Shown: positions 1 through 64,000 of the stretch, piece after piece
How the letters are laid out: the number at the start of each line of letters is the position of its first letter
How positions within the stretch are numbered: the first letter of the stretch is position 1
Source: Lutibacter oricola
GTDB lineage: Bacteria > Bacteroidota > Bacteroidia > Flavobacteriales > Flavobacteriaceae
Direction: 5' to 3'
Assembly (NCBI RefSeq): GCF_900106565.1
Contig: NZ_FNNJ01000013.1
Span: forward strand, 1-64,000
DNA: 64,000 nt
Made by a program: the position numbers and the translations under genes
The notes under the pieces: generated by a model
Told to the model about the DNA's origin: nothing
The model's input: the letters and a program-made list of their open reading frames with translations, nothing else
Database searches by the model: none

Positions 1-1312
1 TCCTGATTTCAATGGAGAAGATACATTTGAATACAGTGTTTGTGATGATGATGGTTTATGTGATACAGCAGAAGTTACTGTAACAGTAACAGATGAGAAC
101 GATCCGCCAGTTGCAGATGATGATAGTGCAGAAACACCAGAAGATACACCAGTAGTAATAGATGTATTAGATGGAGATACAGATTTAGATGGAACTATTG
201 ACCCAACAAGTGTAACAATTACTGAAGAGCCAACAAATGGAACGGTAACTGTTGATTCGGTAACAGGAGAAGTAACATACACACCAGATCCTGATTTTAA
301 TGGAGAAGACACATTTGAATACAGTGTTTGTGATGATGATGGTTTATGTGATACAGCAGAAGTTACTGTAACAGTAACAGATGAGAACGATCCACCAGTT
401 GCAGATGATGATAGTGTTGAAACACCAGAAGATACACCAGTAGTAATAGATGTATTAGATGGAGATACAGATTTAGATGGAACTATTGACCCAACAAGTG
501 TAACAATTACTGAAGAGCCAACAAATGGAACGGTAACTGTTGATCCGGTAACAGGAGACGTAACATACACACCAGACCCTGATTTTAATGGAGAAGATAC
601 ATTTGAATACAGTGTTTGTGATGATGATGGTTTATGTGATACAGCAGAAGTTACTGTAACAGTTGACCCTATTGTAGATGCAGAAGATGACAGTTATGTT
701 TTAAATGATATAGAACCTTTGGAAATTGATATATTTGATAATGATGATGATATACCAAATTCTGGAACTTTAGTAATAACTGAAGAACCATTGCAAGGTG
801 AAATTTCAATAAATGATAATGGAACGCCAAATGATCCAAGTGATGATATAGTGACTTATATTCCAAATGATGATTACGTAGGTGATGATATGTTTGAATA
901 TACAATTTGTGATGATGAAGGAAATTGTGATACAGCAATTGTTGAAATCTTAGGGCAAGGTGTATTAACAGATTGTGTTATTAGTTTCCCAGGTCAAGGA
1001 AATAACGAATATTCTGGATATGGTTTTACTCCAAATAATGATACTTATAATGATTTATTCGAGATTAAATTTATTGAGAATTGTTACCCTGAGTATGAAA
1101 TTCAAATATTTAATAGATATGGAAATGTAGTGTTTGATTATAAGCATAACGGAAATCCAAGTTCTACACCAAAATGGTGGGACGGAAGATCTTCAGGAAG
1201 AATGACATTAGATAATAATGAAATTGTTCCAGCAGGTACATATTTTTACATTATTCATTTAAATAAAGGAGATAAAAAGCCAGTTTCAGGATATATCCAC
1301 TTAACTAAGTAA
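1..1312 (+). CDS. Repeat-rich T9SS adhesin, C-terminal part (5' truncated by window)
   Basis: The reading frame is open from base 2 to the TAA at 1310-1312 and its start lies before the window. It encodes tandem 96-residue Ig/cadherin-like (tandem-95 type) units rich in Asp. Units at 2-289 and 290-577 differ at only about eight bases, a third copy starts at 578, and a diverged unit spans about 664-950. The last ~115 residues form the gliding-motility-associated C-terminal domain (CHU_C type), with FTPNNDTYND, FNRYGNVVF, WWDGR and PAGTYFYII. This is the type B sorting signal for type IX secretion, so the product is probably a long surface adhesin of the SprB kind. The adjacent PorP/SprF gene fits, because type B cargo is known to need such a partner. 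Ligand and full length are unknown. Confidence 0.9.
   Translation, partial: PDFNGEDTFEYSVCDDDGLCDTAEVTVTVTDENDPPVADDDSAETPEDTPVVIDVLDGDTDLDGTIDPTSVTITEEPTNGTVTVDSVTGEVTYTPDPDFNGEDTFEYSVCDDDGLCDTAEVTVTVTDENDPPVADDDSVETPEDTPVVIDVLDGDTDLDGTIDPTSVTITEEPTNGTVTVDPVTGDVTYTPDPDFNGEDTFEYSVCDDDGLCDTAEVTVTVDPIVDAEDDSYVLNDIEPLEIDIFDNDDDIPNSGTLVITEEPLQGEISINDNGTPNDPSDDIVTYIPNDDYVGDDMFEYTICDDEGNCDTAIVEILGQGVLTDCVISFPGQGNNEYSGYGFTPNNDTYNDLFEIKFIENCYPEYEIQIFNRYGNVVFDYKHNGNPSSTPKWWDGRSSGRMTLDNNEIVPAGTYFYIIHLNKGDKKPVSGYIHLTK
2..663 (+). repeat. Near-identical 288-bp tandem coding repeats
   Basis: In-frame tandem units of 288 bp (96 residues) start at bases 2, 290 and 578; the third is followed by a divergent unit. 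The first two full copies differ at about eight of 288 positions. Such similarity at the DNA level implies recent duplication or gene conversion, and unit number may vary between strains. Confidence 0.92.
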
Positions 1313-1322
1313 AAAAAGAATT

Positions 1323-1350
1323 AAGCTAGTTATTATTAAATAACTAGCTT
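1323..1350 (+). other. Intergenic hairpin between adhesin and porP/sprF-like gene
   Basis: An 11-bp perfect inverted repeat (AAGCTAGTTAT / ATAACTAGCTT) with a 6-nt loop sits in the 53-bp gap. It is followed by ATAAAATAAA rather than a T-tract, so it does not look like an ordinary intrinsic terminator. It may stabilise the upstream mRNA end or attenuate read-through into the downstream genes. Confidence 0.6.
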
Positions 1351-1365
1351 ATAAAATAAAGTAAG

Positions 1366-2286
1366 ATGAGCAAAATTAGAATATTGTTTTTAGCATTTTT
1401 TACACTTGTAGTGTTTAAAAGTTTCGGACAGCAAGATCCACAGTATACACATTATAATTACAATATGAATGTGTTGAATCCCGCTTATGCAGGGTCACAA
1501 GGAACATTAAGTATTGGATTATTAGGAAGAACTCAATGGGTTGGAATAGATGGTGCGCCAGAAACATTAACTGCATCCATTCATTCTCCAATCTCGAGAA
1601 ATATGGGTGTTGGTTTTTCAGTAGTTTCAGATAAAATTGGAGCAATTAGCGAAAACAATGTGTATGCAGATTTTTCTTATACTATTCAAACTTCATATGA
1701 AGGTAGATTAGCGTTTGGATTAAAAGGAGGAATTACATTTCAAGATATTAACTTTTTAAGATTGTCAAAAGAACAAGAAAATGACCCTTTATTTAGTGAA
1801 AATTTAAATGAAAATTATCCAAATTTTGGAGCAGGTTTATTTTATTATACTAGCAGGTTTTATGCAGGTTTATCAATGCCAAATATTTTAGAATCTCGTC
1901 ATTTTGAGAAAAAAGGTGGAATTGTAAGTAGCGCTTCAGAGCGTATGCATTACTTTTTTACAACAGGTTATGTGTTTGATGTTTCGCAAGATTTGAAATT
2001 AAAGCCATCGGCTATGGTAAAAGCTGTTACTGGAGCTCCAGTATCGATAGATTTATCTGCAACAGCTTTTTTATATAATAAAGTTGAATTAGGATTGTCA
2101 TGGAGAGTAGATGACTCTGTAAGTGGTTTAATTAACTTTTTAATTCAACCAAATGTTCGATTAGGTTATGCCTACGATCATACTTATTCTAATTTAGGAG
2201 ATTTCAATTCTGGTTCGCACGAGGTATTTTTATTGTATGATTTAGATCTATCTAGAAGAGATGTAAATTCACCAAGATTCTTTTAA
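1366..2286 (+). CDS. PorP/SprF family type IX secretion outer-membrane protein
   Basis: 306 residues with a signal peptide ending near SFGQQ, followed at once by the family hallmark QDPQYTHYNYNMNVLNPAYAGS. The rest is predicted beta-strand with many aromatic residues, as expected for an outer-membrane barrel. PorP/SprF proteins associate with the T9SS and support secretion and surface attachment of cargo carrying a type B (CHU_C) C-terminus; SprF does this for SprB in Flavobacterium johnsoniae. The gene lies 53 bp after such a cargo gene and 14 bp before an OmpA-family gene, the usual three-gene arrangement. It is probably a dedicated partner of the upstream adhesin rather than the core PorP, since flavobacterial genomes carry several paralogues. 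Confidence 0.9.
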   Translation: MSKIRILFLAFFTLVVFKSFGQQDPQYTHYNYNMNVLNPAYAGSQGTLSIGLLGRTQWVGIDGAPETLTASIHSPISRNMGVGFSVVSDKIGAISENNVYADFSYTIQTSYEGRLAFGLKGGITFQDINFLRLSKEQENDPLFSENLNENYPNFGAGLFYYTSRFYAGLSMPNILESRHFEKKGGIVSSASERMHYFFTTGYVFDVSQDLKLKPSAMVKAVTGAPVSIDLSATAFLYNKVELGLSWRVDDSVSGLINFLIQPNVRLGYAYDHTYSNLGDFNSGSHEVFLLYDLDLSRRDVNSPRFF

Positions 2287-2300
2287 TAAATAGTAAAAAA

Positions 2301-4385
2301 ATGATTAAAAAATTAACCATATTATTTGTTGTTTTTACAGCATTTATAGCACAAGGTCAGGAAGATAGATATACAGTTCAAAATTTAAAAATAAATGATT
2401 ATTATTCAAATTTTGGAACTACATTCTATGGTGAAAATAAAGTTGTTTTTGCTTCGCCAAGAAAAAAATCATATATAGTTAGAAATGTTTGGAAACAAAA
2501 TAACCAACCGTTTTTAGATTTGTATGTTGGTGAAATGAAGGAAGATGGTCAATTGAAAAATGTTAAAAAATTTGCTAATAATTTAAATACGCGTTATCAC
2601 GAGGCTGATGTTGCATTTTCTAAAGATGGAAAAACAGTTTTCTTTTCAAGAAATAATTTTTATGAAAGAAAATTAAGGAAAGATTCTACTGGTATTGGAT
2701 TAATTCAATTGTATAAGGCCGATATATCACCAGTTGGTACTTGGGAGAATGAAGAACCAATGCCTTTTAATAACGATCATTACCAAACAGGGCATCCAAC
2801 TATAAGTGCAGATGGTAATACACTATACTTTATTTCTGATATGCCAGGAGGTTTTGGTAAAACAGATGTTTACAAAGCAGCAATAAATAGTGATGGCTCT
2901 ATTGGAGAAGCTATTAATATGGGGCCAACAATAAATACTGCAGGTCGTGAAATGTTTACTTCAATTAGTGGTAATGACGAATTGTATTTTTCTTCTGATG
3001 GAAGAGAAGATGGATTAGGGCAACTAGATATTTATGTGTCTAAATTAACATCTGGAAGAATTACTGAACCTCAAAATTTAGGTAAACCTATTAATAGTGA
3101 AAAAGATGATTTTTCATTTATAATTAATTACGAGACTAGACGAGGATACTTTTCATCAAATAGACCAAAAGGCAAAGGAGATGATGATATTTATACGTTT
3201 ATTCAAAATGAACCAATAGAGTTTAAATGTAATCAAATTGTTGAAGGTATTGTAACTGAGAAAAATTCAAATTTAATTTTACCAGGAGCAAAAGTTGTTT
3301 TATATGATGAGAAAGGTAAAATTATAGATCAAATAATTGTTGGAGAAGATGCTAAATTTAATTTTGAGGTTGCTTGTAATAAAAATTATAAAGTAATTGG
3401 AAGTAAAGAACGATATTCTATAGATGAAAAAGAGTTTTTTACTACAGAAGAAGAAAAACTTGAGTTAGTTTTAGCTATTGAATCTTTTGCATTTACATAT
3501 GCAGGTGGCAAGTGTAAAGTTAGAATTAATCCAATTTACTTCGACTTTGATAAATCAAACATACGTCCTGATGCCGCACTTGAATTAGATAAAGTATATG
3601 ATGTAATGATGAGATATCCTGAAATAATAATTGAAGGAGGTTCACATACAGATAGTAGAGGAAGCTATAAATATAATACTGGCTTATCTGCAAGAAGAGC
3701 AGAATCTACAGTTCAATATATTATTGGAAGAGGAATTAGTTCTAATAGAATTTATTCTAAAGGTTATGGAGAGTCAGAATTAGTAAACGGTTGTTCAAAT
3801 GGTGTTGATTGTTCAGATAGCGAACACCAGTTTAATAGAAGAACTGAATTTATCATTGTTAATTATGATGAGATAAGTACAATGTATCCTGAAATTTGTC
3901 CACCTCAAGTTGTTTTAACTAAAGAACAAATTAGATTGATTGAACAAGAACAAGATATATTAGAAGCAAGGAGATTAGAGGGGGTAGGAAATGAGTTTTA
4001 TAGTCAATCTAACAATACCTTTATAAAAATAAATCCTATATATTTTGATTTAAATTCATCAACTTTAACAGCAGATGCAATAATTGAATTGAATAAGGTT
4101 GTTGAAGTAATGAAAAAGTATCCTAAAATATTAGTTGAGAGTGGATCTCATACAGATAGTAGAGCAACAAATAGCTACAATGATAAGTTATCATTAAGAA
4201 GGGCTAATGCGACTATTAAGTACTTAAAATCTCAAGGAGTTAATACCGATAGATTGTATAGTAAAGGATATGGAGAAACAAAATTAATAAATCATTGTTC
4301 TGATGGAGTTAAGTGTTTAGAAAGCGAGCATTTAATCAATAGGAGGACTGAATTCAAAATTTTGAATCCAAACGATATTAATTAG
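2301..4385 (+). CDS. OmpA-family protein with PD40 propeller and two OmpA domains
   Basis: 694 residues. Order: signal peptide (1-19), WD40-like/PD40 beta-propeller (about 50-300, with repeats such as HPTISADGNTLYFIS and SSDGREDG), a carboxypeptidase-regulatory-like beta domain (about 310-390), a first OmpA peptidoglycan-binding domain (about 403-523: FDFDKSNIRPDA, HTDSRGSYKYN, NRRTEF), a linker, and a second OmpA domain (about 573-694: FDLNSSTLTADA, HTDSRATNSYN, NRRTEF). PorE-type proteins with this architecture anchor the T9SS to peptidoglycan. The second OmpA domain is unusual, as family members normally end after one. The gene follows the porP/sprF-like gene by 14 bp and is probably cotranscribed with it. 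Confidence 0.9.
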   Translation: MIKKLTILFVVFTAFIAQGQEDRYTVQNLKINDYYSNFGTTFYGENKVVFASPRKKSYIVRNVWKQNNQPFLDLYVGEMKEDGQLKNVKKFANNLNTRYHEADVAFSKDGKTVFFSRNNFYERKLRKDSTGIGLIQLYKADISPVGTWENEEPMPFNNDHYQTGHPTISADGNTLYFISDMPGGFGKTDVYKAAINSDGSIGEAINMGPTINTAGREMFTSISGNDELYFSSDGREDGLGQLDIYVSKLTSGRITEPQNLGKPINSEKDDFSFIINYETRRGYFSSNRPKGKGDDDIYTFIQNEPIEFKCNQIVEGIVTEKNSNLILPGAKVVLYDEKGKIIDQIIVGEDAKFNFEVACNKNYKVIGSKERYSIDEKEFFTTEEEKLELVLAIESFAFTYAGGKCKVRINPIYFDFDKSNIRPDAALELDKVYDVMMRYPEIIIEGGSHTDSRGSYKYNTGLSARRAESTVQYIIGRGISSNRIYSKGYGESELVNGCSNGVDCSDSEHQFNRRTEFIIVNYDEISTMYPEICPPQVVLTKEQIRLIEQEQDILEARRLEGVGNEFYSQSNNTFIKINPIYFDLNSSTLTADAIIELNKVVEVMKKYPKILVESGSHTDSRATNSYNDKLSLRRANATIKYLKSQGVNTDRLYSKGYGETKLINHCSDGVKCLESEHLINRRTEFKILNPNDIN

Positions 4386-4762
4386 AATACATCTTAGTCT
4401 TAATTTAGTGTATTACGTTAAGTTTTTAAAGCCGTTTGTTAGATTGTTTATAACGTGTTGAAAAAAAAACTAATTTTGTTAATCTAAAGGAAAGAAAAAA
4501 AGTATTTTGGCTTAAATATATTATGCAAGCATAAAATAATTGATTGTTTTATTCGTTATATATTTAGAGGATAAAAAATAGAAATAAAATATTAGAATAC
4601 TGAGATTAAAATGTTTAAACCCCAATTTTGGATGTTTTAACTCGACATAGGGATTGCATTTGTAGTGTATTGTAGGGATTAATCTACTTATCAAGCTCTT
4701 GAAAAAAAGCCGCTTTATAGCGGCTTTTTGATTTTATAATATTTGATATGTAATTGAATTAT
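4386..4762. other. 377-bp convergent intergenic region
   Basis: This gap separates the convergent OmpA-family and sufD genes. It is AT-rich with stop codons in all frames and no gene that I can support. Its only clear element is the hairpin terminator at 4704-4729. Confidence 0.7.
4704..4729. terminator. Bidirectional intrinsic terminator
   Basis: An 11-bp stem AAAAAGCCGCT / AGCGGCTTTTT with loop TTAT, flanked by an A-run on the left and a T-run on the right. It can serve both sufD (minus) and the OmpA-family operon (plus). Confidence 0.9.
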
Positions 4763-6085
4763 TTATAATTCAAACCCTAAATCAACACCTAAATTTTTAG
4801 CTATCAATTTTGTTATTCTAGTTTTTAATTGAGGTATCTTAATTTTTTCAACTACATCATTTCCAAAAGCAAATAACAATAAAGCTTTAGCTTCTTTTTT
4901 TGGAATTCCACGAGATTGCATATAAAATAAAGCGCTTTCATCCAATTGACCAATAGTACAACCGTGCGAACACTTAACATCATCAGCAAATATTTCTAAT
5001 TGTGGTTTAGCATTAATTTCTGCTCCATCACTAATTAAAATATTATTGTTTTGTTGAAATGCATTTGTTTTTTGTGCTTCTTGTTCAACAATTACTTTTC
5101 CGTTAAAAACCCCAGTGGATTTATCGTCGTAAATACCTTTGTAAAGCTCGTGGCTTTCGCAATTTGGATATTTGTGGTTAACTAAGGTATGATTATCAAC
5201 GTGCTGCTTATCGTTTAAAATAGATATTCCATTTAAGTTCGAAGTAATGTGCTCACCTTCGTGATAAAATTCTAAATTATTACGAATTATTTTTCCACCA
5301 AAAGAATATGTATGCACAGAGGCAATACTTTGTTGCTTTTGAGTAACAAATGTACTGTCTACAATAGATGAATCTTTAGTGTCATCTTGAATTTTATAAA
5401 AATCAACTATGGCTCTTTTATGAACAAAAATTTCGGTAACCGAATTTGTAAGTGTTGTATTTTTAGAAAGATTTTGATGACGCTCTATAATTTGCACATG
5501 AGAGTTTTCACCAACAACAACTAAATTTCTTGGTTGAAGCATAACTTCTTTTTCTTTACCAGTTGAGAAATTTAATATTTGAATTGGTTTTTGAACAATT
5601 GTGTTTTTAGGAATGTTTATAAAAGCACCTTCTTTAGTAAAAGCTGTATTTAATTCAGCCATACTATTGTTATCCTTAGCAATGGTGTTGAAATAATTAT
5701 CAACAATCATTTTATACTTTGGACGAGTTAATGCAGATGATAATACGCAAACATCGCAATCATCATGAGTTGTATCAGATAAAAATGAATTAAATACACC
5801 ATCAATAAAAATTAACGTGTATGATTCAATATCGTTAATTAAATATTCCTTAATATCTTTAAACCCAATTGTTTTATCTGTTGATGGAAATAAGCCTAAA
5901 TCTTTTTTTAATAGAGATTTTAAACTGGTATATTTCCATTCTTCATCTTTTTTAGTAGGAAAACCTTCCTTTTCAAAATTTTGAATTGCTTTTGAACGTA
6001 TTGAGTGTACGTTTGAATCTAAATCTAAACCACCTTTGTTTTCAAAAGCTAAAAATGAAGAAACTAATTTTTCTTTTAATTCCAT
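4763..6085 (-). CDS. sufD: Fe-S cluster assembly protein SufD
   Basis: 440 residues. SufD is the non-catalytic scaffold partner in the SufBC2D complex that assembles iron-sulfur clusters in the cytosol. The typical EEWKYTSL motif lies near the N-terminus, and the C-terminal beta-helix core ends with CSHGCTIGQLDESALFYMQSRGI-like sequence. The His of the CSHG motif is the residue implicated in cluster assembly in E. coli SufD. It is the last gene of sufA-sufB-sufC-sufD, 6 bp after sufC, and a terminator follows. The cysteine desulfurase gene (sufS), often next in such operons, is not here. Confidence 0.96.
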   Translation of the reverse strand: MELKEKLVSSFLAFENKGGLDLDSNVHSIRSKAIQNFEKEGFPTKKDEEWKYTSLKSLLKKDLGLFPSTDKTIGFKDIKEYLINDIESYTLIFIDGVFNSFLSDTTHDDCDVCVLSSALTRPKYKMIVDNYFNTIAKDNNSMAELNTAFTKEGAFINIPKNTIVQKPIQILNFSTGKEKEVMLQPRNLVVVGENSHVQIIERHQNLSKNTTLTNSVTEIFVHKRAIVDFYKIQDDTKDSSIVDSTFVTQKQQSIASVHTYSFGGKIIRNNLEFYHEGEHITSNLNGISILNDKQHVDNHTLVNHKYPNCESHELYKGIYDDKSTGVFNGKVIVEQEAQKTNAFQQNNNILISDGAEINAKPQLEIFADDVKCSHGCTIGQLDESALFYMQSRGIPKKEAKALLLFAFGNDVVEKIKIPQLKTRITKLIAKNLGVDLGFEL

Positions 6086-6091
6086 AGTGTT

Positions 6092-6829
6092 TTATTTCAA
6101 CCAGTCGTAACCTTTTTCTTCTAATTCAAAAGCCAATTCTTTACCTCCAGATTTTACAATTTTACCATTGTGTAATACATGAACAAAATCTGGTACTATA
6201 TAATCTAATAAACGTTGGTAATGTGTAATAACAATTACTGCATTATCCTTGCTTTTTAGTTTGTTTACTCCATTAGCAACAATTTTTAGAGCATCTATAT
6301 CTAATCCAGAATCAGTTTCATCTAGAATAGCTAATTTAGGTTCTAACATTGCCATTTGAAAAATCTCGTTACGTTTCTTTTCTCCTCCAGAAAAACCTTC
6401 ATTTAATGAGCGAGATAAAAATTTACGGTCTATTTCTAATAAATCAGCTTTTTCACGAATAAGTTTTAGCATGTCTTTAGCAGGAAGTTCCTCTAAACCT
6501 TTTGCTTTTCTACTTTCGTTTATAGCAGTTTTAATAAAGTTTGTAACAGTTACTCCAGGAATTTCAACTGGATATTGAAAAGATAAAAAGATTCCTTTAT
6601 GAGCTCTTTCTTCTGGAGCTAAATCATCTAAATCTTCACCATTTAAAATAACTGAACCATCAGTTACTTCATACTCTTCTTTTCCTGCAACTACAGCCGA
6701 AAGTGTACTTTTTCCAGAACCATTAGGTCCCATTATTGCGTGAACTTCTCCTGGTTTGATATTAAGATTAATACCTTTTAAAATCTCTTTATCGTTTATG
6801 CTTGCATGTAAATTTTTTACTTCTAACAT
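6092..6829 (-). CDS. sufC: Fe-S cluster assembly ATPase SufC
   Basis: 245 residues, the normal SufC length. It is an ABC-type ATPase that drives conformational change of the SufB-SufD scaffold. Visible motifs are Walker [10 protein letters not shown] (about 35-43), signature FSGGEKKR, Walker [13 protein letters not shown] and the switch His in VITHYQR. There are no membrane segments, which separates it from transport ABC subunits. It lies 13 bp downstream of sufB and 6 bp upstream of sufD. Confidence 0.97.
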
Positions 6830-6842
6830 CTTTATAATATTT

Positions 6843-8291
6843 TTATCCTACGGATCCTTCTAAACTAATTTCTAATAATTTTTGTGCTTCAACAGCAAAT
6901 TCCATTGGTAATTTATTTAATACCTCTTTACTAAATCCATTTACAATTAAAGCAATGGCTTTTTCGGTATCTATACCACGTTGATTACAATAGAATAATT
7001 GATCTTCACCAATTTTACTTGTTGTTGCTTCGTGCTCAATTTGTGCAGTTTTATTTTTTGCTTCAATATAAGGGAACGTATGTGCACCACATAAATTACC
7101 CATTAATAAAGAGTCACATTGAGAGAAGTTACGTGCATTTTTAGCTCTAGGACCAATATGTACTAAACCTCTATATGAATTTTGAGAATGTCCAGCAGAA
7201 ACACCTTTAGAAATAATGGTGCTTTTGGTGTTTTTTCCTAAATGAATCATTTTTGTACCAGTATCGGCTTGCTGAAAATTGTTAGTTACAGCAATTGAAT
7301 AAAATTCTCCAACCGAGTTATCTCCTTTTAATACACAACTTGGGTATTTCCAAGTAACAGCACTTCCAGTTTCAACTTGCGTCCAAGAAATTTTTGAATT
7401 CTTTTCACACAAACCTCGTTTAGTTACAAAATTATAAACTCCACCTTTTCCTTCAGCATCACCAGGAAACCAGTTTTGAACTGTAGAGTATTTAATTTCA
7501 GCATCATCTAAAGCAATAAGTTCTACAACAGCTGCGTGTAATTGATTTTCATCACGAGCGGGAGCTGTACAACCTTCTAAGTAACTTACATAACTATCTT
7601 CGTCAGCAATTACAAGTGTTCGTTCGAACTGCCCTGTTCCACCTTCATTAATTCTAAAATATGTTGAAAGTTCCATTGGGCAAGTAACACCTTTTGGGAT
7701 GTAACAGAAAGAACCATCTGAAAATACTGCCGAATTTAACGCCGCATAAAAATTATCTGTTTTTGGAACAATGGTTCCCAAATATTTTTTTACCAATTCT
7801 GGATGTTCTTGTATAGCCTCAGAAATAGGCATAAAAATAATCCCTTTCTCATTCAATGTTTTTTTGAATGTTGTTGCTACTGAAACAGAATCTACCACAA
7901 TATCAACAGCTACATTCGATAAACGTTTTTGTTCATCAATTGAAATTCCAAGTTTTTCGAAAGTTTTTAATAACTCTGGGTCTACTTGGTCTAAACTATC
8001 TAATTTAGGTTTTTGAACGGGTGCAGAATAATAGCTAATGTCTTGAAAATTTGGTTTTTCATAATTAACATTAGCCCAATCTGGTTCTTCCATTTCTTTC
8101 CAAATACGGAAAGCATCTAAACGCCATTCGGTCATCCATTCAGGTTCGTTTTTCTTTTTAGAAATTGCAATTACAACTTCTTCGTTTAAGCCTATCGGAA
8201 ACTTGTCAGCCTCAATATCGGTATAAAAACCGTATTCATACTCTTTAGTTTCTAATTCTTTTTTTAAATCGTCTTCGGTAAATTTATTCAT
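6843..8291 (-). CDS. sufB: Fe-S cluster assembly protein SufB
   Basis: 482 residues, typical of full-length SufB. It is the main scaffold on which the nascent Fe-S cluster is built, in complex with SufC and SufD. The N-terminal region has the [13 protein letters not shown] motif. The C-terminal core contains [11 protein letters not shown], with the Cys equivalent to the essential cysteine of E. coli SufB, and YIEAKN before a RGID segment. It is the second gene of the operon, 9 bp after the sufA-like gene. Confidence 0.97.
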
Positions 8292-8300
8292 TACAAATTT

Positions 8301-8630
8301 TTAAAGTGAAAAACTTTCGCCACATCCGCAAGTGCGTTGTGCATTAGGATTGTTAAATACAAATCCGGTTCCGTTTAATCCACCAGAATACTCTAATGTT
8401 GTGCCCACCAAATATAAAAAGCTTTTTTTGTCTACAATAATTTTTATACCATTGTCTTCAAAAACTTTATCTTCATCTTGGTTTTCTTTGTCAAATTTTA
8501 AATCGTATGAAAGCCCAGAGCATCCGCCACTTTTAACCCCAACTCTCACAAAATCAATCTCTGGGTTAAATCCATCATCTTGCATAAGCTCTACCACTTT
8601 CTTTTTTGCTATGTCTGAAACTTTTATCAT
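8301..8630 (-). CDS. sufA: HesB/IscA/SufA-type A-type Fe-S carrier
   Basis: 109 residues with the three invariant cysteines of A-type carriers: GGCSGLSY near residue 37 and CGCGESF at the C-terminus. These proteins receive clusters from the Suf scaffold and pass them to client apoproteins. It is the first gene of the sufABCD operon, and a -7-like box (minus strand, 8663-8670) lies 33 bp before the ATG. ErpA or IscA naming cannot be excluded from sequence alone; operon position favours SufA. Confidence 0.92.
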   Translation of the reverse strand: MIKVSDIAKKKVVELMQDDGFNPEIDFVRVGVKSGGCSGLSYDLKFDKENQDEDKVFEDNGIKIIVDKKSFLYLVGTTLEYSGGLNGTGFVFNNPNAQRTCGCGESFSL

Positions 8631-8662
8631 AATTGCTTATATAGATTAATTCTAAATTACTG

Positions 8663-8670
8663 CAAATATA
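8663..8670 (-). promoter_or_regulatory. Candidate -7 box (TAnnTTTG) of suf operon
   Basis: The minus strand reads TATATTTG followed by C, matching the Bacteroidota -7 consensus TAnnTTTG, 33 bp before the sufA ATG. I see no TTG -33 element at standard spacing, so the call rests on the -7 box and its position. Confidence 0.55.
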
Positions 8671-8752
8671 GTAGAAAAAACGAGTACTACTACTATTTAA
8701 AATGGATAAAATTGATAGTGTCATTGATGTTTCTTATTCAAAATTTATAATT

Positions 8753-8760
8753 TACCTTTG
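8753..8760 (+). promoter_or_regulatory. Candidate -7 box of thiL, abutting the ATG
   Basis: TACCTTTG ends 5 bp before the ATG at 8765. A TSS at the usual distance would fall on or beside the start codon, which predicts a leaderless or near-leaderless mRNA and excludes the upstream in-frame ATG at 8702 as the main start. Confidence 0.6.
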
Positions 8761-8764
8761 CAAA

Positions 8765-9817
8765 ATGATAGAAGATAAAAACCAATCGCTAACAAGCTTA
8801 ACAGAATTTGGAGAGTTTAGATTAATAAATCACTTAACTCAAAACTTTAAAATTTCTCAGGAAACCACTGTAAAAGCAGTTGGTGACGATGCTGCAGTTT
8901 TAGATTTTAAAAATAAAAAAACACTGGTAACAACAGATTTTTTAGTTGAAGGTGTGCATTTTGATTTAAGTTACATGCCTTTGAAACACTTAGGTTATAA
9001 AGCGGTAATGGTTAACTTATCCGATGTGTATGCTATGAACGGTAAAGCATCTCAAATTACGGTTTCAATAGCGGTTTCAAATAGATTTCCTGTTGAAGCG
9101 CTAGAAGAATTGTATGATGGTATTTATTTAGCCTGTAAAACATATAATGTAGATTTAGTTGGTGGTGATACTACTTCTTCAACAAAAGGAATGTTGATTA
9201 GTGTAACTGCTATTGGTGAAGTTGAAGAAGATAAAGTTGTGTATAGAAGTACTGCTAAACCAAACGATTTATTAGTAGTTACGGGAGATTTAGGGGCTTC
9301 GTATTTAGGTTTGCAAGTTTTAGAACGTGAAAAGCAAGTGTTTCAGGTAAATCCAAATTCTCAACCAGATTTAACGGAATATTCATATTTAGTAGAAAGA
9401 CAATTAAAGCCGGAGGCAAGAAAAGATATTGTTGAATTGTTAGAAGCTTTAGAAGTAAAGCCAACTTCTATGATTGATATTTCTGATGGACTTTCTTCTG
9501 AAATTTTACATATTTGTTCGCAGTCTAAAGTTGGTTGTGATTTATATGAAGAAAAATTGCCTTTAGATCCTCAAGTAATTTCTACTTGTGAAGAGTTTGA
9601 GTTAAATAGCACAACCGTTGCCTTAAGTGGTGGTGAAGATTACGAGTTGTTATTTACTGTAGCTCAAGATGATTACCCAAAAATTAAGGCAAATCCTAAT
9701 TTTACAGTTATTGGACATATTACTGAAGAAGCTGTAGGAGCAAATTTAGTTACTAGAGCAAATCAAAAAGTAGAATTAACTGCTCAAGGTTGGACAGCGT
9801 TAAAAAGCGAAGATTAA
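8765..9817 (+). CDS. thiL: Thiamine-monophosphate kinase
   Basis: 350 residues from the ATG at 8765 (MIEDKNQS). An in-frame ATG at 8702 would add 21 residues but lies upstream of the likely -7 box and is outside the family's usual start. ThiL phosphorylates thiamine monophosphate to thiamine diphosphate with ATP in the cytosol. It belongs to the PurM-like ATP-grasp-fold kinases, seen here in TEFGEFRLI, VGDDAAVLD, TTDFLVEGVHFDL, VNLSDVYAMNG, GGDTTSS, MIDISDGLSSE and SGGEDYELLFT. The 3' end overlaps the convergent minus-strand gene by 4 bp. No other thi gene is nearby. Confidence 0.95.
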   Translation: MIEDKNQSLTSLTEFGEFRLINHLTQNFKISQETTVKAVGDDAAVLDFKNKKTLVTTDFLVEGVHFDLSYMPLKHLGYKAVMVNLSDVYAMNGKASQITVSIAVSNRFPVEALEELYDGIYLACKTYNVDLVGGDTTSSTKGMLISVTAIGEVEEDKVVYRSTAKPNDLLVVTGDLGASYLGLQVLEREKQVFQVNPNSQPDLTEYSYLVERQLKPEARKDIVELLEALEVKPTSMIDISDGLSSEILHICSQSKVGCDLYEEKLPLDPQVISTCEEFELNSTTVALSGGEDYELLFTVAQDDYPKIKANPNFTVIGHITEEAVGANLVTRANQKVELTAQGWTALKSED

Positions 9818-10473
9818 TTCAGCTCTTTTTCTGCAAAATAATCGTAGATTAAAGTAATATTCGGAGAAACAGACATTCCGTTAGGATTTAAACCAAGTTC
9901 ACCTTCTGGTATTTTATGGTTTAATTTAGCATAGTAATTAGTCCAAAATTCGAGTGTTTTATTCGTTTTTGGATCTTTAAATGTCATTGGGTTTAATTGA
10001 AACGTTTTTGTGTTTGGATCTGCTTTGTGAAACATTTCATATAGTAATTCTGAACAATAATAGTTGTTGTCACCAATTATATAAACCTTGTCATAAGGTA
10101 ATCCAATTAATGTTTTACCGTGCTCAATTGCAGGTTTAATTAATGTTCGAAATTCCTTTTTTAATTGACCAACAACAACTTTTGGTTTTCCGTTTATAAG
10201 ATTTCTGTTTAAAAAATCTGAAATTGAAGATAGTTGTACGCCTTTAGAAACGGCTTCTAAAACTTTTAGTTCGTTATTATCACTTACTACTATACCAATA
10301 TGAGTAAAATTAAATTTGAGATTGGTTTTTGTAACCTTTTTTATAGCATTATCAATATTTTCTTTATCCAAATCTTGAAAAAGTAAATCACCTTCTTTTA
10401 GCTCAAATTGTGTTGTTTGGCAAGACATAACCGTTAATAAGATTAAAGTTAATTTAACTATTTTTAAAAACAT
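9814..10473 (-). CDS. YiiX-type permuted NlpC/P60 (C92 family) lipoprotein
   Basis: 219 residues. A lipobox ends at Cys18 (VMSC), so the product is probably an outer-envelope lipoprotein. The order of catalytic residues fits the circularly permuted papain-like YiiX/C92 fold: His58 (FTHIGIV) comes before Cys140 (YYCSELL), with Glu142 next to it. Members are thought to be amidases or hydrolases acting on cell-wall or lipid-linked substrates; the substrate here is unknown. The gene overlaps the upstream alpha/beta hydrolase by 10 bp and is translationally close to it. It is the last gene of a three-gene minus-strand cluster. Confidence 0.8.
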   Translation of the reverse strand: MFLKIVKLTLILLTVMSCQTTQFELKEGDLLFQDLDKENIDNAIKKVTKTNLKFNFTHIGIVVSDNNELKVLEAVSKGVQLSSISDFLNRNLINGKPKVVVGQLKKEFRTLIKPAIEHGKTLIGLPYDKVYIIGDNNYYCSELLYEMFHKADPNTKTFQLNPMTFKDPKTNKTLEFWTNYYAKLNHKIPEGELGLNPNGMSVSPNITLIYDYFAEKELN

Positions 10474-11246
10474 TGCTTTGCAAATTTTAAAAGCGTTTCA
10501 ATTAAATCCTTCTCATTTTCTATATGGCTCATATGTCCATCAGGATATTCAATAACTTTTACTGAAGTATTTTTGGTTTGTTCAATTAACGAGTTGTAAT
10601 CTAATGCTGGATCTTGTTTTCCAATAATCATTTGAATTGGAAATTTAGCAGTTTTGTAGATAGAAGTTTGATCTTTTCTAATTTTCATTCCTTCCAGTGC
10701 AGCAGTAATTCCTTGTGTTGAAATTTTTAGAGCCTCTTTTGTAATACTTTTAATTTCTTTGCTAAAAACACTTCTATTTTCTTCAGAGAATAACATTGGA
10801 ATTGCTATTCGAATAAACGTTTTATAATTTTGTTTTACTGCAATAATACCTCTATCCCTATTTATTTTTTTTTCTTCAGTATCAGGTAAGGCAGTTGAGT
10901 TCATTAAACATAATCCTTTTACATTGTTTGAAAAAAGTTTTGAAAAAGCTAGTGCAATATATCCTCCCATACTATGGCCTACTAAAACATATTTTCGTAA
11001 ACGTAAACTATTTAAAACAGCTTTAACCATTTTGGCTTGCTCTTCCATAGTATGCACATAACCTAGGTTTTCGCTTTCTCCGTGTCCTAAAAGGTCAATA
11101 CAAATAACTCTAAAGTTTTTTGAAAGTTGGACTACAGTTGTATTCCACATTGTGTTGTTTTCCAAAAAGCCATGCAGTAAAATAATAGCACTTCCTTTAC
11201 CTGTTGAAGTAAAATTAACGGTGCTATTTTTATATGAAATTTGCAT
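10464..11246 (-). CDS. Alpha/beta-fold hydrolase
   Basis: 260 residues with the classic alpha/beta hydrolase layout: oxyanion motif LLHGFLEN near residue 24, LLGHGES, nucleophile elbow GHSMGG (Ser92), an acid around IGKQDPALD and the catalytic His in DGHMSHIE. There is no signal peptide, so it is cytosolic. Substrate cannot be assigned; MenH/BioH-like thioesterase or esterase activities are both possible. Its ATG overlaps the stop of the upstream ACT-type gene by one base (TAATG), indicating translational coupling. It overlaps the downstream lipoprotein gene by 10 bp. Confidence 0.88.
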   Translation of the reverse strand: MQISYKNSTVNFTSTGKGSAIILLHGFLENNTMWNTTVVQLSKNFRVICIDLLGHGESENLGYVHTMEEQAKMVKAVLNSLRLRKYVLVGHSMGGYIALAFSKLFSNNVKGLCLMNSTALPDTEEKKINRDRGIIAVKQNYKTFIRIAIPMLFSEENRSVFSKEIKSITKEALKISTQGITAALEGMKIRKDQTSIYKTAKFPIQMIIGKQDPALDYNSLIEQTKNTSVKVIEYPDGHMSHIENEKDLIETLLKFAKQCF

Positions 11247-11902
11247 TAGTTTTTAAGTCCTTTTACTGCAGAAAAAGCTTTGTCCACAACATCATCTTCA
11301 ACTAAAATAGTAAACTCATTGGTTGTCGAAACAACTTCGTATAACGAAATACCTTCCCAAGCTAAACGCTTAAAAAACTGATAATATAAACCCGCTATTT
11401 TTGTATTTTCTTTAGGTAAACCAATAGTAATAGCAGATAAATGATCTTGTACAGCGGTACAAACTTCATTGTCATAAAATTTTTCAATCTGATCTTTAAG
11501 AGCAGTTGTAATTAGTACATTACTTTCGTGCACACCACGCGTAAACGTATAAAAAATATGCGGATCGTTTTTAATAATTTCAAGTGTACGTAAATGCGCT
11601 TGAATTAACGAGGGTGAGTTTTTAAAAGTGTAATCAGACAAATCTGAACGTACCGTAATATCTCCTAAATTTTGAAGCGCTTTGTTTAGTTTTATTTTGT
11701 TGGCCATTTCTTTTGGCGGACTATAACGGCGTAAAGCCATCATAATTGCACCTGTTTTAACAGGTTTACGTAACATTTTTGAAATTGGGTCACGTAATTC
11801 TTCAGCCAATGCGCTGTAATTTAAAATGTTTCGCGTTAAAGCGTCTTCTAAAAAAGGTTGAGAAACTAAAATTTCTTCAACACAGGTTGCGATTGTTTTC
11901 AT
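11246..11902 (-). CDS. Conserved protein with C-terminal ACT-like domain
   Basis: 218 residues, cytosolic. I recognise no enzymatic domain. The last ~70 residues (TAITIGL..., WEGISLYEVVSTTNEFTILVEDDVVDKAFSAVKGL) resemble the ACT regulatory domain at the end of aspartate kinases, including the ISL-x-VST-x-E pattern. The N-terminal half contains a basic segment (SKMLRKPVKTGAIMMALRRY) and is mostly helical. It is divergently transcribed from the aspartate kinase gene 103 bp away, so it may be an amino-acid-sensing regulator or partner of that enzyme. That link is inference. It is the first gene of the minus-strand cluster. Confidence 0.65.
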   Translation of the reverse strand: MKTIATCVEEILVSQPFLEDALTRNILNYSALAEELRDPISKMLRKPVKTGAIMMALRRYSPPKEMANKIKLNKALQNLGDITVRSDLSDYTFKNSPSLIQAHLRTLEIIKNDPHIFYTFTRGVHESNVLITTALKDQIEKFYDNEVCTAVQDHLSAITIGLPKENTKIAGLYYQFFKRLAWEGISLYEVVSTTNEFTILVEDDVVDKAFSAVKGLKN

Positions 11903-11928
11903 AAGTGTTAAATAGTTAACAGTATGTG

Positions 11929-11936
11929 CAAAATTA
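11929..11936 (-). promoter_or_regulatory. Candidate -7 box of ACT-protein operon
   Basis: The minus strand reads TAATTTTG followed by C, 26 bp before the ATG of the ACT-type gene. Together with the box at 11979 it gives a compact divergent promoter region. Confidence 0.5.
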
Positions 11937-11978
11937 GTGTATTATTTTTAAATAAGCACGTTACAACTAAAATCATTT

Positions 11979-11986
11979 TACTTTTG
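11979..11986 (+). promoter_or_regulatory. Candidate -7 box of aspartate kinase gene
   Basis: TACTTTTG matches TAnnTTTG and lies 19 bp before the preferred ATG at 12006. I see no standard TTG -33 element. Confidence 0.5.
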
Positions 11987-12005
11987 ATGTATAAAATTGA
12001 AAAAA

Positions 12006-13328
12006 ATGAAAGTTTTAAAATTTGGAGGAACATCAGTTGGTTCTGTTGATAATATTAGAAAAGTAAAAGAATTAATTGCTGATGGCGATAAAAAAATAGT
12101 AGTGCTATCTGCAATGTCAGGAACAACAAATATTTTAGTTGAAATTTCTGAAAACATTAAATCTGGAGATACTGCAGCAGCTTTAAAAACCGTTGAAACA
12201 TTGTATGCTAAGTATAATGTTGTTATTGATGATCTTTTTGAAACTTCAGAATTAAAACAAGAAATTGGTAATTACGTAGATGCTATTTTTGATTATTTAA
12301 GAAGTTTAACTTCAGAAAGTCATACAGAATTGTTGTACAATAAAATTGTATCTCAAGGAGAGTTGCTTTCAACATATATGTTTACAAAGTATTTAATTCA
12401 AGAAGGTGTAAACGCTCGTTTATTACCAGCATTAGATTTTATGAGAATTGATAAGTCTATTGAACCAGATGAGTTTTATATTAAGCAAAATTTACAACGT
12501 ATAATTGATGAAGCATTACCTGCGGATATTTATATTACACAAGGTTTTATTTGTTTAGATGCTTATGGAAATGTTGCGAACTTACAGCGTGGAGGAAGCG
12601 ATTATACTGCAACTATTATTGGAGCAGTTGTTGAAGCAGATGAAGTTCAAATTTGGACAGATATTGATGGAATGCATAATAACGATCCTAGATTTGTTGA
12701 CAATACACACGCCATTTCAAATTTAAGTTTTGATGAGGCTGCAGAGTTGGCTTATTTCGGAGCAAAAATATTACACCCTCAAACGGTTATGCCAGCACGT
12801 GAGGCAAATATACCTGTTCGTTTAAAAAATACGATGGATCCTGAATCTTATGGAACATTAATTTCTAAGCAAACAGATGGTGATGGAATAAAAGCTATTG
12901 CTGCAAAAGATAATATTACTGCCATCAAAATAAAATCGGCAAGAATGCTATTGGCACACGGTTTCTTAAAAAAAGTGTTTGAAATTTTTGAAAAATACGA
13001 AACACCAATTGATATGATTACAACATCAGAAATAGCGGTTTCATTAACTATTGATAATGATAAATTTTTAGCTGATATTGAAGGTGAATTAAAGAAATTT
13101 TCAAGTGTTGAAATCGATAATGAACAAAGTATTGTATGTTTAGTAGGTAATTCAGTAGTTAGCCATAGCGATACGCATAAATTATTTAAAGTGTTACAAG
13201 ATATTCCGGTACGTATGATTTCTTACGGTGGAAGTAATAATAATATTTCGTTACTAGTAAATACTAGCGATAAAATTGAAGCACTTCAACATTTAAACGC
13301 TTATGTTTTTGAAGGAGTGAATTCATAA
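12006..13328 (+). CDS. lysC: Aspartate kinase (monofunctional)
   Basis: 440 residues from ATG 12006 (MKVLKFGGTSVGS); a TTG three codons upstream is less likely. It catalyses ATP-dependent phosphorylation of L-aspartate, the first step to lysine, threonine, methionine and diaminopimelate. Motifs: KFGGTSVG (ATP/substrate binding), SQGELLST, FICLDAYGNVANLQRGGSDYTA, and the C-terminal tandem ACT region (about 300-440: IKIKSARMLLAHGFLKKVF, DMITTSEIAVSL). The length fits a monofunctional enzyme with no homoserine dehydrogenase fusion. It is followed by a strong terminator. The divergent neighbour carries a similar ACT-like domain. Confidence 0.94.
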   Translation: MKVLKFGGTSVGSVDNIRKVKELIADGDKKIVVLSAMSGTTNILVEISENIKSGDTAAALKTVETLYAKYNVVIDDLFETSELKQEIGNYVDAIFDYLRSLTSESHTELLYNKIVSQGELLSTYMFTKYLIQEGVNARLLPALDFMRIDKSIEPDEFYIKQNLQRIIDEALPADIYITQGFICLDAYGNVANLQRGGSDYTATIIGAVVEADEVQIWTDIDGMHNNDPRFVDNTHAISNLSFDEAAELAYFGAKILHPQTVMPAREANIPVRLKNTMDPESYGTLISKQTDGDGIKAIAAKDNITAIKIKSARMLLAHGFLKKVFEIFEKYETPIDMITTSEIAVSLTIDNDKFLADIEGELKKFSSVEIDNEQSIVCLVGNSVVSHSDTHKLFKVLQDIPVRMISYGGSNNNISLLVNTSDKIEALQHLNAYVFEGVNS

Positions 13329-13363
13329 AAATTGTGAGAAAGTATTAAAATAATTGGTAAGAA

Positions 13364-13392
13364 AAGTCTCGAGAGTTCTCGAGGCTTTTTTT
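13364..13392 (+). terminator. Intrinsic terminator of lysC
   Basis: An 11-bp stem AAGTCTCGAGA / TCTCGAGGCTT (one G-T wobble), 2-nt loop as drawn, then a T-tract. Its T-tract runs into the stop-codon end of the convergent minus-strand regulator. Confidence 0.88.
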
Positions 13393-15085
13393 ATTGTTTA
13401 TTTAGCTCTTTTATAACAGCTGATGGGTATTTTTTAGTTTCAGTAAAAAATGCTTTTGAGAAAGATTCTGCGTTGTTAAAACCTATTTCAGTAGCTATTG
13501 CTTTTATTGAGTATTTTCTAAAAACGGCATCCTCTTTTAATTTTTTAATACAATAGTTGATTCTGAGCGAGGTAATGTATGAACTGAAATTTTTTCCTTT
13601 GGAATAATTAACAACTTTTGACAGGTAATTAGAATTGGTACCCAATTGTTTTGCTAATTTTGAAAGTGTTAAATTGTTTTGAGTGAATAAATTTTCATTT
13701 TCAAACTGAATTAACTTAGAGTTAATTTGCTCAATTACTTCCGTAGATATATCATTAATATTTAATGATTTTTTTGGTTTTTTAATAAGTTCGGTTTGTT
13801 TGCTGTTTTTTATAAGGGTTTCAAATTTTACTTTAAGACTTTTTTGTTTTTTATAGTAAAAATAGAAGAACACACAGCTACTAATTCCAATAGTACTCAA
13901 TAAAACAATTAACCAATAGTTTTTCTTTGTTTTAGAAGAGAGTTTCTTAATAATTTTTTCTTTTTCAGCTAAAAGTTGAGGTTCGTCGTATTCTTTTTGA
14001 ATTATTCTATTAAGTGTTTTTGTATTCTTGTAAATTAAACTATCTACTGTTAATAGTTGATTTATGTACAATAATTGCTTTTTAGTGCTGTCCTTTTTTT
14101 TGTAATAATTAATAAAGAATTCTTTTACTTTTCTTGTTTCAGGCATTAAATCGTTAGTAACATTGTAAATAGAATCTGCTTTTGAAAAGTAGTAAAAAGC
14201 TTCTTTTTTTTTGTTTAAGCCATTTAAGGTACTTCCAAATAAATAATTAAAGTTAAAATGATTTATAATGGAATTTAATGAGTCTGTTTTTTTTATATGT
14301 TGAAGTATTTGAAGTGTTTTAGTATAGTTTTTTTTATGAAGCTCAATTTCGGCTATTATCTCACTGTAATACAGGTTGTTACTGGTATTGTCTTCATTTT
14401 TTTTATATTTTTTTGCGTAAAAATATGCTGAATCATATTGTTTGTTTAGTATGTGACAATATGATAAGTATTTAAAAGCCTCAGATTTAATACCGTTGTA
14501 ATTTTGTGAAAGATTATTTTCGTTAAATTTTTTAATCACATCATTAAAATGGATAATAGCTTCATCTTTATCTCCCCAAATAGCTTTTAAAATCCCAATA
14601 TGTAGTTGAATGGCTATTAGGTTTTCAACCTTATTGTCCTTACTTATTGAATTTTGTGCTAATATTAAATTTTTAAGAGCTTCATCATATAGTCCATTAT
14701 TTAGCTGTAAGAAACCTTTCCATAAATAGCCATGACTTCTATAACCATCATAGTTTTTCTTTTTTGTGATATAAATTATACTGTCTAAATATGTGATATT
14801 GAGAGGGTCGTCTTGATAAGAAGCAACTTGAGAATAACCATAAGTAATTCGTAAAGAGTCTTTTTCTTTTTTTGCTTTATTTAAGTACGAAAATGAATAC
14901 AAATCTTGTAAGAATGGATTATCTGTGTTTTCATTTTTTTTTGAATAAAGTTCTTTATAAGTATACTGTTTTAAGCTATCAGGAATAACTGTTTTGTAAT
15001 CTTGCGCAAAACCAAGTTGCGAAAAAGAGAAAATTATTAATAGAATTAAATATTGTAAAATAAAGGGATGTTTATTACTGTACAT
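13391..15085 (-). CDS. Membrane-tethered TPR/AraC-type transcriptional regulator
   Basis: 564 residues: signal sequence (1-27), a long helical TPR-like region (about 30-370), one transmembrane helix (about 390-413, WLIVLLSTIGISSCVFFYFYY), and a C-terminal AraC-family helix-turn-helix (about 455-560: NLTLSKLAKQLGTNSNYLSKVVN, IKAIATEIGFNNAESFSKAFF). The layout suggests periplasmic TPRs that sense a ligand or protein and signal directly to a cytosolic DNA-binding domain, without a kinase. Such proteins are common in Flavobacteriia but few have known targets. It has its own -7-like box (15115-15122) and no cotranscribed partner, so its regulon cannot be guessed from context. Confidence 0.85.
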   Translation of the reverse strand: MYSNKHPFILQYLILLIIFSFSQLGFAQDYKTVIPDSLKQYTYKELYSKKNENTDNPFLQDLYSFSYLNKAKKEKDSLRITYGYSQVASYQDDPLNITYLDSIIYITKKKNYDGYRSHGYLWKGFLQLNNGLYDEALKNLILAQNSISKDNKVENLIAIQLHIGILKAIWGDKDEAIIHFNDVIKKFNENNLSQNYNGIKSEAFKYLSYCHILNKQYDSAYFYAKKYKKNEDNTSNNLYYSEIIAEIELHKKNYTKTLQILQHIKKTDSLNSIINHFNFNYLFGSTLNGLNKKKEAFYYFSKADSIYNVTNDLMPETRKVKEFFINYYKKKDSTKKQLLYINQLLTVDSLIYKNTKTLNRIIQKEYDEPQLLAEKEKIIKKLSSKTKKNYWLIVLLSTIGISSCVFFYFYYKKQKSLKVKFETLIKNSKQTELIKKPKKSLNINDISTEVIEQINSKLIQFENENLFTQNNLTLSKLAKQLGTNSNYLSKVVNYSKGKNFSSYITSLRINYCIKKLKEDAVFRKYSIKAIATEIGFNNAESFSKAFFTETKKYPSAVIKELNKQ

Positions 15086-15114
15086 AGCTTATTTACTGCA
15101 ATTTTTTTAAGTGA

Positions 15115-15122
15115 CAAAAATA
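15115..15122 (-). promoter_or_regulatory. Candidate -7 box of TPR-AraC gene
   Basis: The minus strand reads TATTTTTG 29 bp before the ATG, matching TAnnTTTG. Confidence 0.5.
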
Positions 15123-15256
15123 AAAAAACAAGTCTAAATTCATAAATGTAGACTTATAAAATTTTTAAAACTGTAGGGAATAAGATACTTTTGAAGTTCA
15201 ACTCAAAAGAATGGTAAATATTATCATGACTGGGGAAGATTGTTATGAATTGAATT

Positions 15257-15288
15257 AAAAAACTCGAATCATTTGATTCGAGTTTTTT
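15257..15288. terminator. Intrinsic terminator after pepP-like gene
   Basis: A long symmetrical hairpin AAAAAACTCGAATC / GATTCGAGTTTTTT with loop ATTT. On the minus strand it follows the stop of the M24 peptidase gene; the A- and T-runs on both sides make it potentially bidirectional. Confidence 0.9.
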
Positions 15289-15293
15289 ATGTT

Positions 15294-16586
15294 TTAAGCA
15301 TTCATTAACTCTTCAATTTCCTCTGCTTCAATAGGAATGTTTTTCATTAAGTTTATTGGCGCTCCATTTTCTTGAATTACAACATCATCTTCAATTCGTA
15401 AGCCTAAATTTTCTTCAGGAATATAAATTCCAGGTTCAACAGTAAATACCATACCGGCTTTCATAGGAGTTTTTAATTCACCGTAATCGTGGGTGTCTAG
15501 CCCTAAATGATGGTAGGTTCCGTGCATAAAGTATTTTTTATATGCAGGCCAATTTGGGTTTTCATTTTGAACATCAGCTTTGTCAATTAATCCTAAACCT
15601 AATAATTCTGAAGTCATTAGTTTTCCAATTTCTTTATGATTTTCAGCCCATAATGCACCTGGAACTAATAATTTTGTAGCTTCATTTTTTACGCGTAAAA
15701 CAGCATTGTAAATCGCTTTTTGTCTATCGGTAAATTTTCCACTTACAGGAATTGTACGTGTCATATCACTTGAATAGTTAGCATATTCAGCTCCAACATC
15801 CATTAGCAATAAATCACCAGCTTTACATTCTTTATTGTTTTCAATATAATGCAACACACAAGCGCTGTAGCCTGAACCTATAATTGGTGTGTAAGCAAAA
15901 CCTTTTGATCTGTTTCTTAAAAACTCGTGCATAAATTCGGCTTCAATTTCGTATTCCATTACACCAGGTTTTACAAAAGGTAAAATTCTTCTAAACCCTT
16001 TGTTGGTAATATCACAAGCTGTTTGTATTTGCTTAATTTCTTCTTGTTCTTTAACTCCACGAAGCTTTGACATTATTGGAAAACTCCTTTCCCATTTATG
16101 AGCAGGAAACCTATCTTTCACTTTTTTAATAAAACGGTCTTCACGAGATTCCATTTCAATAGCAGAACGGTAATGTTCGTTGGTGTTGAAGTAGATAGTG
16201 TCAACTTCAGACATTAAATCAGCAAACACTTTATCAAATTCATCTAACCAATAAATAGTTTCAATACCAGAAACTTCTCGCGCTTCTTCTTTTGAATATT
16301 TTTTTCCGTACCAAATAGCAATATGTTCGTTAGTTTCGGTTAGGAATAATATTTCTCTATGCTTGGGATTTACAGCATTTGGACATAAAACTAAAATACT
16401 TTCCTCTTGGTCCGCACCACTTAAATAAAAGATATCACGTTGTTGGTGAAAAGGTAAAGTAGTATCTGCTCCAGGTGTATAAACATCATTTGAATTAAAA
16501 ACGGCAATTGAGTTAGGTTTCATTTCTGAAATAAATTTTCTGCGGTTTTTAATAAAGAGTTGGTTGCTAATTGGTAAGTATTTCAT
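15294..16586 (-). CDS. pepP: Xaa-Pro aminopeptidase (M24B, aminopeptidase P family)
   Basis: 430 residues with an N-terminal creatinase-like domain and a C-terminal pita-bread catalytic domain. The five dimetal ligands are visible: Asp263 (MDVGAEY), Asp274 (SSDMTRT), His359 (YHHLGLDTHD), Glu384 (VEPGIY) and Glu399 (RIEDDV). It removes N-terminal residues that precede proline and acts in the cytosol, with no signal peptide. Length and motif spacing match bacterial PepP. The gene stands alone between the TPR-AraC gene and a repeat-bearing intergenic region. Confidence 0.93.
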   Translation of the reverse strand: MKYLPISNQLFIKNRRKFISEMKPNSIAVFNSNDVYTPGADTTLPFHQQRDIFYLSGADQEESILVLCPNAVNPKHREILFLTETNEHIAIWYGKKYSKEEAREVSGIETIYWLDEFDKVFADLMSEVDTIYFNTNEHYRSAIEMESREDRFIKKVKDRFPAHKWERSFPIMSKLRGVKEQEEIKQIQTACDITNKGFRRILPFVKPGVMEYEIEAEFMHEFLRNRSKGFAYTPIIGSGYSACVLHYIENNKECKAGDLLLMDVGAEYANYSSDMTRTIPVSGKFTDRQKAIYNAVLRVKNEATKLLVPGALWAENHKEIGKLMTSELLGLGLIDKADVQNENPNWPAYKKYFMHGTYHHLGLDTHDYGELKTPMKAGMVFTVEPGIYIPEENLGLRIEDDVVIQENGAPINLMKNIPIEAEEIEELMNA

Positions 16587-16618
16587 TTTAATGTGTTTTA
16601 ATTAAGAGTAATTCCGTT

Positions 16619-16694
16619 AACCTGAACTTGTTTCAGGTTCGCATCATTATTGATTATTAGTGAGATGAAATTCTGAAATAAATTCAGAATGACG
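16619..16694. repeat. REP-like doublet of two small hairpins
   Basis: Two imperfectly related palindromes lie 30 bp apart: AACCTGAA-CTTGT-TTCAGGTT (16619-16639) and ATTCTGAA-ATAAA-TTCAGAAT (16670-16690), the second followed by GACGG. Both share a CTGAA/TTCAG core. Paired palindromes of this type in an intergenic gap resemble dispersed REP/BIME elements. Copy number elsewhere cannot be seen here. Confidence 0.6.
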
Positions 16695-16726
16695 GCCGAA
16701 CTTTGTTATTTTAAGTAACTTCATAT

Positions 16727-16755
16727 TTGTTATCTCAAACAAAGTTATAAATTTG
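16727..16755 (+). promoter_or_regulatory. Candidate promoter of chaN-like gene (TTG, 18 bp, TAAATTTG)
   Basis: TTG at 16727-16729, an 18-bp spacer, then TAAATTTG at 16748-16755. This matches both halves of the Bacteroidota consensus (TTG at -33, TAnnTTTG at -7). The ATG follows 34 bp after the -7 box. Confidence 0.65.
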
Positions 16756-16789
16756 TTAGATATCAAAGTTTAAAAACTTCCTATTATTT

Positions 16790-17644
16790 ATGCAAAAACT
16801 AATCGTATTTCTGTTAATTTCGGTTATTTCAATACAAAGTTACAGTCAGAAAAAGCAAGCTTATCAAATTTTTAATTCAAAAGGGAAAAAGGTTTCTTAT
16901 AAAAAAATGTTGAAGAAAATGAGTAAAACTGATGTTGTTTTGTTTGGAGAACACCATAATAATTCAATAATACATTGGTTACAGTTAGAAGCTACTAAAG
17001 ATTTGAGTAACAAAAGAGAATTAACATTGGGAGCCGAAATGTTTGAAGCTGATAATCAAATTCAACTAAACGAATATTTGTCTGGAAAAATAGATCAAAA
17101 AGCATTTGATACGGTTGCAAGGTTATGGAGTAATTACAAAACCGATTACAAACCATTGGTTGATTTTGCTAAAGAAAATCAATTTAAATTTATTACAACA
17201 AATATTCCTAGAAGATATGCGAGTAAAGTGTTTAGAGGAGGTTTTGAAGCTTTAGAAACATTAACTTCTGAAGAAAAAAGTTGGATGGCTCCTTTACCAA
17301 TAAAATATGATGCAAACTTACCAGGTTATGTAAAAATGAAAAGTATGATGGGCGGTCATGGGGGTGATAATTTACCAAAAGCACAAGCGGTAAAAGATGC
17401 AGCAATGGGATATTTTATTCTAAAAAACAGAGAACAAGAAAAGCTGTTTATCCATTACAATGGTTCGTATCATTCAGATAATTTTGAAGGAATCTATTGG
17501 TATTTAAAACAAGATGAACCTAATTTAAATATTGTAACAATAAGTATTTCAGAGCAAGAAACTATTAAAAAATTAAAAGAAGATAATAAACAAACAGCCG
17601 ATTTTATTATTGCTGTTCCAAGTTCAATGACCAAAACATATTAA
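16790..17644 (+). CDS. ChaN-family haem-binding protein
   Basis: 284 residues with a signal peptide (1-19, ending SYSQ). The family signature VVLFGEHHNNSIIHWLQLEA lies near residue 49, followed by LGAEMFEADNQ and LWSNYKTDYKPLVDFA, as in ChaN/Cofac_haem_bdg proteins, which bind stacked haems and are linked to iron acquisition. A late HYNGSYHSDNFEGIYWYL segment is typical. No lipobox is seen, unlike Campylobacter ChaN, so it is probably periplasmic. The gene precedes the propeller gene by one base and the two are probably cotranscribed, though no functional link is known. Confidence 0.85.
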   Translation: MQKLIVFLLISVISIQSYSQKKQAYQIFNSKGKKVSYKKMLKKMSKTDVVLFGEHHNNSIIHWLQLEATKDLSNKRELTLGAEMFEADNQIQLNEYLSGKIDQKAFDTVARLWSNYKTDYKPLVDFAKENQFKFITTNIPRRYASKVFRGGFEALETLTSEEKSWMAPLPIKYDANLPGYVKMKSMMGGHGGDNLPKAQAVKDAAMGYFILKNREQEKLFIHYNGSYHSDNFEGIYWYLKQDEPNLNIVTISISEQETIKKLKEDNKQTADFIIAVPSSMTKTY

Positions 17645-17645
17645 A

Positions 17646-20414
17646 ATGAAAAAACTAACCATCCTTTTTAGTCTATTATTTATTTCCTTCGGAATAAATG
17701 CCCAAGAGTCTTTAGTTAAAAATGTAGCATTTACCAATATTGGGCCGACAGTTATGAGTGGTCGAGTGGTAGATATTGATGTAAATCCTGAAAAAACTAC
17801 CGAGTTTTATGTTGGTTATGCTTCTGGAGGAGTTTGGTACACCAATAACAATGGAGCTTCATTTGCACCAATTATGGATTCAGCAGAAACAATTAATGTT
17901 GGTGATATTGCTGTAGATTGGAAAAATGGAACCATTTGGGTTGGAACAGGAGAAAGTAATTCATCTCGTTCATCGTATGCAGGGATTGGTGTTTTAAAAA
18001 GTACCGACAAAGGGAAGACTTGGACAAATACTGGGTTAAAAGATTCGCAACATATAGGTAGAATTATTATCAATAAAAACAATCCAAACGAAGTTGTAGT
18101 TGGTGTTGTTGGTCATTTGTACACACCAAACAAAGAGCGTGGAATTTATAAAACTAGCGATGGTGGGAAAACTTGGAATAATACTTTATTTATTAATGAA
18201 AATACTGGAGTAATTGATGTTTCGGTTTCGCCAACCGATTCAAATGTTTTATTTGCTGCAACTTGGGAGCGAGATAGAAAAGCGTGGAATTTTACTGGAG
18301 ATGGAGAAGGTTCTGCAATTTATAAAAGTGAAAATGCAGGAAGTACTTGGGTGAAAATTTCAACTAAAAAAAGCGGATTTCCTGTTGGTGATGGAGTTGG
18401 AAGAATTGGTTTAGCCACTTTTGATAATAATGTGGTTTATGCTTTGTTAGACAATCAGAATATGCGACCAGCAAAGAAAAAGAAATCACAAGTTGGCTTG
18501 AAAAAAGATGATTTTAAACACTTTTCTAAAAATGAATTTTTAAAATTAGATAAAAAGGATTTGAATGAATATTTAAAAGAGAATCGTTTTCCAAAGAAAT
18601 ATTCAGCAAAAAATGTAAAAGAATTGGTTGAAAAAGGAAAAATTGAACCGATAGATTTGGCTAAATATTTAGAAGATGCAAATTATATTTTATTGAATTC
18701 TGAAGTAATAGGAGCAGAGGTTTATAAAAGTGAAGATGGCGGAAAAACGTGGAAGAAAACACATAAAGATTATTTAGATGATGTGTATAGCTCGTACGGT
18801 TATTATTTTGGAATTATGGCTGTAAATACTTCAAACCAAAACAAAATTTATATTGGTGGAGTTCCGTTGTTAAAATCTGATGATGGTGGAAAAACTTTTT
18901 CTTCAATGTGGAGAGAAAACGTGCACGCCGATCATCAAGCATTGTGGATAAATCCAAATTTAGAAGGCCACGTAATCAATGGGAACGATGGAGGAGTAAA
19001 CATAACTTATGATGATGGTGAGAATTGGTATAAAAATAATTCACCAGCCGTTGGTCAATTTTACGCAATAAATGTAGATAATAAAAAAACATACAATGTG
19101 TATGGAGGATTGCAAGATAATGGTGTTTGGTATGGCCCAAGTACTTACAAAGCTTCAAAAAATTGGAATAGTACAGGTGAATATCCTTACAAAAGTTTAG
19201 GTGGAGGAGATGGAATGCAAGTTCAAATTGATAGCAGAGACAATAATGTGGTGTATTCTGGTTCACAGTTTGGTTATTATTTTAGAACAAATACTGAAAC
19301 GGGTGATTATTTAAGTATTCATCCAACACACGAATTGGGCGATTCTCCGTACCGATACAATTGGCAAGCTCCAATTTTGTTGTCGCCACATAACCAAGAC
19401 ATTTTATATATTGGAGCAAATAAGTTATTGCGCTCAATGGACCAAGGTGAAAATTTTGATGTAATTTCAGAAGATTTAACAACTGGTGGAAAAAAAGGAA
19501 ATGTACCTTATGGAACCTTAACTACCATTTCTGAAAGTCCATTTAAATTTGGATTTATTTATGTTGGAAGTGATGATGGATTTGTAAATGTTACTGAAAA
19601 TGGAGGAAATAGTTGGACTAGAATTTCTGATAATTTACCGCAAGGTTTATGGGTTTCAAGAGTTATTGCTTCAAAATTTGAAGAAAACAGAGTTTATGTA
19701 ACGTTGAATGGTTATAGAAACGATGATTTTAAAACCTATGTGTATGTAAGTGAAGATAAAGGAAAAACGTGGAAATCTATTGTCTCAAATATTTCTGATT
19801 CTCCTGTAAATGTAATTAAAGAAGATGCTGAAAACGAAAACGTATTGTATGTTGGAACAGATAATGCGTTGTATGTTTCTCTAAATAGAGGTGAAAGTTG
19901 GGAGCAATTTTCAAAAAATTTACCACCAGTTGCAGTGCACGATGTAGTAATTCAAAACGAAGCTAAAGATTTAGTGGTTGGAACACACGGACGCTCTATA
20001 TACAAGGCGAATATTTCGGGAATTCAACAGTTTGAAAAAACAAAAGGTAAAGATGTGGTAATTTTTAATGTAAAATCAATGCGTCATTCTTCACGTTGGG
20101 GAAAATCTTGGAGTAAATGGATGCCATTAAATGAGCCAGAAATATCAATTCCTTATTTTGTAAATGCATCAGGAAATTATACTGTTGAAATTTTAGCAGA
20201 AGACGGAACCAAGTTAAACGGTTTTAAAGTAGAAGCTTCAAAAGGCTATAACTATTTTGTGTACGATGTTTCTACTTCAGAAAAAGTGGTAAAGAATTAT
20301 TTTACAAAAAAGAAAATTAAAGTTGAAAAAGCGCAAACTGAAAAATACTATTTGCCTAAAGGAAAATATACAGTGAAAATAGGTGAAGCTACTTCTGCTT
20401 TTGAGTTGAAGTAA
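17646..20414 (+). CDS. Secreted sortilin/BNR-type beta-propeller protein
   Basis: 922 residues with signal peptide (1-19, ending INAQ). Many Asp-box/BNR repeats of form S-x-D-x-G-x-T-W are visible (STDKGKTW, TSDGGKTW, SENAGSTW, SEDGGKTW, SDDGGKTF, SEDKGKTW), which form VPS10/sortilin-type propellers seen in glycosidase-like exo-enzymes. A Lys-rich, probably helical insert spans about residues 275-350 between blades. The C-terminus (about 800-922) is a separate beta domain without a recognisable T9SS sorting tail. Catalytic function is not evident, and annotation as a glycosyl hydrolase would be an over-call. It starts one base after the chaN-like stop. Confidence 0.85.
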   Translation: MKKLTILFSLLFISFGINAQESLVKNVAFTNIGPTVMSGRVVDIDVNPEKTTEFYVGYASGGVWYTNNNGASFAPIMDSAETINVGDIAVDWKNGTIWVGTGESNSSRSSYAGIGVLKSTDKGKTWTNTGLKDSQHIGRIIINKNNPNEVVVGVVGHLYTPNKERGIYKTSDGGKTWNNTLFINENTGVIDVSVSPTDSNVLFAATWERDRKAWNFTGDGEGSAIYKSENAGSTWVKISTKKSGFPVGDGVGRIGLATFDNNVVYALLDNQNMRPAKKKKSQVGLKKDDFKHFSKNEFLKLDKKDLNEYLKENRFPKKYSAKNVKELVEKGKIEPIDLAKYLEDANYILLNSEVIGAEVYKSEDGGKTWKKTHKDYLDDVYSSYGYYFGIMAVNTSNQNKIYIGGVPLLKSDDGGKTFSSMWRENVHADHQALWINPNLEGHVINGNDGGVNITYDDGENWYKNNSPAVGQFYAINVDNKKTYNVYGGLQDNGVWYGPSTYKASKNWNSTGEYPYKSLGGGDGMQVQIDSRDNNVVYSGSQFGYYFRTNTETGDYLSIHPTHELGDSPYRYNWQAPILLSPHNQDILYIGANKLLRSMDQGENFDVISEDLTTGGKKGNVPYGTLTTISESPFKFGFIYVGSDDGFVNVTENGGNSWTRISDNLPQGLWVSRVIASKFEENRVYVTLNGYRNDDFKTYVYVSEDKGKTWKSIVSNISDSPVNVIKEDAENENVLYVGTDNALYVSLNRGESWEQFSKNLPPVAVHDVVIQNEAKDLVVGTHGRSIYKANISGIQQFEKTKGKDVVIFNVKSMRHSSRWGKSWSKWMPLNEPEISIPYFVNASGNYTVEILAEDGTKLNGFKVEASKGYNYFVYDVSTSEKVVKNYFTKKKIKVEKAQTEKYYLPKGKYTVKIGEATSAFELK

Positions 20415-20462
20415 TTTTATAAGGTGAATATTTGCTTTTGTAGGTAAGAAAGGAAAGTGAGA

Positions 20463-21131
20463 ATGGGAATAAAATTATGCTTGTCATTCCTGCGAAAGCA
20501 GGGATCTATTAGGTTTAGTAGTAAAATTATACTGTTTTTTTTAATAGTTGTTAACTTTCAACTAAATGCGCAATCCAATTGGAAAGGTTTTTGGAAACAA
20601 TCTACGCCAATTAAATGTTGGGTAGTAACGCATCCTTTTAAAGCAAAAAAAGCTCAAATAATTTCAGAAGAAACAAAACAAATTACCGACTCTATTGCAA
20701 AAACAAATTTGTTAGATGGTGATAAATTTGGTGGGCAAGTAGATGCTTTTCGTCACGCGTATTGGATGGCGCGTTTACGGCAAGAAATTGGAAAAGGCGC
20801 TTCATTATCTTTAGGAAGAGCTTATGAACGCAGTAATAAAAAATCCTTCAGAAAAAGTAAGCGTAAAGGTGAGATTTCTGGTTATGATAAAGTTTCAAAG
20901 CAAATGGACTTGTTTAATAACAAGGTTGGGGTTACTTTTACTAAAAAGAGAGAAATTATTCAGAAAAATGAATTAATTAATGAAATTATTAATTCAATTA
21001 AGGAAGGAAAGTTTAAAATTATTAAAAAAGATTCAGCCGGTAATTGTTTAGATTGTAACGGTAAAAAATTAAGCAAAACAAAACATAACGATTGGAAAAG
21101 TTTAAAATGTTTAGTTTTTTCTAAACTATAA
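20463..21131 (+). CDS. Secreted protein of unknown function; N-terminus built over a palindromic repeat
   Basis: 222 residues from ATG 20463; a GTG at 20457 is an alternative. The hydrophobic signal (IILFFLIVVNFQLNAQ) ends near residue 37 and is preceded by LCLSFLRKQGSI, which is the translation of a GTCATTCCTGCGAAAGCAGG repeat. No ATG lies between the repeat and the signal core. The mature part has DAFRHAYWMARLRQEIG, a GRAYERS segment and DLFNNKVGV, reminiscent of the DUF6973 family, plus a late CLDCNGK motif. It may be a small secreted helical protein or enzyme; function unknown. It lies 48 bp after the propeller gene. Confidence 0.7.
   Translation: MGIKLCLSFLRKQGSIRFSSKIILFFLIVVNFQLNAQSNWKGFWKQSTPIKCWVVTHPFKAKKAQIISEETKQITDSIAKTNLLDGDKFGGQVDAFRHAYWMARLRQEIGKGASLSLGRAYERSNKKSFRKSKRKGEISGYDKVSKQMDLFNNKVGVTFTKKREIIQKNELINEIINSIKEGKFKIIKKDSAGNCLDCNGKKLSKTKHNDWKSLKCLVFSKL
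20481..20504. repeat. Palindromic repeat inside a coding region
   Basis: TTGTCATTCCTGCGAAAGCA followed by GGGA contains the hairpin CCTGC-GAAA-GCAGG (20489-20502) closed by a GNRA tetraloop. This motif is familiar as a dispersed intergenic repeat in many bacteria. Here it is read in frame near the 5' end of the secreted-protein gene. Confidence 0.7.
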
Positions 21132-21191
21132 ATTATATATACAAAAGCTTATTTTTAAGTAAGTTTATTAATAAGTGTAATTATTACGTTT

Positions 21192-21199
21192 ATATTTGT
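21192..21199 (+). promoter_or_regulatory. Candidate -7 box of barrel-protein gene
   Basis: TATATTTG, matching TAnnTTTG, lies 51 bp before the ATG at 21251. Confidence 0.45.
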
Positions 21200-21250
21200 G
21201 TTTTGGTATAATAATTGTACCGAAATGCATATTAAAATTAAATTTTTATA

Positions 21251-22486
21251 ATGAAGAAGTTATTCATTTTATTCTTGTTTTTAGGTAGTTTTTTGGCTTC
21301 TGCTCAGTCAAATTCAAATAATTCAGATTTAAACTTGTATTTAGATTGTGGTAAATGTGACCACGCTTATATAAAACAAAATTTAAGTCATGTGAATTTT
21401 GTAAGAGACCAAAAGTATGCAGATGTTTATATTTTAGTTAGAACTGAGCGAAATGGTAGCGGAGGAGTAAAATATAGTTTTGAATTTCAAGGGCAGCATA
21501 GGTTCAAAAAAATGAGAAATAGGTTAAGTTTTTCAACAAAATCGGATGACACTAGTGCTGAAAAAAGAGATTTAGTTTTTGAATACTTGAAACTTGGTTT
21601 AGTGAAATTTTGGCTTAGAAGTGGAAATGATGATGTTATTTCAGTTCAGTTAAAAGAAGAAGATAAAACTGCTGTGGTAGAAGAAGTAAAAGATTCTTGG
21701 AATAAATGGGTGTTTAACGTTGGGCTTAGAGGAACTTTTAGAGGTGAAGAGGTTAAGGAAACTAAGTATTTAAATTACAATGCCTCTGCAAAAAGAGTTA
21801 CAGAGAAAAACAAATTTTTTATTAGGGTAAGTAGAAGTAATGATAAAAAAATATTTAGAAAGGATAGTGGAACTACCATAACTCGTCAAGAGTCCACTTC
21901 GTTTTCATTTTCGAATGTTTTTAGTTTAAATAATCATTGGTCAGCAGGTTTTTTTGGAGGAATGTATGAGTCAACATATAAAAATTTCGATTTATCGTAT
22001 TGGTTGAGGCCTGCAATTGAGTATAATTTTTTCGATTATAAGCAATCTTTTAAAAAGCAATTGGTTCTTTCATATAGAGTTGGTGGATCACAAAACAATT
22101 ATATTGAGACAACTATTTTTGATGAAGATGAAGAATTGTTATGGGAACATAGTTTTAATTTAGGTGGAGCAGTGCAGCAAAAATGGGGAAATGTTTCTGG
22201 AGAAATTTCTTATAGTAGTTATTTGCACGACACGTCTTTAAGTGCTGTTTCTTTCGATTTGGGTACAAACTTTAGATTGTTTAAAGGGTTTTCTTTAAGT
22301 TTAAATGGTAGCTACGATATTACAGATAATCAAGTAAACTTAGCTGCTGGAGATTTAAGTTTAGAAGATTTATTACTGGCTCAAAAACAAGCACAATCAG
22401 GTTATAAATATTCGCTTAGGTTTGGGTTAAACTATTCATTTGGATCTATGTATAATACAATTGTTAATCCAAGATTTAACTTCTAA
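21251..22486 (+). CDS. Predicted outer-membrane protein with N-terminal CxxC domain
   Basis: 411 residues with a clear signal peptide (1-18, ASAQ). The N-terminal ~120 residues contain LDCGKCDHAYIKQNLSHVNF, VRDQKYADVYILV and RNGSGGVKYSFEF. I recall similar cysteine/VRD/ADV patterns in uncharacterised proteins of several phyla, but no function is known to me. From about residue 150 the sequence turns into alternating aromatic-rich strands ending NYSFGSMYNTIVNPRFNF, which fits an outer-membrane barrel with a terminal Phe. It is monocistronic by position, with its own -7-like box. Confidence 0.65.
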   Translation: MKKLFILFLFLGSFLASAQSNSNNSDLNLYLDCGKCDHAYIKQNLSHVNFVRDQKYADVYILVRTERNGSGGVKYSFEFQGQHRFKKMRNRLSFSTKSDDTSAEKRDLVFEYLKLGLVKFWLRSGNDDVISVQLKEEDKTAVVEEVKDSWNKWVFNVGLRGTFRGEEVKETKYLNYNASAKRVTEKNKFFIRVSRSNDKKIFRKDSGTTITRQESTSFSFSNVFSLNNHWSAGFFGGMYESTYKNFDLSYWLRPAIEYNFFDYKQSFKKQLVLSYRVGGSQNNYIETTIFDEDEELLWEHSFNLGGAVQQKWGNVSGEISYSSYLHDTSLSAVSFDLGTNFRLFKGFSLSLNGSYDITDNQVNLAAGDLSLEDLLLAQKQAQSGYKYSLRFGLNYSFGSMYNTIVNPRFNF

Positions 22487-22678
22487 AATAAAATTTAACA
22501 ACTTTTTTAAATTGAATGAAGTTTAATAAATACTTCTAAATATGTCTTTTTTATGCCAAATAAAGACTGTTTTTGGTATATGCTTGTTAATTTATTAGGT
22601 ATTTAGAGTTGTTATTTTATAACCATTCTAAATAAAGCTAAAAGGTTAATTTATCTTAAATACAAAAGGAGAAATGAG

Positions 22679-22686
22679 TATCTTTG
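22679..22686 (+). promoter_or_regulatory. Candidate -7 box of sdhCAB
   Basis: TATCTTTG matches TAnnTTTG 24 bp before the sdhC ATG, giving a short leader. No other start signal is seen within the operon. Confidence 0.6.
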
Positions 22687-22710
22687 TAGCTTCAAAAAAA
22701 ATAATAAAAA

Positions 22711-23379
22711 ATGAGCGTTTTATCATCATCAATTGCAAGGAAAGTAGCCATGGCATTGTCAGCACTATTCCTTATCATTTTCTTAATTATTCATTTAGCA
22801 GTTAATTTAACATCATTATTTAGTGCAGAAGTTTTTAACGAAGCATCTCACTTTATGGGTACAAATCCTTTAATACAGTTTGCTATGCAACCAGTATTAA
22901 TTTTTGGAGTTGTATTTCACTTTGTAATGGGGTTTGTATTAGAGCTAAGGAATAAAGGAGCAAGAAATGTAAAGTATGCTAAGTTTAACGGAGCTGCAAG
23001 TTCTTCTTGGGCATCTAGAAATATGATTATTTCTGGAGCTGTTATTTTAGCTTTTTTAGTAATTCACTTTTTAGATTTTTGGATTCCAGAAATAAATACC
23101 AAATACGTTTTAGGCGATATGACTGGTATGCATAATGGAGAATTCAGATATTTTGAAGAGTTACAGCACAAATTTGTTCCAATGTGGAGAGTTGCTGCCT
23201 ATGTAGTAGCATTTGTATTATTAGGAATGCATTTAATGCACGGTTTTCAATCGGCATTTCAATCAATGGGATTCAATAACAAATACTCTAGTTGTGTAAA
23301 AACATTTGGAAAGTGTTATTCAATTGTAATTCCATTAGGATTTATTATTGTTGCATTATTTCACCACTTTAACCATTAA
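22711..23379 (+). CDS. sdhC: Succinate dehydrogenase cytochrome b558 subunit
   Basis: 222 residues with five predicted membrane helices and conserved haem-ligand histidines (for example HLAVNLTSLF, HFVMGF, HFLDFW, HLMHGFQSAFQS). The single large cytochrome subunit with no sdhD matches the B-type succinate:menaquinone reductase/fumarate reductase of Bacteroidota and Bacillus. It anchors SdhAB and passes electrons to menaquinone. First gene of sdhCAB, 12 bp before sdhA. Confidence 0.95.
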   Translation: MSVLSSSIARKVAMALSALFLIIFLIIHLAVNLTSLFSAEVFNEASHFMGTNPLIQFAMQPVLIFGVVFHFVMGFVLELRNKGARNVKYAKFNGAASSSWASRNMIISGAVILAFLVIHFLDFWIPEINTKYVLGDMTGMHNGEFRYFEELQHKFVPMWRVAAYVVAFVLLGMHLMHGFQSAFQSMGFNNKYSSCVKTFGKCYSIVIPLGFIIVALFHHFNH

Positions 23380-23391
23380 TCTTAGAAGAAT

Positions 23392-25395
23392 ATGACTACT
23401 TTAAATTCAAAAGTACCTCAAGGTCCAATTAAAGATAAATGGACAGTTTATAAAGAAAACGTAGATCTTGTAAATCCAGCAAACAAACGTAATATTGATA
23501 TTATAGTTGTTGGAACTGGTTTAGCAGGAGGTTCTGCAGCAGCATCGTTAGCAGAATTAGGATATAACGTAAAAGCTTTTGCTTACCAAGATTCTCCACG
23601 TAGAGCGCATTCAATTGCAGCTCAAGGAGGTATCAATGCAGCAAAAAATTATCAAAACGATGGAGATTCTAACTATCGTTTATTTTACGATACAGTAAAA
23701 GGAGGAGATTACCGTTCACGTGAAGCAAACGTATTTCGTTTAGCTGAGGTGTCTGGAGCTATTATTGATCAATGTGTTGCTCAAGGTGTACCTTTTGCAC
23801 GTGATTATGGTGGGTTATTAGACAACCGTTCATTTGGTGGTGTATTAGTATCTCGTACTTTTTACGCTAAAGGACAAACAGGACAACAATTATTATTAGG
23901 TTGTTATTCTGCAATGAACCGTCAAATTGCTCGTGGAAAGATTGAAATGTTCAATCGTCACGAAATGTTAGACGTAGTAAAAGTTGACGGAAAAGCAAGA
24001 GGAATTATTGCACGAGATTTAATTACTGGAGAAATTGAGCGTCATTCAGCTCACGCAGTAGTTATTGCAACAGGTGGTTACGGAAATGTATATTTCTTAT
24101 CTACTAACGCAATGGGATCTAATGCAACTGCAGCTTGGAAAATTCATAAAAAAGGAGCATTCTTTGCAAATCCTTGTATGACACAAATTCACCCAACGTG
24201 TATTCCACGTTCAGGAGATTACCAATCTAAATTAACGTTAATGTCTGAATCATTACGTAATGATGGTAGAATTTGGGTTCCAGCAAAAATGGAAGATGCT
24301 AAAGCAATTCAAGAAGGTAAATTAAAGCCAACTGCAATTGCTGAAGAAGATAGAGATTACTATTTAGAAAGACGTTACCCTGCATATGGAAACTTAGTAC
24401 CACGTGATGTTGCATCGAGAGCTGCAAAAGAGCGTTGTGATGCTGGTTTTGGTGTAAATGCAACTGGTGAAGCTGTTTATTTAGATTTTGCTTCTGCAAT
24501 TAACCGTTACGGTTCTGAGCAAGCAAAAATTAAAGGAATAGAAAACGCATCTAAAGAAGTTGTTACAGAATTAGGTGAAGCTGTTATTGAAGCTAAATAC
24601 GGAAACTTATTCCAAATGTATGAGAAAATTGTTGATGACAATCCATACAAAACACCTATGATGATTTACCCTGCAACACACTATACAATGGGTGGTGTTT
24701 GGGTTGATTATAACTTAATGACAACTGTTGATGGTTTATACTGTATTGGTGAAGCAAACTTCTCTGATCACGGTGCAAACAGACTTGGAGCTTCTGCATT
24801 AATGCAAGGTTTAGCTGATGGATATTTTGTATTACCTTATACTATTGGAGCTTATTTAGCTGACGATATTAGAACTGGTAAAATTCCAACAGACACTAAA
24901 GAGTTTGATGAAGCTGAAAAAGAAATTAAAGACAAATTAGAGTTCTTTATCAATAATAACGGATCACACTCTGTAGATTATTTCCACAAAAAGTTAGGTA
25001 ACATAATGTGGGAAAAAGTTGGAATGGCTCGTAATGAGAAGCACTTAAAAGAAGCTATTAAAGAAATTCAAGAGGTTCGTGAAGATTTCTGGAAAAACGT
25101 AAAAGTTCCTGGAGATTTAAATGAAATGAATGTTGAATTAGAAAAAGCTGGTAGAGTTGCTGATTTCTTAGAGTTAGGTGAATTGTTTGCTAAAGATGCA
25201 TTAAACAGAAACGAATCTTGTGGAGGTCATTTCCGTGAAGAATATGTTACTGAAGATGGTGAAGCATTACGTGATGATGAAAATTACGCATATGTAGCAG
25301 CTTGGGAATATACAGGAAAACCAAGTGAAGCAATTTTACATAAAGAACAATTAGAATTTAAAGATATCGAATTAAAAACTCGTTCATACAAATAA
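23392..25395 (+). CDS. sdhA: Succinate dehydrogenase flavoprotein subunit
   Basis: 667 residues. The FAD-binding [18 protein letters not shown] motif is near residue 41, and the covalent-FAD region is [15 protein letters not shown]. Catalytic-site sequences include [22 protein letters not shown]-type turns, YTMGGVWVD and [21 protein letters not shown]. The product oxidises succinate to fumarate on the cytosolic face. Length matches the Bacteroidota/Bacillus B-type flavoprotein. The gene uses CGT for Arg and AAC for Asn more than most neighbours, as expected for a highly expressed protein. It lies 8 bp before sdhB. Confidence 0.97.
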
Positions 25396-25403
25396 GAAAG
25401 ATT

Positions 25404-26147
25404 ATGAATTTAACGTTAAAAATTTGGAGACAAAAAGGGCCGCAAGAAAAAGGTCAAATGGTCGAATATAAAGTAACTGATATTTCAGAACACATGTCTT
25501 TCTTAGAAATGATGGACATTTTAAATGAAGGTCTAGTTGCTAAAGGTGAAGTGCCAATTGCTTTTGATCACGACTGTAGAGAAGGTATTTGCGGTATGTG
25601 TTCATTACATATTAATGGTGAACCACACGGACCAGATAGAGGTATAACAACATGTCAGTTACACATGCGTACTTTTAAAGATGGAGATACAATATATATC
25701 GAGCCATGGAGAGCAAAAGCATTCCCGGTAATTAAAGATTTAATTGTAGATCGTATGGCTTTTGAGCGTATTCAACAAGCAGGTGGTTACATTTCAGTAA
25801 ACACTTCAGGAAATACGCAAGATGCAAATGCAATTCCTATTCCTAAATTAGATGCAGATTTATCTATGGATGCTGCAGCTTGTATTGGTTGTGGAGCTTG
25901 TGTTGCTAGTTGTAAAAACTCATCGGCAATGTTATTTGTTTCGGCAAAAGTATCTCAGTTTGCATTATTGCCACAAGGTAAAGTAGAAGCTGCAGACCGT
26001 GTTAGAAATATGGTAAAACAAATGGATGATGAAGGTTTTGGTAACTGTACCAATACTGGAGCTTGTGAAGTGGAATGTCCTAAAGGAATTTCATTAGAAA
26101 ATATTGCACGTATGAACCGTGAGTATTTAAAAGCAAGTATTATCTAA
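25404..26147 (+). CDS. sdhB: Succinate dehydrogenase iron-sulfur subunit
   Basis: 247 residues. Three cluster motifs are visible: [2Fe-2S] [19 protein letters not shown] plus a later TTCQLH; [4Fe-4S] [11 protein letters not shown]; and [3Fe-4S]/second set [16 protein letters not shown]. It carries electrons from FAD in SdhA to the haems in SdhC. Last gene of sdhCAB, followed by a terminator. Confidence 0.97.
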
Positions 26148-26169
26148 AAAATACATTTTAGAATACATA

Positions 26170-26205
26170 AAAAAACCCTGTTTCAGAAATGAAGTAGGGT
26201 TTTTT
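26170..26205 (+). terminator. Intrinsic terminator of sdhCAB
   Basis: AAAAAACCCT ... AGGGTTTTTT with an internal TTCA-GAAA-TGAA stem-loop, ending in a T-tract, about 23 bp after the sdhB stop. Confidence 0.85.
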
Positions 26206-26246
26206 GTGCTTTTTATTTAGTAATTTTAGCTCTGAAAATTTTAGAA

Positions 26247-27026
26247 ATGCAAGATTTAAAAGTAGCAACAATACAATCAAATATTTTTTGGCATAAAGTT
26301 GAAGAAAATCGAAGCCATTTTACTTCCTTAATTAATCAAATTAAAGAAAAAGTAGATTTAGTAGTATTACCAGAAATGTTTACAACGGGTTTTACTATGA
26401 AACCAGAAGAAGTTGCAGAAGATATGGCTGGAGAAACCATTAAATGGATGCAAAATATTGCTGCTGATAACGGTTTTGCTATTTGCGGAAGTATTGTTGT
26501 TGAAGAAGATAATAAATATTACAATCGCTTTATTTTTGTATTTCCTTCCAGAGAAATAAAAACTTATAACAAAAGACATTTGTTTTCTTTAGCAGGAGAA
26601 GAAAAAGTGTATTCAGCAGGAAAAGAAAAAGTTATTATAGAATACAATGGATGGAGAATTTGTCCACAAGTTTGTTACGATTTGCGTTTTCCTGTTTTTG
26701 CTAGAAATGTAGAAGCGTATGATTTATTATTGTACGTTGCAAATTGGCCAAAGAAAAGAATTTTGGCTTGGGACACTCTTTTACAAGCAAGAGCCATTGA
26801 AAATTTAAGTTATGTAATTGGTGTAAATAGAGTTGGGGTTGACCCTAATAAGTTTGAATACAACGGGCATAGTATAGCTTATAATACTTTAGGGGCAGCA
26901 ATTATACCGCTAAACCAAGAAAATGAGATTACTACTGTTGTTACGTTAAGTAAAAAGCACATTTCTGAAACAAGAAAAAGACTTAATTTTTTAAACGATT
27001 GCGATAGTTTTAAACTATTACACTAG
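26247..27026 (+). CDS. Nitrilase-superfamily amidohydrolase (omega-amidase type)
   Basis: 259 residues, cytosolic. The Glu-Lys-Cys triad is in place: Glu43 (LPEMFTTGF), Lys109 (YNKRHLF) and Cys143 (CPQVCYDLRFPV). The motif context (MFTTGF, RHLFSLAGE, CYDLRFPVF) matches the YafV/Nit2 omega-amidase group, which hydrolyses alpha-ketoglutaramate or alpha-ketosuccinamate in methionine-salvage metabolite repair. It stands alone after sdhCAB and its end overlaps the convergent plsC gene by 17 bp. Confidence 0.87.
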   Translation: MQDLKVATIQSNIFWHKVEENRSHFTSLINQIKEKVDLVVLPEMFTTGFTMKPEEVAEDMAGETIKWMQNIAADNGFAICGSIVVEEDNKYYNRFIFVFPSREIKTYNKRHLFSLAGEEKVYSAGKEKVIIEYNGWRICPQVCYDLRFPVFARNVEAYDLLLYVANWPKKRILAWDTLLQARAIENLSYVIGVNRVGVDPNKFEYNGHSIAYNTLGAAIIPLNQENEITTVVTLSKKHISETRKRLNFLNDCDSFKLLH

Positions 27027-27744
27027 CTTTAATTGTTGTTTCAACATGTTCAAACAACTCATTAAACTTCATTGAATCTGCTTTAATTGGTTCGTGAACA
27101 TCAAAAGTTAAGTTAACACCTATATCATTTGGAAATTTACCGTATTTTAAAATTTTCCAAGAATTATTTACTGTAATTGGTAAAACATAAGCTGATGGAG
27201 CGTACTTTACCAACATTTTTAGTCCATTTGGAGAAAATCTTTTTGGTATTCCGTTTCTACTTCTAGTACCTTCAGGGAAAATAACAGCCGATCTATTATT
27301 TGCTTCAATATATTTACCCAGTTTGGCAATTTCTGTAATAGCTTGTTTTGCATCTTTTCGATCTATTAAAACAGATCCACCATGTTTTAAATTAAAAGAA
27401 ATGCTTGGAATACCTTTTCCTAATTCTTTTTTTGAAACAAATTTTGGATGGTATTTTCTTAAAAACCAAATCATAGCTGGGATATCGTTAACACTTTGAT
27501 GATTAGAAACAATTATTAAAGGTGCGTTTTCGGGTATGTTTTTATTGTTTCTAAAAGATATTTTCGAACCTAAAAGATAAATACTATAAACAAGAAAGAA
27601 ATTTAATATGTCAACCGATTTTTTATGAGCCTCATATCCTCCTAATTTTAAACACAACCATTGTATTGGATGAAAAATTAGTAGTAATATAAAAAAAGTA
27701 AATTGGTAGATAGCAGAAGGTATGTAAGCTAAAATTTTTCTCAT
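27010..27744 (-). CDS. plsC: 1-acyl-sn-glycerol-3-phosphate acyltransferase
   Basis: 244 residues from ATG 27744 (MRKILAYIPS). An in-frame ATG at 27831 would run through the upstream gene's terminator and is rejected. N-terminal hydrophobic segments (about 10-30, 45-58) anchor it to the inner membrane. The PlsC catalytic motif is NHQSVND (HxxxxD, His82/Asp87), with IFPEGTRSR near residues 155-162 for glycerophosphate binding. It acylates lysophosphatidate to phosphatidate in phospholipid synthesis. Confidence 0.92.
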   Translation of the reverse strand: MRKILAYIPSAIYQFTFFILLLIFHPIQWLCLKLGGYEAHKKSVDILNFFLVYSIYLLGSKISFRNNKNIPENAPLIIVSNHQSVNDIPAMIWFLRKYHPKFVSKKELGKGIPSISFNLKHGGSVLIDRKDAKQAITEIAKLGKYIEANNRSAVIFPEGTRSRNGIPKRFSPNGLKMLVKYAPSAYVLPITVNNSWKILKYGKFPNDIGVNLTFDVHEPIKADSMKFNELFEHVETTIKASVIV

Positions 27745-27752
27745 AATAGTAT

Positions 27753-27782
27753 AAAAAAATCCTAAGCCAAAAGACTTAGGAT
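27753..27782 (-). terminator. Minus-strand intrinsic terminator
   Basis: Stem ATCCTAAG / CTTAGGAT with an 8-nt loop. On the minus strand it is followed by a T-tract (A-run 27753-27759). It lies just after the stop of the four-helix membrane protein gene and just before the plsC ATG. Confidence 0.85.
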
Positions 27783-27799
27783 GTGTAAATGTTTTATTT

Positions 27800-28228
27800 T
27801 TAGAACCATAAATTCCAAGGAATAACAGCAAGTATTAAAATTAATGCAATGGTATAAAATATTGCAATTGTTTTAAATTTAGAAATGCTGTTTTCTTTCT
27901 TTTTGTGTTTTGAAAACCCAATTGTAATTAGTGCAATAGCAATAATAATCATTAACGGATGCTCAACAAGAGGTTTTCTTAAAGCACTGTTTTTCATTAC
28001 CTCTCCCATACCAACATCTTTCATAGCAGTATAAAAGCTAGAAAAATAGTAAGCAACAAACCCAATTAAAAGTTGAATGTGAGATGCAATTAATGCAAAT
28101 AAAGAAATTCTTAAATCTTTAGCTGTAAACTCTTTTTTTGAAGTTACACCAATAATAGCATTAACAACCGCAGCAATTAATACAATTAATGTAATGTACG
28201 CCCAATAAGAGTGAATCATTTTAGTCAT
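27800..28228 (-). CDS. Four-helix inner-membrane protein of unknown function
   Basis: 142 residues with four predicted transmembrane helices (about 9-28, 41-63, 90-106, 119-138). Histidines sit at helix positions that could bind haem (His50 in ASHIQLL, His90 in VEHPLM), plus His6. I think it resembles small cytochrome b-like proteins of Flavobacteriia, but I cannot name the family with confidence. A terminator separates it from plsC, so the two are independent units. Confidence 0.6.
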   Translation of the reverse strand: MTKMIHSYWAYITLIVLIAAVVNAIIGVTSKKEFTAKDLRISLFALIASHIQLLIGFVAYYFSSFYTAMKDVGMGEVMKNSALRKPLVEHPLMIIIAIALITIGFSKHKKKENSISKFKTIAIFYTIALILILAVIPWNLWF

Positions 28229-28417
28229 AATAGTAGTTTTTATGGTGGTAAAAGTAAGAAATTAAATTTTTAAAACTTAATAAATTAAATACTTGAAATA
28301 ATTAATCTTTATTTTATTCACAAAATTATTTAATTCTATAAATAAATAATAAGTTTGTTATACGCTTTAATAAGAGTTTTTAAAGTGAATTTAATAATAA
28401 TTAAAACAAATTTTAAA

Positions 28418-31342
28418 ATGAAAAAAGCACTTATTTTTTCGTTTCTTTTTTTAACAATAACACCTTTTTTTGCACAAATACCAGCCTATTATAACGGTTT
28501 GGATTTAACAAAAACTGGTAATGAATTATTTTTAGAATTAGCAGGTAGAGTAGAATCTACACATTCAGGAATACCTTATACATCATCGTCTACAACTGAT
28601 GTTTGGGATGCTTGCGATCAAGCTGATGAAGACCCAGATATTGATACTAATGTATTATTAATTTATGGATTTGATGATACTGATGGTGATGAAAGTACTG
28701 ATAGAACAAGGGTTAAAACATTACATGATACTGGAAATGGAGATACAGGTGTGTGGAATAGAGAGCACATATTTGCAAAGTCTTTAGCTAATCCTTCTTT
28801 GGTAGCAGAATCTGGAGAGATTACTCCTGGTTCAGATGTTCATAATTTAAGAGCAGCAGATAGAACTAGAAATAGCTCTAGAAGTAATCGAAAATTTGCA
28901 GACGGAAGCGGTAATTCAGATATAGTTTCTTCAAATGGAGGTTGGTATCCAGGAGATGAATGGAAAGGTGATGTAGCACGTACCATAATGTATATGTATT
29001 TAAGATATCATGGAGACGGTTCACAGAGTTCACAAACAAGTTGTTTACCTATTAATATTGGTTTTGGGTCAGTAAATGCAATGGATCCTAATATGATAGA
29101 TCTTTTTTTAACTTGGAATGCTGAAGACCCTGTGTCGGATTTTGAGGCAAACAGAAATGAAATTTTATCAGGAATTCAATTAAACAGAAATCCTTTTATT
29201 GACAATCCTTATTTAGCAACAATTATTTGGGGCGGCTTAAATGCTGAAGATAAATGGAATATGGGGAGTAGTAGTGATACTGAAGCACCTACTGCACCAT
29301 CTAATTTAGTTTCAACTTCTGTAACTGATGAATCTATCAATATAAGCTGGACAGCCTCTACAGATAATATAGCTGTTTATGATTATTTAATTTATTTAGA
29401 TGATGTTTACCTTCAAACATCTAATACCACTACTGCAATAATTGCTAATTTAAGTCCAAATACAGCATATAATATTACTGTAAAGGCTAGAGATGCTGCT
29501 TCAAACTTATCAGAGTTTAGCAACAAATTAACGGTAACTACTGAAACGGGTCCTTTTTTGTTGTTTTCAGAAGATTTTAACGATTGTGCTTCTGTACAGT
29601 TTTTTGCATATAGTGAAGCAAGTAATAAAGATTGGATATGTGAATCTCAATTTGGAGAAAACAGTTCTGGGTCGTATGGAATTAATGGTTATCAAGAGGT
29701 TGTATTAAGTAAAGATTGGTTAATTACAACAAATGCTATTGATTTTGATATAAATGAAGATGAGTTATTGAGTTTTTATACAGATGCGGCTTACGGATCC
29801 TCATCATTAGTGTTAGTATATTCTTCAGATTATGATGGTTCTGGAGATCCAACAAATTTTACTTGGGTAAATGTTCCTAACCTTTCTATTCCTACGCACT
29901 CTGATGGAAGTGGAACCGAAGAGGTGTATAAATTTAACGATGTGGATATAAGTTCAATTACAGGGGCAGTTTATTTTGCATTTAAGTACTATTCAAATGG
30001 TTCTCCAACTAGATGGACAGTTGATAATTTTGAAATTACAGCCACCGAACCTAGTGATGATACAGATAATGATGGAGTATTAAATACTGATGATTTATGT
30101 CCTAATACTCCAGTAGGTGAAACTGTAGACGTTAATGGATGTTCAAATGGACAATTGGATGACGATAACGATGGAGTTCAAAATAGTGATGATTTATGTG
30201 CAAGTACACCAACAGGTGAAACAGTCAATTCAGATGGATGTTCAGACAGTCAATTAGATGATGATAATGATGGAGTAATGAATAATGTTGATTTATGTGC
30301 AGATACTCCAACAGGAGAAACTGTTGACGTTAATGGATGTTCGAATGGACAATTAGATGATGATAACGATGGTGTTATAAATAGCCTAGATTTATGTGCA
30401 GATACACCAACAGGTGAAACAGTAAATTCAGATGGGTGCTCAGATAGTCAATTAGATGATGATAATGATGGCGTAATGAATAATGTTGATTTATGTGCAG
30501 ATACACCAACAGGAGAAACTGTTGACGCAAATGGATGTTGGGATGGACAATTAGATGATGATAATGATGGAGTAATGAATAATGTTGATGATTGTCCTAC
30601 TTCCACTTCAGGTACTCAAGTAAATTCAGCAGGTTGTTTTATTTTACCTTCTAGTAATTTTGTAGTTGAAACTATTGGTGAAACTTGTACTGGAGAAAAT
30701 AATGGACAAGTTGTTATAACAGCAAATGAAAATTATAACTATTCATTTTCTATTAATAATGTTGATTATAGTTTTACAAATGCTATTACTGTTGAAGGGC
30801 TAGAGCCTGGTAATTACGAGTTCTGTATTGCTGTAGTTGGCCAGAATTATGAGCAATGTTTTAATATTGTAATTGAAGCAGCTCAAGAAATATCTGGAAA
30901 AGCATCTGTTTCGGCAAATAGTGTTTCTATTGAAATAATTGAAGGTACTGCTCCATATTTAGTTTCTAGAAATGGAATTGTAATAGATAAAACTAGCTTA
31001 AATGTAATAGAGATTGAAAATATAAATCAAGGTGATTTGATTGAAGTTAAATCTAAAATTGCTTGTGAGGGAACCTTTTCAAAAATTATAGATTTATTTT
31101 CTGAATATATTGCGTTTCCAAATCCAAGTAAGGGTAGCTTTGAAGTTGGTGTGCCAGCAGTAGTAGATAAGGAATTAATTCAAGTTGAGGTTTATAACTC
31201 ACAATTGTTATTAATTAGTTCTAAACTTTATAATGTAAATTATGGTAGAATTAATATAAATCTTGAGAATCAACCTACAGGTGTTTACTTTATTAAGGTA
31301 TATGGAACAAATACTGAATTGATAAGGGTAATTAAGGAGTAA
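28418..31342 (+). CDS. Secreted endonuclease I with Fn3, TSP3 repeats and T9SS tail
   Basis: 974 residues from ATG 28418 (MKKALIFSF); a longer frame from 28355 lacks a signal peptide at its start. Order: signal peptide (1-20); endonuclease I domain (about 25-280) with NREHIFAKS and DVHNLRAADRTRN, the His and Asn metal/catalytic motifs; fibronectin III (about 290-375); a jelly-roll-like domain (about 380-545); six thrombospondin-3 type calcium-binding units (about 548-740, DDDNDGV ... DLC); a PKD/Ig-like region; and a type A T9SS sorting tail (about 895-974: FPNPSKGSF, PTGVYFIKVYG). It probably degrades extracellular DNA for nutrients or biofilm turnover. A terminator follows. Confidence 0.92.
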   Translation: MKKALIFSFLFLTITPFFAQIPAYYNGLDLTKTGNELFLELAGRVESTHSGIPYTSSSTTDVWDACDQADEDPDIDTNVLLIYGFDDTDGDESTDRTRVKTLHDTGNGDTGVWNREHIFAKSLANPSLVAESGEITPGSDVHNLRAADRTRNSSRSNRKFADGSGNSDIVSSNGGWYPGDEWKGDVARTIMYMYLRYHGDGSQSSQTSCLPINIGFGSVNAMDPNMIDLFLTWNAEDPVSDFEANRNEILSGIQLNRNPFIDNPYLATIIWGGLNAEDKWNMGSSSDTEAPTAPSNLVSTSVTDESINISWTASTDNIAVYDYLIYLDDVYLQTSNTTTAIIANLSPNTAYNITVKARDAASNLSEFSNKLTVTTETGPFLLFSEDFNDCASVQFFAYSEASNKDWICESQFGENSSGSYGINGYQEVVLSKDWLITTNAIDFDINEDELLSFYTDAAYGSSSLVLVYSSDYDGSGDPTNFTWVNVPNLSIPTHSDGSGTEEVYKFNDVDISSITGAVYFAFKYYSNGSPTRWTVDNFEITATEPSDDTDNDGVLNTDDLCPNTPVGETVDVNGCSNGQLDDDNDGVQNSDDLCASTPTGETVNSDGCSDSQLDDDNDGVMNNVDLCADTPTGETVDVNGCSNGQLDDDNDGVINSLDLCADTPTGETVNSDGCSDSQLDDDNDGVMNNVDLCADTPTGETVDANGCWDGQLDDDNDGVMNNVDDCPTSTSGTQVNSAGCFILPSSNFVVETIGETCTGENNGQVVITANENYNYSFSINNVDYSFTNAITVEGLEPGNYEFCIAVVGQNYEQCFNIVIEAAQEISGKASVSANSVSIEIIEGTAPYLVSRNGIVIDKTSLNVIEIENINQGDLIEVKSKIACEGTFSKIIDLFSEYIAFPNPSKGSFEVGVPAVVDKELIQVEVYNSQLLLISSKLYNVNYGRININLENQPTGVYFIKVYGTNTELIRVIKE
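30059..30650 (+). repeat. 99-bp TSP3 coding repeats with two-unit higher order
   Basis: In-frame 99-bp (33-residue) units; for example the DDDNDG codons begin at 30158 and 30257. The unit endings alternate between VDVNGCSNGQL and VNSDGCSDSQL, so the array is made of duplicated 198-bp pairs. Confidence 0.88.
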
Positions 31343-31366
31343 ATATAAATACGAAGTTTAATATTT

Positions 31367-31399
31367 AAAAGCCTATCAAAATAATTGATAGGCTTTTTT
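31367..31399 (+). terminator. Intrinsic terminator of endonuclease gene
   Basis: Stem AAAAGCCTATCAA / TTGATAGGCTTTT with a 5-nt loop and T-tract. Confidence 0.9.
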
Positions 31400-31653
31400 A
31401 TGATAAAATCGCTGTATAATTGTTTGTTAATAGTAATATAATTACAGTTTTAATAGTTTATAAAGGTTTCTTAAACTAAAAATTAACAATTTGTTTTAAG
31501 TAGATTAAAGTAAAGGCATTTTAAATATAGTTATTGTAGTTTTTGTAAGCTATATTGTTTAAATAACAAGACTAAAACTTGAATATTTTAACTTTTATAT
31601 TTCATATAAAGTAATTGAGGCTTTAGTTATATTATTAGTTAGCTTTTGAGTAC

Positions 31654-31688
31654 AAAAAAACCTGATAGAATTTTCTATCAGGTTTTTA
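31654..31688 (-). terminator. Intrinsic terminator of TonB-receptor operon
   Basis: Stem AAAAAACCTGATAGAA / TTCTATCAGGTTTTT. On the minus strand it follows the stop of the repeat lipoprotein gene by about 22 bp. A/T-runs on both sides make it potentially bidirectional. Confidence 0.88.
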
Positions 31689-31710
31689 AAATTGTATAGT
31701 TAATTTATCT

Positions 31711-33339
31711 CTATTGAAGAACGTATTCTCCACTAGTTAAAACAACTTTCATTTCCCAAACTTCATTAGCTCCAGAATATACATTGTATGTTACAGCATA
31801 TTTTTGACCTTCTTCCATTGCTGGGAAGTTGTTCAATAAGATAGTGTTAATTTTTTCTAATCTCACTTCTTCAGTTTCTTCAGCTTTTCCACTTCTAACA
31901 TCAAAGTTTCCGTAATAACCATTACCAACTAATTCATAATCAGCAGAGGTTAAAGTGTACTTAATAGTGTTGTCAGGAACCCACATAGATCCGTCGTTAC
32001 CAAACTTAATAGTTTTAGCAACAACACTTGGAGTACCAATCCATTTGTCACCATCAAATACAAAATTCACATATTCAGTTTCAACACTTCCTGAGTATAA
32101 GTCATAAGAAACAGCAGTCATATCTTCAGCTTCAGCATATGGAAATGCAGATTCTAAGTAGATAGCAATTCTGTACCAAGCTAATTCTTCATCAGAGAAG
32201 TTTGGATAGCTTTGCCCCATTGCAGTATAATCATCAGCAGTTAAAGTAAATGGAACATCCCATTTGTCAGTTAAAGCAAATACATTAGTTTCTTCAATTA
32301 ATGTGTCTGGTAATTTACCATAAGAACCAGAATCTAATAATTCAACTAAAATAGTAAGCGTTTCATAAGTTCCACTTCCTAAATAAGCTTCTAATTGTAC
32401 AGAGTATTTATCTCCTGTAGCTGCAGTAGGGAAGTTATTTTGAAGAGCAATATCTATTGCTTCTAACAACATATCATCAGACCAATAATTATCATGTCCA
32501 GATCTTCTTTCAAAAGAACCATATGATGCTAAATTTCCAGCAGGACCAGGGTAAGTTTCTAATAATTCAGCACCAATTAAATCAGTGTCATCACCATTTA
32601 GAGTGTATTCTGTTCCAGAAACCATATTGTAGTTTGTACCGTCAAATTGAACTAACATTTCTAAGGTTACAGTTTTGTAGCTATTATTAAAAGCTTGGTA
32701 AGAAACTAAATATTGTTGGTTTATAGGAGTATCAGGGAAATTAGCTAATAAAATAGTTTCTATTTTTTCTCTTCTAACTTCTATATCCTCTTCATTTTTA
32801 CCTGTTCTAATATCAAAATTATCATAACTTCCATTTCCAACAGAAGCATAATCATCATCAGTTAAAGTATAAGAAATTTTTTCAGCTAGCTTGTTATAAG
32901 TTAACTCAATATAAGAACCTTGTTCAGCTTGAGAATCTTTGTAAGCCATAAAAGCATTTATAGCATTGTTATTGGATAAATGAGCTCCTTGAATATCTCC
33001 AGCATCTAATAATGCTTCATAATCTGCAGAAGTAACTGTATAGCTTTCTACATAAATAGGGTCATACAAGTTAAAAGTTACATTTACTAAAGAACCTTCT
33101 CCCCAAACAGGGTATTTGTCTGTTAATAATCCAGGAATCATAGTTTTAGCATCATCAATAGAGCTAAAGTTCCCATAAGACAATTCTAATTCTTCATAAT
33201 CTTCATCAGATAATGTTATTGATACTTCTCCAGAAATTATTTCTTCTTGAGCATCAATTGCCTCATAAATATCATCCATTGGGTCACATGAAGTAAGCAT
33301 TAAACCCAATGCCATAAATAAATAAACTAATTTTTTCAT
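31711..33339 (-). CDS. Surface lipoprotein made of about five internal repeats, TonB-receptor partner
   Basis: 542 residues with a lipobox ending at Cys18 (MLTSC), then acidic DPMDD, which resembles a lipoprotein surface-export signal. The mature part has about five diverged ~85-100-residue repeats marked by YTLTxxDY, VGNG-x-Y-x-NFD, EVRxEKIxTILLxNFP and K-Y-x-V-x-Y-x-x-Y. Copies 2 and 5 are the most alike (GNGSYDNFDIRTGK versus GNGYYGNFDVRSGK). I recognise no SusD fold and no named domain. It lies 18 bp after a TonB-dependent receptor gene, so it is probably a surface ligand-binding partner of that receptor. The ligand is unknown. Confidence 0.72.
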   Translation of the reverse strand: MKKLVYLFMALGLMLTSCDPMDDIYEAIDAQEEIISGEVSITLSDEDYEELELSYGNFSSIDDAKTMIPGLLTDKYPVWGEGSLVNVTFNLYDPIYVESYTVTSADYEALLDAGDIQGAHLSNNNAINAFMAYKDSQAEQGSYIELTYNKLAEKISYTLTDDDYASVGNGSYDNFDIRTGKNEEDIEVRREKIETILLANFPDTPINQQYLVSYQAFNNSYKTVTLEMLVQFDGTNYNMVSGTEYTLNGDDTDLIGAELLETYPGPAGNLASYGSFERRSGHDNYWSDDMLLEAIDIALQNNFPTAATGDKYSVQLEAYLGSGTYETLTILVELLDSGSYGKLPDTLIEETNVFALTDKWDVPFTLTADDYTAMGQSYPNFSDEELAWYRIAIYLESAFPYAEAEDMTAVSYDLYSGSVETEYVNFVFDGDKWIGTPSVVAKTIKFGNDGSMWVPDNTIKYTLTSADYELVGNGYYGNFDVRSGKAEETEEVRLEKINTILLNNFPAMEEGQKYAVTYNVYSGANEVWEMKVVLTSGEYVLQ

Positions 33340-33357
33340 TGTTTAAGATTTTTTTAA

Positions 33358-35883
33358 TTAAAATTTAATTTTGGCGCTTATGTTAAAAGTTCTTCCATAA
33401 CCGAACCAAACTAATGCAGTTTCATCAACAGACCCAGCACCATCAAGCGCGTCAGAAATATATTCTGTATCGAATACATTGTTCATTCTAGCAGTAAGAG
33501 TAGTATCTAAATCACCAATTTTAAATCCGTGTCTAATACTTGCATCAAAAGTACTGTAAGCAGGTGCCTTCCACGCTTGTGGATCTCCTTTTGTACCTCT
33601 GTCGTTAGGATCGTAATCAGCATATAAATCATCAAAATAGTTAAAATCTACTGTAAAGTGAGTTTTTTCCATTACTTCATAGTCAAAACCTAAAGCAAGA
33701 GTTGTTTGAGCAGCGTCAGAAACTTTTAAACCAGCAATGTAAAGGTTTACAGTATCAACTAAGTTTTGGTCTTCATCAAAAATTTGAACATCTTCAACAT
33801 CACTATCCCAAGTCCAATCTCCTAATGATAACATTCCAATTACACTAAGTTTATCAGATGGTTTGTATGTGAAATCTAATTCTATTCCTTGGTGAATAGC
33901 ATTTACACCTAAAATATTAGCTGTGCTGTTTGTCCCGTCTTGATTTTGAACATTTTGTGTTAATGTTCTATCATTCCATTCAGTTCTATAAATATTAAAG
34001 TTACCAGCAAATTTTTCGCTTCTATAACCATAACCTAATTCAGTACTAAATATTTTTTGGTTTTCTGCATCTTCATTAATATGGTCATTATCGTAATTTA
34101 AGAATACTGCATTAAAGTTAGCCGCTTTTTCAAAATAACCAATATTGGCAAACACATTATGCTCGTCATTAATATTGTAGTTAGCACCACCTTTTATACT
34201 ATAACCAATAAAGTCGTATTTATCAGTTTCTTGGTTACCAGGAGTGTATTGGAAATAATCAATTCTTTTATAAGAAGTATTAGATACTGCAGAAGCAATA
34301 AAAGTAGATAAATTATCTGTATTGTATTCTAATTGAGTAAATAAACCTTGCCATCCAACTTCACCATCATTCCAGTAGTCACGTTTGTCACCAACTTTTA
34401 ATGCTCTGTTAGGGTTGTTTACATCACTATCATCTAGAGCGTAATCTCCACCTAATAAATCGGTAACTTCAGAAAAGTGTTTACCTGTGTAAGTTCTTAA
34501 GTCAAGACCAGCTATTAAATTTAAATTATCGTTAATTTCAGTTTTATAAGTAGATAATAAACCATACCATTCGTGATCGTTTCTAGAAGCTCTTAAATAT
34601 GCTTCAGAACCTAATGCTCCATTAGCTCTGTTAATGTCAACAATGTTATCTAAGTCTACCGGTTGATCATCAGCACCTAATCTTACTTTAAATAAATCTC
34701 TGTTAGTTCCAGCGGTTCCACCACCACCTCCTGATCCCCAAGAAGCATAGATAGCTGTAGATAAATTAGATTTATCGTTAATTGTCCAATAGTGGTTTAA
34801 AGATGTTTGTGATTTGTGGTAGAAGTTGTCTTCAATATGAGTTACTTCTCCATTTTTAATACCCCAGTCTGGGTTAAATTTATTTTTGCTTTCAGCATTT
34901 CTGTATGTAGAAATTAAGCTTCTATTTTGTCTTTGACCGTGACGTTGAGGTGCTCCAAAAGATGTAATTGCTAATTTGTGATTCTCACCAAGTTGTTTAG
35001 AGATGTTAACAAAGTAGTTTGTTCCATCAAATTCAGTACCATCAATATATCCATCACCTTTGGTTTTTGATGCTGCAATAGTCGCTGCAAAACCATTATC
35101 TAATAATCCAGTTGAAACAGTAGCTCCATATTTTTGGTATCCATCATTTCCAACTGCTGTAAATATATTACCACCTTTTTCAACATCGGTAGTTTTAGAT
35201 AAAATATTAACAGTACCACCAATAGAAGGTACAGCTAATTTAGAAGCTCCTAAACCTCTTTGAATTTGCATAGCAGAAGTAACGTCAGCTAAACCAGCCC
35301 AGTTAGACCAGTATACTTTACCGTTCTCCATATCATTAACAGGTACACCATTAATAGTAACCGCAACGTTTTCAGAGTCAAACCCTCTAACTGTTAATCT
35401 ACCATCACCAAAACCACCACCAGATTTAGTAGCGTATACTCCAGGTGTAGATTTTAAAATTTCAGGAAATTCTTGCGACCCTAATTTATGCTCAATAACA
35501 TCAGCTTTTACAGTAGATACTGCAACAGGCGTTTTTCTGTCAATTGCAAATGAAGTTGCAGTAATTACAATTTCATCTAAAGATTCTGCTGAAGGCTTTA
35601 AAGAAATAGCTCCAAATTTAGTACTTCCTGTAAAGTTTACAGTTTTAGTTTCGTACCCAACAAAGGAAACTAAAATTGATCCGTTTGCCGATTTAGAGTC
35701 AAATGCGAAGTTACCATCAAAATCAGTTGATGCTCCTGTTTTTGTACCTTTTACAACAATAGATGCTCCAGGAAGTGGTTGATTTGATTCATCAACAACA
35801 GTACCCGAAAGTTTTGTTTGTGCGAAAATGGATGTAGACGCTAAAAACACTACCACCATTAACAAGTTTTTAAGATTTCTCAT
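33358..35883 (-). CDS. TonB-dependent outer-membrane receptor
   Basis: 841 residues: signal peptide (1-21, IFAQ), carboxypeptidase-regulatory-like domain (about 23-100: LSGTVVDESNQPLPGASIVVKG, GSILVSFVGYETK), plug (about 110-235: GVYATKSGGGFGDGRLTVRGFDSENVAVTINGVPVNDMENG), then a 22-strand barrel ending FNISAKIKF with terminal Phe. It imports a substrate across the outer membrane using TonB-ExbBD energy. At 841 residues it is shorter than SusC (~1000), and the partner lipoprotein is not SusD-like. Substrate is not predictable from sequence. Confidence 0.93.
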   Translation of the reverse strand: MRNLKNLLMVVVFLASTSIFAQTKLSGTVVDESNQPLPGASIVVKGTKTGASTDFDGNFAFDSKSANGSILVSFVGYETKTVNFTGSTKFGAISLKPSAESLDEIVITATSFAIDRKTPVAVSTVKADVIEHKLGSQEFPEILKSTPGVYATKSGGGFGDGRLTVRGFDSENVAVTINGVPVNDMENGKVYWSNWAGLADVTSAMQIQRGLGASKLAVPSIGGTVNILSKTTDVEKGGNIFTAVGNDGYQKYGATVSTGLLDNGFAATIAASKTKGDGYIDGTEFDGTNYFVNISKQLGENHKLAITSFGAPQRHGQRQNRSLISTYRNAESKNKFNPDWGIKNGEVTHIEDNFYHKSQTSLNHYWTINDKSNLSTAIYASWGSGGGGGTAGTNRDLFKVRLGADDQPVDLDNIVDINRANGALGSEAYLRASRNDHEWYGLLSTYKTEINDNLNLIAGLDLRTYTGKHFSEVTDLLGGDYALDDSDVNNPNRALKVGDKRDYWNDGEVGWQGLFTQLEYNTDNLSTFIASAVSNTSYKRIDYFQYTPGNQETDKYDFIGYSIKGGANYNINDEHNVFANIGYFEKAANFNAVFLNYDNDHINEDAENQKIFSTELGYGYRSEKFAGNFNIYRTEWNDRTLTQNVQNQDGTNSTANILGVNAIHQGIELDFTYKPSDKLSVIGMLSLGDWTWDSDVEDVQIFDEDQNLVDTVNLYIAGLKVSDAAQTTLALGFDYEVMEKTHFTVDFNYFDDLYADYDPNDRGTKGDPQAWKAPAYSTFDASIRHGFKIGDLDTTLTARMNNVFDTEYISDALDGAGSVDETALVWFGYGRTFNISAKIKF

Positions 35884-35923
35884 TCTTTTAATTTTAATTT
35901 GAATTAAATGTCTTGCAAAAATG

Positions 35924-35931
35924 CAAAATTA
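35924..35931 (-). promoter_or_regulatory. Candidate -7 box of TonB-receptor operon
   Basis: The minus strand reads TAATTTTG followed by C, 40 bp before the receptor ATG. No clear -33 TTG was found. Confidence 0.45.
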
Positions 35932-36092
35932 AATTGATTGAACTTTTAATTAATTGTTAAAATTTAACATAATTTTATGATAATAAAATTAACAATAAAA
36001 ATTCATTAAATTGATTTACAGTTAATTAATTATTAACAACTTCTTTAAAGATGTTAAAATCAATAAATAGTTGCTTATACAATGTTAAATAA

Positions 36093-37664
36093 TTATTGTT
36101 TTTTTAAGAATTTATTTGCTAATTCTTTTCCTAGTTCAACTCCAAATTGGTCGTAGCTATAGATATTCCAAATAATTCCTTGTACAAAAATTTTGTGTTC
36201 GTAAAATGAAATTAAGCTCCCTAAAGATTTTGGTGTTAGTTTATCTATTAAAATACTTGTACTAGGCTTATTTCCTTCAAAAACCTTGTATGGTAAAAGA
36301 GATTCAATAGCATCAATTTTTCCTTGTGTTTTTAAGTCTAAGTGAGCTTCTTCCTTTGTTTTACCTTCAGCTAATGCTTGTGTTTGTGCGTAAAAATTAG
36401 CCATTAATTTATTATGGTGGTCTTGATCTCCGTATAAAGATTCTTTAAAACCAATAAAATCAGCAGGAATTAATTTAGTTCCTTGGTGTAACAATTGCAT
36501 AAATGCGTGTTGAGAGTTAGAACCTGGAGCTCCCCAAATAATGTTTCCTGTTTGGTAATCCACTCTATCTCCATTTCTGTCAACACTTTTACCGTTACTT
36601 TCCATAATTGCTTGTTGCAAGTACGGTGCAAGTTTACTTAAGTATTGTGAGTAAGGTAAAATTGCTTCACTTTCTGCTTCAAAAAAGTTAGTGTACCAAA
36701 TACCAATTAAACTTAAAATAACTGGAGCATTTTTTTCAAAAGGAGTGTTTTTGAAGTGTTCATCCATATCAAAAGCACCAACAAGTAAATCTTTAAAGTT
36801 ATTGTAACCAACAGCTAAACTAATTGAAAGTCCAACGGCGCTCCATAAAGAAAAACGTCCACCAACCCAATCCCACATTGGGAAAATATTATCTGCAGCA
36901 ATACCAAAGTTTCTTACTGAATCTAAATTTGTTGAAACAGCAACAAAGTGCTTAGCAACATCTTCATTAGAAGCGTTTTGTAAGAACCATTTTTTTATAG
37001 TAGTTGCATTTGTTAGTGTTTCTTGAGTTGTAAATGTTTTTGAAACAATAACAAATAATGTAGTTTCTGGGTTTAAAGTTTTTATAACTTCTTGTACATG
37101 GTCTCCATCAATATTAGAAACAAAATGTACGTTTAAGTGGTTATTGTAGTATTTTAAAGATTCTACAACCATGTCAGGACCTAAATCCGATCCTCCAATA
37201 CCAATATTTACAACATCGGTAATTGATTTATTTGTGTAACCTTTCCAATCTCCTGAAACTACTTTATTTGTAAATGATTCAATTTTAGCTAAAGCACCTT
37301 TTATTTCTGGAGTAATATTTTCACCATCAACAAAAAGGTCTTCATTAGATTGACTTCTAAGTGCTGTATGAAAAACCGCTCTATTTTCTGTAACGTTTAT
37401 TTTTTCTCCTGTAAAATAAGCATCCATAGCACCTTTTAGGTCTACTTCATTTGCCAATTCAACTAAAGTATCAATAGTTTCTTTAGTAATTCTGTTTTTT
37501 GAATAGTCAAATTCAAAATCATTAAAGTTAATAGTAAACTCTTCTTTTCTATTTTCATTATTGTTGAATAATGTTTTTAAATGAAGATCTTTTACTTTAG
37601 GATAATGATTTGTAAGTTTTTGCCAAGCGGCAGTTTTAGTTGGGTTGTTGTTTTGTAAAGCCAT
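36093..37664 (-). CDS. pgi: Glucose-6-phosphate isomerase
   Basis: 523 residues, cytosolic. It interconverts glucose-6-phosphate and fructose-6-phosphate in glycolysis and gluconeogenesis. Motifs: VNIGIGGSDLGPDMV (sugar-phosphate binding), IVSKTFTTQETLTNA, MWDWVGGRFSLWSAVGLSI, GAPGSNSQHAFMQLLHQG with the base region, and a C-terminal DQFGVELGKELA. It starts 4 bp after the stop of the upstream M23 peptidase gene, so the two are probably cotranscribed although unrelated in function. Confidence 0.97.
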   Translation of the reverse strand: MALQNNNPTKTAAWQKLTNHYPKVKDLHLKTLFNNNENRKEEFTINFNDFEFDYSKNRITKETIDTLVELANEVDLKGAMDAYFTGEKINVTENRAVFHTALRSQSNEDLFVDGENITPEIKGALAKIESFTNKVVSGDWKGYTNKSITDVVNIGIGGSDLGPDMVVESLKYYNNHLNVHFVSNIDGDHVQEVIKTLNPETTLFVIVSKTFTTQETLTNATTIKKWFLQNASNEDVAKHFVAVSTNLDSVRNFGIAADNIFPMWDWVGGRFSLWSAVGLSISLAVGYNNFKDLLVGAFDMDEHFKNTPFEKNAPVILSLIGIWYTNFFEAESEAILPYSQYLSKLAPYLQQAIMESNGKSVDRNGDRVDYQTGNIIWGAPGSNSQHAFMQLLHQGTKLIPADFIGFKESLYGDQDHHNKLMANFYAQTQALAEGKTKEEAHLDLKTQGKIDAIESLLPYKVFEGNKPSTSILIDKLTPKSLGSLISFYEHKIFVQGIIWNIYSYDQFGVELGKELANKFLKKQ

Positions 37665-37668
37665 AACT

Positions 37669-38931
37669 TTATGTGTTTAATTCTTCTACTTTGGTAGTTA
37701 TTTTATTTTCTAATTCAGGAAATTTTATTGAGTCTAATTTCGATTTTATAGGTTCGATAAAATTAAAATATTTTGGTTTAATTTCTTCTTTCATAGGTTC
37801 TGCTGCTGGTAATTTTTGGCGTAATGGATCTACTTGTTTTCCATTTTTCCAAAAGCGGTAACAAACGTGTGGGCCAGATGTATTACCTGTCATTCCAATA
37901 AAGCCTATAACATCTCCTTGTTTTACCACATCTCCAACTTTTACAGCTCGTTTACTCATGTGTAAATATTGTGTGCTATAGGTTCCGTTATGTCTAACTT
38001 TTACATAATTTCCATTTCCTCCTCTTCGTTCGGATGCTATTACGGTTCCATTTGCGGTGCTCATAATTGGAGTTCCAACTGGAGCAGCAAAATCTGTTCC
38101 TTTATGAGGGCGAATTTTATTTCCGTAGAATGCAATTCTTCTTCTTAAATTATATCTTGAAGAAATACGGCTAAATTTTACGGGCGATTTTAAAAATTGA
38201 CGACGTAAATTTTTGGTTTCTTCATCGAAATATTCTGGAATTTGTAATGTTGAATCGGGTACGTATCTAAAAGCATAAAAAGGTTTGCCTCCATGTTCAA
38301 AATAAGCTGCTTTAATTTTTCCAATTCCTACAGGAATAGAATCGTTAATATAAAGTTGCTCGTATACTAGTTTGAATTTGTCGTTTTTTTGAAGTCTAAA
38401 AAAGTCAATAGTCCAAGCGTAAATGTCAGACATTTCAAAAGCTAAGTAATAACTTAAACCTTGATCGTCTATGGCTTGAGATAAACTACTTGTAATAACT
38501 CCAGATGCAGTTTTAATTACTTTGGTTACAGGTTTTTTTCCATTATAAGCTGTAATTATAGAATCTTTAAAGTCTACAACAGTATATCTAACTTTAGAGT
38601 TTTTATAAATAAATACTTGCGCCTTTTCTGTAGAGTCTTTTTTAGCTAAAATTGTGTAAGGAACACCACTTTTTATTTTACGAACATTAAAGGTGTCTTT
38701 AATTTTATTTACAATTTCTAAAACCTTAGGATATTCAATATGATTTCTATCTAAAATTTCACTGAAATTTTCACCAGATTTTATGGTGTCATTAATAACC
38801 TTGTAATCACTTAATTTATAACCGTATTCGAAAACTTCTTTAGGCTTTTCGGGTGTTATAGGTTCTGGTTTTTTATCGTCTTTACATGCGATAATTAATA
38901 AGAGAAATAGAAAAGTGACTAATTTTTTCAA
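37669..38931 (-). CDS. M23 (LytM-type) metallopeptidase lipoprotein
   Basis: 420 residues starting with TTG (38931); an in-frame stop lies four codons upstream with no ATG between, so TTG is the only available start. A lipobox ends at Cys16 (IIACKDD). The C-terminal M23 domain carries HKGTDFAAP and TQYLHMS plus a terminal GPHVCYRFWKNGKQVDP, so the zinc ligands H-D-H are present. An OapA/LysM-like N-terminal region (about 45-190) precedes it, as in MepM-type endopeptidases. It probably cleaves peptidoglycan cross-links during growth. Upstream of pgi by 4 bp. Confidence 0.88.
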   Translation of the reverse strand: MKKLVTFLFLLLIIACKDDKKPEPITPEKPKEVFEYGYKLSDYKVINDTIKSGENFSEILDRNHIEYPKVLEIVNKIKDTFNVRKIKSGVPYTILAKKDSTEKAQVFIYKNSKVRYTVVDFKDSIITAYNGKKPVTKVIKTASGVITSSLSQAIDDQGLSYYLAFEMSDIYAWTIDFFRLQKNDKFKLVYEQLYINDSIPVGIGKIKAAYFEHGGKPFYAFRYVPDSTLQIPEYFDEETKNLRRQFLKSPVKFSRISSRYNLRRRIAFYGNKIRPHKGTDFAAPVGTPIMSTANGTVIASERRGGNGNYVKVRHNGTYSTQYLHMSKRAVKVGDVVKQGDVIGFIGMTGNTSGPHVCYRFWKNGKQVDPLRQKLPAAEPMKEEIKPKYFNFIEPIKSKLDSIKFPELENKITTKVEELNT

Positions 38932-38974
38932 AGGTTACGTTTTAGAGAATTAATTAGGTTAAAAAAATAAAACG

Positions 38975-38982
38975 CAAAAGTA
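38975..38982 (-). promoter_or_regulatory. Candidate -7 box of M23-pgi unit
   Basis: The minus strand reads TACTTTTG followed by C, 43 bp before the TTG start of the M23 gene. Confidence 0.45.
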
Positions 38983-38986
38983 CAAT

Positions 38987-39787
38987 TTAATTGTCAAAGA
39001 TAATGTTAAAAGGGTGAGCTAATCCTTTAAATTTATCAAGGTCAGCTCTTAGCGATCCAACTGCTAGCGAAGCTTTTATTTTTAGAGGTACCTTATTTTT
39101 ATCATTACTTATCCAAACAGTTACACTTTCTTTTTCTTTAAAAACTCGACCAGCTTGTACAAGAGGTTTAAATTTTAGTGTACTTACTTTCCCAAATTTT
39201 GTTTTTATTACTTCTTTGCCAATAAATTGTAGTTTAAAATTGTTAATTTCTTGGTCAAAAAACATTTTAAGTTCAATTTCTTGACCTACTTTTAAGTTGG
39301 TTAAATCTTGATTTCTTAAAAAATACATTGAAGAAAGTATATCTTGTATGTTACTTGATATTGGATATTTTTTTTCAGTATTATGTTTGTGGTTTTTTAC
39401 TGTTGCTTCTTTTTTTTGGTGATCAAAAAATATTTCTTTGTCTTTTGTGTAGCCTCCTTCATTTATTTTTCTAATAAATCGGTAAGGTTTTAAAGTTTCT
39501 TTAGAAATAAATGTTTGGTAATTGTCTTTTACTTTAAAAAACACGCTTACTAAACCTGTAGATTTTCCTTTTCCGTTAATATGAAATGCTGGTTTTCCGT
39601 TTTTCTTAATTTCTTTAACGTCTATTGTAGAATAGCCTGCATTTAAAAAATTACTATAACTCATTCTGTATTTTAGCCATTCGCCACCTTTAAATGCAAG
39701 GTCGTTTTCGTTCGAAATTTTTTTCGCCGATTGGGCACTTGTAAATAGCGTAGCTAAAAAGAAACAGATAGTAATTAATTTGTTCAT
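38987..39787 (-). CDS. DUF3108 domain envelope protein
   Basis: 266 residues with signal peptide (1-20, TSAQS). The DUF3108 pattern is clear: FKGGEWLKYRMSYSNFLNAGYSTIDV near the start, DNYQTFISKETLKPYRFIRKINEGGY, DILSSMYFLRNQDL and VTVWISNDKNKVPLKIKASLAVGSLRADL near the end. The fold is a predicted periplasmic or outer-membrane-associated beta structure of unknown role. It lies about 55 bp upstream of the M23 gene and may share its transcript. Confidence 0.85.
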   Translation of the reverse strand: MNKLITICFFLATLFTSAQSAKKISNENDLAFKGGEWLKYRMSYSNFLNAGYSTIDVKEIKKNGKPAFHINGKGKSTGLVSVFFKVKDNYQTFISKETLKPYRFIRKINEGGYTKDKEIFFDHQKKEATVKNHKHNTEKKYPISSNIQDILSSMYFLRNQDLTNLKVGQEIELKMFFDQEINNFKLQFIGKEVIKTKFGKVSTLKFKPLVQAGRVFKEKESVTVWISNDKNKVPLKIKASLAVGSLRADLDKFKGLAHPFNIIFDN

Positions 39788-39840
39788 ATTATATAAGTAT
39801 CATTTTTTATTAGAAAATTACAAATATTATTCCAAAAATA

Positions 39841-39866
39841 AAAAAGAGTGCTAAAAGCACTCTTTA
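39841..39866 (-). terminator. Intrinsic terminator of mrp-nfu unit
   Basis: Stem AAAGAGTGCT / AGCACTCTTT with loop AAA. A run of As on the left provides the minus-strand T-tract after the nfu-type gene. Confidence 0.85.
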
Positions 39867-39888
39867 ATTAATTGTTATTTTTTTAAAA

Positions 39889-40137
39889 TTAAAAGGTAAT
39901 ACCATTAACTTCTATAACTCTTTTTATTTGTGGAGCATGCCTTTTAATGGTTGCCTCAACTCCATTTTTTAAAGTCATTTGATTTACAGAACAACCCAAA
40001 CAGGCACCTTCTAATTGAACGCTAACAGTTTCTTCGGTAATTTCAACTAAAGAAATGTTACCACCATCGGCTTCTAAAAAAGGTCTAATTTCATTTAAAG
40101 CTTTTTCTACGCTTAATTTAAGTTCTTCTCTATTCAT
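39889..40137 (-). CDS. NifU C-terminal (Nfu)-type Fe-S scaffold/carrier
   Basis: 82 residues comprising only the Nfu domain, with the CxxC cluster-binding motif CLGCSVNQMTLKNGVE. It transfers [4Fe-4S] clusters to client proteins. It lies 5 bp after the Mrp/ApbC gene, an assembly ATPase, giving a second Fe-S maturation unit separate from the suf operon. No N-terminal A-type domain is fused, unlike E. coli NfuA. Confidence 0.92.
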   Translation of the reverse strand: MNREELKLSVEKALNEIRPFLEADGGNISLVEITEETVSVQLEGACLGCSVNQMTLKNGVEATIKRHAPQIKRVIEVNGITF

Positions 40138-40142
40138 AATTA

Positions 40143-41267
40143 TTATTTTGGGCTACATCCACTCATAGTTGTAATACGTACTACATCAGTTGGTGGTAAA
40201 TCTTTGTTTCTTTTAACTAATTGCGTTAATGTGTTTTTGGTAATTTCAGTAAATGCATTTTCTAGAGGTGTGTTGTCTTGTAATGCAACAGGATGTCCAA
40301 CATCTCCAGCTTCACGAATACTTTGTACTAAAGGAACTTCACCTAAAAATGCAGTTTCTATATCTTCTGCTAAGTTTTTTGCTCCATCTTTTCCAAATAT
40401 ATAATATTTATTTTCAGGAAGTTCAGCAGGAGTAAAATAGCTCATATTTTCTACAATACCTAACACAGGTACATTAATGTTTTCTGTTTGAAACATTGCT
40501 ACTCCTTTTTTAGCATCAGCTAAAGCTATGTTTTGTGGTGTACTAACTATTACAGCTCCTGTTACTGGTACAGACTGTACAATTGATAAGTGAATATCTC
40601 CTGTTCCTGGAGGTAAATCAATAAGTAAGAAATCTAATTCTCCCCAGTGAGCATCAAAAATCATTTGGTTTAATGCTTTTGAAGCCATTGCGCCACGCCA
40701 AATTACAGCTTGGTTAGCATCAGTAAAGAAACCTAATGATAATATTTTAACTCCGTAACTTTCTATTGGTTTCATTTTAGAACGACCATCAATTTCAACA
40801 GATAATGGTTTTGCGTTTGCAACATCAAACATTAGGTGTGTTGATGGTCCGTAAACATCGGCATCTAAAATACCAACACTAAATCCCATTTTTTGTAAAG
40901 AAATTGCCATGTTTGATGTAATTGTAGATTTTCCTACACCACCTTTACCTGAGGCAATTGCTATAATGTTTTTAATTCCTGGAACTTTAGGTTTTTCTGG
41001 TTTATATTCTTCGTTTTTTGTGTTTGAAGTAACATTCACTTTTACATCGATTTTTTGATCAACGTTTTCGTGAATTGCTTTCATAATTTCAACTTCAACT
41101 TTCTTTTTTGCTTGTAAAGTTGGGTTTGCTATAGTAACTTCAACAATAACTTCTTTGTCAAAAATTACAATATTTTTAACTGCTTCGCTTTCCACTAAAC
41201 TTTTTCCTTCACCAGGTGCAGTAATAGTTTCTAGTGCTTTTAGTATATCTTGTTTTTTAAATGCCAT
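40143..41267 (-). CDS. Mrp/ApbC-family Fe-S cluster carrier ATPase
   Basis: 374 residues: an N-terminal DUF59/MIP18-like domain (about 1-90) then a ParA-like P-loop ATPase with deviant Walker A ASGKGGVGKST (about 108-118), DADVYGPS and DLPPGTGD. Family members bind and transfer Fe-S clusters. The usual CxxC of the family (ENMSYF-x-CPHC region) is replaced here by ENMSYFTPAELPENKYY, without cysteines; only one Cys remains in the C-terminal SGCSPK. I believe this is common in Bacteroidota. Cotranscribed with the nfu-type gene. Confidence 0.92.
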   Translation of the reverse strand: MAFKKQDILKALETITAPGEGKSLVESEAVKNIVIFDKEVIVEVTIANPTLQAKKKVEVEIMKAIHENVDQKIDVKVNVTSNTKNEEYKPEKPKVPGIKNIIAIASGKGGVGKSTITSNMAISLQKMGFSVGILDADVYGPSTHLMFDVANAKPLSVEIDGRSKMKPIESYGVKILSLGFFTDANQAVIWRGAMASKALNQMIFDAHWGELDFLLIDLPPGTGDIHLSIVQSVPVTGAVIVSTPQNIALADAKKGVAMFQTENINVPVLGIVENMSYFTPAELPENKYYIFGKDGAKNLAEDIETAFLGEVPLVQSIREAGDVGHPVALQDNTPLENAFTEITKNTLTQLVKRNKDLPPTDVVRITTMSGCSPK

Positions 41268-41296
41268 TGTGTTTTATGTAAAATCATTCTAAACAA

Positions 41297-41304
41297 CAAA
41301 TATA
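41297..41304 (-). promoter_or_regulatory. Candidate -7 box of mrp-nfu unit
   Basis: The minus strand reads TATATTTG 29 bp before the mrp ATG, matching TAnnTTTG. Confidence 0.5.
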
Positions 41305-41402
41305 CATATTCCAAATGATATAGAAATATTAAAAATGTTACATATAACAATGCAAAATTTAATGGGTAGCGCTAGTTTTTTACATGTGGAATTATGGTAA
41401 AA

Positions 41403-41732
41403 TTAAAGTAGTTCTATTGTAGGATCCCAGTATACTTTTTGAAAGTCTTGTATTTGGTAATCTACCACTTTTATGCCTTCACTTTCTAATAATTGTTGCA
41501 TTAAGTTTGTGCCATCGAAATGGTGTTTGCCGGTTAGTAATCCTTTTCGGTTTACAACTCTATGTGCCGGTACTTCTTCCATATTATGCGAAGCATTCAT
41601 TGCCCAGCCAACCATCCGGGCAGATTTTGCTGCGCCTAAATATTTAGCAATAGCGCCATAACTTGTAACTCTTCCATAAGGGATAAGTTTAGCTACTTTG
41701 TATACTTTTTCAAAAAAATTATCATTTTCCAT
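41403..41732 (-). CDS. Alkyltransferase-like (ATL) protein of the MGMT family
   Basis: 109 residues covering only the C-terminal DNA-binding half of O6-alkylguanine-DNA methyltransferase (PYGRVTSYGAIAKYLG, SARMVGWAMNA). The active-site PCHRV is PAHRV here (Ala56), so it cannot accept an alkyl group. Proteins of this type bind O6-alkylguanine and flag it for nucleotide-excision repair. It is 16 bp downstream of trmB, so the two are probably cotranscribed. Confidence 0.9.
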   Translation of the reverse strand: MENDNFFEKVYKVAKLIPYGRVTSYGAIAKYLGAAKSARMVGWAMNASHNMEEVPAHRVVNRKGLLTGKHHFDGTNLMQQLLESEGIKVVDYQIQDFQKVYWDPTIELL

Positions 41733-41748
41733 TTGTTAAAAATAGAAA

Positions 41749-42420
41749 TTAATAACGAAGTTTAAATTTTATATAAGTAATTGCTTTATCTACCTCCAAG
41801 TATTGACTTTCGTAAAAAGTTTGGGTAGAAATTACATCTTCTGGAGAGTGTGCGTTATTGTATATGTTGTGATGCGCATATACAACTTCGTGCCCAGCGC
41901 CATGTAATAAACCTAATGTGTAACCGTGCATAAATTCGCTATCGGTTTTTAGATTTACAACTCCTTCTGAGTTAAGAATTTTGTGATATTTTTTTAAGAA
42001 TTCAGCATTGGTCATTCTATGCTTTGTTCTTGTGTATTTAATTTGTGGATCTGGAAAAGTTATCCAAATTTCAGAAACTTCATTTTCGGCAAAAATAAAA
42101 TCGACTAATTCTATTTGAGTTCGAATAAAAGCAACATTAGGTAAATTTTCTTCCAAAGCTGTTTTTGCTCCTCGCCAAAAACGAGCACCTTTAATATCAA
42201 TTCCAATATAATTAATATTTGGGTTTTTACGAGCTAAAGCTATCGTGTATTCACCTTTACCACAGCCTAATTCTAAAACAATAGGATTATCGTTTTTGAA
42301 AAAGCTATGCCATTTACCTTTTAAATGAAAATTCTCTAAAACCTCTTCGCGGGTTGGTTGAATTACATTGCTAAATGTTTCGTTTTCACGAAATCTGTTC
42401 AATTTATTTTTACTTCCCAC
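41749..42420 (-). CDS. trmB: tRNA (guanine-N7-)-methyltransferase
   Basis: 223 residues with a GTG start at 42418-42420 (MGSKNKLNRF). The SAM-binding motif is VLELGCGKGEYTIALA, followed by YIGIDIKGARFWRGA and the family-specific ITFPDPQIKYTRTKHRMTNAEFL segment. It forms m7G46 in the variable loop of tRNA. It begins a unit with the ATL gene. Confidence 0.94.
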   Translation of the reverse strand: MGSKNKLNRFRENETFSNVIQPTREEVLENFHLKGKWHSFFKNDNPIVLELGCGKGEYTIALARKNPNINYIGIDIKGARFWRGAKTALEENLPNVAFIRTQIELVDFIFAENEVSEIWITFPDPQIKYTRTKHRMTNAEFLKKYHKILNSEGVVNLKTDSEFMHGYTLGLLHGAGHEVVYAHHNIYNNAHSPEDVISTQTFYESQYLEVDKAITYIKFKLRY

Positions 42421-42452
42421 GGAAAATGTTTTGTTAAGTAGTTAATGCTAGT

Positions 42453-42650
42453 TTATTCGTTACCAGCTTTCTTGTACTTTTGAATTTCACCAATCCAATA
42501 GAAAAAGAACCCAAAAGTAATAAGGATAAATATCCAACTTACGGTACTTTGTAGCCACCAGTTATCCATAAAACGGATAGCTTCAAATGGTTGAAATAAA
42601 ACATTTGTGAAAAAATCACCAATAGCTTTAAAAATGTTGTTTGCAATCAT
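42453..42650 (-). CDS. Small membrane protein (DUF6341-like)
   Basis: 65 residues. One strong transmembrane helix (about 35-55, VSWIFILITFGFFFYWIGEI) follows an amphipathic N-terminal segment. It resembles a small flavobacterial family that I recall as DUF6341, usually next to the DUF6427-type gene and upp, as here. It is divergent from the DUF6427-like gene 40 bp away. Function unknown. Confidence 0.7.
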   Translation of the reverse strand: MIANNIFKAIGDFFTNVLFQPFEAIRFMDNWWLQSTVSWIFILITFGFFFYWIGEIQKYKKAGNE

Positions 42651-42670
42651 AACTGTAGTATATTTACAGG

Positions 42671-42678
42671 CAAAAGTA
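42671..42678 (-). promoter_or_regulatory. Candidate -7 box of DUF6341-like gene
   Basis: The minus strand reads TACTTTTG followed by C, 20 bp before the ATG. The region also has to serve the divergent DUF6427-like gene. Confidence 0.5.
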
Positions 42679-42690
42679 TAAAATATAGTA

Positions 42691-43614
42691 ATGATAGCAA
42701 ATTTTTTTAGTAAATCTACTCCAGCAAAAACCTTTTACTTGGTTATTTTGCTTTGTTTTTATTATGTAGTAGCTGTTATAAATGGAGCGTCTTTTGAAGT
42801 TTCTATAGTTGAAATATTTTCGAAAGTTGGTTATTTGTTATTTGTTATTTTGTTTTTATTTACTGTGTTGTTTGTTATTAAAAAGAACACGCTTACTCTA
42901 GATAATTTATATGCTTTATTTTTAATAGTTACTCTAGTTGGTACTTTTAGTGAAATATTGAGAGTGAATAAATTTATGTTGGTTAATTTTATTTTAATGC
43001 TGATGTTTCGAAAAGTATATAGCTTAAAATCGGGTTTAAATACCAAACCAAAATTGTTTGATGCTGGTTTGTGGGTAGGTGTTGCAACATTAATATATTT
43101 TTGGAGCGTATTGTTTATACCTTTAATATTAATTGCTTTAGTTGTTTATAGAAAATTGTCTATAAAAAATATAGTAATACCATTTGTTGGTTTTGTAACG
43201 CCAATATTTTTAATGTTTACTTATTATTTTTATACAGATAGCTTTTATTTATTTGTAGAAAAGTTTATTATTGAAACTAGCTTTAATTTTAATACATATA
43301 ACGATTTAAAAATAGTAATACCTATAGCATTATTGCTTACAATTTTACTTTGGTCTGTAATTTCTGTTACTCCAAAAATTGTAATGATAAGTAATAAGTT
43401 AAAAAAAGCGTGGAATATAATATTACTACAATTATTAATATCGTTAATAATTGTAGTAATATCACCTATAAAAAACGGGTCGGAATTATTGTTTTTAATA
43501 ATTCCATCTTCAATTGTAATTGCAAATTATTTGCCAAAAAGTAACTCTACAAATTTTAGAAATCTAATTTTAATATTGTTTCTAATAGTATCTGTAGTAG
43601 TTAATTTTTTATAG
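42691..43614 (+). CDS. Polytopic membrane protein (DUF6427-like)
   Basis: 307 residues, almost entirely hydrophobic, with about eight to nine predicted helices and short Lys-rich loops. N-terminal MIANFFSKSTPAKTF and the central GLNTKPKLFDAGLWVGVATLIYFWS resemble the flavobacterial DUF6427 family. Function is unknown. Its 3' end overlaps the convergent upp gene by 6 bp. Confidence 0.75.
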   Translation: MIANFFSKSTPAKTFYLVILLCFYYVVAVINGASFEVSIVEIFSKVGYLLFVILFLFTVLFVIKKNTLTLDNLYALFLIVTLVGTFSEILRVNKFMLVNFILMLMFRKVYSLKSGLNTKPKLFDAGLWVGVATLIYFWSVLFIPLILIALVVYRKLSIKNIVIPFVGFVTPIFLMFTYYFYTDSFYLFVEKFIIETSFNFNTYNDLKIVIPIALLLTILLWSVISVTPKIVMISNKLKKAWNIILLQLLISLIIVVISPIKNGSELLFLIIPSSIVIANYLPKSNSTNFRNLILILFLIVSVVVNFL

Positions 43615-44259
43615 CTTTTTACCAAAAGCTAAATCTCCAGCATCTCCTAAACCAGGAACTATGTATCCTTTGTCATTTAATTCTTCATCAACAGTCGCAA
43701 TCCATAAAACAGTACTTTCTGGAAATTGGTTTTTAATAAATTCTATACCTTCAGTAGAACCAAGTACACATGCTAAATGAATTTCTTTAGGTGAACCATG
43801 TGTTTTTAAAGCTTCAAAAACACTTACTAAAGATTGACCTGTAGCTAACATAGGGTCCGCTAATATTAAAGTTTTACCTTCTAAGCTTGGAGAAGCAAAA
43901 TATTCAACTTTAATTTCAAACTCAGTATCGTTAATATGCTTTCTGTAGGCAGAAATATAAGCGCTTCCTGCATCGTCGAAATAATTTAATAAACCATTGT
44001 GTAATGGAAGTCCAGCTCTTAAAATAGAACATACAACAACATCATTTGTGTGTAAGCTCATTTCTTTTTTACCAAGTGGAGTTGTAATTTCTTTAGTCTC
44101 ATAATTAAGTGTTTCACTAATTTTATAAGCTAAAACTTCACCAATGCGTTCAATGTTACGTCTAAAACGCATACTATCCTTTTGAGTTTCAACATTTCTT
44201 ATGTCAGAAATAAATTTATTTAGAATAGATTTTTTGGAGTCTATTATATTGACTTTCAT
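43609..44259 (-). CDS. upp: Uracil phosphoribosyltransferase
   Basis: 216 residues. The PRPP-binding motif ILADPMLATGQSLV lies near residue 130, with RAGLPLHNGLL and a C-terminal GYIVPGLGDAGDLAFG uracil-binding segment. It converts uracil plus PRPP to UMP for pyrimidine salvage in the cytosol. Monocistronic, with its own -7-like box; convergent with the DUF6427-like gene. Confidence 0.95.
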   Translation of the reverse strand: MKVNIIDSKKSILNKFISDIRNVETQKDSMRFRRNIERIGEVLAYKISETLNYETKEITTPLGKKEMSLHTNDVVVCSILRAGLPLHNGLLNYFDDAGSAYISAYRKHINDTEFEIKVEYFASPSLEGKTLILADPMLATGQSLVSVFEALKTHGSPKEIHLACVLGSTEGIEFIKNQFPESTVLWIATVDEELNDKGYIVPGLGDAGDLAFGKKL

Positions 44260-44275
44260 TTATTAAAATTTTATG

Positions 44276-44283
44276 CAAAAATA
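44276..44283 (-). promoter_or_regulatory. Candidate -7 box of upp
   Basis: The minus strand reads TATTTTTG followed by C, 16 bp before the upp ATG, giving a very short predicted leader. Confidence 0.55.
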
Positions 44284-44384
44284 AAATATTAAAATGATTT
44301 TACAGAAAGAAACGTTTGGTTTAATTTTTGTATATTACCCATTGTAATAAAAACTAATATTAATTAAAAAAAGAGAAAAAAGTT

Positions 44385-44873
44385 ATGGGATTATTTTCAT
44401 TTATTAAAAATGCTGGAGCAAAAGTTTTCGGTATTGGAAAAACTACTGAAGAAGAAGCTGCTGAAGCTGCAATGGAAGCTGCAGAATTAGCAAAATTAAA
44501 AGCAGGTAAATTAGTAACTGCTGTTGAAACTTTAGGTTTCGAAGTTATTGACTTAAATATTGAAGTTGATGGAGACACAGCTTTAGTTTGGGGAGAAGCT
44601 AGTTCGCAAGAAACTAGAGAAAAAGTTATTTTAGTTGTTGGTAATACTGAAGGTATTGCTGCTGTTGATGACAGAATGTCTGTTGCTGTTGAAGAGCCAC
44701 AAGCTCAATTTCATACAGTAGTTAGTGGAGATTATTTAAGTAAAATTGCGAAAAAGTATTACGGGAATGCTAGTAAATACAATGTAATTTTTGAAGCTAA
44801 CAAGCCAATGTTAACTGATCCAGATAAAATTTATCCAGGTCAAGTTTTAAGAATACCAGCTTTAGACGCATAG
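44385..44873 (+). CDS. BON-LysM protein (Kbp/YgaU-like)
   Basis: 162 residues: an N-terminal short helical segment rich in Ala/Glu, a BON domain (about 36-105), and a C-terminal LysM (about 108-160: HTVVSGDYLSKIAKKYYGNASKYNVIFEANK). This two-domain layout and length match E. coli YgaU/Kbp, a cytosolic potassium-binding protein. There is no signal peptide, so peptidoglycan binding is unlikely despite the LysM. Monocistronic, followed by a strong terminator. Confidence 0.88.
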   Translation: MGLFSFIKNAGAKVFGIGKTTEEEAAEAAMEAAELAKLKAGKLVTAVETLGFEVIDLNIEVDGDTALVWGEASSQETREKVILVVGNTEGIAAVDDRMSVAVEEPQAQFHTVVSGDYLSKIAKKYYGNASKYNVIFEANKPMLTDPDKIYPGQVLRIPALDA

Positions 44874-44888
44874 TATTTTAAAATATAT

Positions 44889-44923
44889 AAAAAAAGGCTC
44901 ACTACATTGGTGAGCCTTTTTTA
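44889..44923 (+). terminator. Intrinsic terminator of BON-LysM gene
   Basis: AAAAAGGCTCAC / GTGAGCCTTTTT stem with 7-nt loop and T-tract. Confidence 0.9.
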
Positions 44924-44995
44924 TTTAAAAAGATAATAAAAGAATAATTACTCTTAATTTCTAACAGAATAATAAACTACTTTTTAGAAATTACG

Positions 44996-45003
44996 TATTT
45001 TTG
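44996..45003 (+). promoter_or_regulatory. Candidate -7 box of yicC-gmk-nadD
   Basis: TATTTTTG followed by CCC, 19 bp before the yicC ATG, matching TAnnTTTG. Confidence 0.5.
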
Positions 45004-45022
45004 CCCAAATATTGAATATTTT

Positions 45023-45880
45023 ATGATACAATCAATGACAGGATACGGGAAAACCGTATTACAACTTACCACTAAAAAAGTAACGATTGAATTAAAATCG
45101 TTAAATAGTAAAAACTTAGATTTAAATGTTAGAATTCCTGCATATTATAGAGAGAAAGAATTAGGTCTTAGAAAAGCAATTACTAAGGAGCTGGTAAGAG
45201 GTAAAGTAGATTTTTCAATATATGTTGAAGATAATGGAGGAGAGGTTTCATCTAAAATAAATGAAACAGTTTTAAAAGAGTATATGAGTCAGTTAAGAAA
45301 TATTGATAACTCTAACGAAATTGAATTACTTAAAATGGCAATTCGTTTACCAGATGCTTTAAAAACGGAAAGAGAAGAGCTGGATGAAAACGAGTGGAAA
45401 GAAATAGAAAACGGAGTTGCAGAAACTTTAAAGAAAATTGTTGAATATAGAGTAGACGAAGGCGAAGCTTTGTATAACGATTTTATTTTAAGAATAAAAA
45501 ATATTGCAAGCTTATTAGAGCAAGTAATAGAAATGGATCCGCAACGTGTAGAGCAGGTTCAGGTTAGATTAAAAAAATCTATTGCAGATTTAGAAGTAAA
45601 TGTAGATGAAAATAGATTTGAGCAAGAACTTATATATTATTTAGAAAAATTAGATATAACTGAAGAAAAAGTAAGACTTAAAAATCATTTAAGTTATTTT
45701 GAAAAAGAACTAGAATCTTCAACTTCAAACGGAAAAAAATTAGCATTTATAGCACAAGAAATAGGACGAGAAATTAATACTATTGGATCAAAATCTAACT
45801 TTGCAGAAATGCAAAAATTAGTGGTGCAAATGAAAGATGAATTGGAAAAGGTAAAAGAGCAAAATTTAAACGTTTTATAA
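45023..45880 (+). CDS. YicC/YloC family endoribonuclease-type protein
   Basis: 285 residues. It begins with the family hallmark MIQSMTGYGK and ends with the DUF1732-type segment KLAFIAQEIGREINTIGSKSN. YicC-family proteins have been reported as endoribonucleases in E. coli; the physiological role in Bacteroidota is not established. First gene of yicC-gmk-nadD, 9 bp before gmk; yicC-gmk linkage is widespread. Confidence 0.92.
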   Translation: MIQSMTGYGKTVLQLTTKKVTIELKSLNSKNLDLNVRIPAYYREKELGLRKAITKELVRGKVDFSIYVEDNGGEVSSKINETVLKEYMSQLRNIDNSNEIELLKMAIRLPDALKTEREELDENEWKEIENGVAETLKKIVEYRVDEGEALYNDFILRIKNIASLLEQVIEMDPQRVEQVQVRLKKSIADLEVNVDENRFEQELIYYLEKLDITEEKVRLKNHLSYFEKELESSTSNGKKLAFIAQEIGREINTIGSKSNFAEMQKLVVQMKDELEKVKEQNLNVL

Positions 45881-45889
45881 TATTTTATT

Positions 45890-46462
45890 GTGAGTAAACA
45901 AGGTAAACTTATTGTGTTTTCGGCACCTTCAGGGTCTGGTAAAACAACTATTGTACGTCATTTATTAGGAGAGTTAGATTTAAACTTGGATTTTTCAATT
46001 TCCGCTACATCTAGAGATGCAAGAGGGAAAGAAAAACATGGAGAAGATTACTATTTTATTTCAAACGAAGAGTTTAAAGCACATATTAAAAATGATGATT
46101 TTGTAGAGTTTGAAGAGGTTTATACTAATAATTATTACGGAACTCTTAAAAAAGAAGTTCATAGAATTTGGGAGTTAGGTAAACATGTAATTTTTGATAT
46201 TGATGTAGTTGGAGGTTTAAATATTAAAAATAAATTTCCAGATAATACGCTTGCAATATTTGTACAACCACCTTCTATAGAAGAAATGGAACGCAGACTT
46301 AGAGGACGTAAAACAGATAGCGAAGAAAAAATTCAAGAGCGTGTTGCAAAAGCTGAACGTGAAATGGAATACGCTAAAGATTTTGATGTTGTTTTGGTAA
46401 ATGATAATTTAGAACAAGCAAAACAAGAGGCTCATATATTAGTAGAAAACTTTATTAAGTAA
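45890..46462 (+). CDS. gmk: Guanylate kinase
   Basis: 190 residues with a GTG start at 45890 (MSKQGKLIVF); no in-frame ATG lies between the yicC stop and the P-loop. Walker A SAPSGSGKTT is near residue 11, GMP-binding motifs are SATSRDARGKEKHGEDYYF and EEVYTNNYYGT, with DIDVVGG and RLRGRKTDSEEKI. It phosphorylates GMP to GDP. The nadD ATG directly follows its stop codon. Confidence 0.96.
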   Translation: MSKQGKLIVFSAPSGSGKTTIVRHLLGELDLNLDFSISATSRDARGKEKHGEDYYFISNEEFKAHIKNDDFVEFEEVYTNNYYGTLKKEVHRIWELGKHVIFDIDVVGGLNIKNKFPDNTLAIFVQPPSIEEMERRLRGRKTDSEEKIQERVAKAEREMEYAKDFDVVLVNDNLEQAKQEAHILVENFIK

Positions 46463-47041
46463 ATGAAAATTGGGTTGTTTTTTGGTACGTTTAACCCAAT
46501 TCATATTGGGCATATGGTACTTGCAAATTATTTAGCTGAATTTTCTGATTTGGACGAGGTTTGGTTTGTAATAACGCCAATGAGTCCGTTTAAGCAAAAA
46601 AAATCTATGTTAAGTAATCATCATAGGTTAGCTATTGCAAATGTTGCCGTTGAAGATTTTTCAAAATTAAAAACTTCAGACATAGAGTTTAAATTACCAC
46701 AACCAAATTACACGGTACATACTTTAATAAATTTAGAAGAAAAATATCCAGAGCATTCATTTAATTTAATAATGGGCGAAGATAATTTAAAGGGATTTCA
46801 TAAGTGGAAAAACTACGAAACCATTTTAGAAAATTATCATTTATATGTATACCCAAGAATTTCCGAAGGTAAAACAGAAAGCGAATTACTAAAGCATCCA
46901 AAAATTACCATTGTAAACGCTCCAATAATTCAAATTTCTTCAACATTTATTAGAAAAGCTATTCAAGATCAAAAAGATATTAGAACTATGCTACCACCAA
47001 ATGTTTGGAAGTATATTGACGATATGAACTTTTATAAATAA
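46463..47041 (+). CDS. nadD: Nicotinate-nucleotide adenylyltransferase
   Basis: 192 residues. Nucleotidyltransferase motif GLFFGTFNPIHIGHMVLA (HxGH) is at the N-terminus, and the C-terminal ISSTFIRKAI (ISSTxxR) motif is complete. It adenylates nicotinate mononucleotide to deamido-NAD in NAD synthesis. It abuts gmk with no gap, so translation is probably coupled. Confidence 0.95.
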   Translation: MKIGLFFGTFNPIHIGHMVLANYLAEFSDLDEVWFVITPMSPFKQKKSMLSNHHRLAIANVAVEDFSKLKTSDIEFKLPQPNYTVHTLINLEEKYPEHSFNLIMGEDNLKGFHKWKNYETILENYHLYVYPRISEGKTESELLKHPKITIVNAPIIQISSTFIRKAIQDQKDIRTMLPPNVWKYIDDMNFYK

Positions 47042-47105
47042 ATTTTAGCGCAACTTTAACATTGTACACAAGTGTTTACGAAATTATTTAAACAAAATTT
47101 CGTTG

Positions 47106-47113
47106 TATATTTG
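47106..47113 (+). promoter_or_regulatory. Candidate -7 box of M23-GH3 unit
   Basis: TATATTTG matches TAnnTTTG and lies 14 bp before the ATG at 47128. Confidence 0.5.
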
Positions 47114-47127
47114 TTTCAATTAGATTT

Positions 47128-47997
47128 ATGGCAAAAACCGAAAAAAATAAAAGACAATTCAAGCAAAAACTAATCAATAAGTATAGGTTGGTTGTTTTAA
47201 ATGAAGATACCTTTGAAGAAAAATTAACCTTTAGATTAACGCGTTTAAATGTATTTATTTTTGGAAGTCTTTTTTCAATATTTTTAATTGTTGGAACTTT
47301 ATTTTTAATAGCCTTTACGCCACTTAAAGAATACATTCCAGGTTATTCTTCTTCAGCTTTAAGAACCAAAGCAACTAATTTAGTTTATAAAGCCGATTCC
47401 TTACAACAAATTATCGATGTAAACGATTTATATATAAAAGAAGTAAAAGGGTTATTAACCGGAAAAGTTTCTGAAGTACAATTTGATAAAGATTCAGTTT
47501 TAGCAGCAATTCAATACGATAAGGATAGCTTAGAATTAAATCCGTCTAGTGCAGATTTAGAGTTTAGGCTCGATGTTGAAACAGCAGATAGATATAGCAT
47601 TTTTTCTGAAGCAACTAAAAGTGCAGATGTTGTATTTTTTGCGCCTGTAAATGGTACTATTACCGACGGTTACGACTCACAAAAAAAACATTATGCGGTA
47701 GATTTAGCTGTTGAAATGAATACACCAGTAAAATCGGTTGCAGATGGAACGGTAATTTTTGCTGAATGGACAGCGCAAACCGGCCACGTAATTATTGTAA
47801 AACATTCTGGTGGTTACACCTCAATTTATAAGCACAATACTTCATTACATAAACAACAAGGCGATTTAGTAAAATCGGGTGAGGTTATTGCATCTGCAGG
47901 TGACACAGGAGAATTAAGCACAGGGCCTCATTTACATTTTGAACTTTGGAATGAAGGTTACCCAGTAAACCCAACCAATTATATTGATTTTGAATAA
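47128..47997 (+). CDS. Membrane-anchored M23 (LytM) peptidase
   Basis: 289 residues: a basic cytosolic N-terminus, one transmembrane helix (about 44-66, FIFGSLFSIFLIVGTLFLIAF), a periplasmic linker and the M23 domain (about 170-289). Zinc-site residues are visible in HYAVDLAVE (H-x3-D) and GPHLHFELW (HxH). It probably acts on peptidoglycan cross-links or regulates amidases. The stop overlaps the next ATG by one base (TAATG), indicating coupling with the GH3 gene. Confidence 0.9.
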   Translation: MAKTEKNKRQFKQKLINKYRLVVLNEDTFEEKLTFRLTRLNVFIFGSLFSIFLIVGTLFLIAFTPLKEYIPGYSSSALRTKATNLVYKADSLQQIIDVNDLYIKEVKGLLTGKVSEVQFDKDSVLAAIQYDKDSLELNPSSADLEFRLDVETADRYSIFSEATKSADVVFFAPVNGTITDGYDSQKKHYAVDLAVEMNTPVKSVADGTVIFAEWTAQTGHVIIVKHSGGYTSIYKHNTSLHKQQGDLVKSGEVIASAGDTGELSTGPHLHFELWNEGYPVNPTNYIDFE

Positions 47998-49490
47998 TGA
48001 AAATTAAATCAATTCTAGCAAAACCTTTTGCAAAAAGAGTAGCAAAACGTATTTATAAGCAAAGTAATAATGCTGTAAAAACGCAAAATAAAGTATTAAA
48101 AAAGTTAATAGCTCAGGCAAAAAACACCAATTTTGGAATAGACCATAATTTTAAAAATATTAAATCCTATGAAGATTTTAAAAATCAGGTGCCAATTAGA
48201 GATTATGAAGCTTTAAAAACATATGTAGAGAAAGTTGTTGAGGGTAAACCTAATATTTTATGGAAAGGTAAGCCACTTTATTTTGCAAAAACGTCTGGTA
48301 CAACTTCTGGTACAAAATATATTCCGTTAACAAAAGAATCTATGCCAAATCATATAGAAGCGGCCAGAAATGCTTTATTGCTATATATTAATGAAACGCA
48401 AAAAGCAGATTTTTTACAAGGTAAAATGATTTTTTTACAAGGCAGTCCAGAGTTAGGTGACACTAATGGTATTAAAACAGGACGACTTTCGGGTATTTCG
48501 GCGCATTATGTACCTTCATACTTAACAAAAAACCGTTTGCCAAGTTGGGAAACTAACTGTATTGAAGATTGGGAAACTAAAGTTGAAGCTGTTATAGATG
48601 AAACTATAAATGAAGATATGACCTTAATTGGTGGAATACCAAGTTGGGTTCAAATGTATTTTGAACGTATTGTAGAACGTACCGGTAAAAAGGTAGGCGA
48701 AGTGTTTCCAAATTTTAATTTGTTTGTGTATGGCGGTGTAAATTACGAGCCTTACAGAAATAAATTTGAAGAGTTAATAGGTAGAAAGGTAGATGCAATA
48801 GAATTTTACCCTGCTTCAGAAGGTTTTATTGCTTGTCAAGATTCTCAAGAAGAAAAAGGAATGTTACTGTTGATAAACAATGGTATGTTTTATGAATTTA
48901 TTCCAGCAGAAGAATTTTACAATGAAAAACCAACACGATTAAGTATTGAAGATGTTAAGTTGGGTGAGAATTATGTAATTATTTTGAATACAAATGCTGG
49001 TCTTTGGGGATACAATATTGGAGATACGGTAGAATTTGTTTCATTAAATCCACCTCGAATTATTGTTACTGGTAGAATTAAACATTTTATTTCAGCTTTT
49101 GGTGAACACGTTATTGGTAAAGAGGTTGAAGAAGCAATGAATGTAAATACAAAAGGAACTAATATAAGTGTTAGCGAATTTACAGTAGCACCTCAAATAA
49201 CACCTGAAGAAGGTTTGCCTTACCACGAGTGGTTTGTAGAGTTTGTAAATAAACCAGATAATCTTGAAGAATTTATTTCGAAAGTAGATGCCGAACTTCA
49301 AAAACAAAATAGCTATTATTTAGATTTAATTAGTGGTAAAGTATTACAGCCATTAAAAATTACCATTATTAAAAAAGGTGGTTTTAATAGTTATATGAAA
49401 TCGGTTGGTAAACTTGGTGGTCAAAATAAGGTTCCAAGGTTATCTAACGACCGTAAAATAGCAGATGAATTAACTAAATTTAGTGAATAG
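47997..49490 (+). CDS. GH3 (auxin-responsive promoter) family acyl-adenylating enzyme
   Basis: 497 residues. The ANL-superfamily P-loop is AKTSGTTSGTKYIPLT (about 99-114). GH3 landmarks are LIGGIPSWVQMYFE, YGGVNYEPYR, EFYPASEGFIA and LNTNAGLWGYNIGDTVEF. Plant GH3 enzymes join amino acids to acyl acids such as auxin. Bacterial homologues are widespread in Bacteroidota, but their substrates are mostly unknown. Coupled by 1-bp overlap to the M23 gene and 2 bp before the MOSC gene. Confidence 0.9.
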   Translation: MKIKSILAKPFAKRVAKRIYKQSNNAVKTQNKVLKKLIAQAKNTNFGIDHNFKNIKSYEDFKNQVPIRDYEALKTYVEKVVEGKPNILWKGKPLYFAKTSGTTSGTKYIPLTKESMPNHIEAARNALLLYINETQKADFLQGKMIFLQGSPELGDTNGIKTGRLSGISAHYVPSYLTKNRLPSWETNCIEDWETKVEAVIDETINEDMTLIGGIPSWVQMYFERIVERTGKKVGEVFPNFNLFVYGGVNYEPYRNKFEELIGRKVDAIEFYPASEGFIACQDSQEEKGMLLLINNGMFYEFIPAEEFYNEKPTRLSIEDVKLGENYVIILNTNAGLWGYNIGDTVEFVSLNPPRIIVTGRIKHFISAFGEHVIGKEVEEAMNVNTKGTNISVSEFTVAPQITPEEGLPYHEWFVEFVNKPDNLEEFISKVDAELQKQNSYYLDLISGKVLQPLKITIIKKGGFNSYMKSVGKLGGQNKVPRLSNDRKIADELTKFSE

Positions 49491-49492
49491 TA

Positions 49493-50050
49493 ATGAAAGT
49501 AGTTTCGGTTAATTTAGGAGAAAAAAGAAGCGTTAATTATAAAGGAAAAGTTGTTGAAACTGGCATTTTTAAAAAACCTGTAGCTACTTCAATTTTTTTA
49601 GGTGAAGAAGATGTAGAAAACGATGCTGTAATTGATAGAAGATATCACGGAGGTATAGAAAAGGCTGTTTATGCTTATGCAGAAGAACATTACAATTATT
49701 GGCGAGAATTATATCCAAATATAGATTTAACCTTTGGTTTAATGGGAGAAAATCTAACCATTTCTAATTTAGAAGAAACTGAAATATACATTGGTTCGCA
49801 ATATAAATTAGGAGAGACAATTATTGAAGTAACTAAGCCACGTGAACCTTGTATGAAATTAGGGTTGGTTTTTGAAACACAAGCTGTTTTAAAACAGTTT
49901 TGGAATTCTACCAAAAGTGGAGTTTATTTTAAAGTGCTTAAAACCGGAAACGTAAAAAAAGGTGATGAGCTAATTTTAATTAAAAAAGCAGAAAACACTT
50001 TTTCAATTGCTGAGGTATATCAAGCAAAAAGAATTAAAAAAAATAAGTAA
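49493..50050 (+). CDS. MOSC-domain protein (YiiM-like)
   Basis: 185 residues. The MOSC core is recognisable: RRYHGGIEKAVYAYAEEHYNYW, GLMGENLTI and the conserved cysteine in KPREPCMKLG, which binds molybdenum cofactor or sulfur in MOSC proteins. YiiM-type proteins reduce N-hydroxylated compounds; whether that holds here is unproven. Last gene of the M23-GH3-MOSC run, followed by a terminator. Confidence 0.9.
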   Translation: MKVVSVNLGEKRSVNYKGKVVETGIFKKPVATSIFLGEEDVENDAVIDRRYHGGIEKAVYAYAEEHYNYWRELYPNIDLTFGLMGENLTISNLEETEIYIGSQYKLGETIIEVTKPREPCMKLGLVFETQAVLKQFWNSTKSGVYFKVLKTGNVKKGDELILIKKAENTFSIAEVYQAKRIKKNK

Positions 50051-50054
50051 AAAT

Positions 50055-50088
50055 AAAAGAGGCTTTCAAAATTTTGAAAGCCTCTTTA
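50055..50088. terminator. Bidirectional intrinsic terminator
   Basis: A 16-bp almost loopless palindrome (AAAGAGGCTTTCAAAA / TTTTGAAAGCCTCTTT) between the convergent MOSC and mscL genes. Confidence 0.88.
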
Positions 50089-50110
50089 GTTTAATCAAAG
50101 AAAGTTTGGT

Positions 50111-50521
50111 TTATTTCTTAGATAATAAATCTCTAATTTCAGATAATAATTCTTCTTGAGTTGGTCCTTTTGGTTCTTCTGGAGCAGGCTCTTCTTCTTT
50201 TTTCAATTTATTAACCCCTTTTACAACTAAGAACATTACAAAGGCTACAATAATAAAATCGATAATGTTAGTTAAAAAGTCTCCGTATAAAACAGCAACT
50301 TCTCCAACTACTTTTCCTGCATCATCTGCAACTCCTTCTTTCACAATATATTTTAAGTCTTTTAAATCTGAGTTGAAAATTAATCCAATTAAAGGAGAAA
50401 CAATTCCGCCTGTAAATGAAGTAACTACAGCTTTAAATGCTGCACCCATAACAAAACCTACAGCAATGTCTACAAGGTTACCCTTCATTGCAAAGTCTTT
50501 AAATTCTTTTAACATTCCCAT
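50111..50521 (-). CDS. mscL: Large-conductance mechanosensitive channel
   Basis: 136 residues with two transmembrane helices. The family N-terminus is LKEFKDFAMKGNLVDIAVGFVMGAAF, with the pore-lining Gly/Ala-rich first helix and a second helix (LTNIIDFIIVAFVMFLVVKGVNKL). The C-terminal charged tail ends in a coiled-coil helix. It opens as an emergency valve on osmotic downshock. Monocistronic. Confidence 0.96.
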   Translation of the reverse strand: MGMLKEFKDFAMKGNLVDIAVGFVMGAAFKAVVTSFTGGIVSPLIGLIFNSDLKDLKYIVKEGVADDAGKVVGEVAVLYGDFLTNIIDFIIVAFVMFLVVKGVNKLKKEEEPAPEEPKGPTQEELLSEIRDLLSKK

Positions 50522-50582
50522 TTTTTTATTTTTAGTTTAATACTTTAGTTGTGCTAATGTAGTAAAAAAAAACAAAAAAGCA

Positions 50583-51707
50583 TTAACATTTTTTTAACAC
50601 ACGCTGAACACGTTGAGAAATAGCAGTTAAAATTTCATAAGGAATGGTGTGTGATTTGCTTGCTAAATCTTCTATATGCTGCTGGTTTTTGTAAACAATA
50701 ACTTCATCACCTTCATTACAATTAATGTTTGTAACATTAACCATAATCATATCCATACAAACATTACCAATAATTGGAGCAATTTGGTTATTTATGTATA
50801 TATAGCCAATGCCATTACCAAGTTGTCTAGATATTCCATCGGCGTGGCCAATAGGTATTGTAGCAGTTTTTATGGTGGTATTTGCAGTAAACGCACGGTT
50901 GTAACCAACAGTATCGCCTTTGTTAATAGTATGAATTTGTGAAATAATAGACTTTACCTGAAGTACGTTTTTAAGATTTTCGGTTTGTTTTTTATCATTT
51001 CCAAATCCGTACAACCCAATTCCTAAGCGAACCATATCAAATTGAGCTTCGTTAGAATAATTTAATATTCCAGAAGTATTTAAAATATGTTTCATAGGTG
51101 TATAACCTAAAGTTTCAACTATTTTTTCTGAAATTTCATTAAACCTATTAATTTGTTTTAATGTAAACTTTTTTTCATTTAAATCTTCACTAGCTGCTAT
51201 ATGAGAGAATATTGAAGCAACTTTTATGGAGTTGCTGTTTAATAACGGAGCAATAGTATTTATGTTTTTAAATTCAAAACCTAGTCTGTTTAAACCTGTG
51301 TTAAATTTTAAATGAATTGGATAGTTTTTAAGGTTGTTATTTTTAGCAATACTAATAAACGAATTTAGAACCTTTTTAGAATATAAATTTGGTTCTAAAT
51401 TATGTTCAATTATTTTTTGAAAATTGGTTTGTTGCGGGTGTAAAACTAAAATTGGTGTTGTAATTCCAGCATTTCTTAACGCAATACCTTCATTTGTGTA
51501 AGCTACAGCAAAATAATCTACTTTTTTTGCTAAATGTTTACTTAATAATGCTGCACTTATACCGTATCCAAAAGCTTTTACTACTACTAATAATTTAGTA
51601 CTAGGTTTTAGTTTAGATTTAAAAAACTGAAGATTGCTATCTACCGCTTCTAAATCTATTTCAAGTTTTGTAACATGGTTATTCTCCATCATTTGTTGTG
51701 TCGTCAA
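50583..51707 (-). CDS. alr: Alanine racemase
   Basis: 374 residues from 51707; ATG codons at 51692 and 51689 would give slightly shorter versions. The PLP lysine lies in VVKAFGYG (near residue 43), the partner Tyr region is [10 protein letters not shown], and NVCMDMIMV is typical of the C-terminal domain. It makes D-alanine for peptidoglycan. Its 5' end overlaps the 3' end of tdk by 29 bp (11-14 bp if a shorter start is used), so the two genes are translationally linked. Confidence 0.94.
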
Positions 51708-52299
51708 CCTTTTCTTCTCTTTGCTTGTGCATTGCTTTATAATAAGCAGCTCTACTTAAAGGCTCATATTCTTGAGTTTCTCCTAATAAAACAAGATCAT
51801 CACCGTCAGCGGTTCTATGGCTATAATGTGCTAAGTTACCTGTTCTTGTACAAACTGCGTGTACTTTAGTAACATATTCTGCAGTTGCCATAAGAGCAGG
51901 CATTGGTCCAAACGGATTTCCTTTAAAATCCATATCTAAACCAGCAACTATTACTCTAATTCCTCGGTTTGCTAAATCGTTACAAACGCTCACAATTCCT
52001 TCATCAAAAAATTGAGCTTCATCAATTCCAACAACTTCTACATCTGTAGCTAAAATTCTAATATTTCCAGAAGAAGGTACTGGTGTACTTCTAATTTCAT
52101 TAGCGTCATGCGAAACAACTTTTTCATCGTCGTATCTAACATCAATAGCTGGTTTAAAAATTTCAACTTTTTGTTTTGCAAATTGAGCTCGCTTAAGTCT
52201 ACGTATAAGTTCTTCTGTTTTTCCAGAGAACATAGAGCCGCAAATTACTTCTATCCAGCCAAATTGTTCGGTATGATTTACTGTATTTTCAAGAAACAT
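51679..52299 (-). CDS. tdk: Thymidine kinase
   Basis: 206 residues of the type II (TK1-like) class: Walker [18 protein letters not shown] (about 21-37), [13 protein letters not shown], and a lasso region with GKPFG-like [11 protein letters not shown]. It phosphorylates thymidine to dTMP in salvage. The distal zinc-binding cysteines appear reduced (one Cys in HAVCTRTGN). It is upstream of and overlaps alr. Confidence 0.94.
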
Positions 52300-52424
52300 T
52301 TTGTAATTTCACGCTTGAAAGGTTATTTTTATCTTGGTTTTGAATTTCAAATCATCAATTAGAATTGAAATCGTACAAATTTATTAAAAATAACAAATCA
52401 AAAATTCAAATAACAACTCAACTT

Positions 52425-53309
52425 ATGCACAAAAAAATAGAATCTGATTTAAAAAGCTTAGCACACAGTATTTTACAAATGAAAAATAGCGATGATGTAG
52501 TAGCTTTACAAAAAAAATCTTTAGAAGTGTTCGAAAAGCTTTCGGTGTTAAAATTTGTAAATGAGCATGTTAGTTCAACTATAGAAGATACTGTGGTTGA
52601 AGAAAAAACTATTTCTAATGTTGAAAAAAGTTCTGTTGAAGAAAAGAAAGAAGATTTAGTGGTAGATGAAATTGTTGAAGTTGTAGAAAAAGAAGAAATT
52701 ATTGTTGAAACAAAACAAGAAAAACCAATTGAAGTTGAAGAAGAGGTTGTAGATGTTATTCCTGAAGAAAAACTAGAAGAAGTTGAGGAGGTTGTTGAAG
52801 AAAAACTAGAAGATGTTATTGAAGAAATAACTCCTGAGGTTAACCCACTAACAAAGGAGCAAATTAACGATATATTTAGCGTTGAAGATGTACTAGCTAA
52901 AGATGATGTAAATGAAGTGCCTTCTATTCAAATGACTTTGGAAGAGGAGTTAGAAAGTGCAATATCTAGTGATGTTGCTACTACAATGTTCGAAAAAGTT
53001 ACAAAAGAAGAACCCGTTATAGAAGAGAATGTTGAAGAGAAAATTGAAGAAAAAAAACGTTCTTTAAATGATGTTATTTATAAAGACAATATTCAAGTTG
53101 GTTTAAATGATAGAATTGCTTTTGTAAAGTATTTATTTGGTGGCAGTCAAGGAGATTTTAATAGAGTGTTATCTCAGTTAAACTCTTTTGATACAGAAAA
53201 AGAAGCAAAATCATTTTTAAATAAATTTGTAAAACCCGATTATAATTGGGATGATAAAGAAGAGTATGAGCAACGTTTAATTGCTTTAATTGAGCGTAAG
53301 TTTTTATAA
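52425..53309 (+). CDS. Conserved flavobacterial protein with Glu-rich linker
   Basis: 294 residues from ATG 52425 (MHKKIESDLKSLAHSILQM); an in-frame ATG at 52365 adds an unlikely basic extension. A short helical N-terminal domain (1-50) is followed by a Glu/Val-rich low-complexity linker (about 55-225) and a conserved-looking C-terminal domain (about 228-294: KRSLNDVIYKDNIQVGLNDRIAFVKYLFGG, DFNRVLSQLNSFDTEKEAK, NWDDKEEYEQRLI). No signal peptide or membrane segment. Function unknown. One base separates its stop from the next ATG. Confidence 0.75.
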   Translation: MHKKIESDLKSLAHSILQMKNSDDVVALQKKSLEVFEKLSVLKFVNEHVSSTIEDTVVEEKTISNVEKSSVEEKKEDLVVDEIVEVVEKEEIIVETKQEKPIEVEEEVVDVIPEEKLEEVEEVVEEKLEDVIEEITPEVNPLTKEQINDIFSVEDVLAKDDVNEVPSIQMTLEEELESAISSDVATTMFEKVTKEEPVIEENVEEKIEEKKRSLNDVIYKDNIQVGLNDRIAFVKYLFGGSQGDFNRVLSQLNSFDTEKEAKSFLNKFVKPDYNWDDKEEYEQRLIALIERKFL

Positions 53310-53310
53310 A

Positions 53311-53946
53311 ATGAATTATGAGTTGCTCGAAAAAGAGTTAAAAAAAAGACTTGAATACCCATATGTTTGGGGGAAAAGACAAAACAACTCATTAGATAAA
53401 GAAACAAATTTTATTTACAAAACATTTTTGTTTGAAGACCTTTTAAACAAAATTGAACAAGACTTTAGTGGTAAACAAAACTATATCAACATTAAAAACT
53501 ATGCCCTAAATAGGTGGTATAATTATTGGTCGGCAAAGGCAGTTGAAGAAATTTTTTGTGAACATAGTTTTGTAAAAGCACATTTAAATTCAAAAGATAA
53601 ATATGTAGATTTTTACATTCAAAAAATACCTTTCGATCACAAAACTACGGTGTTTCCAAAGGGATTTAAAAAATCGGTTCCGTATGCACATACGCATAAA
53701 TTAGAATTAATTAATTGGTTGTATGCAAATCAAAGTCAGCAACAACGCAAACATTTAAAAAATCGACTTTTTGTTGTTTTGGTTAATATGAATGATGAAA
53801 ACCAACATTGGAAACTGAAAGCAGAAATACTTTGGTTAAAAGAAATCGTTTCAGCTTATTTACGTACTTTTGAACCTCAAAAATTAACAAGCTTTACCTT
53901 TGAAAATTCAGCAATAAAGGCTGATATTATTTGGGCAGTTAAATAG
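53311..53946 (+). CDS. Possible PD-(D/E)xK nuclease paired with adenine methyltransferase
   Basis: 211 residues from ATG 53311; I recognise no named family. The central part reads KYVDFYIQKIPFDHKTTVFPKG: Asp100 followed by Asp109-His-Lys111 fits the D...(D/E)xK catalytic pattern, with candidate helix glutamates at 79-80 before it and a hydrophobic strand RLFVVLV (about 152-158) after it. It is followed 8 bp later by a D12-class adenine methyltransferase. This order and size suggest the restriction partner of a type II-like system. The nuclease call is inference from a short motif and context. Confidence 0.5.
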   Translation: MNYELLEKELKKRLEYPYVWGKRQNNSLDKETNFIYKTFLFEDLLNKIEQDFSGKQNYINIKNYALNRWYNYWSAKAVEEIFCEHSFVKAHLNSKDKYVDFYIQKIPFDHKTTVFPKGFKKSVPYAHTHKLELINWLYANQSQQQRKHLKNRLFVVLVNMNDENQHWKLKAEILWLKEIVSAYLRTFEPQKLTSFTFENSAIKADIIWAVK

Positions 53947-53954
53947 CAAACTTA

Positions 53955-54956
53955 GTGAATTACATAGGCTCTAAACATAAACTATCTTTATTTGTAAAAA
54001 ATACAATTTCAAAAGTTGTAAATAATAAGTTAGATAATTTAATTTTTTGCGATTTATTTGCTGGTACAGGTATTGTTGGTAGAACTTTTAAGCCATTAGT
54101 TAAACAAGTAATAGCTAATGATGTAGAGTATTATAGCTTTATTTTAAATAGAAACTATATAGGCAATTATGAAAAAATTACTTGCGAAAGTTTAATAGCT
54201 GAATTAAATGACTTAGAAGGTGTTGAAGGTTTTATTTATCAAAATTATTGCGAAGGAGGAAGAGAAGGAAGACTTTATTTTTCTTCAGAAAATGGAAAAA
54301 AAATAGATGCAATAAGATTGAAAATTGAAGAGTGGAAACAACTTAACACAATAAATGAGGATGGTTATTATTTTTTGTTAGCATCGTTAATTGAAAGTGC
54401 AGATAAAGTAGCCAACACGGCATCTGTATACGGAGCATTTTTAAAAAAACTTAAAAAAACTGCTCAAAAAACAATGGTTATAGTTCCTGCAGCTTTTGTA
54501 GAAACTAAAAATAGTCATCAAGTTTTTAATAAAGATGCTAATACCTTAATTAAAGAAATTAGTGGAGATGTGTTGTATTTAGATCCACCTTACAATGCTC
54601 GTCAATATGGGTCTAATTATCATTTGCTTACTACAATTGCAAAGTACGATACCTTTATTCCGAAGGGAAAAACAGGATTAAGAGATTATTATAAATCGCC
54701 GTATTGTAAAAAAAATGAAGTTAAAAATTCTTTCGAAGAGTTGATTAAAAACGCTAACTTTAAACACATTTTTTTAAGCTATAATAATGAAGGTTTAATG
54801 ACAGAAACTGAAGTTAAAAGTATTATGTCTAACTATGGAACTTATAGTTTAAAATCTAAAAAATATCAGCGTTTTAAGGCTGATAAAACAGAAAATAGAA
54901 ATCATAAGGCAACTGAAACAGTTGAATATTTACATATTTTAGAAAAACATGGATAA
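53955..54956 (+). CDS. D12-class DNA adenine N6-methyltransferase
   Basis: 333 residues with a GTG start (53955); the preceding gene's stop lies just upstream and no ATG is available. Family motifs in D12 order: NYIGSKHKL (2-10), SAM-binding motif I DLFAGTGIVG (33-42), VIANDVEYYS, and catalytic DPPY at 210-213. It transfers methyl to adenine N6 in DNA. The target sequence cannot be read from the protein. It follows the nuclease-like gene by 8 bp and overlaps the glycosyltransferase gene by 8 bp. Confidence 0.9.
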   Translation: MNYIGSKHKLSLFVKNTISKVVNNKLDNLIFCDLFAGTGIVGRTFKPLVKQVIANDVEYYSFILNRNYIGNYEKITCESLIAELNDLEGVEGFIYQNYCEGGREGRLYFSSENGKKIDAIRLKIEEWKQLNTINEDGYYFLLASLIESADKVANTASVYGAFLKKLKKTAQKTMVIVPAAFVETKNSHQVFNKDANTLIKEISGDVLYLDPPYNARQYGSNYHLLTTIAKYDTFIPKGKTGLRDYYKSPYCKKNEVKNSFEELIKNANFKHIFLSYNNEGLMTETEVKSIMSNYGTYSLKSKKYQRFKADKTENRNHKATETVEYLHILEKHG

Positions 54957-55692
54957 AAATACAGCTCAACAAAATTATATTTTCTGTATGAAGTGGGGAA
55001 CTTTATATGGCTCAGAGTACGTAAACAGATTATATTCTATGGTTAAAAATAATTTAACCTACGATTTTAAAATGGTTTGTTTTACTGATGATGAAAAAGG
55101 AATTATGGATGAGGTTGATTGCTACCCAATTCCGGAAATTAATTTAGACTCAAATCTTCCTGAACGAATGTGGAAAAAACTTACTACGTTGAAAGAAGAT
55201 TTATATGGTTTAGAAGGTAGAGCATTGTTTTTAGATTTAGATATTGTAATTGTAGATAATATAGATTGCTTTTTTGATGTTGAAGGAGAATTTAGAATTA
55301 TAAAAGATCATAGCTGGAGAAGTTGGAGAATTACAGGTAATTCATCAGTTTACAGGTTTGATATTGGTAAACACGGTTATGTTTTTGATGATTTTATTGC
55401 AAATTCGGATAAAGCTTTAAAGGAGCATAGAAATGAGCAAGAATATTTAACACATGCAATAAACAATAAAGGGAAGTTGCAGTATTGGCCAAAAGAGTGG
55501 TGCCCTAGTTTTAAATACGATTGTTCTTCTCGTTTTCCTTTAGCTTTTTGGAAAACACCTAAAATTACTGAAGGTTCAAAAATTATTATATTTCATGGCG
55601 AAATTAACCCACATAAAGCTGCAAAAGGTGGCTGGGGTAAATGGTATAGATATGTGCCTGCTGCTCCTTGGGTTGCAAAGTATTGGAAGTAA
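54949..55692 (+). CDS. Putative nucleotide-sugar glycosyltransferase
   Basis: 247 residues, cytosolic. A DxD-like LFLDLDIVIVDN motif is at about 94-104, preceded by MVCFTDDEKG and followed by GNSSVYRFDIGKH and HAINNKGKL, consistent with a GT-A (GT8-like) fold. The C-terminus has KIIIFHGEINPHKAA and repeated Trp (GGWGKWYRYVPAAPWVAKYW). Substrate unknown. The ATG lies inside the end of the methyltransferase gene (8-bp overlap), so the two are coupled although an obvious shared function is lacking. A terminator follows. Confidence 0.75.
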   Translation: MDKNTAQQNYIFCMKWGTLYGSEYVNRLYSMVKNNLTYDFKMVCFTDDEKGIMDEVDCYPIPEINLDSNLPERMWKKLTTLKEDLYGLEGRALFLDLDIVIVDNIDCFFDVEGEFRIIKDHSWRSWRITGNSSVYRFDIGKHGYVFDDFIANSDKALKEHRNEQEYLTHAINNKGKLQYWPKEWCPSFKYDCSSRFPLAFWKTPKITEGSKIIIFHGEINPHKAAKGGWGKWYRYVPAAPWVAKYWK

Positions 55693-55703
55693 AGTATAAG
55701 CAT

Positions 55704-55734
55704 AAAAAAAGCCGCTCATTTGAGTGGCTTTTTT
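55704..55734 (+). terminator. Intrinsic terminator of methyltransferase-glycosyltransferase unit
   Basis: AAAAAAAGCCGCTCA / TGAGTGGCTTTTTT with one G-T wobble and a 2-nt loop as drawn. It may act for both flanking genes. Confidence 0.87.
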
Positions 55735-55748
55735 GTGTTATTAACTTT

Positions 55749-56450
55749 TTATTGAACAATTAATTTTTTAGTTCCGATACCTTTTTTCGAGATAATATGT
55801 AGTAGGTAAAACCCGCTTTCTAAAAGAGATACATCTAATTTTTTTTCATAGAAATAATCATTAAATGTAAAACTCATAATTTCTCTACCATTAATATCTG
55901 AGATTGTAATTTTTTCTAGGCTAGTACCAGTCCCATTTTTTATATAAATAATATCTTTAATTGGATTTGGGTATATAGAAATTTCACTTAAAAAAGCTAG
56001 GTTAGTAGCTAGTACGCTGTCTTGAACATCACCAGTAAGTGTAGTTATTGAATTGTCTCCACCACAAGCAGCTCCTAAATTATCTACCCAAGTACCCATA
56101 TTTAAACTTGGCGGATTTGGGTAACTGTTTGATGTATTATAATATAAAATGGCAGTGTTGTAATTTGGGTTAGGAGAAGGATTATTGTCTAATTGAATTT
56201 CCCATCTATTATTTTCTATACTCCAAATCATTCTTAGTTCACAAAATCCAGAAGTACAAGGTTGATCGAATGTTAAGGGAAGTGTTTCAAAGGTGTTTCT
56301 AATTATTCCTTGGTCGTAAGTTGTACTTGTTTGTACAAGTGTGTAATCTTGATCGCTTAAAGCGCTAGAGCATCCTTGAAGTGTAATTTGACTGTTTAAA
56401 ATAAATGTAGAAAATAATATAATAAACAAGAGTATTGGGGCCTTTTTCAT
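55749..56450 (-). CDS. Secreted protein with T9SS type A sorting domain
   Basis: 233 residues: signal peptide (1-20, LNSQ), an N-terminal beta domain (about 22-140) that resembles a small binding domain with paired cysteines (CSSALSDQDY, CTSGFCELRMIW), and a C-terminal type A sorting tail (about 158-233: IYPNPIKDIIYI, ITISDINGREI, SGFYLLHII, KKLIVQ). It should be exported by the T9SS and anchored or released. The cargo domain has no name I can give. Confidence 0.8.
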   Translation of the reverse strand: MKKAPILLFIILFSTFILNSQITLQGCSSALSDQDYTLVQTSTTYDQGIIRNTFETLPLTFDQPCTSGFCELRMIWSIENNRWEIQLDNNPSPNPNYNTAILYYNTSNSYPNPPSLNMGTWVDNLGAACGGDNSITTLTGDVQDSVLATNLAFLSEISIYPNPIKDIIYIKNGTGTSLEKITISDINGREIMSFTFNDYFYEKKLDVSLLESGFYLLHIISKKGIGTKKLIVQ

Positions 56451-56492
56451 TAGGGTTTAATTTGAGGTTAGCTAATTTTATAATGTAAAGGT

Positions 56493-56525
56493 AAAAAAAA
56501 GCCGCACATTGTGCGGCTTTTTTTT
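56493..56525 (-). terminator. Intrinsic terminator of barrel-protein gene
   Basis: AAAAAAAAGCCGCAC / GTGCGGCTTTTTTTT with loop ATT, just after the minus-strand stop at 56545. Confidence 0.9.
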
Positions 56526-56544
56526 ATGTTTTATAAGTATGTAA

Positions 56545-57432
56545 TTATTCGCCTTTTTTACCAAAAGTATAAGTAATACCAAAGTTAATTCCAAAAGAAG
56601 AATAAGGTACAGTTTCAGATAATGTTTTAGAAGGATCTGTATTTGATGTACTTAATTCATCTTCATAAGTTGTTTTTGTAGGAGCGTAAAGAGTTCCATA
56701 TACAGGGTGGTTTAAAGGAGCATCTCCTAAATTCCATGTTGCTGCAGGAATTCCAGGATGTCCAGCACCTAAAGCATTAGCAGGTACTGCAGGAGCGTTA
56801 ATAGTTAACTCAGTAAATTCAGAGTTGTCTCTAGTAACGTTTATTCCTAAATATTCTAATTCAGCAAATAAATGAAAATTATCGTTTAATTTAAATTTAT
56901 GTCCTAAAGCAGCGATAAAACCTAATGGAGGTCTACCGTGAAAATCTAATTTTCCTTCAGTAACAATAGGTCCAAAAGGAGTTGCGTTTTCTCTAGTAAG
57001 TTCAGCGCCAGTTCTACCACCTAATTTAGTAATAGCACCAAATCTACCATATACTTTTTCGTTAAAATTATATACTAATGAAGCTGAAAGTCCAAAAGCT
57101 CTACCGTATGCTTTCGCATCAGTTACTTCTGTAATTACTCCTTCTTCCATAAGGTAACTATCCCTTACTTGGTCAGATCCGTGTAAGTATGCAAAAGCTA
57201 ATTCTACACCAAATGTGTCGTTAAAAAAATATCCTCCTTTTAATTGAGTGTTAAGCCCTTCACCAAAACTTCCGTAATGGTTTTTTGCTTCAGTTCTGTC
57301 TGCATTTAATTCTTGCCCCATTAATACACCTGCGCTTGGTATAGCGTAACCACCACTGGCACTTACATAAAATTGAGCTGAAATACTTGTTGTAACAATA
57401 AGAGCGATTGCTAGTAATAATTGATTTTTCAT
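56545..57432 (-). CDS. Outer-membrane beta-barrel protein
   Basis: 295 residues with signal peptide (1-19, ISAQ). The mature part has alternating hydrophobic strands typical of an OMP_b-brl porin-like barrel: FYVSASGGYAIP, GVELAFAYLHGSD, FGLSASLVYNF, HLFAELEYLGINV and GINFGITYTFGKK near the end. A long loop rich in Ala/Gly/Pro spans about residues 215-250. Function unknown; transport or adhesion are both possible. Confidence 0.8.
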   Translation of the reverse strand: MKNQLLLAIALIVTTSISAQFYVSASGGYAIPSAGVLMGQELNADRTEAKNHYGSFGEGLNTQLKGGYFFNDTFGVELAFAYLHGSDQVRDSYLMEEGVITEVTDAKAYGRAFGLSASLVYNFNEKVYGRFGAITKLGGRTGAELTRENATPFGPIVTEGKLDFHGRPPLGFIAALGHKFKLNDNFHLFAELEYLGINVTRDNSEFTELTINAPAVPANALGAGHPGIPAATWNLGDAPLNHPVYGTLYAPTKTTYEDELSTSNTDPSKTLSETVPYSSFGINFGITYTFGKKGE

Positions 57433-57565
57433 ATTTATTTAATGTTTATTTTTAGTTAACTGCTAATATAGTTTTCTCATTAAAATTTTCAAATGATAAT
57501 TGTTATATTGTTAAAAATGCTAAAATATTGTCAAAAAAATAAAAAAGAACCGTAAAAAATGATAA

Positions 57566-57901
57566 TTATATGTTAATGTCTACTCTTTTTTTGGTGTTTC
57601 CTACATATAATTCATTGTTAGAAATAATAACTGGGCGTTTTAAAAAAGTATATTCATCTAAAATTAGCTGTTTGTAGTCTTTTTCAATCAAATTTTGATT
57701 TTTTAAATCCATTTGCTTGTATTTTTTTGCTCTTCGACTAAAAAGCACTTCATAACTATTTGTTAACGCATATAATTCTTCTAATTGAGCTACAGTTATT
57801 GGTTCAGTTTTTATTTCTTGAAGAATAAATTCTGAAGTGTCCATTTCTTTTAGAATTCTTCTGCAAGTATCACAAGTTTTTAAATAATAGATTTTTTTCA
57901 T
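57566..57901 (-). CDS. ArsC/Spx-family protein
   Basis: 111 residues from ATG 57901 (MKKIYYLKTCDTCRRIL); an in-frame ATG at 57922 adds seven residues. The thioredoxin-like fold of ArsC/Spx is indicated by the N-terminal CDTCRR motif, a central DLKNQN-type segment and FLKRPVIISNNELYVG near the end. It could be a glutaredoxin-dependent arsenate reductase or a Spx-like RNA-polymerase-binding regulator; no arsenic genes are nearby. Confidence 0.82.
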   Translation of the reverse strand: MKKIYYLKTCDTCRRILKEMDTSEFILQEIKTEPITVAQLEELYALTNSYEVLFSRRAKKYKQMDLKNQNLIEKDYKQLILDEYTFLKRPVIISNNELYVGNTKKRVDINI

Positions 57902-57953
57902 TGTTATTGTTGGTTTTATCAAGATAAAAAGTAAAAATACAGTGTTTTTATTT

Positions 57954-57961
57954 TAAATTTG
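57954..57961 (+). promoter_or_regulatory. Candidate -7 box of DinB-like gene
   Basis: TAAATTTG matches TAnnTTTG, 26 bp before the ATG at 57988. Confidence 0.45.
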
Positions 57962-57987
57962 AACCGAATAACTAAAACTTATAAATA

Positions 57988-58443
57988 ATGACTGAAGAAT
58001 TTGATATTTTAAATAAATCTAGAGCTTTAACACTTAAGGTTATAAATGGTTTAACAATAGAGCAGTTAAATACTATACCTAAAGGATTTAATAATAGTAT
58101 TGCTTGGAATATTGCTCACGTTGTGGTTACGCAGCAATTATTATGTTATAAGTTTTCTGGCTTAGATTGTTTAGTTTCAGATGAAATGATTGAGAATTTT
58201 AAAAAAGGAACGAAGCCTAGCTATTCAATTTCAACAGAAGAATTTGAAAAAATAAAAGAGCAGTTTGTTAGTTTGCCTGTAAAAATGGAGGAAGATTTTA
58301 ATAACGGCATTTTTAAAAATTATAATGAATATACGACCAGCGTAAATGTAACTTTAGATGGAATTAGTAGAGCTGTAAAGTTTAATAATTTTCATGAAGG
58401 AATTCATTTAGGTATTATTTTACAGCTTAAAAAGTTGGTGTAA
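57988..58443 (+). CDS. DinB-like metal-dependent four-helix protein
   Basis: 151 residues, all-helical. Histidine-containing positions of the DinB/YfiT fold are visible: IAWNIAHVVVTQQ (residues ~36-48) and a terminal NNFHEGIHLGIILQLKKLV. Family members bind a divalent metal and often act in thiol-linked detoxification; the substrate here is unknown. Monocistronic. Confidence 0.85.
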   Translation: MTEEFDILNKSRALTLKVINGLTIEQLNTIPKGFNNSIAWNIAHVVVTQQLLCYKFSGLDCLVSDEMIENFKKGTKPSYSISTEEFEKIKEQFVSLPVKMEEDFNNGIFKNYNEYTTSVNVTLDGISRAVKFNNFHEGIHLGIILQLKKLV

Positions 58444-58470
58444 GTTACTTATTTGTTAAGTAGTTGTGCA

Positions 58471-58501
58471 ACAATGCGTATAATTCATTGCTACGCTTTG
58501 T
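58471..58501. repeat. Imperfect inverted repeat downstream of DinB-like gene
   Basis: ACAATGCGTA (58471-58480) and TACGCTTTGT (58492-58501) pair at nine of ten positions around an 11-nt loop. No T-tract follows. The rest of the gap (58444-58714) holds no gene that I can support. Confidence 0.5.
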
Positions 58502-58714
58502 AGTTGTCTTACAATCTCTCTGTATTTTTAAACTTAATTTCCAGTACGATAATCCTTATTAGGTTTGTAGCAACGAAATAATAACTCTAAACCGTTAAAT
58601 TGGCTTTGTTAGAGTGTAAATGAATGTTTATAATACTTCAGAAAAAGATTAAGATAATTAGAAAGGAATAATTACGGAATAAAAAATATTTCTGAATTTT
58701 ATTCTATTAATCTA

Positions 58715-59509
58715 CTAATTTAAATAGTAAACATAGCCAACATGTAGCCAAACTAACCAATCGTTATATTTGTTAGAAGGTTCGTTTTTAGAGTTTAAAC
58801 CATCAATATTATTGGAGAAAAAGTATTGCCAACGAGATTCTATTAAAATATCTGAATAATCTCCTAGTTTTCTTCTGGTTCCAATACCTAAAGTTGCAGA
58901 ACCTGTTATGCTTGGATCTATATTAATTTCTCCTGGACCTCTCCATTTTTCATAGATTAAATTAATGTCGCTTTCCCAGTCTCCCATATCTGATCGCAAT
59001 GCAGGATTGTAAAAATCAACCATAAAACCAGCACTTAAATAAGGAGACCATTTTAAATCCATACGTCTAGATCCAAAATCTACAATATCTACAATATGAA
59101 ATTCTAATTGTGCACCTAAATTTATTAAATAAGTAGAGCCATGCATTGCTCGAAGTTTATCTGCTTCTAAAGAAGTTTGACTTTCGTGTACATATTTACC
59201 AAAATGATCTAATTTGGCAGACATGTATGATAATTCTCCTCTTAATCTAAAATGTTCAGCAAAATAACTTGTTCTTTGATTCCAGCGGTATCTATAATCG
59301 GTAAAGTTTAAATAGTAAATTAATCCTATACCAGAACCAACATTACCACCAACATTACTTGTAAAATGATCTCTTTGTCCATAATCGGTTGTAAAGGATG
59401 CTGCACCAGAAATTATTCCAATTTCATGACTATTATAATCTTGGGCGTTTATTGCTAAATGAAGTAAACAAATTAAAATAGGGGTAAATATTTTAATATT
59501 TTTTTTCAA
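58715..59509 (-). CDS. Predicted outer-membrane beta-barrel protein
   Basis: 264 residues with a signal peptide (1-22, INAQ). The mature part begins YNSHEIGIISGAASFTTDYG and contains barrel-like strands (GIGLIYYLNFTDYRY, LRGELSYMSAKLDHFG, LKWSPYLSAGFMVDF, ILIESRWQYFF) ending WLHVGYVYYLN. It resembles a flavobacterial family that I recall as THC0290_0291, function unknown. Its -7-like box is at 59561-59568. Confidence 0.75.
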   Translation of the reverse strand: MKKNIKIFTPILICLLHLAINAQDYNSHEIGIISGAASFTTDYGQRDHFTSNVGGNVGSGIGLIYYLNFTDYRYRWNQRTSYFAEHFRLRGELSYMSAKLDHFGKYVHESQTSLEADKLRAMHGSTYLINLGAQLEFHIVDIVDFGSRRMDLKWSPYLSAGFMVDFYNPALRSDMGDWESDINLIYEKWRGPGEINIDPSITGSATLGIGTRRKLGDYSDILIESRWQYFFSNNIDGLNSKNEPSNKYNDWLVWLHVGYVYYLN

Positions 59510-59560
59510 AATGGGGGTTTTAATGTCAAATGTATGAAATTCTAAATAAATTTATACATT

Positions 59561-59568
59561 CAAAGGTA
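59561..59568 (-). promoter_or_regulatory. Candidate -7 box of barrel-protein gene
   Basis: The minus strand reads TACCTTTG 51 bp before the ATG at 59509. It lies just before the stop codon end of the upstream gene (59572). Confidence 0.45.
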
Positions 59569-59571
59569 AAA

Positions 59572-61167
59572 TTAATGTAATAAAAATGTTTCGTCTAATT
59601 CCCAGTTGGCTCTAAGTTTCAATGGTTTATTTAAATAAATTACTTTTTCGGGTAGTATTTTATCTAAGAAAATTCCAGTATCCCAAACTCCGTTATTATT
59701 TTTATCTAAGGTTATTTTAACAAAATAAGTGTCTGGTTTTAAAAGTTTGAAACTGATTTTTTTTGGTTTGTCAGATTTTGTTATTCTTATGGTTTCTTCT
59801 TTAGAATTCAATAACTCAATAATTAAACCTTTAGAATAGTTGCCTGTAAATGTTAGATTTAAAGTGCTATAATCTTCAATGTTTTTAGTGCTAAAATCAT
59901 ATTCTAAAGAATCTGTTGAAACTCCATAAATGTCCCTGATTGCTTCTGGAAGTAACTCTAATTTGTATCTAGATTCATATTCTTTTTCAAAACCTAAATA
60001 TAACTTCAACTTATCTTTAGATAAAAACGCATTGTATTTAACTACAGAAGAATCTTTTTGATTTTTTAGAGAAATGTATGCTTTGTTAAACTCAACAATT
60101 GGCGTATTACTATTTAAAGCAAAAGTATCAATTAAGTGAAGTGTGCTTTGTGAATTGTTGATTTTTAAAGAGTCAATTTTTTTGGTTCTTGTTCTTGCTG
60201 TTAAATAATCTAAATAAGTTCCTTTTGAAATTTCAAAATTTAAAGAGTCTGTTTTAAAAGGCGAATACCAAAAATGAACAGTATCTTTTTCTTTATCAAA
60301 AATTATTTGAGATTTAAAATTCTCAGGTGTTTCAGTTAGTAGCTTAATATTTAAGTTTTCGGCGTTTCCTTCGTAGCCAAATATTAAATGTCCTTTGTTT
60401 GCTTCTTTAGGTTTTATAACTCTTAATTCAGGAACTTCTTTAAATAATGTAAAATTATAAATACTATCTGTTGGTAATGTTATTGTGTCTTTTACAAATC
60501 CAATTTTATCTGTTCTTGGGTTATAAATTTTATTACCATTTACATCTTTTAAAGCAATTAATAAATATTTACCTTCTTTTATGTTTGTTAGGTTATAAAG
60601 TGTAGAATCTAAGGTGTTGGCGACATAGCTTGGTTTTTCTTTATAAATAATTGAATCTGTAAATTTCTCGTTGTACTCATATAATAAAACATCTATCTCT
60701 TTGGCAGATTCTTTAATTAACGGATCAGTAACCTCTCCAGAAACGTAAAGTGAATCTATAAATGTACCTGTAGAAAAAACATATTTAAAATTACCTAATT
60801 CATTACCTTCATTATTGTCTACAATACTGTTTCCAAAGTTGAAAGAATATGTGGTATTTGGAGCCAAAGTATCTTGTATGCTTATAGAAATAAATTTACT
60901 GGCAGTACCAACAGGTATAATTAATGGTTCGTTTTTTTGAGGAGGAGATATAACTAAATTCTTTTTTACATCTTCTAGTTTAACATATTCGTCGAATAGA
61001 ATTTTAATTTTTTTCGCTTTAAAATTAGTAGTTTCTAGTGGAGGTGTTGCTTTTATAAGTGAAGGAGGAATAGAATCCTTTAATCCACCTGTAGGTGATC
61101 CTCTTCTAGCACAATTTACAAGTGTACTCGAAATAGCTATTAGTAGAAAAAATTTAAAATACTTCAT
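59572..61167 (-). CDS. Big_5 (SbsA Ig-like) domain lipoprotein
   Basis: 531 residues with a lipobox ending at Cys19 (STLVNC). The N-terminal Ig-like Big_5 domain is clear: PTGGLKDSIPPSLIKATPP, FDEYVKLEDVKKNLVISPP, DTLAPNTTYSFNFGNSIVDNNEGN. Several further beta domains follow, including a carboxypeptidase-regulatory-like segment (KYLLIALKDVNGNKIYNP) and a terminal one (NTYFVKITLDKNNNGVWDTG type). It is a conserved Bacteroidota envelope lipoprotein of unknown function. It is 63 bp upstream of the barrel-protein gene. Confidence 0.87.
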   Translation of the reverse strand: MKYFKFFLLIAISSTLVNCARRGSPTGGLKDSIPPSLIKATPPLETTNFKAKKIKILFDEYVKLEDVKKNLVISPPQKNEPLIIPVGTASKFISISIQDTLAPNTTYSFNFGNSIVDNNEGNELGNFKYVFSTGTFIDSLYVSGEVTDPLIKESAKEIDVLLYEYNEKFTDSIIYKEKPSYVANTLDSTLYNLTNIKEGKYLLIALKDVNGNKIYNPRTDKIGFVKDTITLPTDSIYNFTLFKEVPELRVIKPKEANKGHLIFGYEGNAENLNIKLLTETPENFKSQIIFDKEKDTVHFWYSPFKTDSLNFEISKGTYLDYLTARTRTKKIDSLKINNSQSTLHLIDTFALNSNTPIVEFNKAYISLKNQKDSSVVKYNAFLSKDKLKLYLGFEKEYESRYKLELLPEAIRDIYGVSTDSLEYDFSTKNIEDYSTLNLTFTGNYSKGLIIELLNSKEETIRITKSDKPKKISFKLLKPDTYFVKITLDKNNNGVWDTGIFLDKILPEKVIYLNKPLKLRANWELDETFLLH

Positions 61168-61183
61168 ACATTAAAATTGACTG

Positions 61184-61191
61184 CAAAAATA
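61184..61191 (-). promoter_or_regulatory. Candidate -7 box of Big_5 lipoprotein gene
   Basis: The minus strand reads TATTTTTG followed by C, 16 bp before the ATG at 61167. Confidence 0.5.
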
Positions 61192-61239
61192 ACATTTAAT
61201 TTAATTAAATAACGAAGCAATTACCATTGTAGTCTATTT

Positions 61240-61926
61240 TTATTTGGTATAAGCAATACTAGCAATACTAATTTTTATGTTTTTAGATTTATTTAAAGCT
61301 AAATAACAGGCTTCCAGCGTTGCTCCGGTAGTAATTATATCATCAATTAATAGAATGTGTTTGTTTTCTAATGTTTCTGTGTTTTTTATTTTAAATATTT
61401 GTTCAACATTTTTCCATCTATCAAAACGGCTTTTTTTAGTTTGTGTTTTGGAATTTGTTACTCTAATTAAAAAATCTTCAAGATAGTTTATATCCAAATT
61501 TGCTGCAAGGCTTTTACCAAATGTGGTAACTTGATTATAACCACGTTTATTTTGTTTCTTTTTATGAAGCGGTACAGGAATAATAACATCAATATTTTTA
61601 AATCTATTACTTTCAATCATTTCATGAGCCAACCAATTACCAGTAAAGGTACCAACTTGTTGTTGTCCTTTGTATTTTAAATTATGAATTAATTGCTGAA
61701 TTTTACCTTCCTTCAAAAAATAAAATAGTGCTGTAGCTTGTACCAAAGGAATTCTTCCATAGAAAATTTTTTCTACAATGTTTGATGCTTCAAAAGTGAA
61801 ATTGGTTGTTGGTAAATCGTGTCTACAAGTTAGGCAAACAGTGTTTTCATTATCCGTTAACTGTTCGTTACAAGACAAACAGATATCCGGATAGAAAAGA
61901 TTAAACACATCTTTTAAGAATTTCAT
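61240..61926 (-). CDS. comF: ComF-family phosphoribosyltransferase-like protein
   Basis: 228 residues. An N-terminal zinc-ribbon (CLSCNEQL ... CLTCRHDL) is followed by ComF landmarks LKYKGQQQVG, IIPVPLHKKKQNKRGYNQ and the PRPP-type loop ILLIDDIITTGATLEAC. ComF proteins are needed for DNA uptake in competent bacteria, probably as DNA-processing or ATPase-linked factors; whether this organism is competent is unknown. Monocistronic. Confidence 0.92.
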   Translation of the reverse strand: MKFLKDVFNLFYPDICLSCNEQLTDNENTVCLTCRHDLPTTNFTFEASNIVEKIFYGRIPLVQATALFYFLKEGKIQQLIHNLKYKGQQQVGTFTGNWLAHEMIESNRFKNIDVIIPVPLHKKKQNKRGYNQVTTFGKSLAANLDINYLEDFLIRVTNSKTQTKKSRFDRWKNVEQIFKIKNTETLENKHILLIDDIITTGATLEACYLALNKSKNIKISIASIAYTK

Positions 61927-62123
61927 AACAATTTTTTTTAAAAATAGAATAATATGTTAGAAATGAACTTAAAAATAACAGTTTTTAAAAATAATGTTGT
62001 AATTTTAAGTTGTTTTTATAGCAAACTCCACTTAAATAAAATTTACCTCAAAATTTATTAGAATATAAATATAATTTAAAGTAATTATGTGCGTTAAATT
62101 TATAGAACTCAAATATTTAAAAA

Positions 62124-63008
62124 ATGGAAGAAAAAAAGTCATCAAGTAATAAGTCAATTATTATAATATTAGCGCTCTTGTTGCTAGGAGCTCTTGGTTA
62201 TACTTATTATACAAGTGGAGAACACAAAAAACTAACAGATCAAATTGAAGAAGAAAAAGTTGAAATTGAAGGTAACTTAGATTCTATGATTTTAAAATAT
62301 GAGGACGCTATTGCGCAAAAAACATCTATGTCTAACGAGCTTTCTATTGAAAGAGATAGAATAATAGCTTTAAGAGATTCTATAAAAGGGTTAAAATCTA
62401 GTAATTATAGTTTAATTAGAAGGTACAGACGTGAAATTGCTAAATTAGAGCAGGCCAATAAAAAATTATTTATGGCTAATGATTCTTTAACTTCAGCAAA
62501 CGAATTGTTAACTATAGATTTGGATAGTGCCAATGTTAAAATTACTGAGCAAATTGCTAAGTACGATACTTTAACTATTCAAAATCAAGAATTAATTCAA
62601 AAAGTAGCTATAGGTTCTGTATTAAAAGTAAACAAAGCTAAAGTTATTTCTATGAGAGAAAGAAATAATGGAAAACTTGTTGAAACTTCAAGGGCTAGAA
62701 ATACAGATGCGTTTAGAATTAACTTTACAATAGATAAAAACGAAATTACAACGCAAGGTACGCGTAATGTATATGTTCAAATTATAAATGCAAAAGGGCA
62801 AACAATAGCGCCAAAAGGAGAGTTAGTTTTAAGTGAAGAATTAGCTGTAAAGTATAGCGATAACACTACTGTAGATTATGTAAACGAAGCTATTGATGTA
62901 ATTTCTTTAGTAGAAGTTGATAGAGATGAAATTCAAAAAGGGCCGTATACTGTAAACATTTATGTAGAAAATAAATTTGCAGGAACTACCCAAATAATAC
63001 TCAAGTAA
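62124..63008 (+). CDS. Single-pass membrane protein with periplasmic coiled coil
   Basis: 294 residues. A short basic N-terminus precedes one transmembrane helix (about 11-27, IIIILALLLLGALGYTYYT), then a long coiled coil (about 33-165) and a C-terminal beta domain (about 172-294: LKVNKAKVISMRERNNG, AFRINFTIDKNE, PYTVNIYVENKFAGTTQIIL). It resembles a conserved flavobacterial hypothetical protein, sometimes mis-annotated as a chromosome-partitioning ATPase; no P-loop is present. A terminator follows. Confidence 0.7.
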   Translation: MEEKKSSSNKSIIIILALLLLGALGYTYYTSGEHKKLTDQIEEEKVEIEGNLDSMILKYEDAIAQKTSMSNELSIERDRIIALRDSIKGLKSSNYSLIRRYRREIAKLEQANKKLFMANDSLTSANELLTIDLDSANVKITEQIAKYDTLTIQNQELIQKVAIGSVLKVNKAKVISMRERNNGKLVETSRARNTDAFRINFTIDKNEITTQGTRNVYVQIINAKGQTIAPKGELVLSEELAVKYSDNTTVDYVNEAIDVISLVEVDRDEIQKGPYTVNIYVENKFAGTTQIILK

Positions 63009-63052
63009 TTAAGTAAACTCCAGTTTAAACTTAATTTAATGTTTGAAAATGG

Positions 63053-63085
63053 TGGAAATAGTTTAGGCTATTTCCACTTTTTTGT
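63053..63085 (+). terminator. Intrinsic terminator before glyS
   Basis: GTGGAAATAG / CTATTTCCAC with a 6-nt loop and a T-tract, ending about 35 bp before the glyS ATG. The TTG -33 element of glyS lies within the T-tract. Confidence 0.92.
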
Positions 63086-63115
63086 TTTATAGTAATAAAA
63101 GCTTTCTTATTTTTG
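63082..63115 (+). promoter_or_regulatory. Candidate promoter of glyS, -7 box abutting the ATG
   Basis: TTG at 63082-63084, a 23-bp spacer, and TATTTTTG at 63108-63115. The ATG is at 63120, 5 bp after the -7 box, so the predicted transcript is leaderless or nearly so. Confidence 0.6.
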
Positions 63116-63119
63116 CACA

Positions 63120-64000
63120 ATGGCAAATCAAGAAGATAAATTTAAAAAGGTAGTTTCACACGCAAAAGAGTACGGTTATGTATTTCAATCTAGTGAAATT
63201 TACGATGGTTTGAGTGCAGTATATGACTATGCTCAAAATGGTGTTGAGTTAAAGAAAAACATTAGAGATTACTGGTGGAAAGCAATGGTGCAAATGCACG
63301 ATAATATTGTTGGTTTAGATGCTGCAATATTTATGCATCCAACAACTTGGAAAGCTTCTGGCCATGTAGATGCTTTTAGTGACCCTTTAATTGATAACAA
63401 AGATTCTAAAAAAAGATATAGAGCCGATGTTTTAATTGAAGACTATGTTGGTAAATTAGATGCAAAAATTGAAAAAGAAGTTAAAAAAGCGGCAAAACGT
63501 TTTGGAGATTCTTTTGATAAAGCTCAATTTTTAGAAACAAATCCTAGAGTTTTAGGATATAAAGAAAAAGGTGATGCTATTTTACAACGTATGGGTCAAT
63601 CTTTAGAAAAAGAAGATTTGGCAGATGTAAAAGCATTAATTGAAGAATTAGGAATTGGTTGTCCACTTTCAGGTTCAAAAAACTGGACAGATGTTAAGCA
63701 ATTTAACTTAATGTTTGGTACTAAATTAGGTGCATCTGCAGATACTGCAATGGATTTATATTTACGTCCAGAAACTGCTCAAGGTATATTTGTAAACTTT
63801 TTAAATGTTCAAAAATCTGGTAGAATGAAAATTCCTTTTGGAATTGCACAAACAGGTAAAGCATTTAGAAACGAGATTGTAGCACGTCAGTTTATTTTCC
63901 GTATGCGTGAATTTGAACAAATGGAAATGCAATTTTTTGTGCGTCCTGGAACTCAAAAAGAATGGTACGAGCAATGGAAAGAAACTCGTTTAAAATGGCA
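63120..64000 (+). CDS. glyS: Glycyl-tRNA synthetase, N-terminal part (3' cut by window)
   Basis: The frame runs from ATG 63120 (MANQEDKFKKVVSHAKEYGY) to the window end, about 293 codons. It is the alpha2-type class II GlyRS: FQSSEIYDGLSAVYDY at the start, FMHPTTWKASGHVDAFSDP, motif-1-type LRPETAQGIFVNF and GIAQTGKAFRNEI, then motif 2 RMREFEQMEMQFF. It charges tRNA-Gly. The 5' end has a terminator and a -7 box immediately before the ATG. Confidence 0.95.
   Translation, partial: MANQEDKFKKVVSHAKEYGYVFQSSEIYDGLSAVYDYAQNGVELKKNIRDYWWKAMVQMHDNIVGLDAAIFMHPTTWKASGHVDAFSDPLIDNKDSKKRYRADVLIEDYVGKLDAKIEKEVKKAAKRFGDSFDKAQFLETNPRVLGYKEKGDAILQRMGQSLEKEDLADVKALIEELGIGCPLSGSKNWTDVKQFNLMFGTKLGASADTAMDLYLRPETAQGIFVNFLNVQKSGRMKIPFGIAQTGKAFRNEIVARQFIFRMREFEQMEMQFFVRPGTQKEWYEQWKETRLKW

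What the first reader, a model, noticed from the sequence alone, without database searches (positions are those of the whole stretch)
52425..55692. Four-gene packed locus resembling an undescribed restriction-modification system
Glu-rich conserved protein, PD-(D/E)xK-like protein, D12 adenine methyltransferase and glycosyltransferase lie on one strand with gaps of 1 and 8 bp and a final 8-bp overlap, ending at a terminator. A methyltransferase next to an unrecognised nuclease-like protein is the usual layout of a type II system. The extra Glu-rich and glycosyltransferase partners are not explained by any system I know.
Basis: partly seen in the sequence, partly recalled or inferred. Interest (0 to 1): 0.72.

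Follow-up and report, generated by a model that had tools for sequence, protein, structure and literature searches.

The report
Two-gene CATG restriction-modification system in Lutibacter
Two of the four genes very probably form an ordinary-style bacterial DNA-cutting and DNA-protecting pair aimed at the sequence CATG, with a cutting enzyme from a family that the searched profile libraries do not hold; the other two genes are unrelated neighbours.

Summary
The gene layout is confirmed; the four-gene system is not. The window is Lutibacter-like (Flavobacteriaceae). The nuclease-like gene (NUC, 53311-53946) and the D12 adenine methyltransferase (MT, 53955-54956) travel as a pair: all 41 of 198 related genomes with NUC have MT on the same strand, within 1.2 kb. 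The Glu-rich gene is a wider neighbour of tdk (143 of 198). The glycosyltransferase occurs in 15 of 198, and in one genome directly follows the Glu-rich gene without NUC-MT. NUC relatives pair with other DNA methyltransferases, once by fusion. CATG is strongly depleted in the window's genome (388 seen, 1390 expected); of 16 palindromes only CATG is significantly lower in carriers, and the one well-sampled genome with MT but no NUC shows almost no depletion. NUC has no significant match in Pfam, NCBIfam, PADLOC or PHROGs; invariant E, D and DxK and a confident model suggest a divergent PD-(D/E)xK nuclease, but fold matches are weak. Best reading: a Type II R-M system cutting unmethylated CATG. 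REBASE was not available; nothing was tested at the bench.

The parts
53311..53946 (+). NUC: predicted restriction endonuclease, 211 aa; E79, D100, D109 and K111 invariant in the 17 aligned rows
   Evidence: beside, or fused with, DNA methyltransferases in relatives
53955..54956 (+). MT: D12-class N6-adenine DNA methyltransferase, 333 aa, GTG start, DPPY present; predicted to protect CATG
55705..55734 (+). terminator-like hairpin after the gene cluster (13 pairs, T run)
52425..53309 (+). Glu-rich protein with conserved C-terminal region: neighbour of tdk, judged not part of the system
54949..55692 (+). glycosyltransferase-like protein: variable neighbour, judged not part of the system
51679..52299 (-). 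thymidine kinase (tdk), divergent flanking gene
   Evidence: PF00265 8.9e-48

Best explanation
NUC and MT are a two-gene Type II restriction-modification system with target CATG. MT methylates the adenine of CATG in the host genome; NUC cuts unmethylated CATG in incoming DNA. In Lutibacter the pair sits mostly at one chromosomal place, between the tdk/Glu-rich genes and the arsC/DinB-like genes (these last two names are by eye). Shown by computation: pairing, co-occurrence, an open NUC frame in 40 of 41 genomes, MTase class, CATG depletion that goes with NUC. Inferred: cutting activity, methylated base, cut position, PD-(D/E)xK chemistry.
For: Pairing: NUC in 41 of 198 relatives, MT (E<=1e-40) in 43 of 198 including all 41; in 41 of 41 NUC lies upstream of MT on the same strand within 1.2 kb. 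MT without NUC: 2 of 43 (G015, G017); NUC without MT: 0 of 41, as expected if NUC alone is toxic. NUC relatives lie beside other DNA methyltransferases: N6_N4 type (PF01555 over cut-off: L041, L043, L092, L095 and seven loci), a second D12 type (L042, L216), and a 728-aa D12-NUC fusion (L215). Specificity: CATG O/E 0.28 in 638 kb of G000 (388/1390), lowest of 16 palindromes and of all tetramers, all 10 NCATGN classes 0.15-0.42. Eleven carrier groups 0.15-0.68, median 0.49; 12 non-carrier groups median 0.79; one-sided Mann-Whitney p=6e-4; the other 15 palindromes give p 0.09 or more. G017 (MT, no NUC) 0.90 (197/219) against the Lutibacter carrier pool 444/888, p=4e-11. A 65% identical MT in G068 sits beside an ICEA nuclease gene (PF05315, 1.5e-66). 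Passages seen say iceA1 is 52% identical to NlaIII (PMC2749054) and that an 'ulcer associated' MTase is an ortholog of CATG-specific hpyIM (PMC4687069); 5 of 12 phage records with an MT match carry that name. PMC4687349 (abstract and passages): site avoidance is caused by orthodox Type II systems in about half of cases, and hardly by other types. No ICEA in G000; its only other D12 match is weaker, 6.9e-25.
Confidence: 0.85

Rival explanations
1. A four-gene system in which the Glu-rich protein and the glycosyltransferase act with the pair (for example DNA glycosylation or regulation).
For: Tight packing and the 8-bp MT/GT overlap; the Glu-rich gene precedes NUC in 26 of the 28 Lutibacter loci L044-L071.
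Against: Glu-rich C-terminal region in 143 of 198 genomes, 102 of them without NUC; in 0 of the 9 non-Lutibacter carriers is it near NUC, and in carriers G019 and G030 it lies elsewhere. GT in 13 of 34 Lutibacter genomes with MT. In G040 GT directly follows the Glu-rich gene with no NUC-MT.
Confidence: 0.03
2. A Type II R-M system, but with a recognition site other than CATG; the CATG depletion has another cause.
For: CATG is also low in non-carriers G060 and G028; the MTase link to CATG rests on record names and on a 65% relative's neighbour.
Against: CATG is the lowest palindrome in 7 of 11 carrier groups and among the lowest three in all 11; it is the only one of 16 palindromes whose depletion goes with carriage at p<0.05; depletion is nearly absent in G017.
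Confidence: 0.08
3. MT is a regulatory methyltransferase and NUC a decayed or non-nuclease partner.
For: MT is found without NUC in G015 and G017; the pair is in 32 of 38 same-genus genomes.
Against: NUC is an unbroken frame in 40 of 41 genomes, E79, D100, D109 and K111 are invariant across distant relatives, and it is never without MT. Depletion follows NUC rather than MT alone, in one well-sampled genome.
Confidence: 0.05

Closest known systems
NlaIII / HpyI (IceA1-HpyIM) CATG R-M systems
   Same: MT is of the same D12 type as a 65% identical MT in G068 that is paired with an ICEA-domain nuclease; predicted target CATG
   Different: NUC has no ICEA match and shows PD-(D/E)xK-like conserved residues; that NlaIII is an HNH enzyme is recalled. 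No NlaIII or HpyIM sequence was at hand for direct comparison
FatI (/CATG) and CviAII (CATG) R-M systems
   Same: predicted target CATG; CviAII is an m6A R-M pair A251R/A252R of chlorovirus PBCV-1 (PMC7248222 passages); FatI cut position /CATG (PMC6449724 passage)
   Different: no sequence of either was available. That FatI comes from Flavobacterium aquatile is recalled. NUC could turn out to be a FatI relative
UpaP162 of Ureaplasma parvum
   Same: CATG-cutting enzyme without recognised nuclease domain (PMC6191088 abstract and passages)
   Different: its partner was predicted there as an m5C-type MTase; sequences not compared
EcoO109I, Ecl18kI and other PD-(D/E)xK nucleases
   Different: Z far below a reliable level; no meaningful sequence match in PDB

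Membership tests
Orthodox Type II R-M system | separate REase and DNA MTase genes kept together | tested here: met
   41 of 41 NUC genomes; that NUC is the REase is inferred
Orthodox Type II R-M system | MTase of a DNA-MTase class with catalytic motif | tested here: met
   PF02086 1.5e-48; DPPY in the translation
Orthodox Type II R-M system | host genome avoids the site when the REase is present | tested here: met
   CATG O/E 0.28 in G000; carriers below non-carriers, with exceptions such as G060
Orthodox Type II R-M system | REase cuts the site that the MTase protects | not testable with these tools
   needs enzyme assay and methylome
PD-(D/E)xK nuclease superfamily | conserved E, D and (D/E)xK in the expected helix and strands (pattern recalled) | tested here: met
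   E79 in helix 58-84, D100 just before strand 101-103, D109xK111 in strand 106-114; invariant in 17 rows
PD-(D/E)xK nuclease superfamily | superfamily fold | tested here: inconclusive
NlaIII/IceA nuclease family | ICEA domain (PF05315) in the nuclease | tested here: not met
   no ICEA match for NUC at E<=1; none in G000 at E<=0.001
NlaIII/HpyIM methyltransferase type | close D12 relative paired with an ICEA nuclease | tested here: met
   L082: 65% MT beside ICEA 1.5e-66; same top PADLOC model PDLC03257
FatI / CviAII nuclease family | sequence homology of the nuclease | not testable with these tools
   no REBASE; no sequence of either at hand

The most novel reading that the evidence does not exclude
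NUC founds an undescribed, very divergent PD-(D/E)xK restriction-endonuclease family that has joined at least four kinds of DNA methyltransferase, once by gene fusion; on the CATG-type MTase it is an exchange partner of the unrelated ICEA/NlaIII nuclease, so that two nuclease families came to guard the same site with closely related methyltransferases.
Probability: 0.45. Interest if true: 0.5.

Novelty: new member of a known kind. Interest (0 to 1): 0.4.

Why it matters
If true, it adds a restriction-enzyme family for which Pfam, NCBIfam, PADLOC-DB 2.0.0 and PHROGs gave no significant match, with a predicted target that is easy to test (NlaIII digestion of carrier DNA). The genomes offer a natural test of how nuclease loss relaxes site avoidance (G017 against its relatives). 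For Lutibacter it also says which DNA methylation might help transformation.

Tried and rejected
Four-gene system: rejected by co-occurrence.

ICEA/NlaIII identity of NUC: rejected.

Sequence search of PDB: NUC alone gave two weak T-antigen rows, its profile one eIF2B row at 0.55, MT nothing at E<=1. NUC in phages: no match; in plasmids: 1 of 72,556 records, Priestia. PADLOC also had no match for NUC relatives L042, L041 and L092.

Viral-contig scans with single sequences and with the long-form alignment gave no new locus apart from re-cut copies of loci already held (L198, L199). Alignment scans gave four loci and one more, L200, which has no open frame over the match under table 11 or 15.

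The first structure model (A2, with the long-form row) had pLDDT 69.5 and weak matches; the second, without that row, had 85.3.

Paper searches: Lutibacter R-M, CATG/FatI/CviAII/NlaIII, iceA/hpyIM, CATG avoidance, Flavobacteria + CATG + SMRT, FatI/F. aquatile, CviAII. No listed title describes this gene pair; only titles and abstract starts were seen, except for passages of 9 papers. The Lutibacter methylation paper (PMC13340088) has no 'CATG' in its main text. Passages of PMC6791906, PMC9516812 and PMC4081073 were seen and add nothing decisive.

Full report
OBSERVATION. The four + strand frames are at the stated places, with gaps of 1 and 8 bp and an 8-bp overlap, followed by a terminator-like hairpin at 55705-55734. 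The window is part of contig C48 of a 4.12-Mb genome, G000.

WHAT STAYS TOGETHER. The same 198 related genomes were searched with each product. NUC (53311-53946) is in 41 of 198 and MT (53955-54956, E<=1e-40) in 43 of 198, including all 41. The 41 are 32 of 38 same-genus genomes (own included) and 9 others. In all 41 NUC precedes MT on the same strand. This was read from stretches for the window, 28 same-genus loci and 9 others and G029, and from match coordinates for G003 and G025. The gap is 1193 bp in L033, 561 bp in L036, at most 209 bp in the other loci measured, and about 180 bp or less in the two judged from coordinates. Two genomes have MT without NUC: in G017 the order is Glu-rich gene, MT, GT; in G015 the Glu-rich gene is followed by MT. 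Both assemblies are incomplete (88% and 62%), but the loci are continuous across the place of NUC. No genome has NUC without MT.

WHAT DOES NOT. The C-terminal region of the Glu-rich protein is in 143 of 198 genomes, 102 of them without NUC. It lies beside divergent tdk in the loci in which both are present. In the 9 non-Lutibacter carriers it is 25 kb or more from NUC or on another contig. GT (E<=1e-30) is in 15 of 198, 13 of them Lutibacter. In G040 the Glu-rich gene is followed at once by GT, with no NUC-MT. In G028, a Lutibacter without the pair, the Glu-rich gene is followed by a DUF4254 gene. The simplest reading is that NUC-MT came into, or was lost from, a variable spot after the Glu-rich gene.

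NUC IS A NUCLEASE BY COMPANY. Pfam, NCBIfam, PADLOC and PHROGs give no significant match. Longer relatives (about 370 aa) exist in three Lutibacter genomes: L041 and L043 overlap a roughly 530-aa PF01555 methyltransferase, and L042 overlaps a different D12 methyltransferase, 25% identical to MT. In viral contigs, L092 and L095 overlap PF01555 genes upstream, L093 overlaps a D12 gene downstream, and L094 has none next to it. In 395 genomes drawn from the phylum, NUC relatives occur in 20, at 21 places including the window. Of these 21, 19 have a methyltransferase relative beside or fused to them: 13 with a Pfam DNA-methyltransferase match over the cut-off, L224 just under it, and L217-L220 and L222 only by BLAST to the L041 methyltransferase (E 1e-26 or better; Pfam gave nothing for L217 and L218 at 0.01, the other three were not scanned). 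L214 has none in its flank and L223 is a fragment beside a D12 fragment. One of the 19, L222, has a broken NUC. L215 is a natural 728-aa fusion, D12 methyltransferase then NUC. Swapping and fusion with methyltransferases is what restriction endonucleases do (established knowledge, recalled).

TARGET. MT and a 65% identical MT in G068 share the same best PADLOC model; the G068 copy starts 47 bp after an ICEA gene (PF05315, 1.5e-66). ICEA genes occur in 2 of 198 relatives; the other, G140, has no MT-like gene in its 3.7-kb locus. [quoted passage not shown] others are named after LlaI and FokI at 29-36%. A passage of PMC4687069 calls an 'ulcer associated' gene an ortholog of CATG-specific hpyIM, and PMC2749054 gives iceA1 52% identity to NlaIII. 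The MTase tree of 48 rows leaves the ICEA-linked copy in an unresolved fork with two NUC-linked, one phage NUC-linked and mobile copies, outside the main group that holds the window (88/91 support). So exchange of nuclease is suggested, not shown.

SITE AVOIDANCE. In 638 kb of the window's genome CATG is seen 388 times against 1390 expected from trimers, the lowest of 16 palindromes and of all tetramers. All ten flank classes are depleted (0.15-0.42), so the avoided site is CATG and not a longer one. Eleven carrier groups range from 0.15 to 0.68; CATG ranks first in 7, second in 3, third in 1. Twelve non-carrier groups have median 0.79, with G060 at 0.01 and G028 at 0.60. As a control, the same test on all 16 palindromes gives p=0.0006 for CATG and 0.09 or more for each of the others. 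Outside Lutibacter: 8 carriers 0.15-0.59, 10 non-carriers 0.67-1.08 apart from G060, one-sided p=0.0015. G017, with MT but no NUC, has 0.90; the pool of 27 Lutibacter carrier loci has 0.50, p=4e-11; that pool includes G021, whose NUC is broken. G015, the second NUC-less genome, gives 13/25 in 7.6 kb and does not help. PMC4687349 (abstract and passages) finds avoidance for orthodox Type II systems in about half of 1774 cases, more for long-resident ones, hardly for other types (it names a GATC and a CAGAG exception), and traces after loss, which would fit G028.

MECHANISM. Most likely MT protects host CATG as m6A and NUC, as a divalent-metal PD-(D/E)xK enzyme, cuts unmodified CATG. Four of the nine non-Lutibacter pairs and the viral L093 overlap by 4 bp, consistent with coupled translation. 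In 28 of 31 Lutibacter loci (the mobile second copy L081 and the duplicate L031 left out) MT starts with GTG or TTG; whether this limits MT output is open.

VERDICT. A two-gene Type II R-M system inside an unrelated gene neighbourhood: ordinary in kind, with a nuclease family that the searched libraries lack. Whether REBASE or the FatI/CviAII literature already holds the family could not be tested.

Noticed in passing
window 54949-55692; L031 7647-8390: The glycosyltransferase-like protein is 97% identical to that of L. citreus while neighbouring NUC is 68% and MT 77%: unusual conservation or recent transfer.
   Followed up: no
L215 1501-3684 (-): Natural fusion of a D12 methyltransferase with a long-form NUC relative in one 728-aa frame.
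   Followed up: partly
L073 4890-5612: Unannotated NUC relative (35%) on a 1.08-Mb Priestia megaterium plasmid record, no methyltransferase noticed nearby, beside frames that look like a dCMP deaminase and a nucleotide kinase (labels by eye).
   Followed up: partly
L182-L183 (G060): A genome without NUC or MT matches in which CATG (1/85), GATC (0.09) and CTAG (0.15) are all nearly absent from 40 kb; it has one D12 gene; unexplained.
   Followed up: partly
L032 and L082 (G068): One genome carries both a NUC-MT pair and an ICEA-MT pair.
   Followed up: partly
window 53955; 44 loci: MT starts: 25 GTG, 6 TTG, 13 ATG among 44 loci (L031 and L047 are the same locus); among Lutibacter at this place only L056-L058 have ATG.
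   Followed up: no
L200 3001-3531: A viral contig encodes a stretch 39% like L094's NUC but no open frame over it under table 11 or 15.
   Followed up: partly
window 52425-53309: Glu-rich protein with a variable acidic middle and a conserved C-terminal region found in 143 of 198 related genomes, no significant library match; function unknown.
   Followed up: partly
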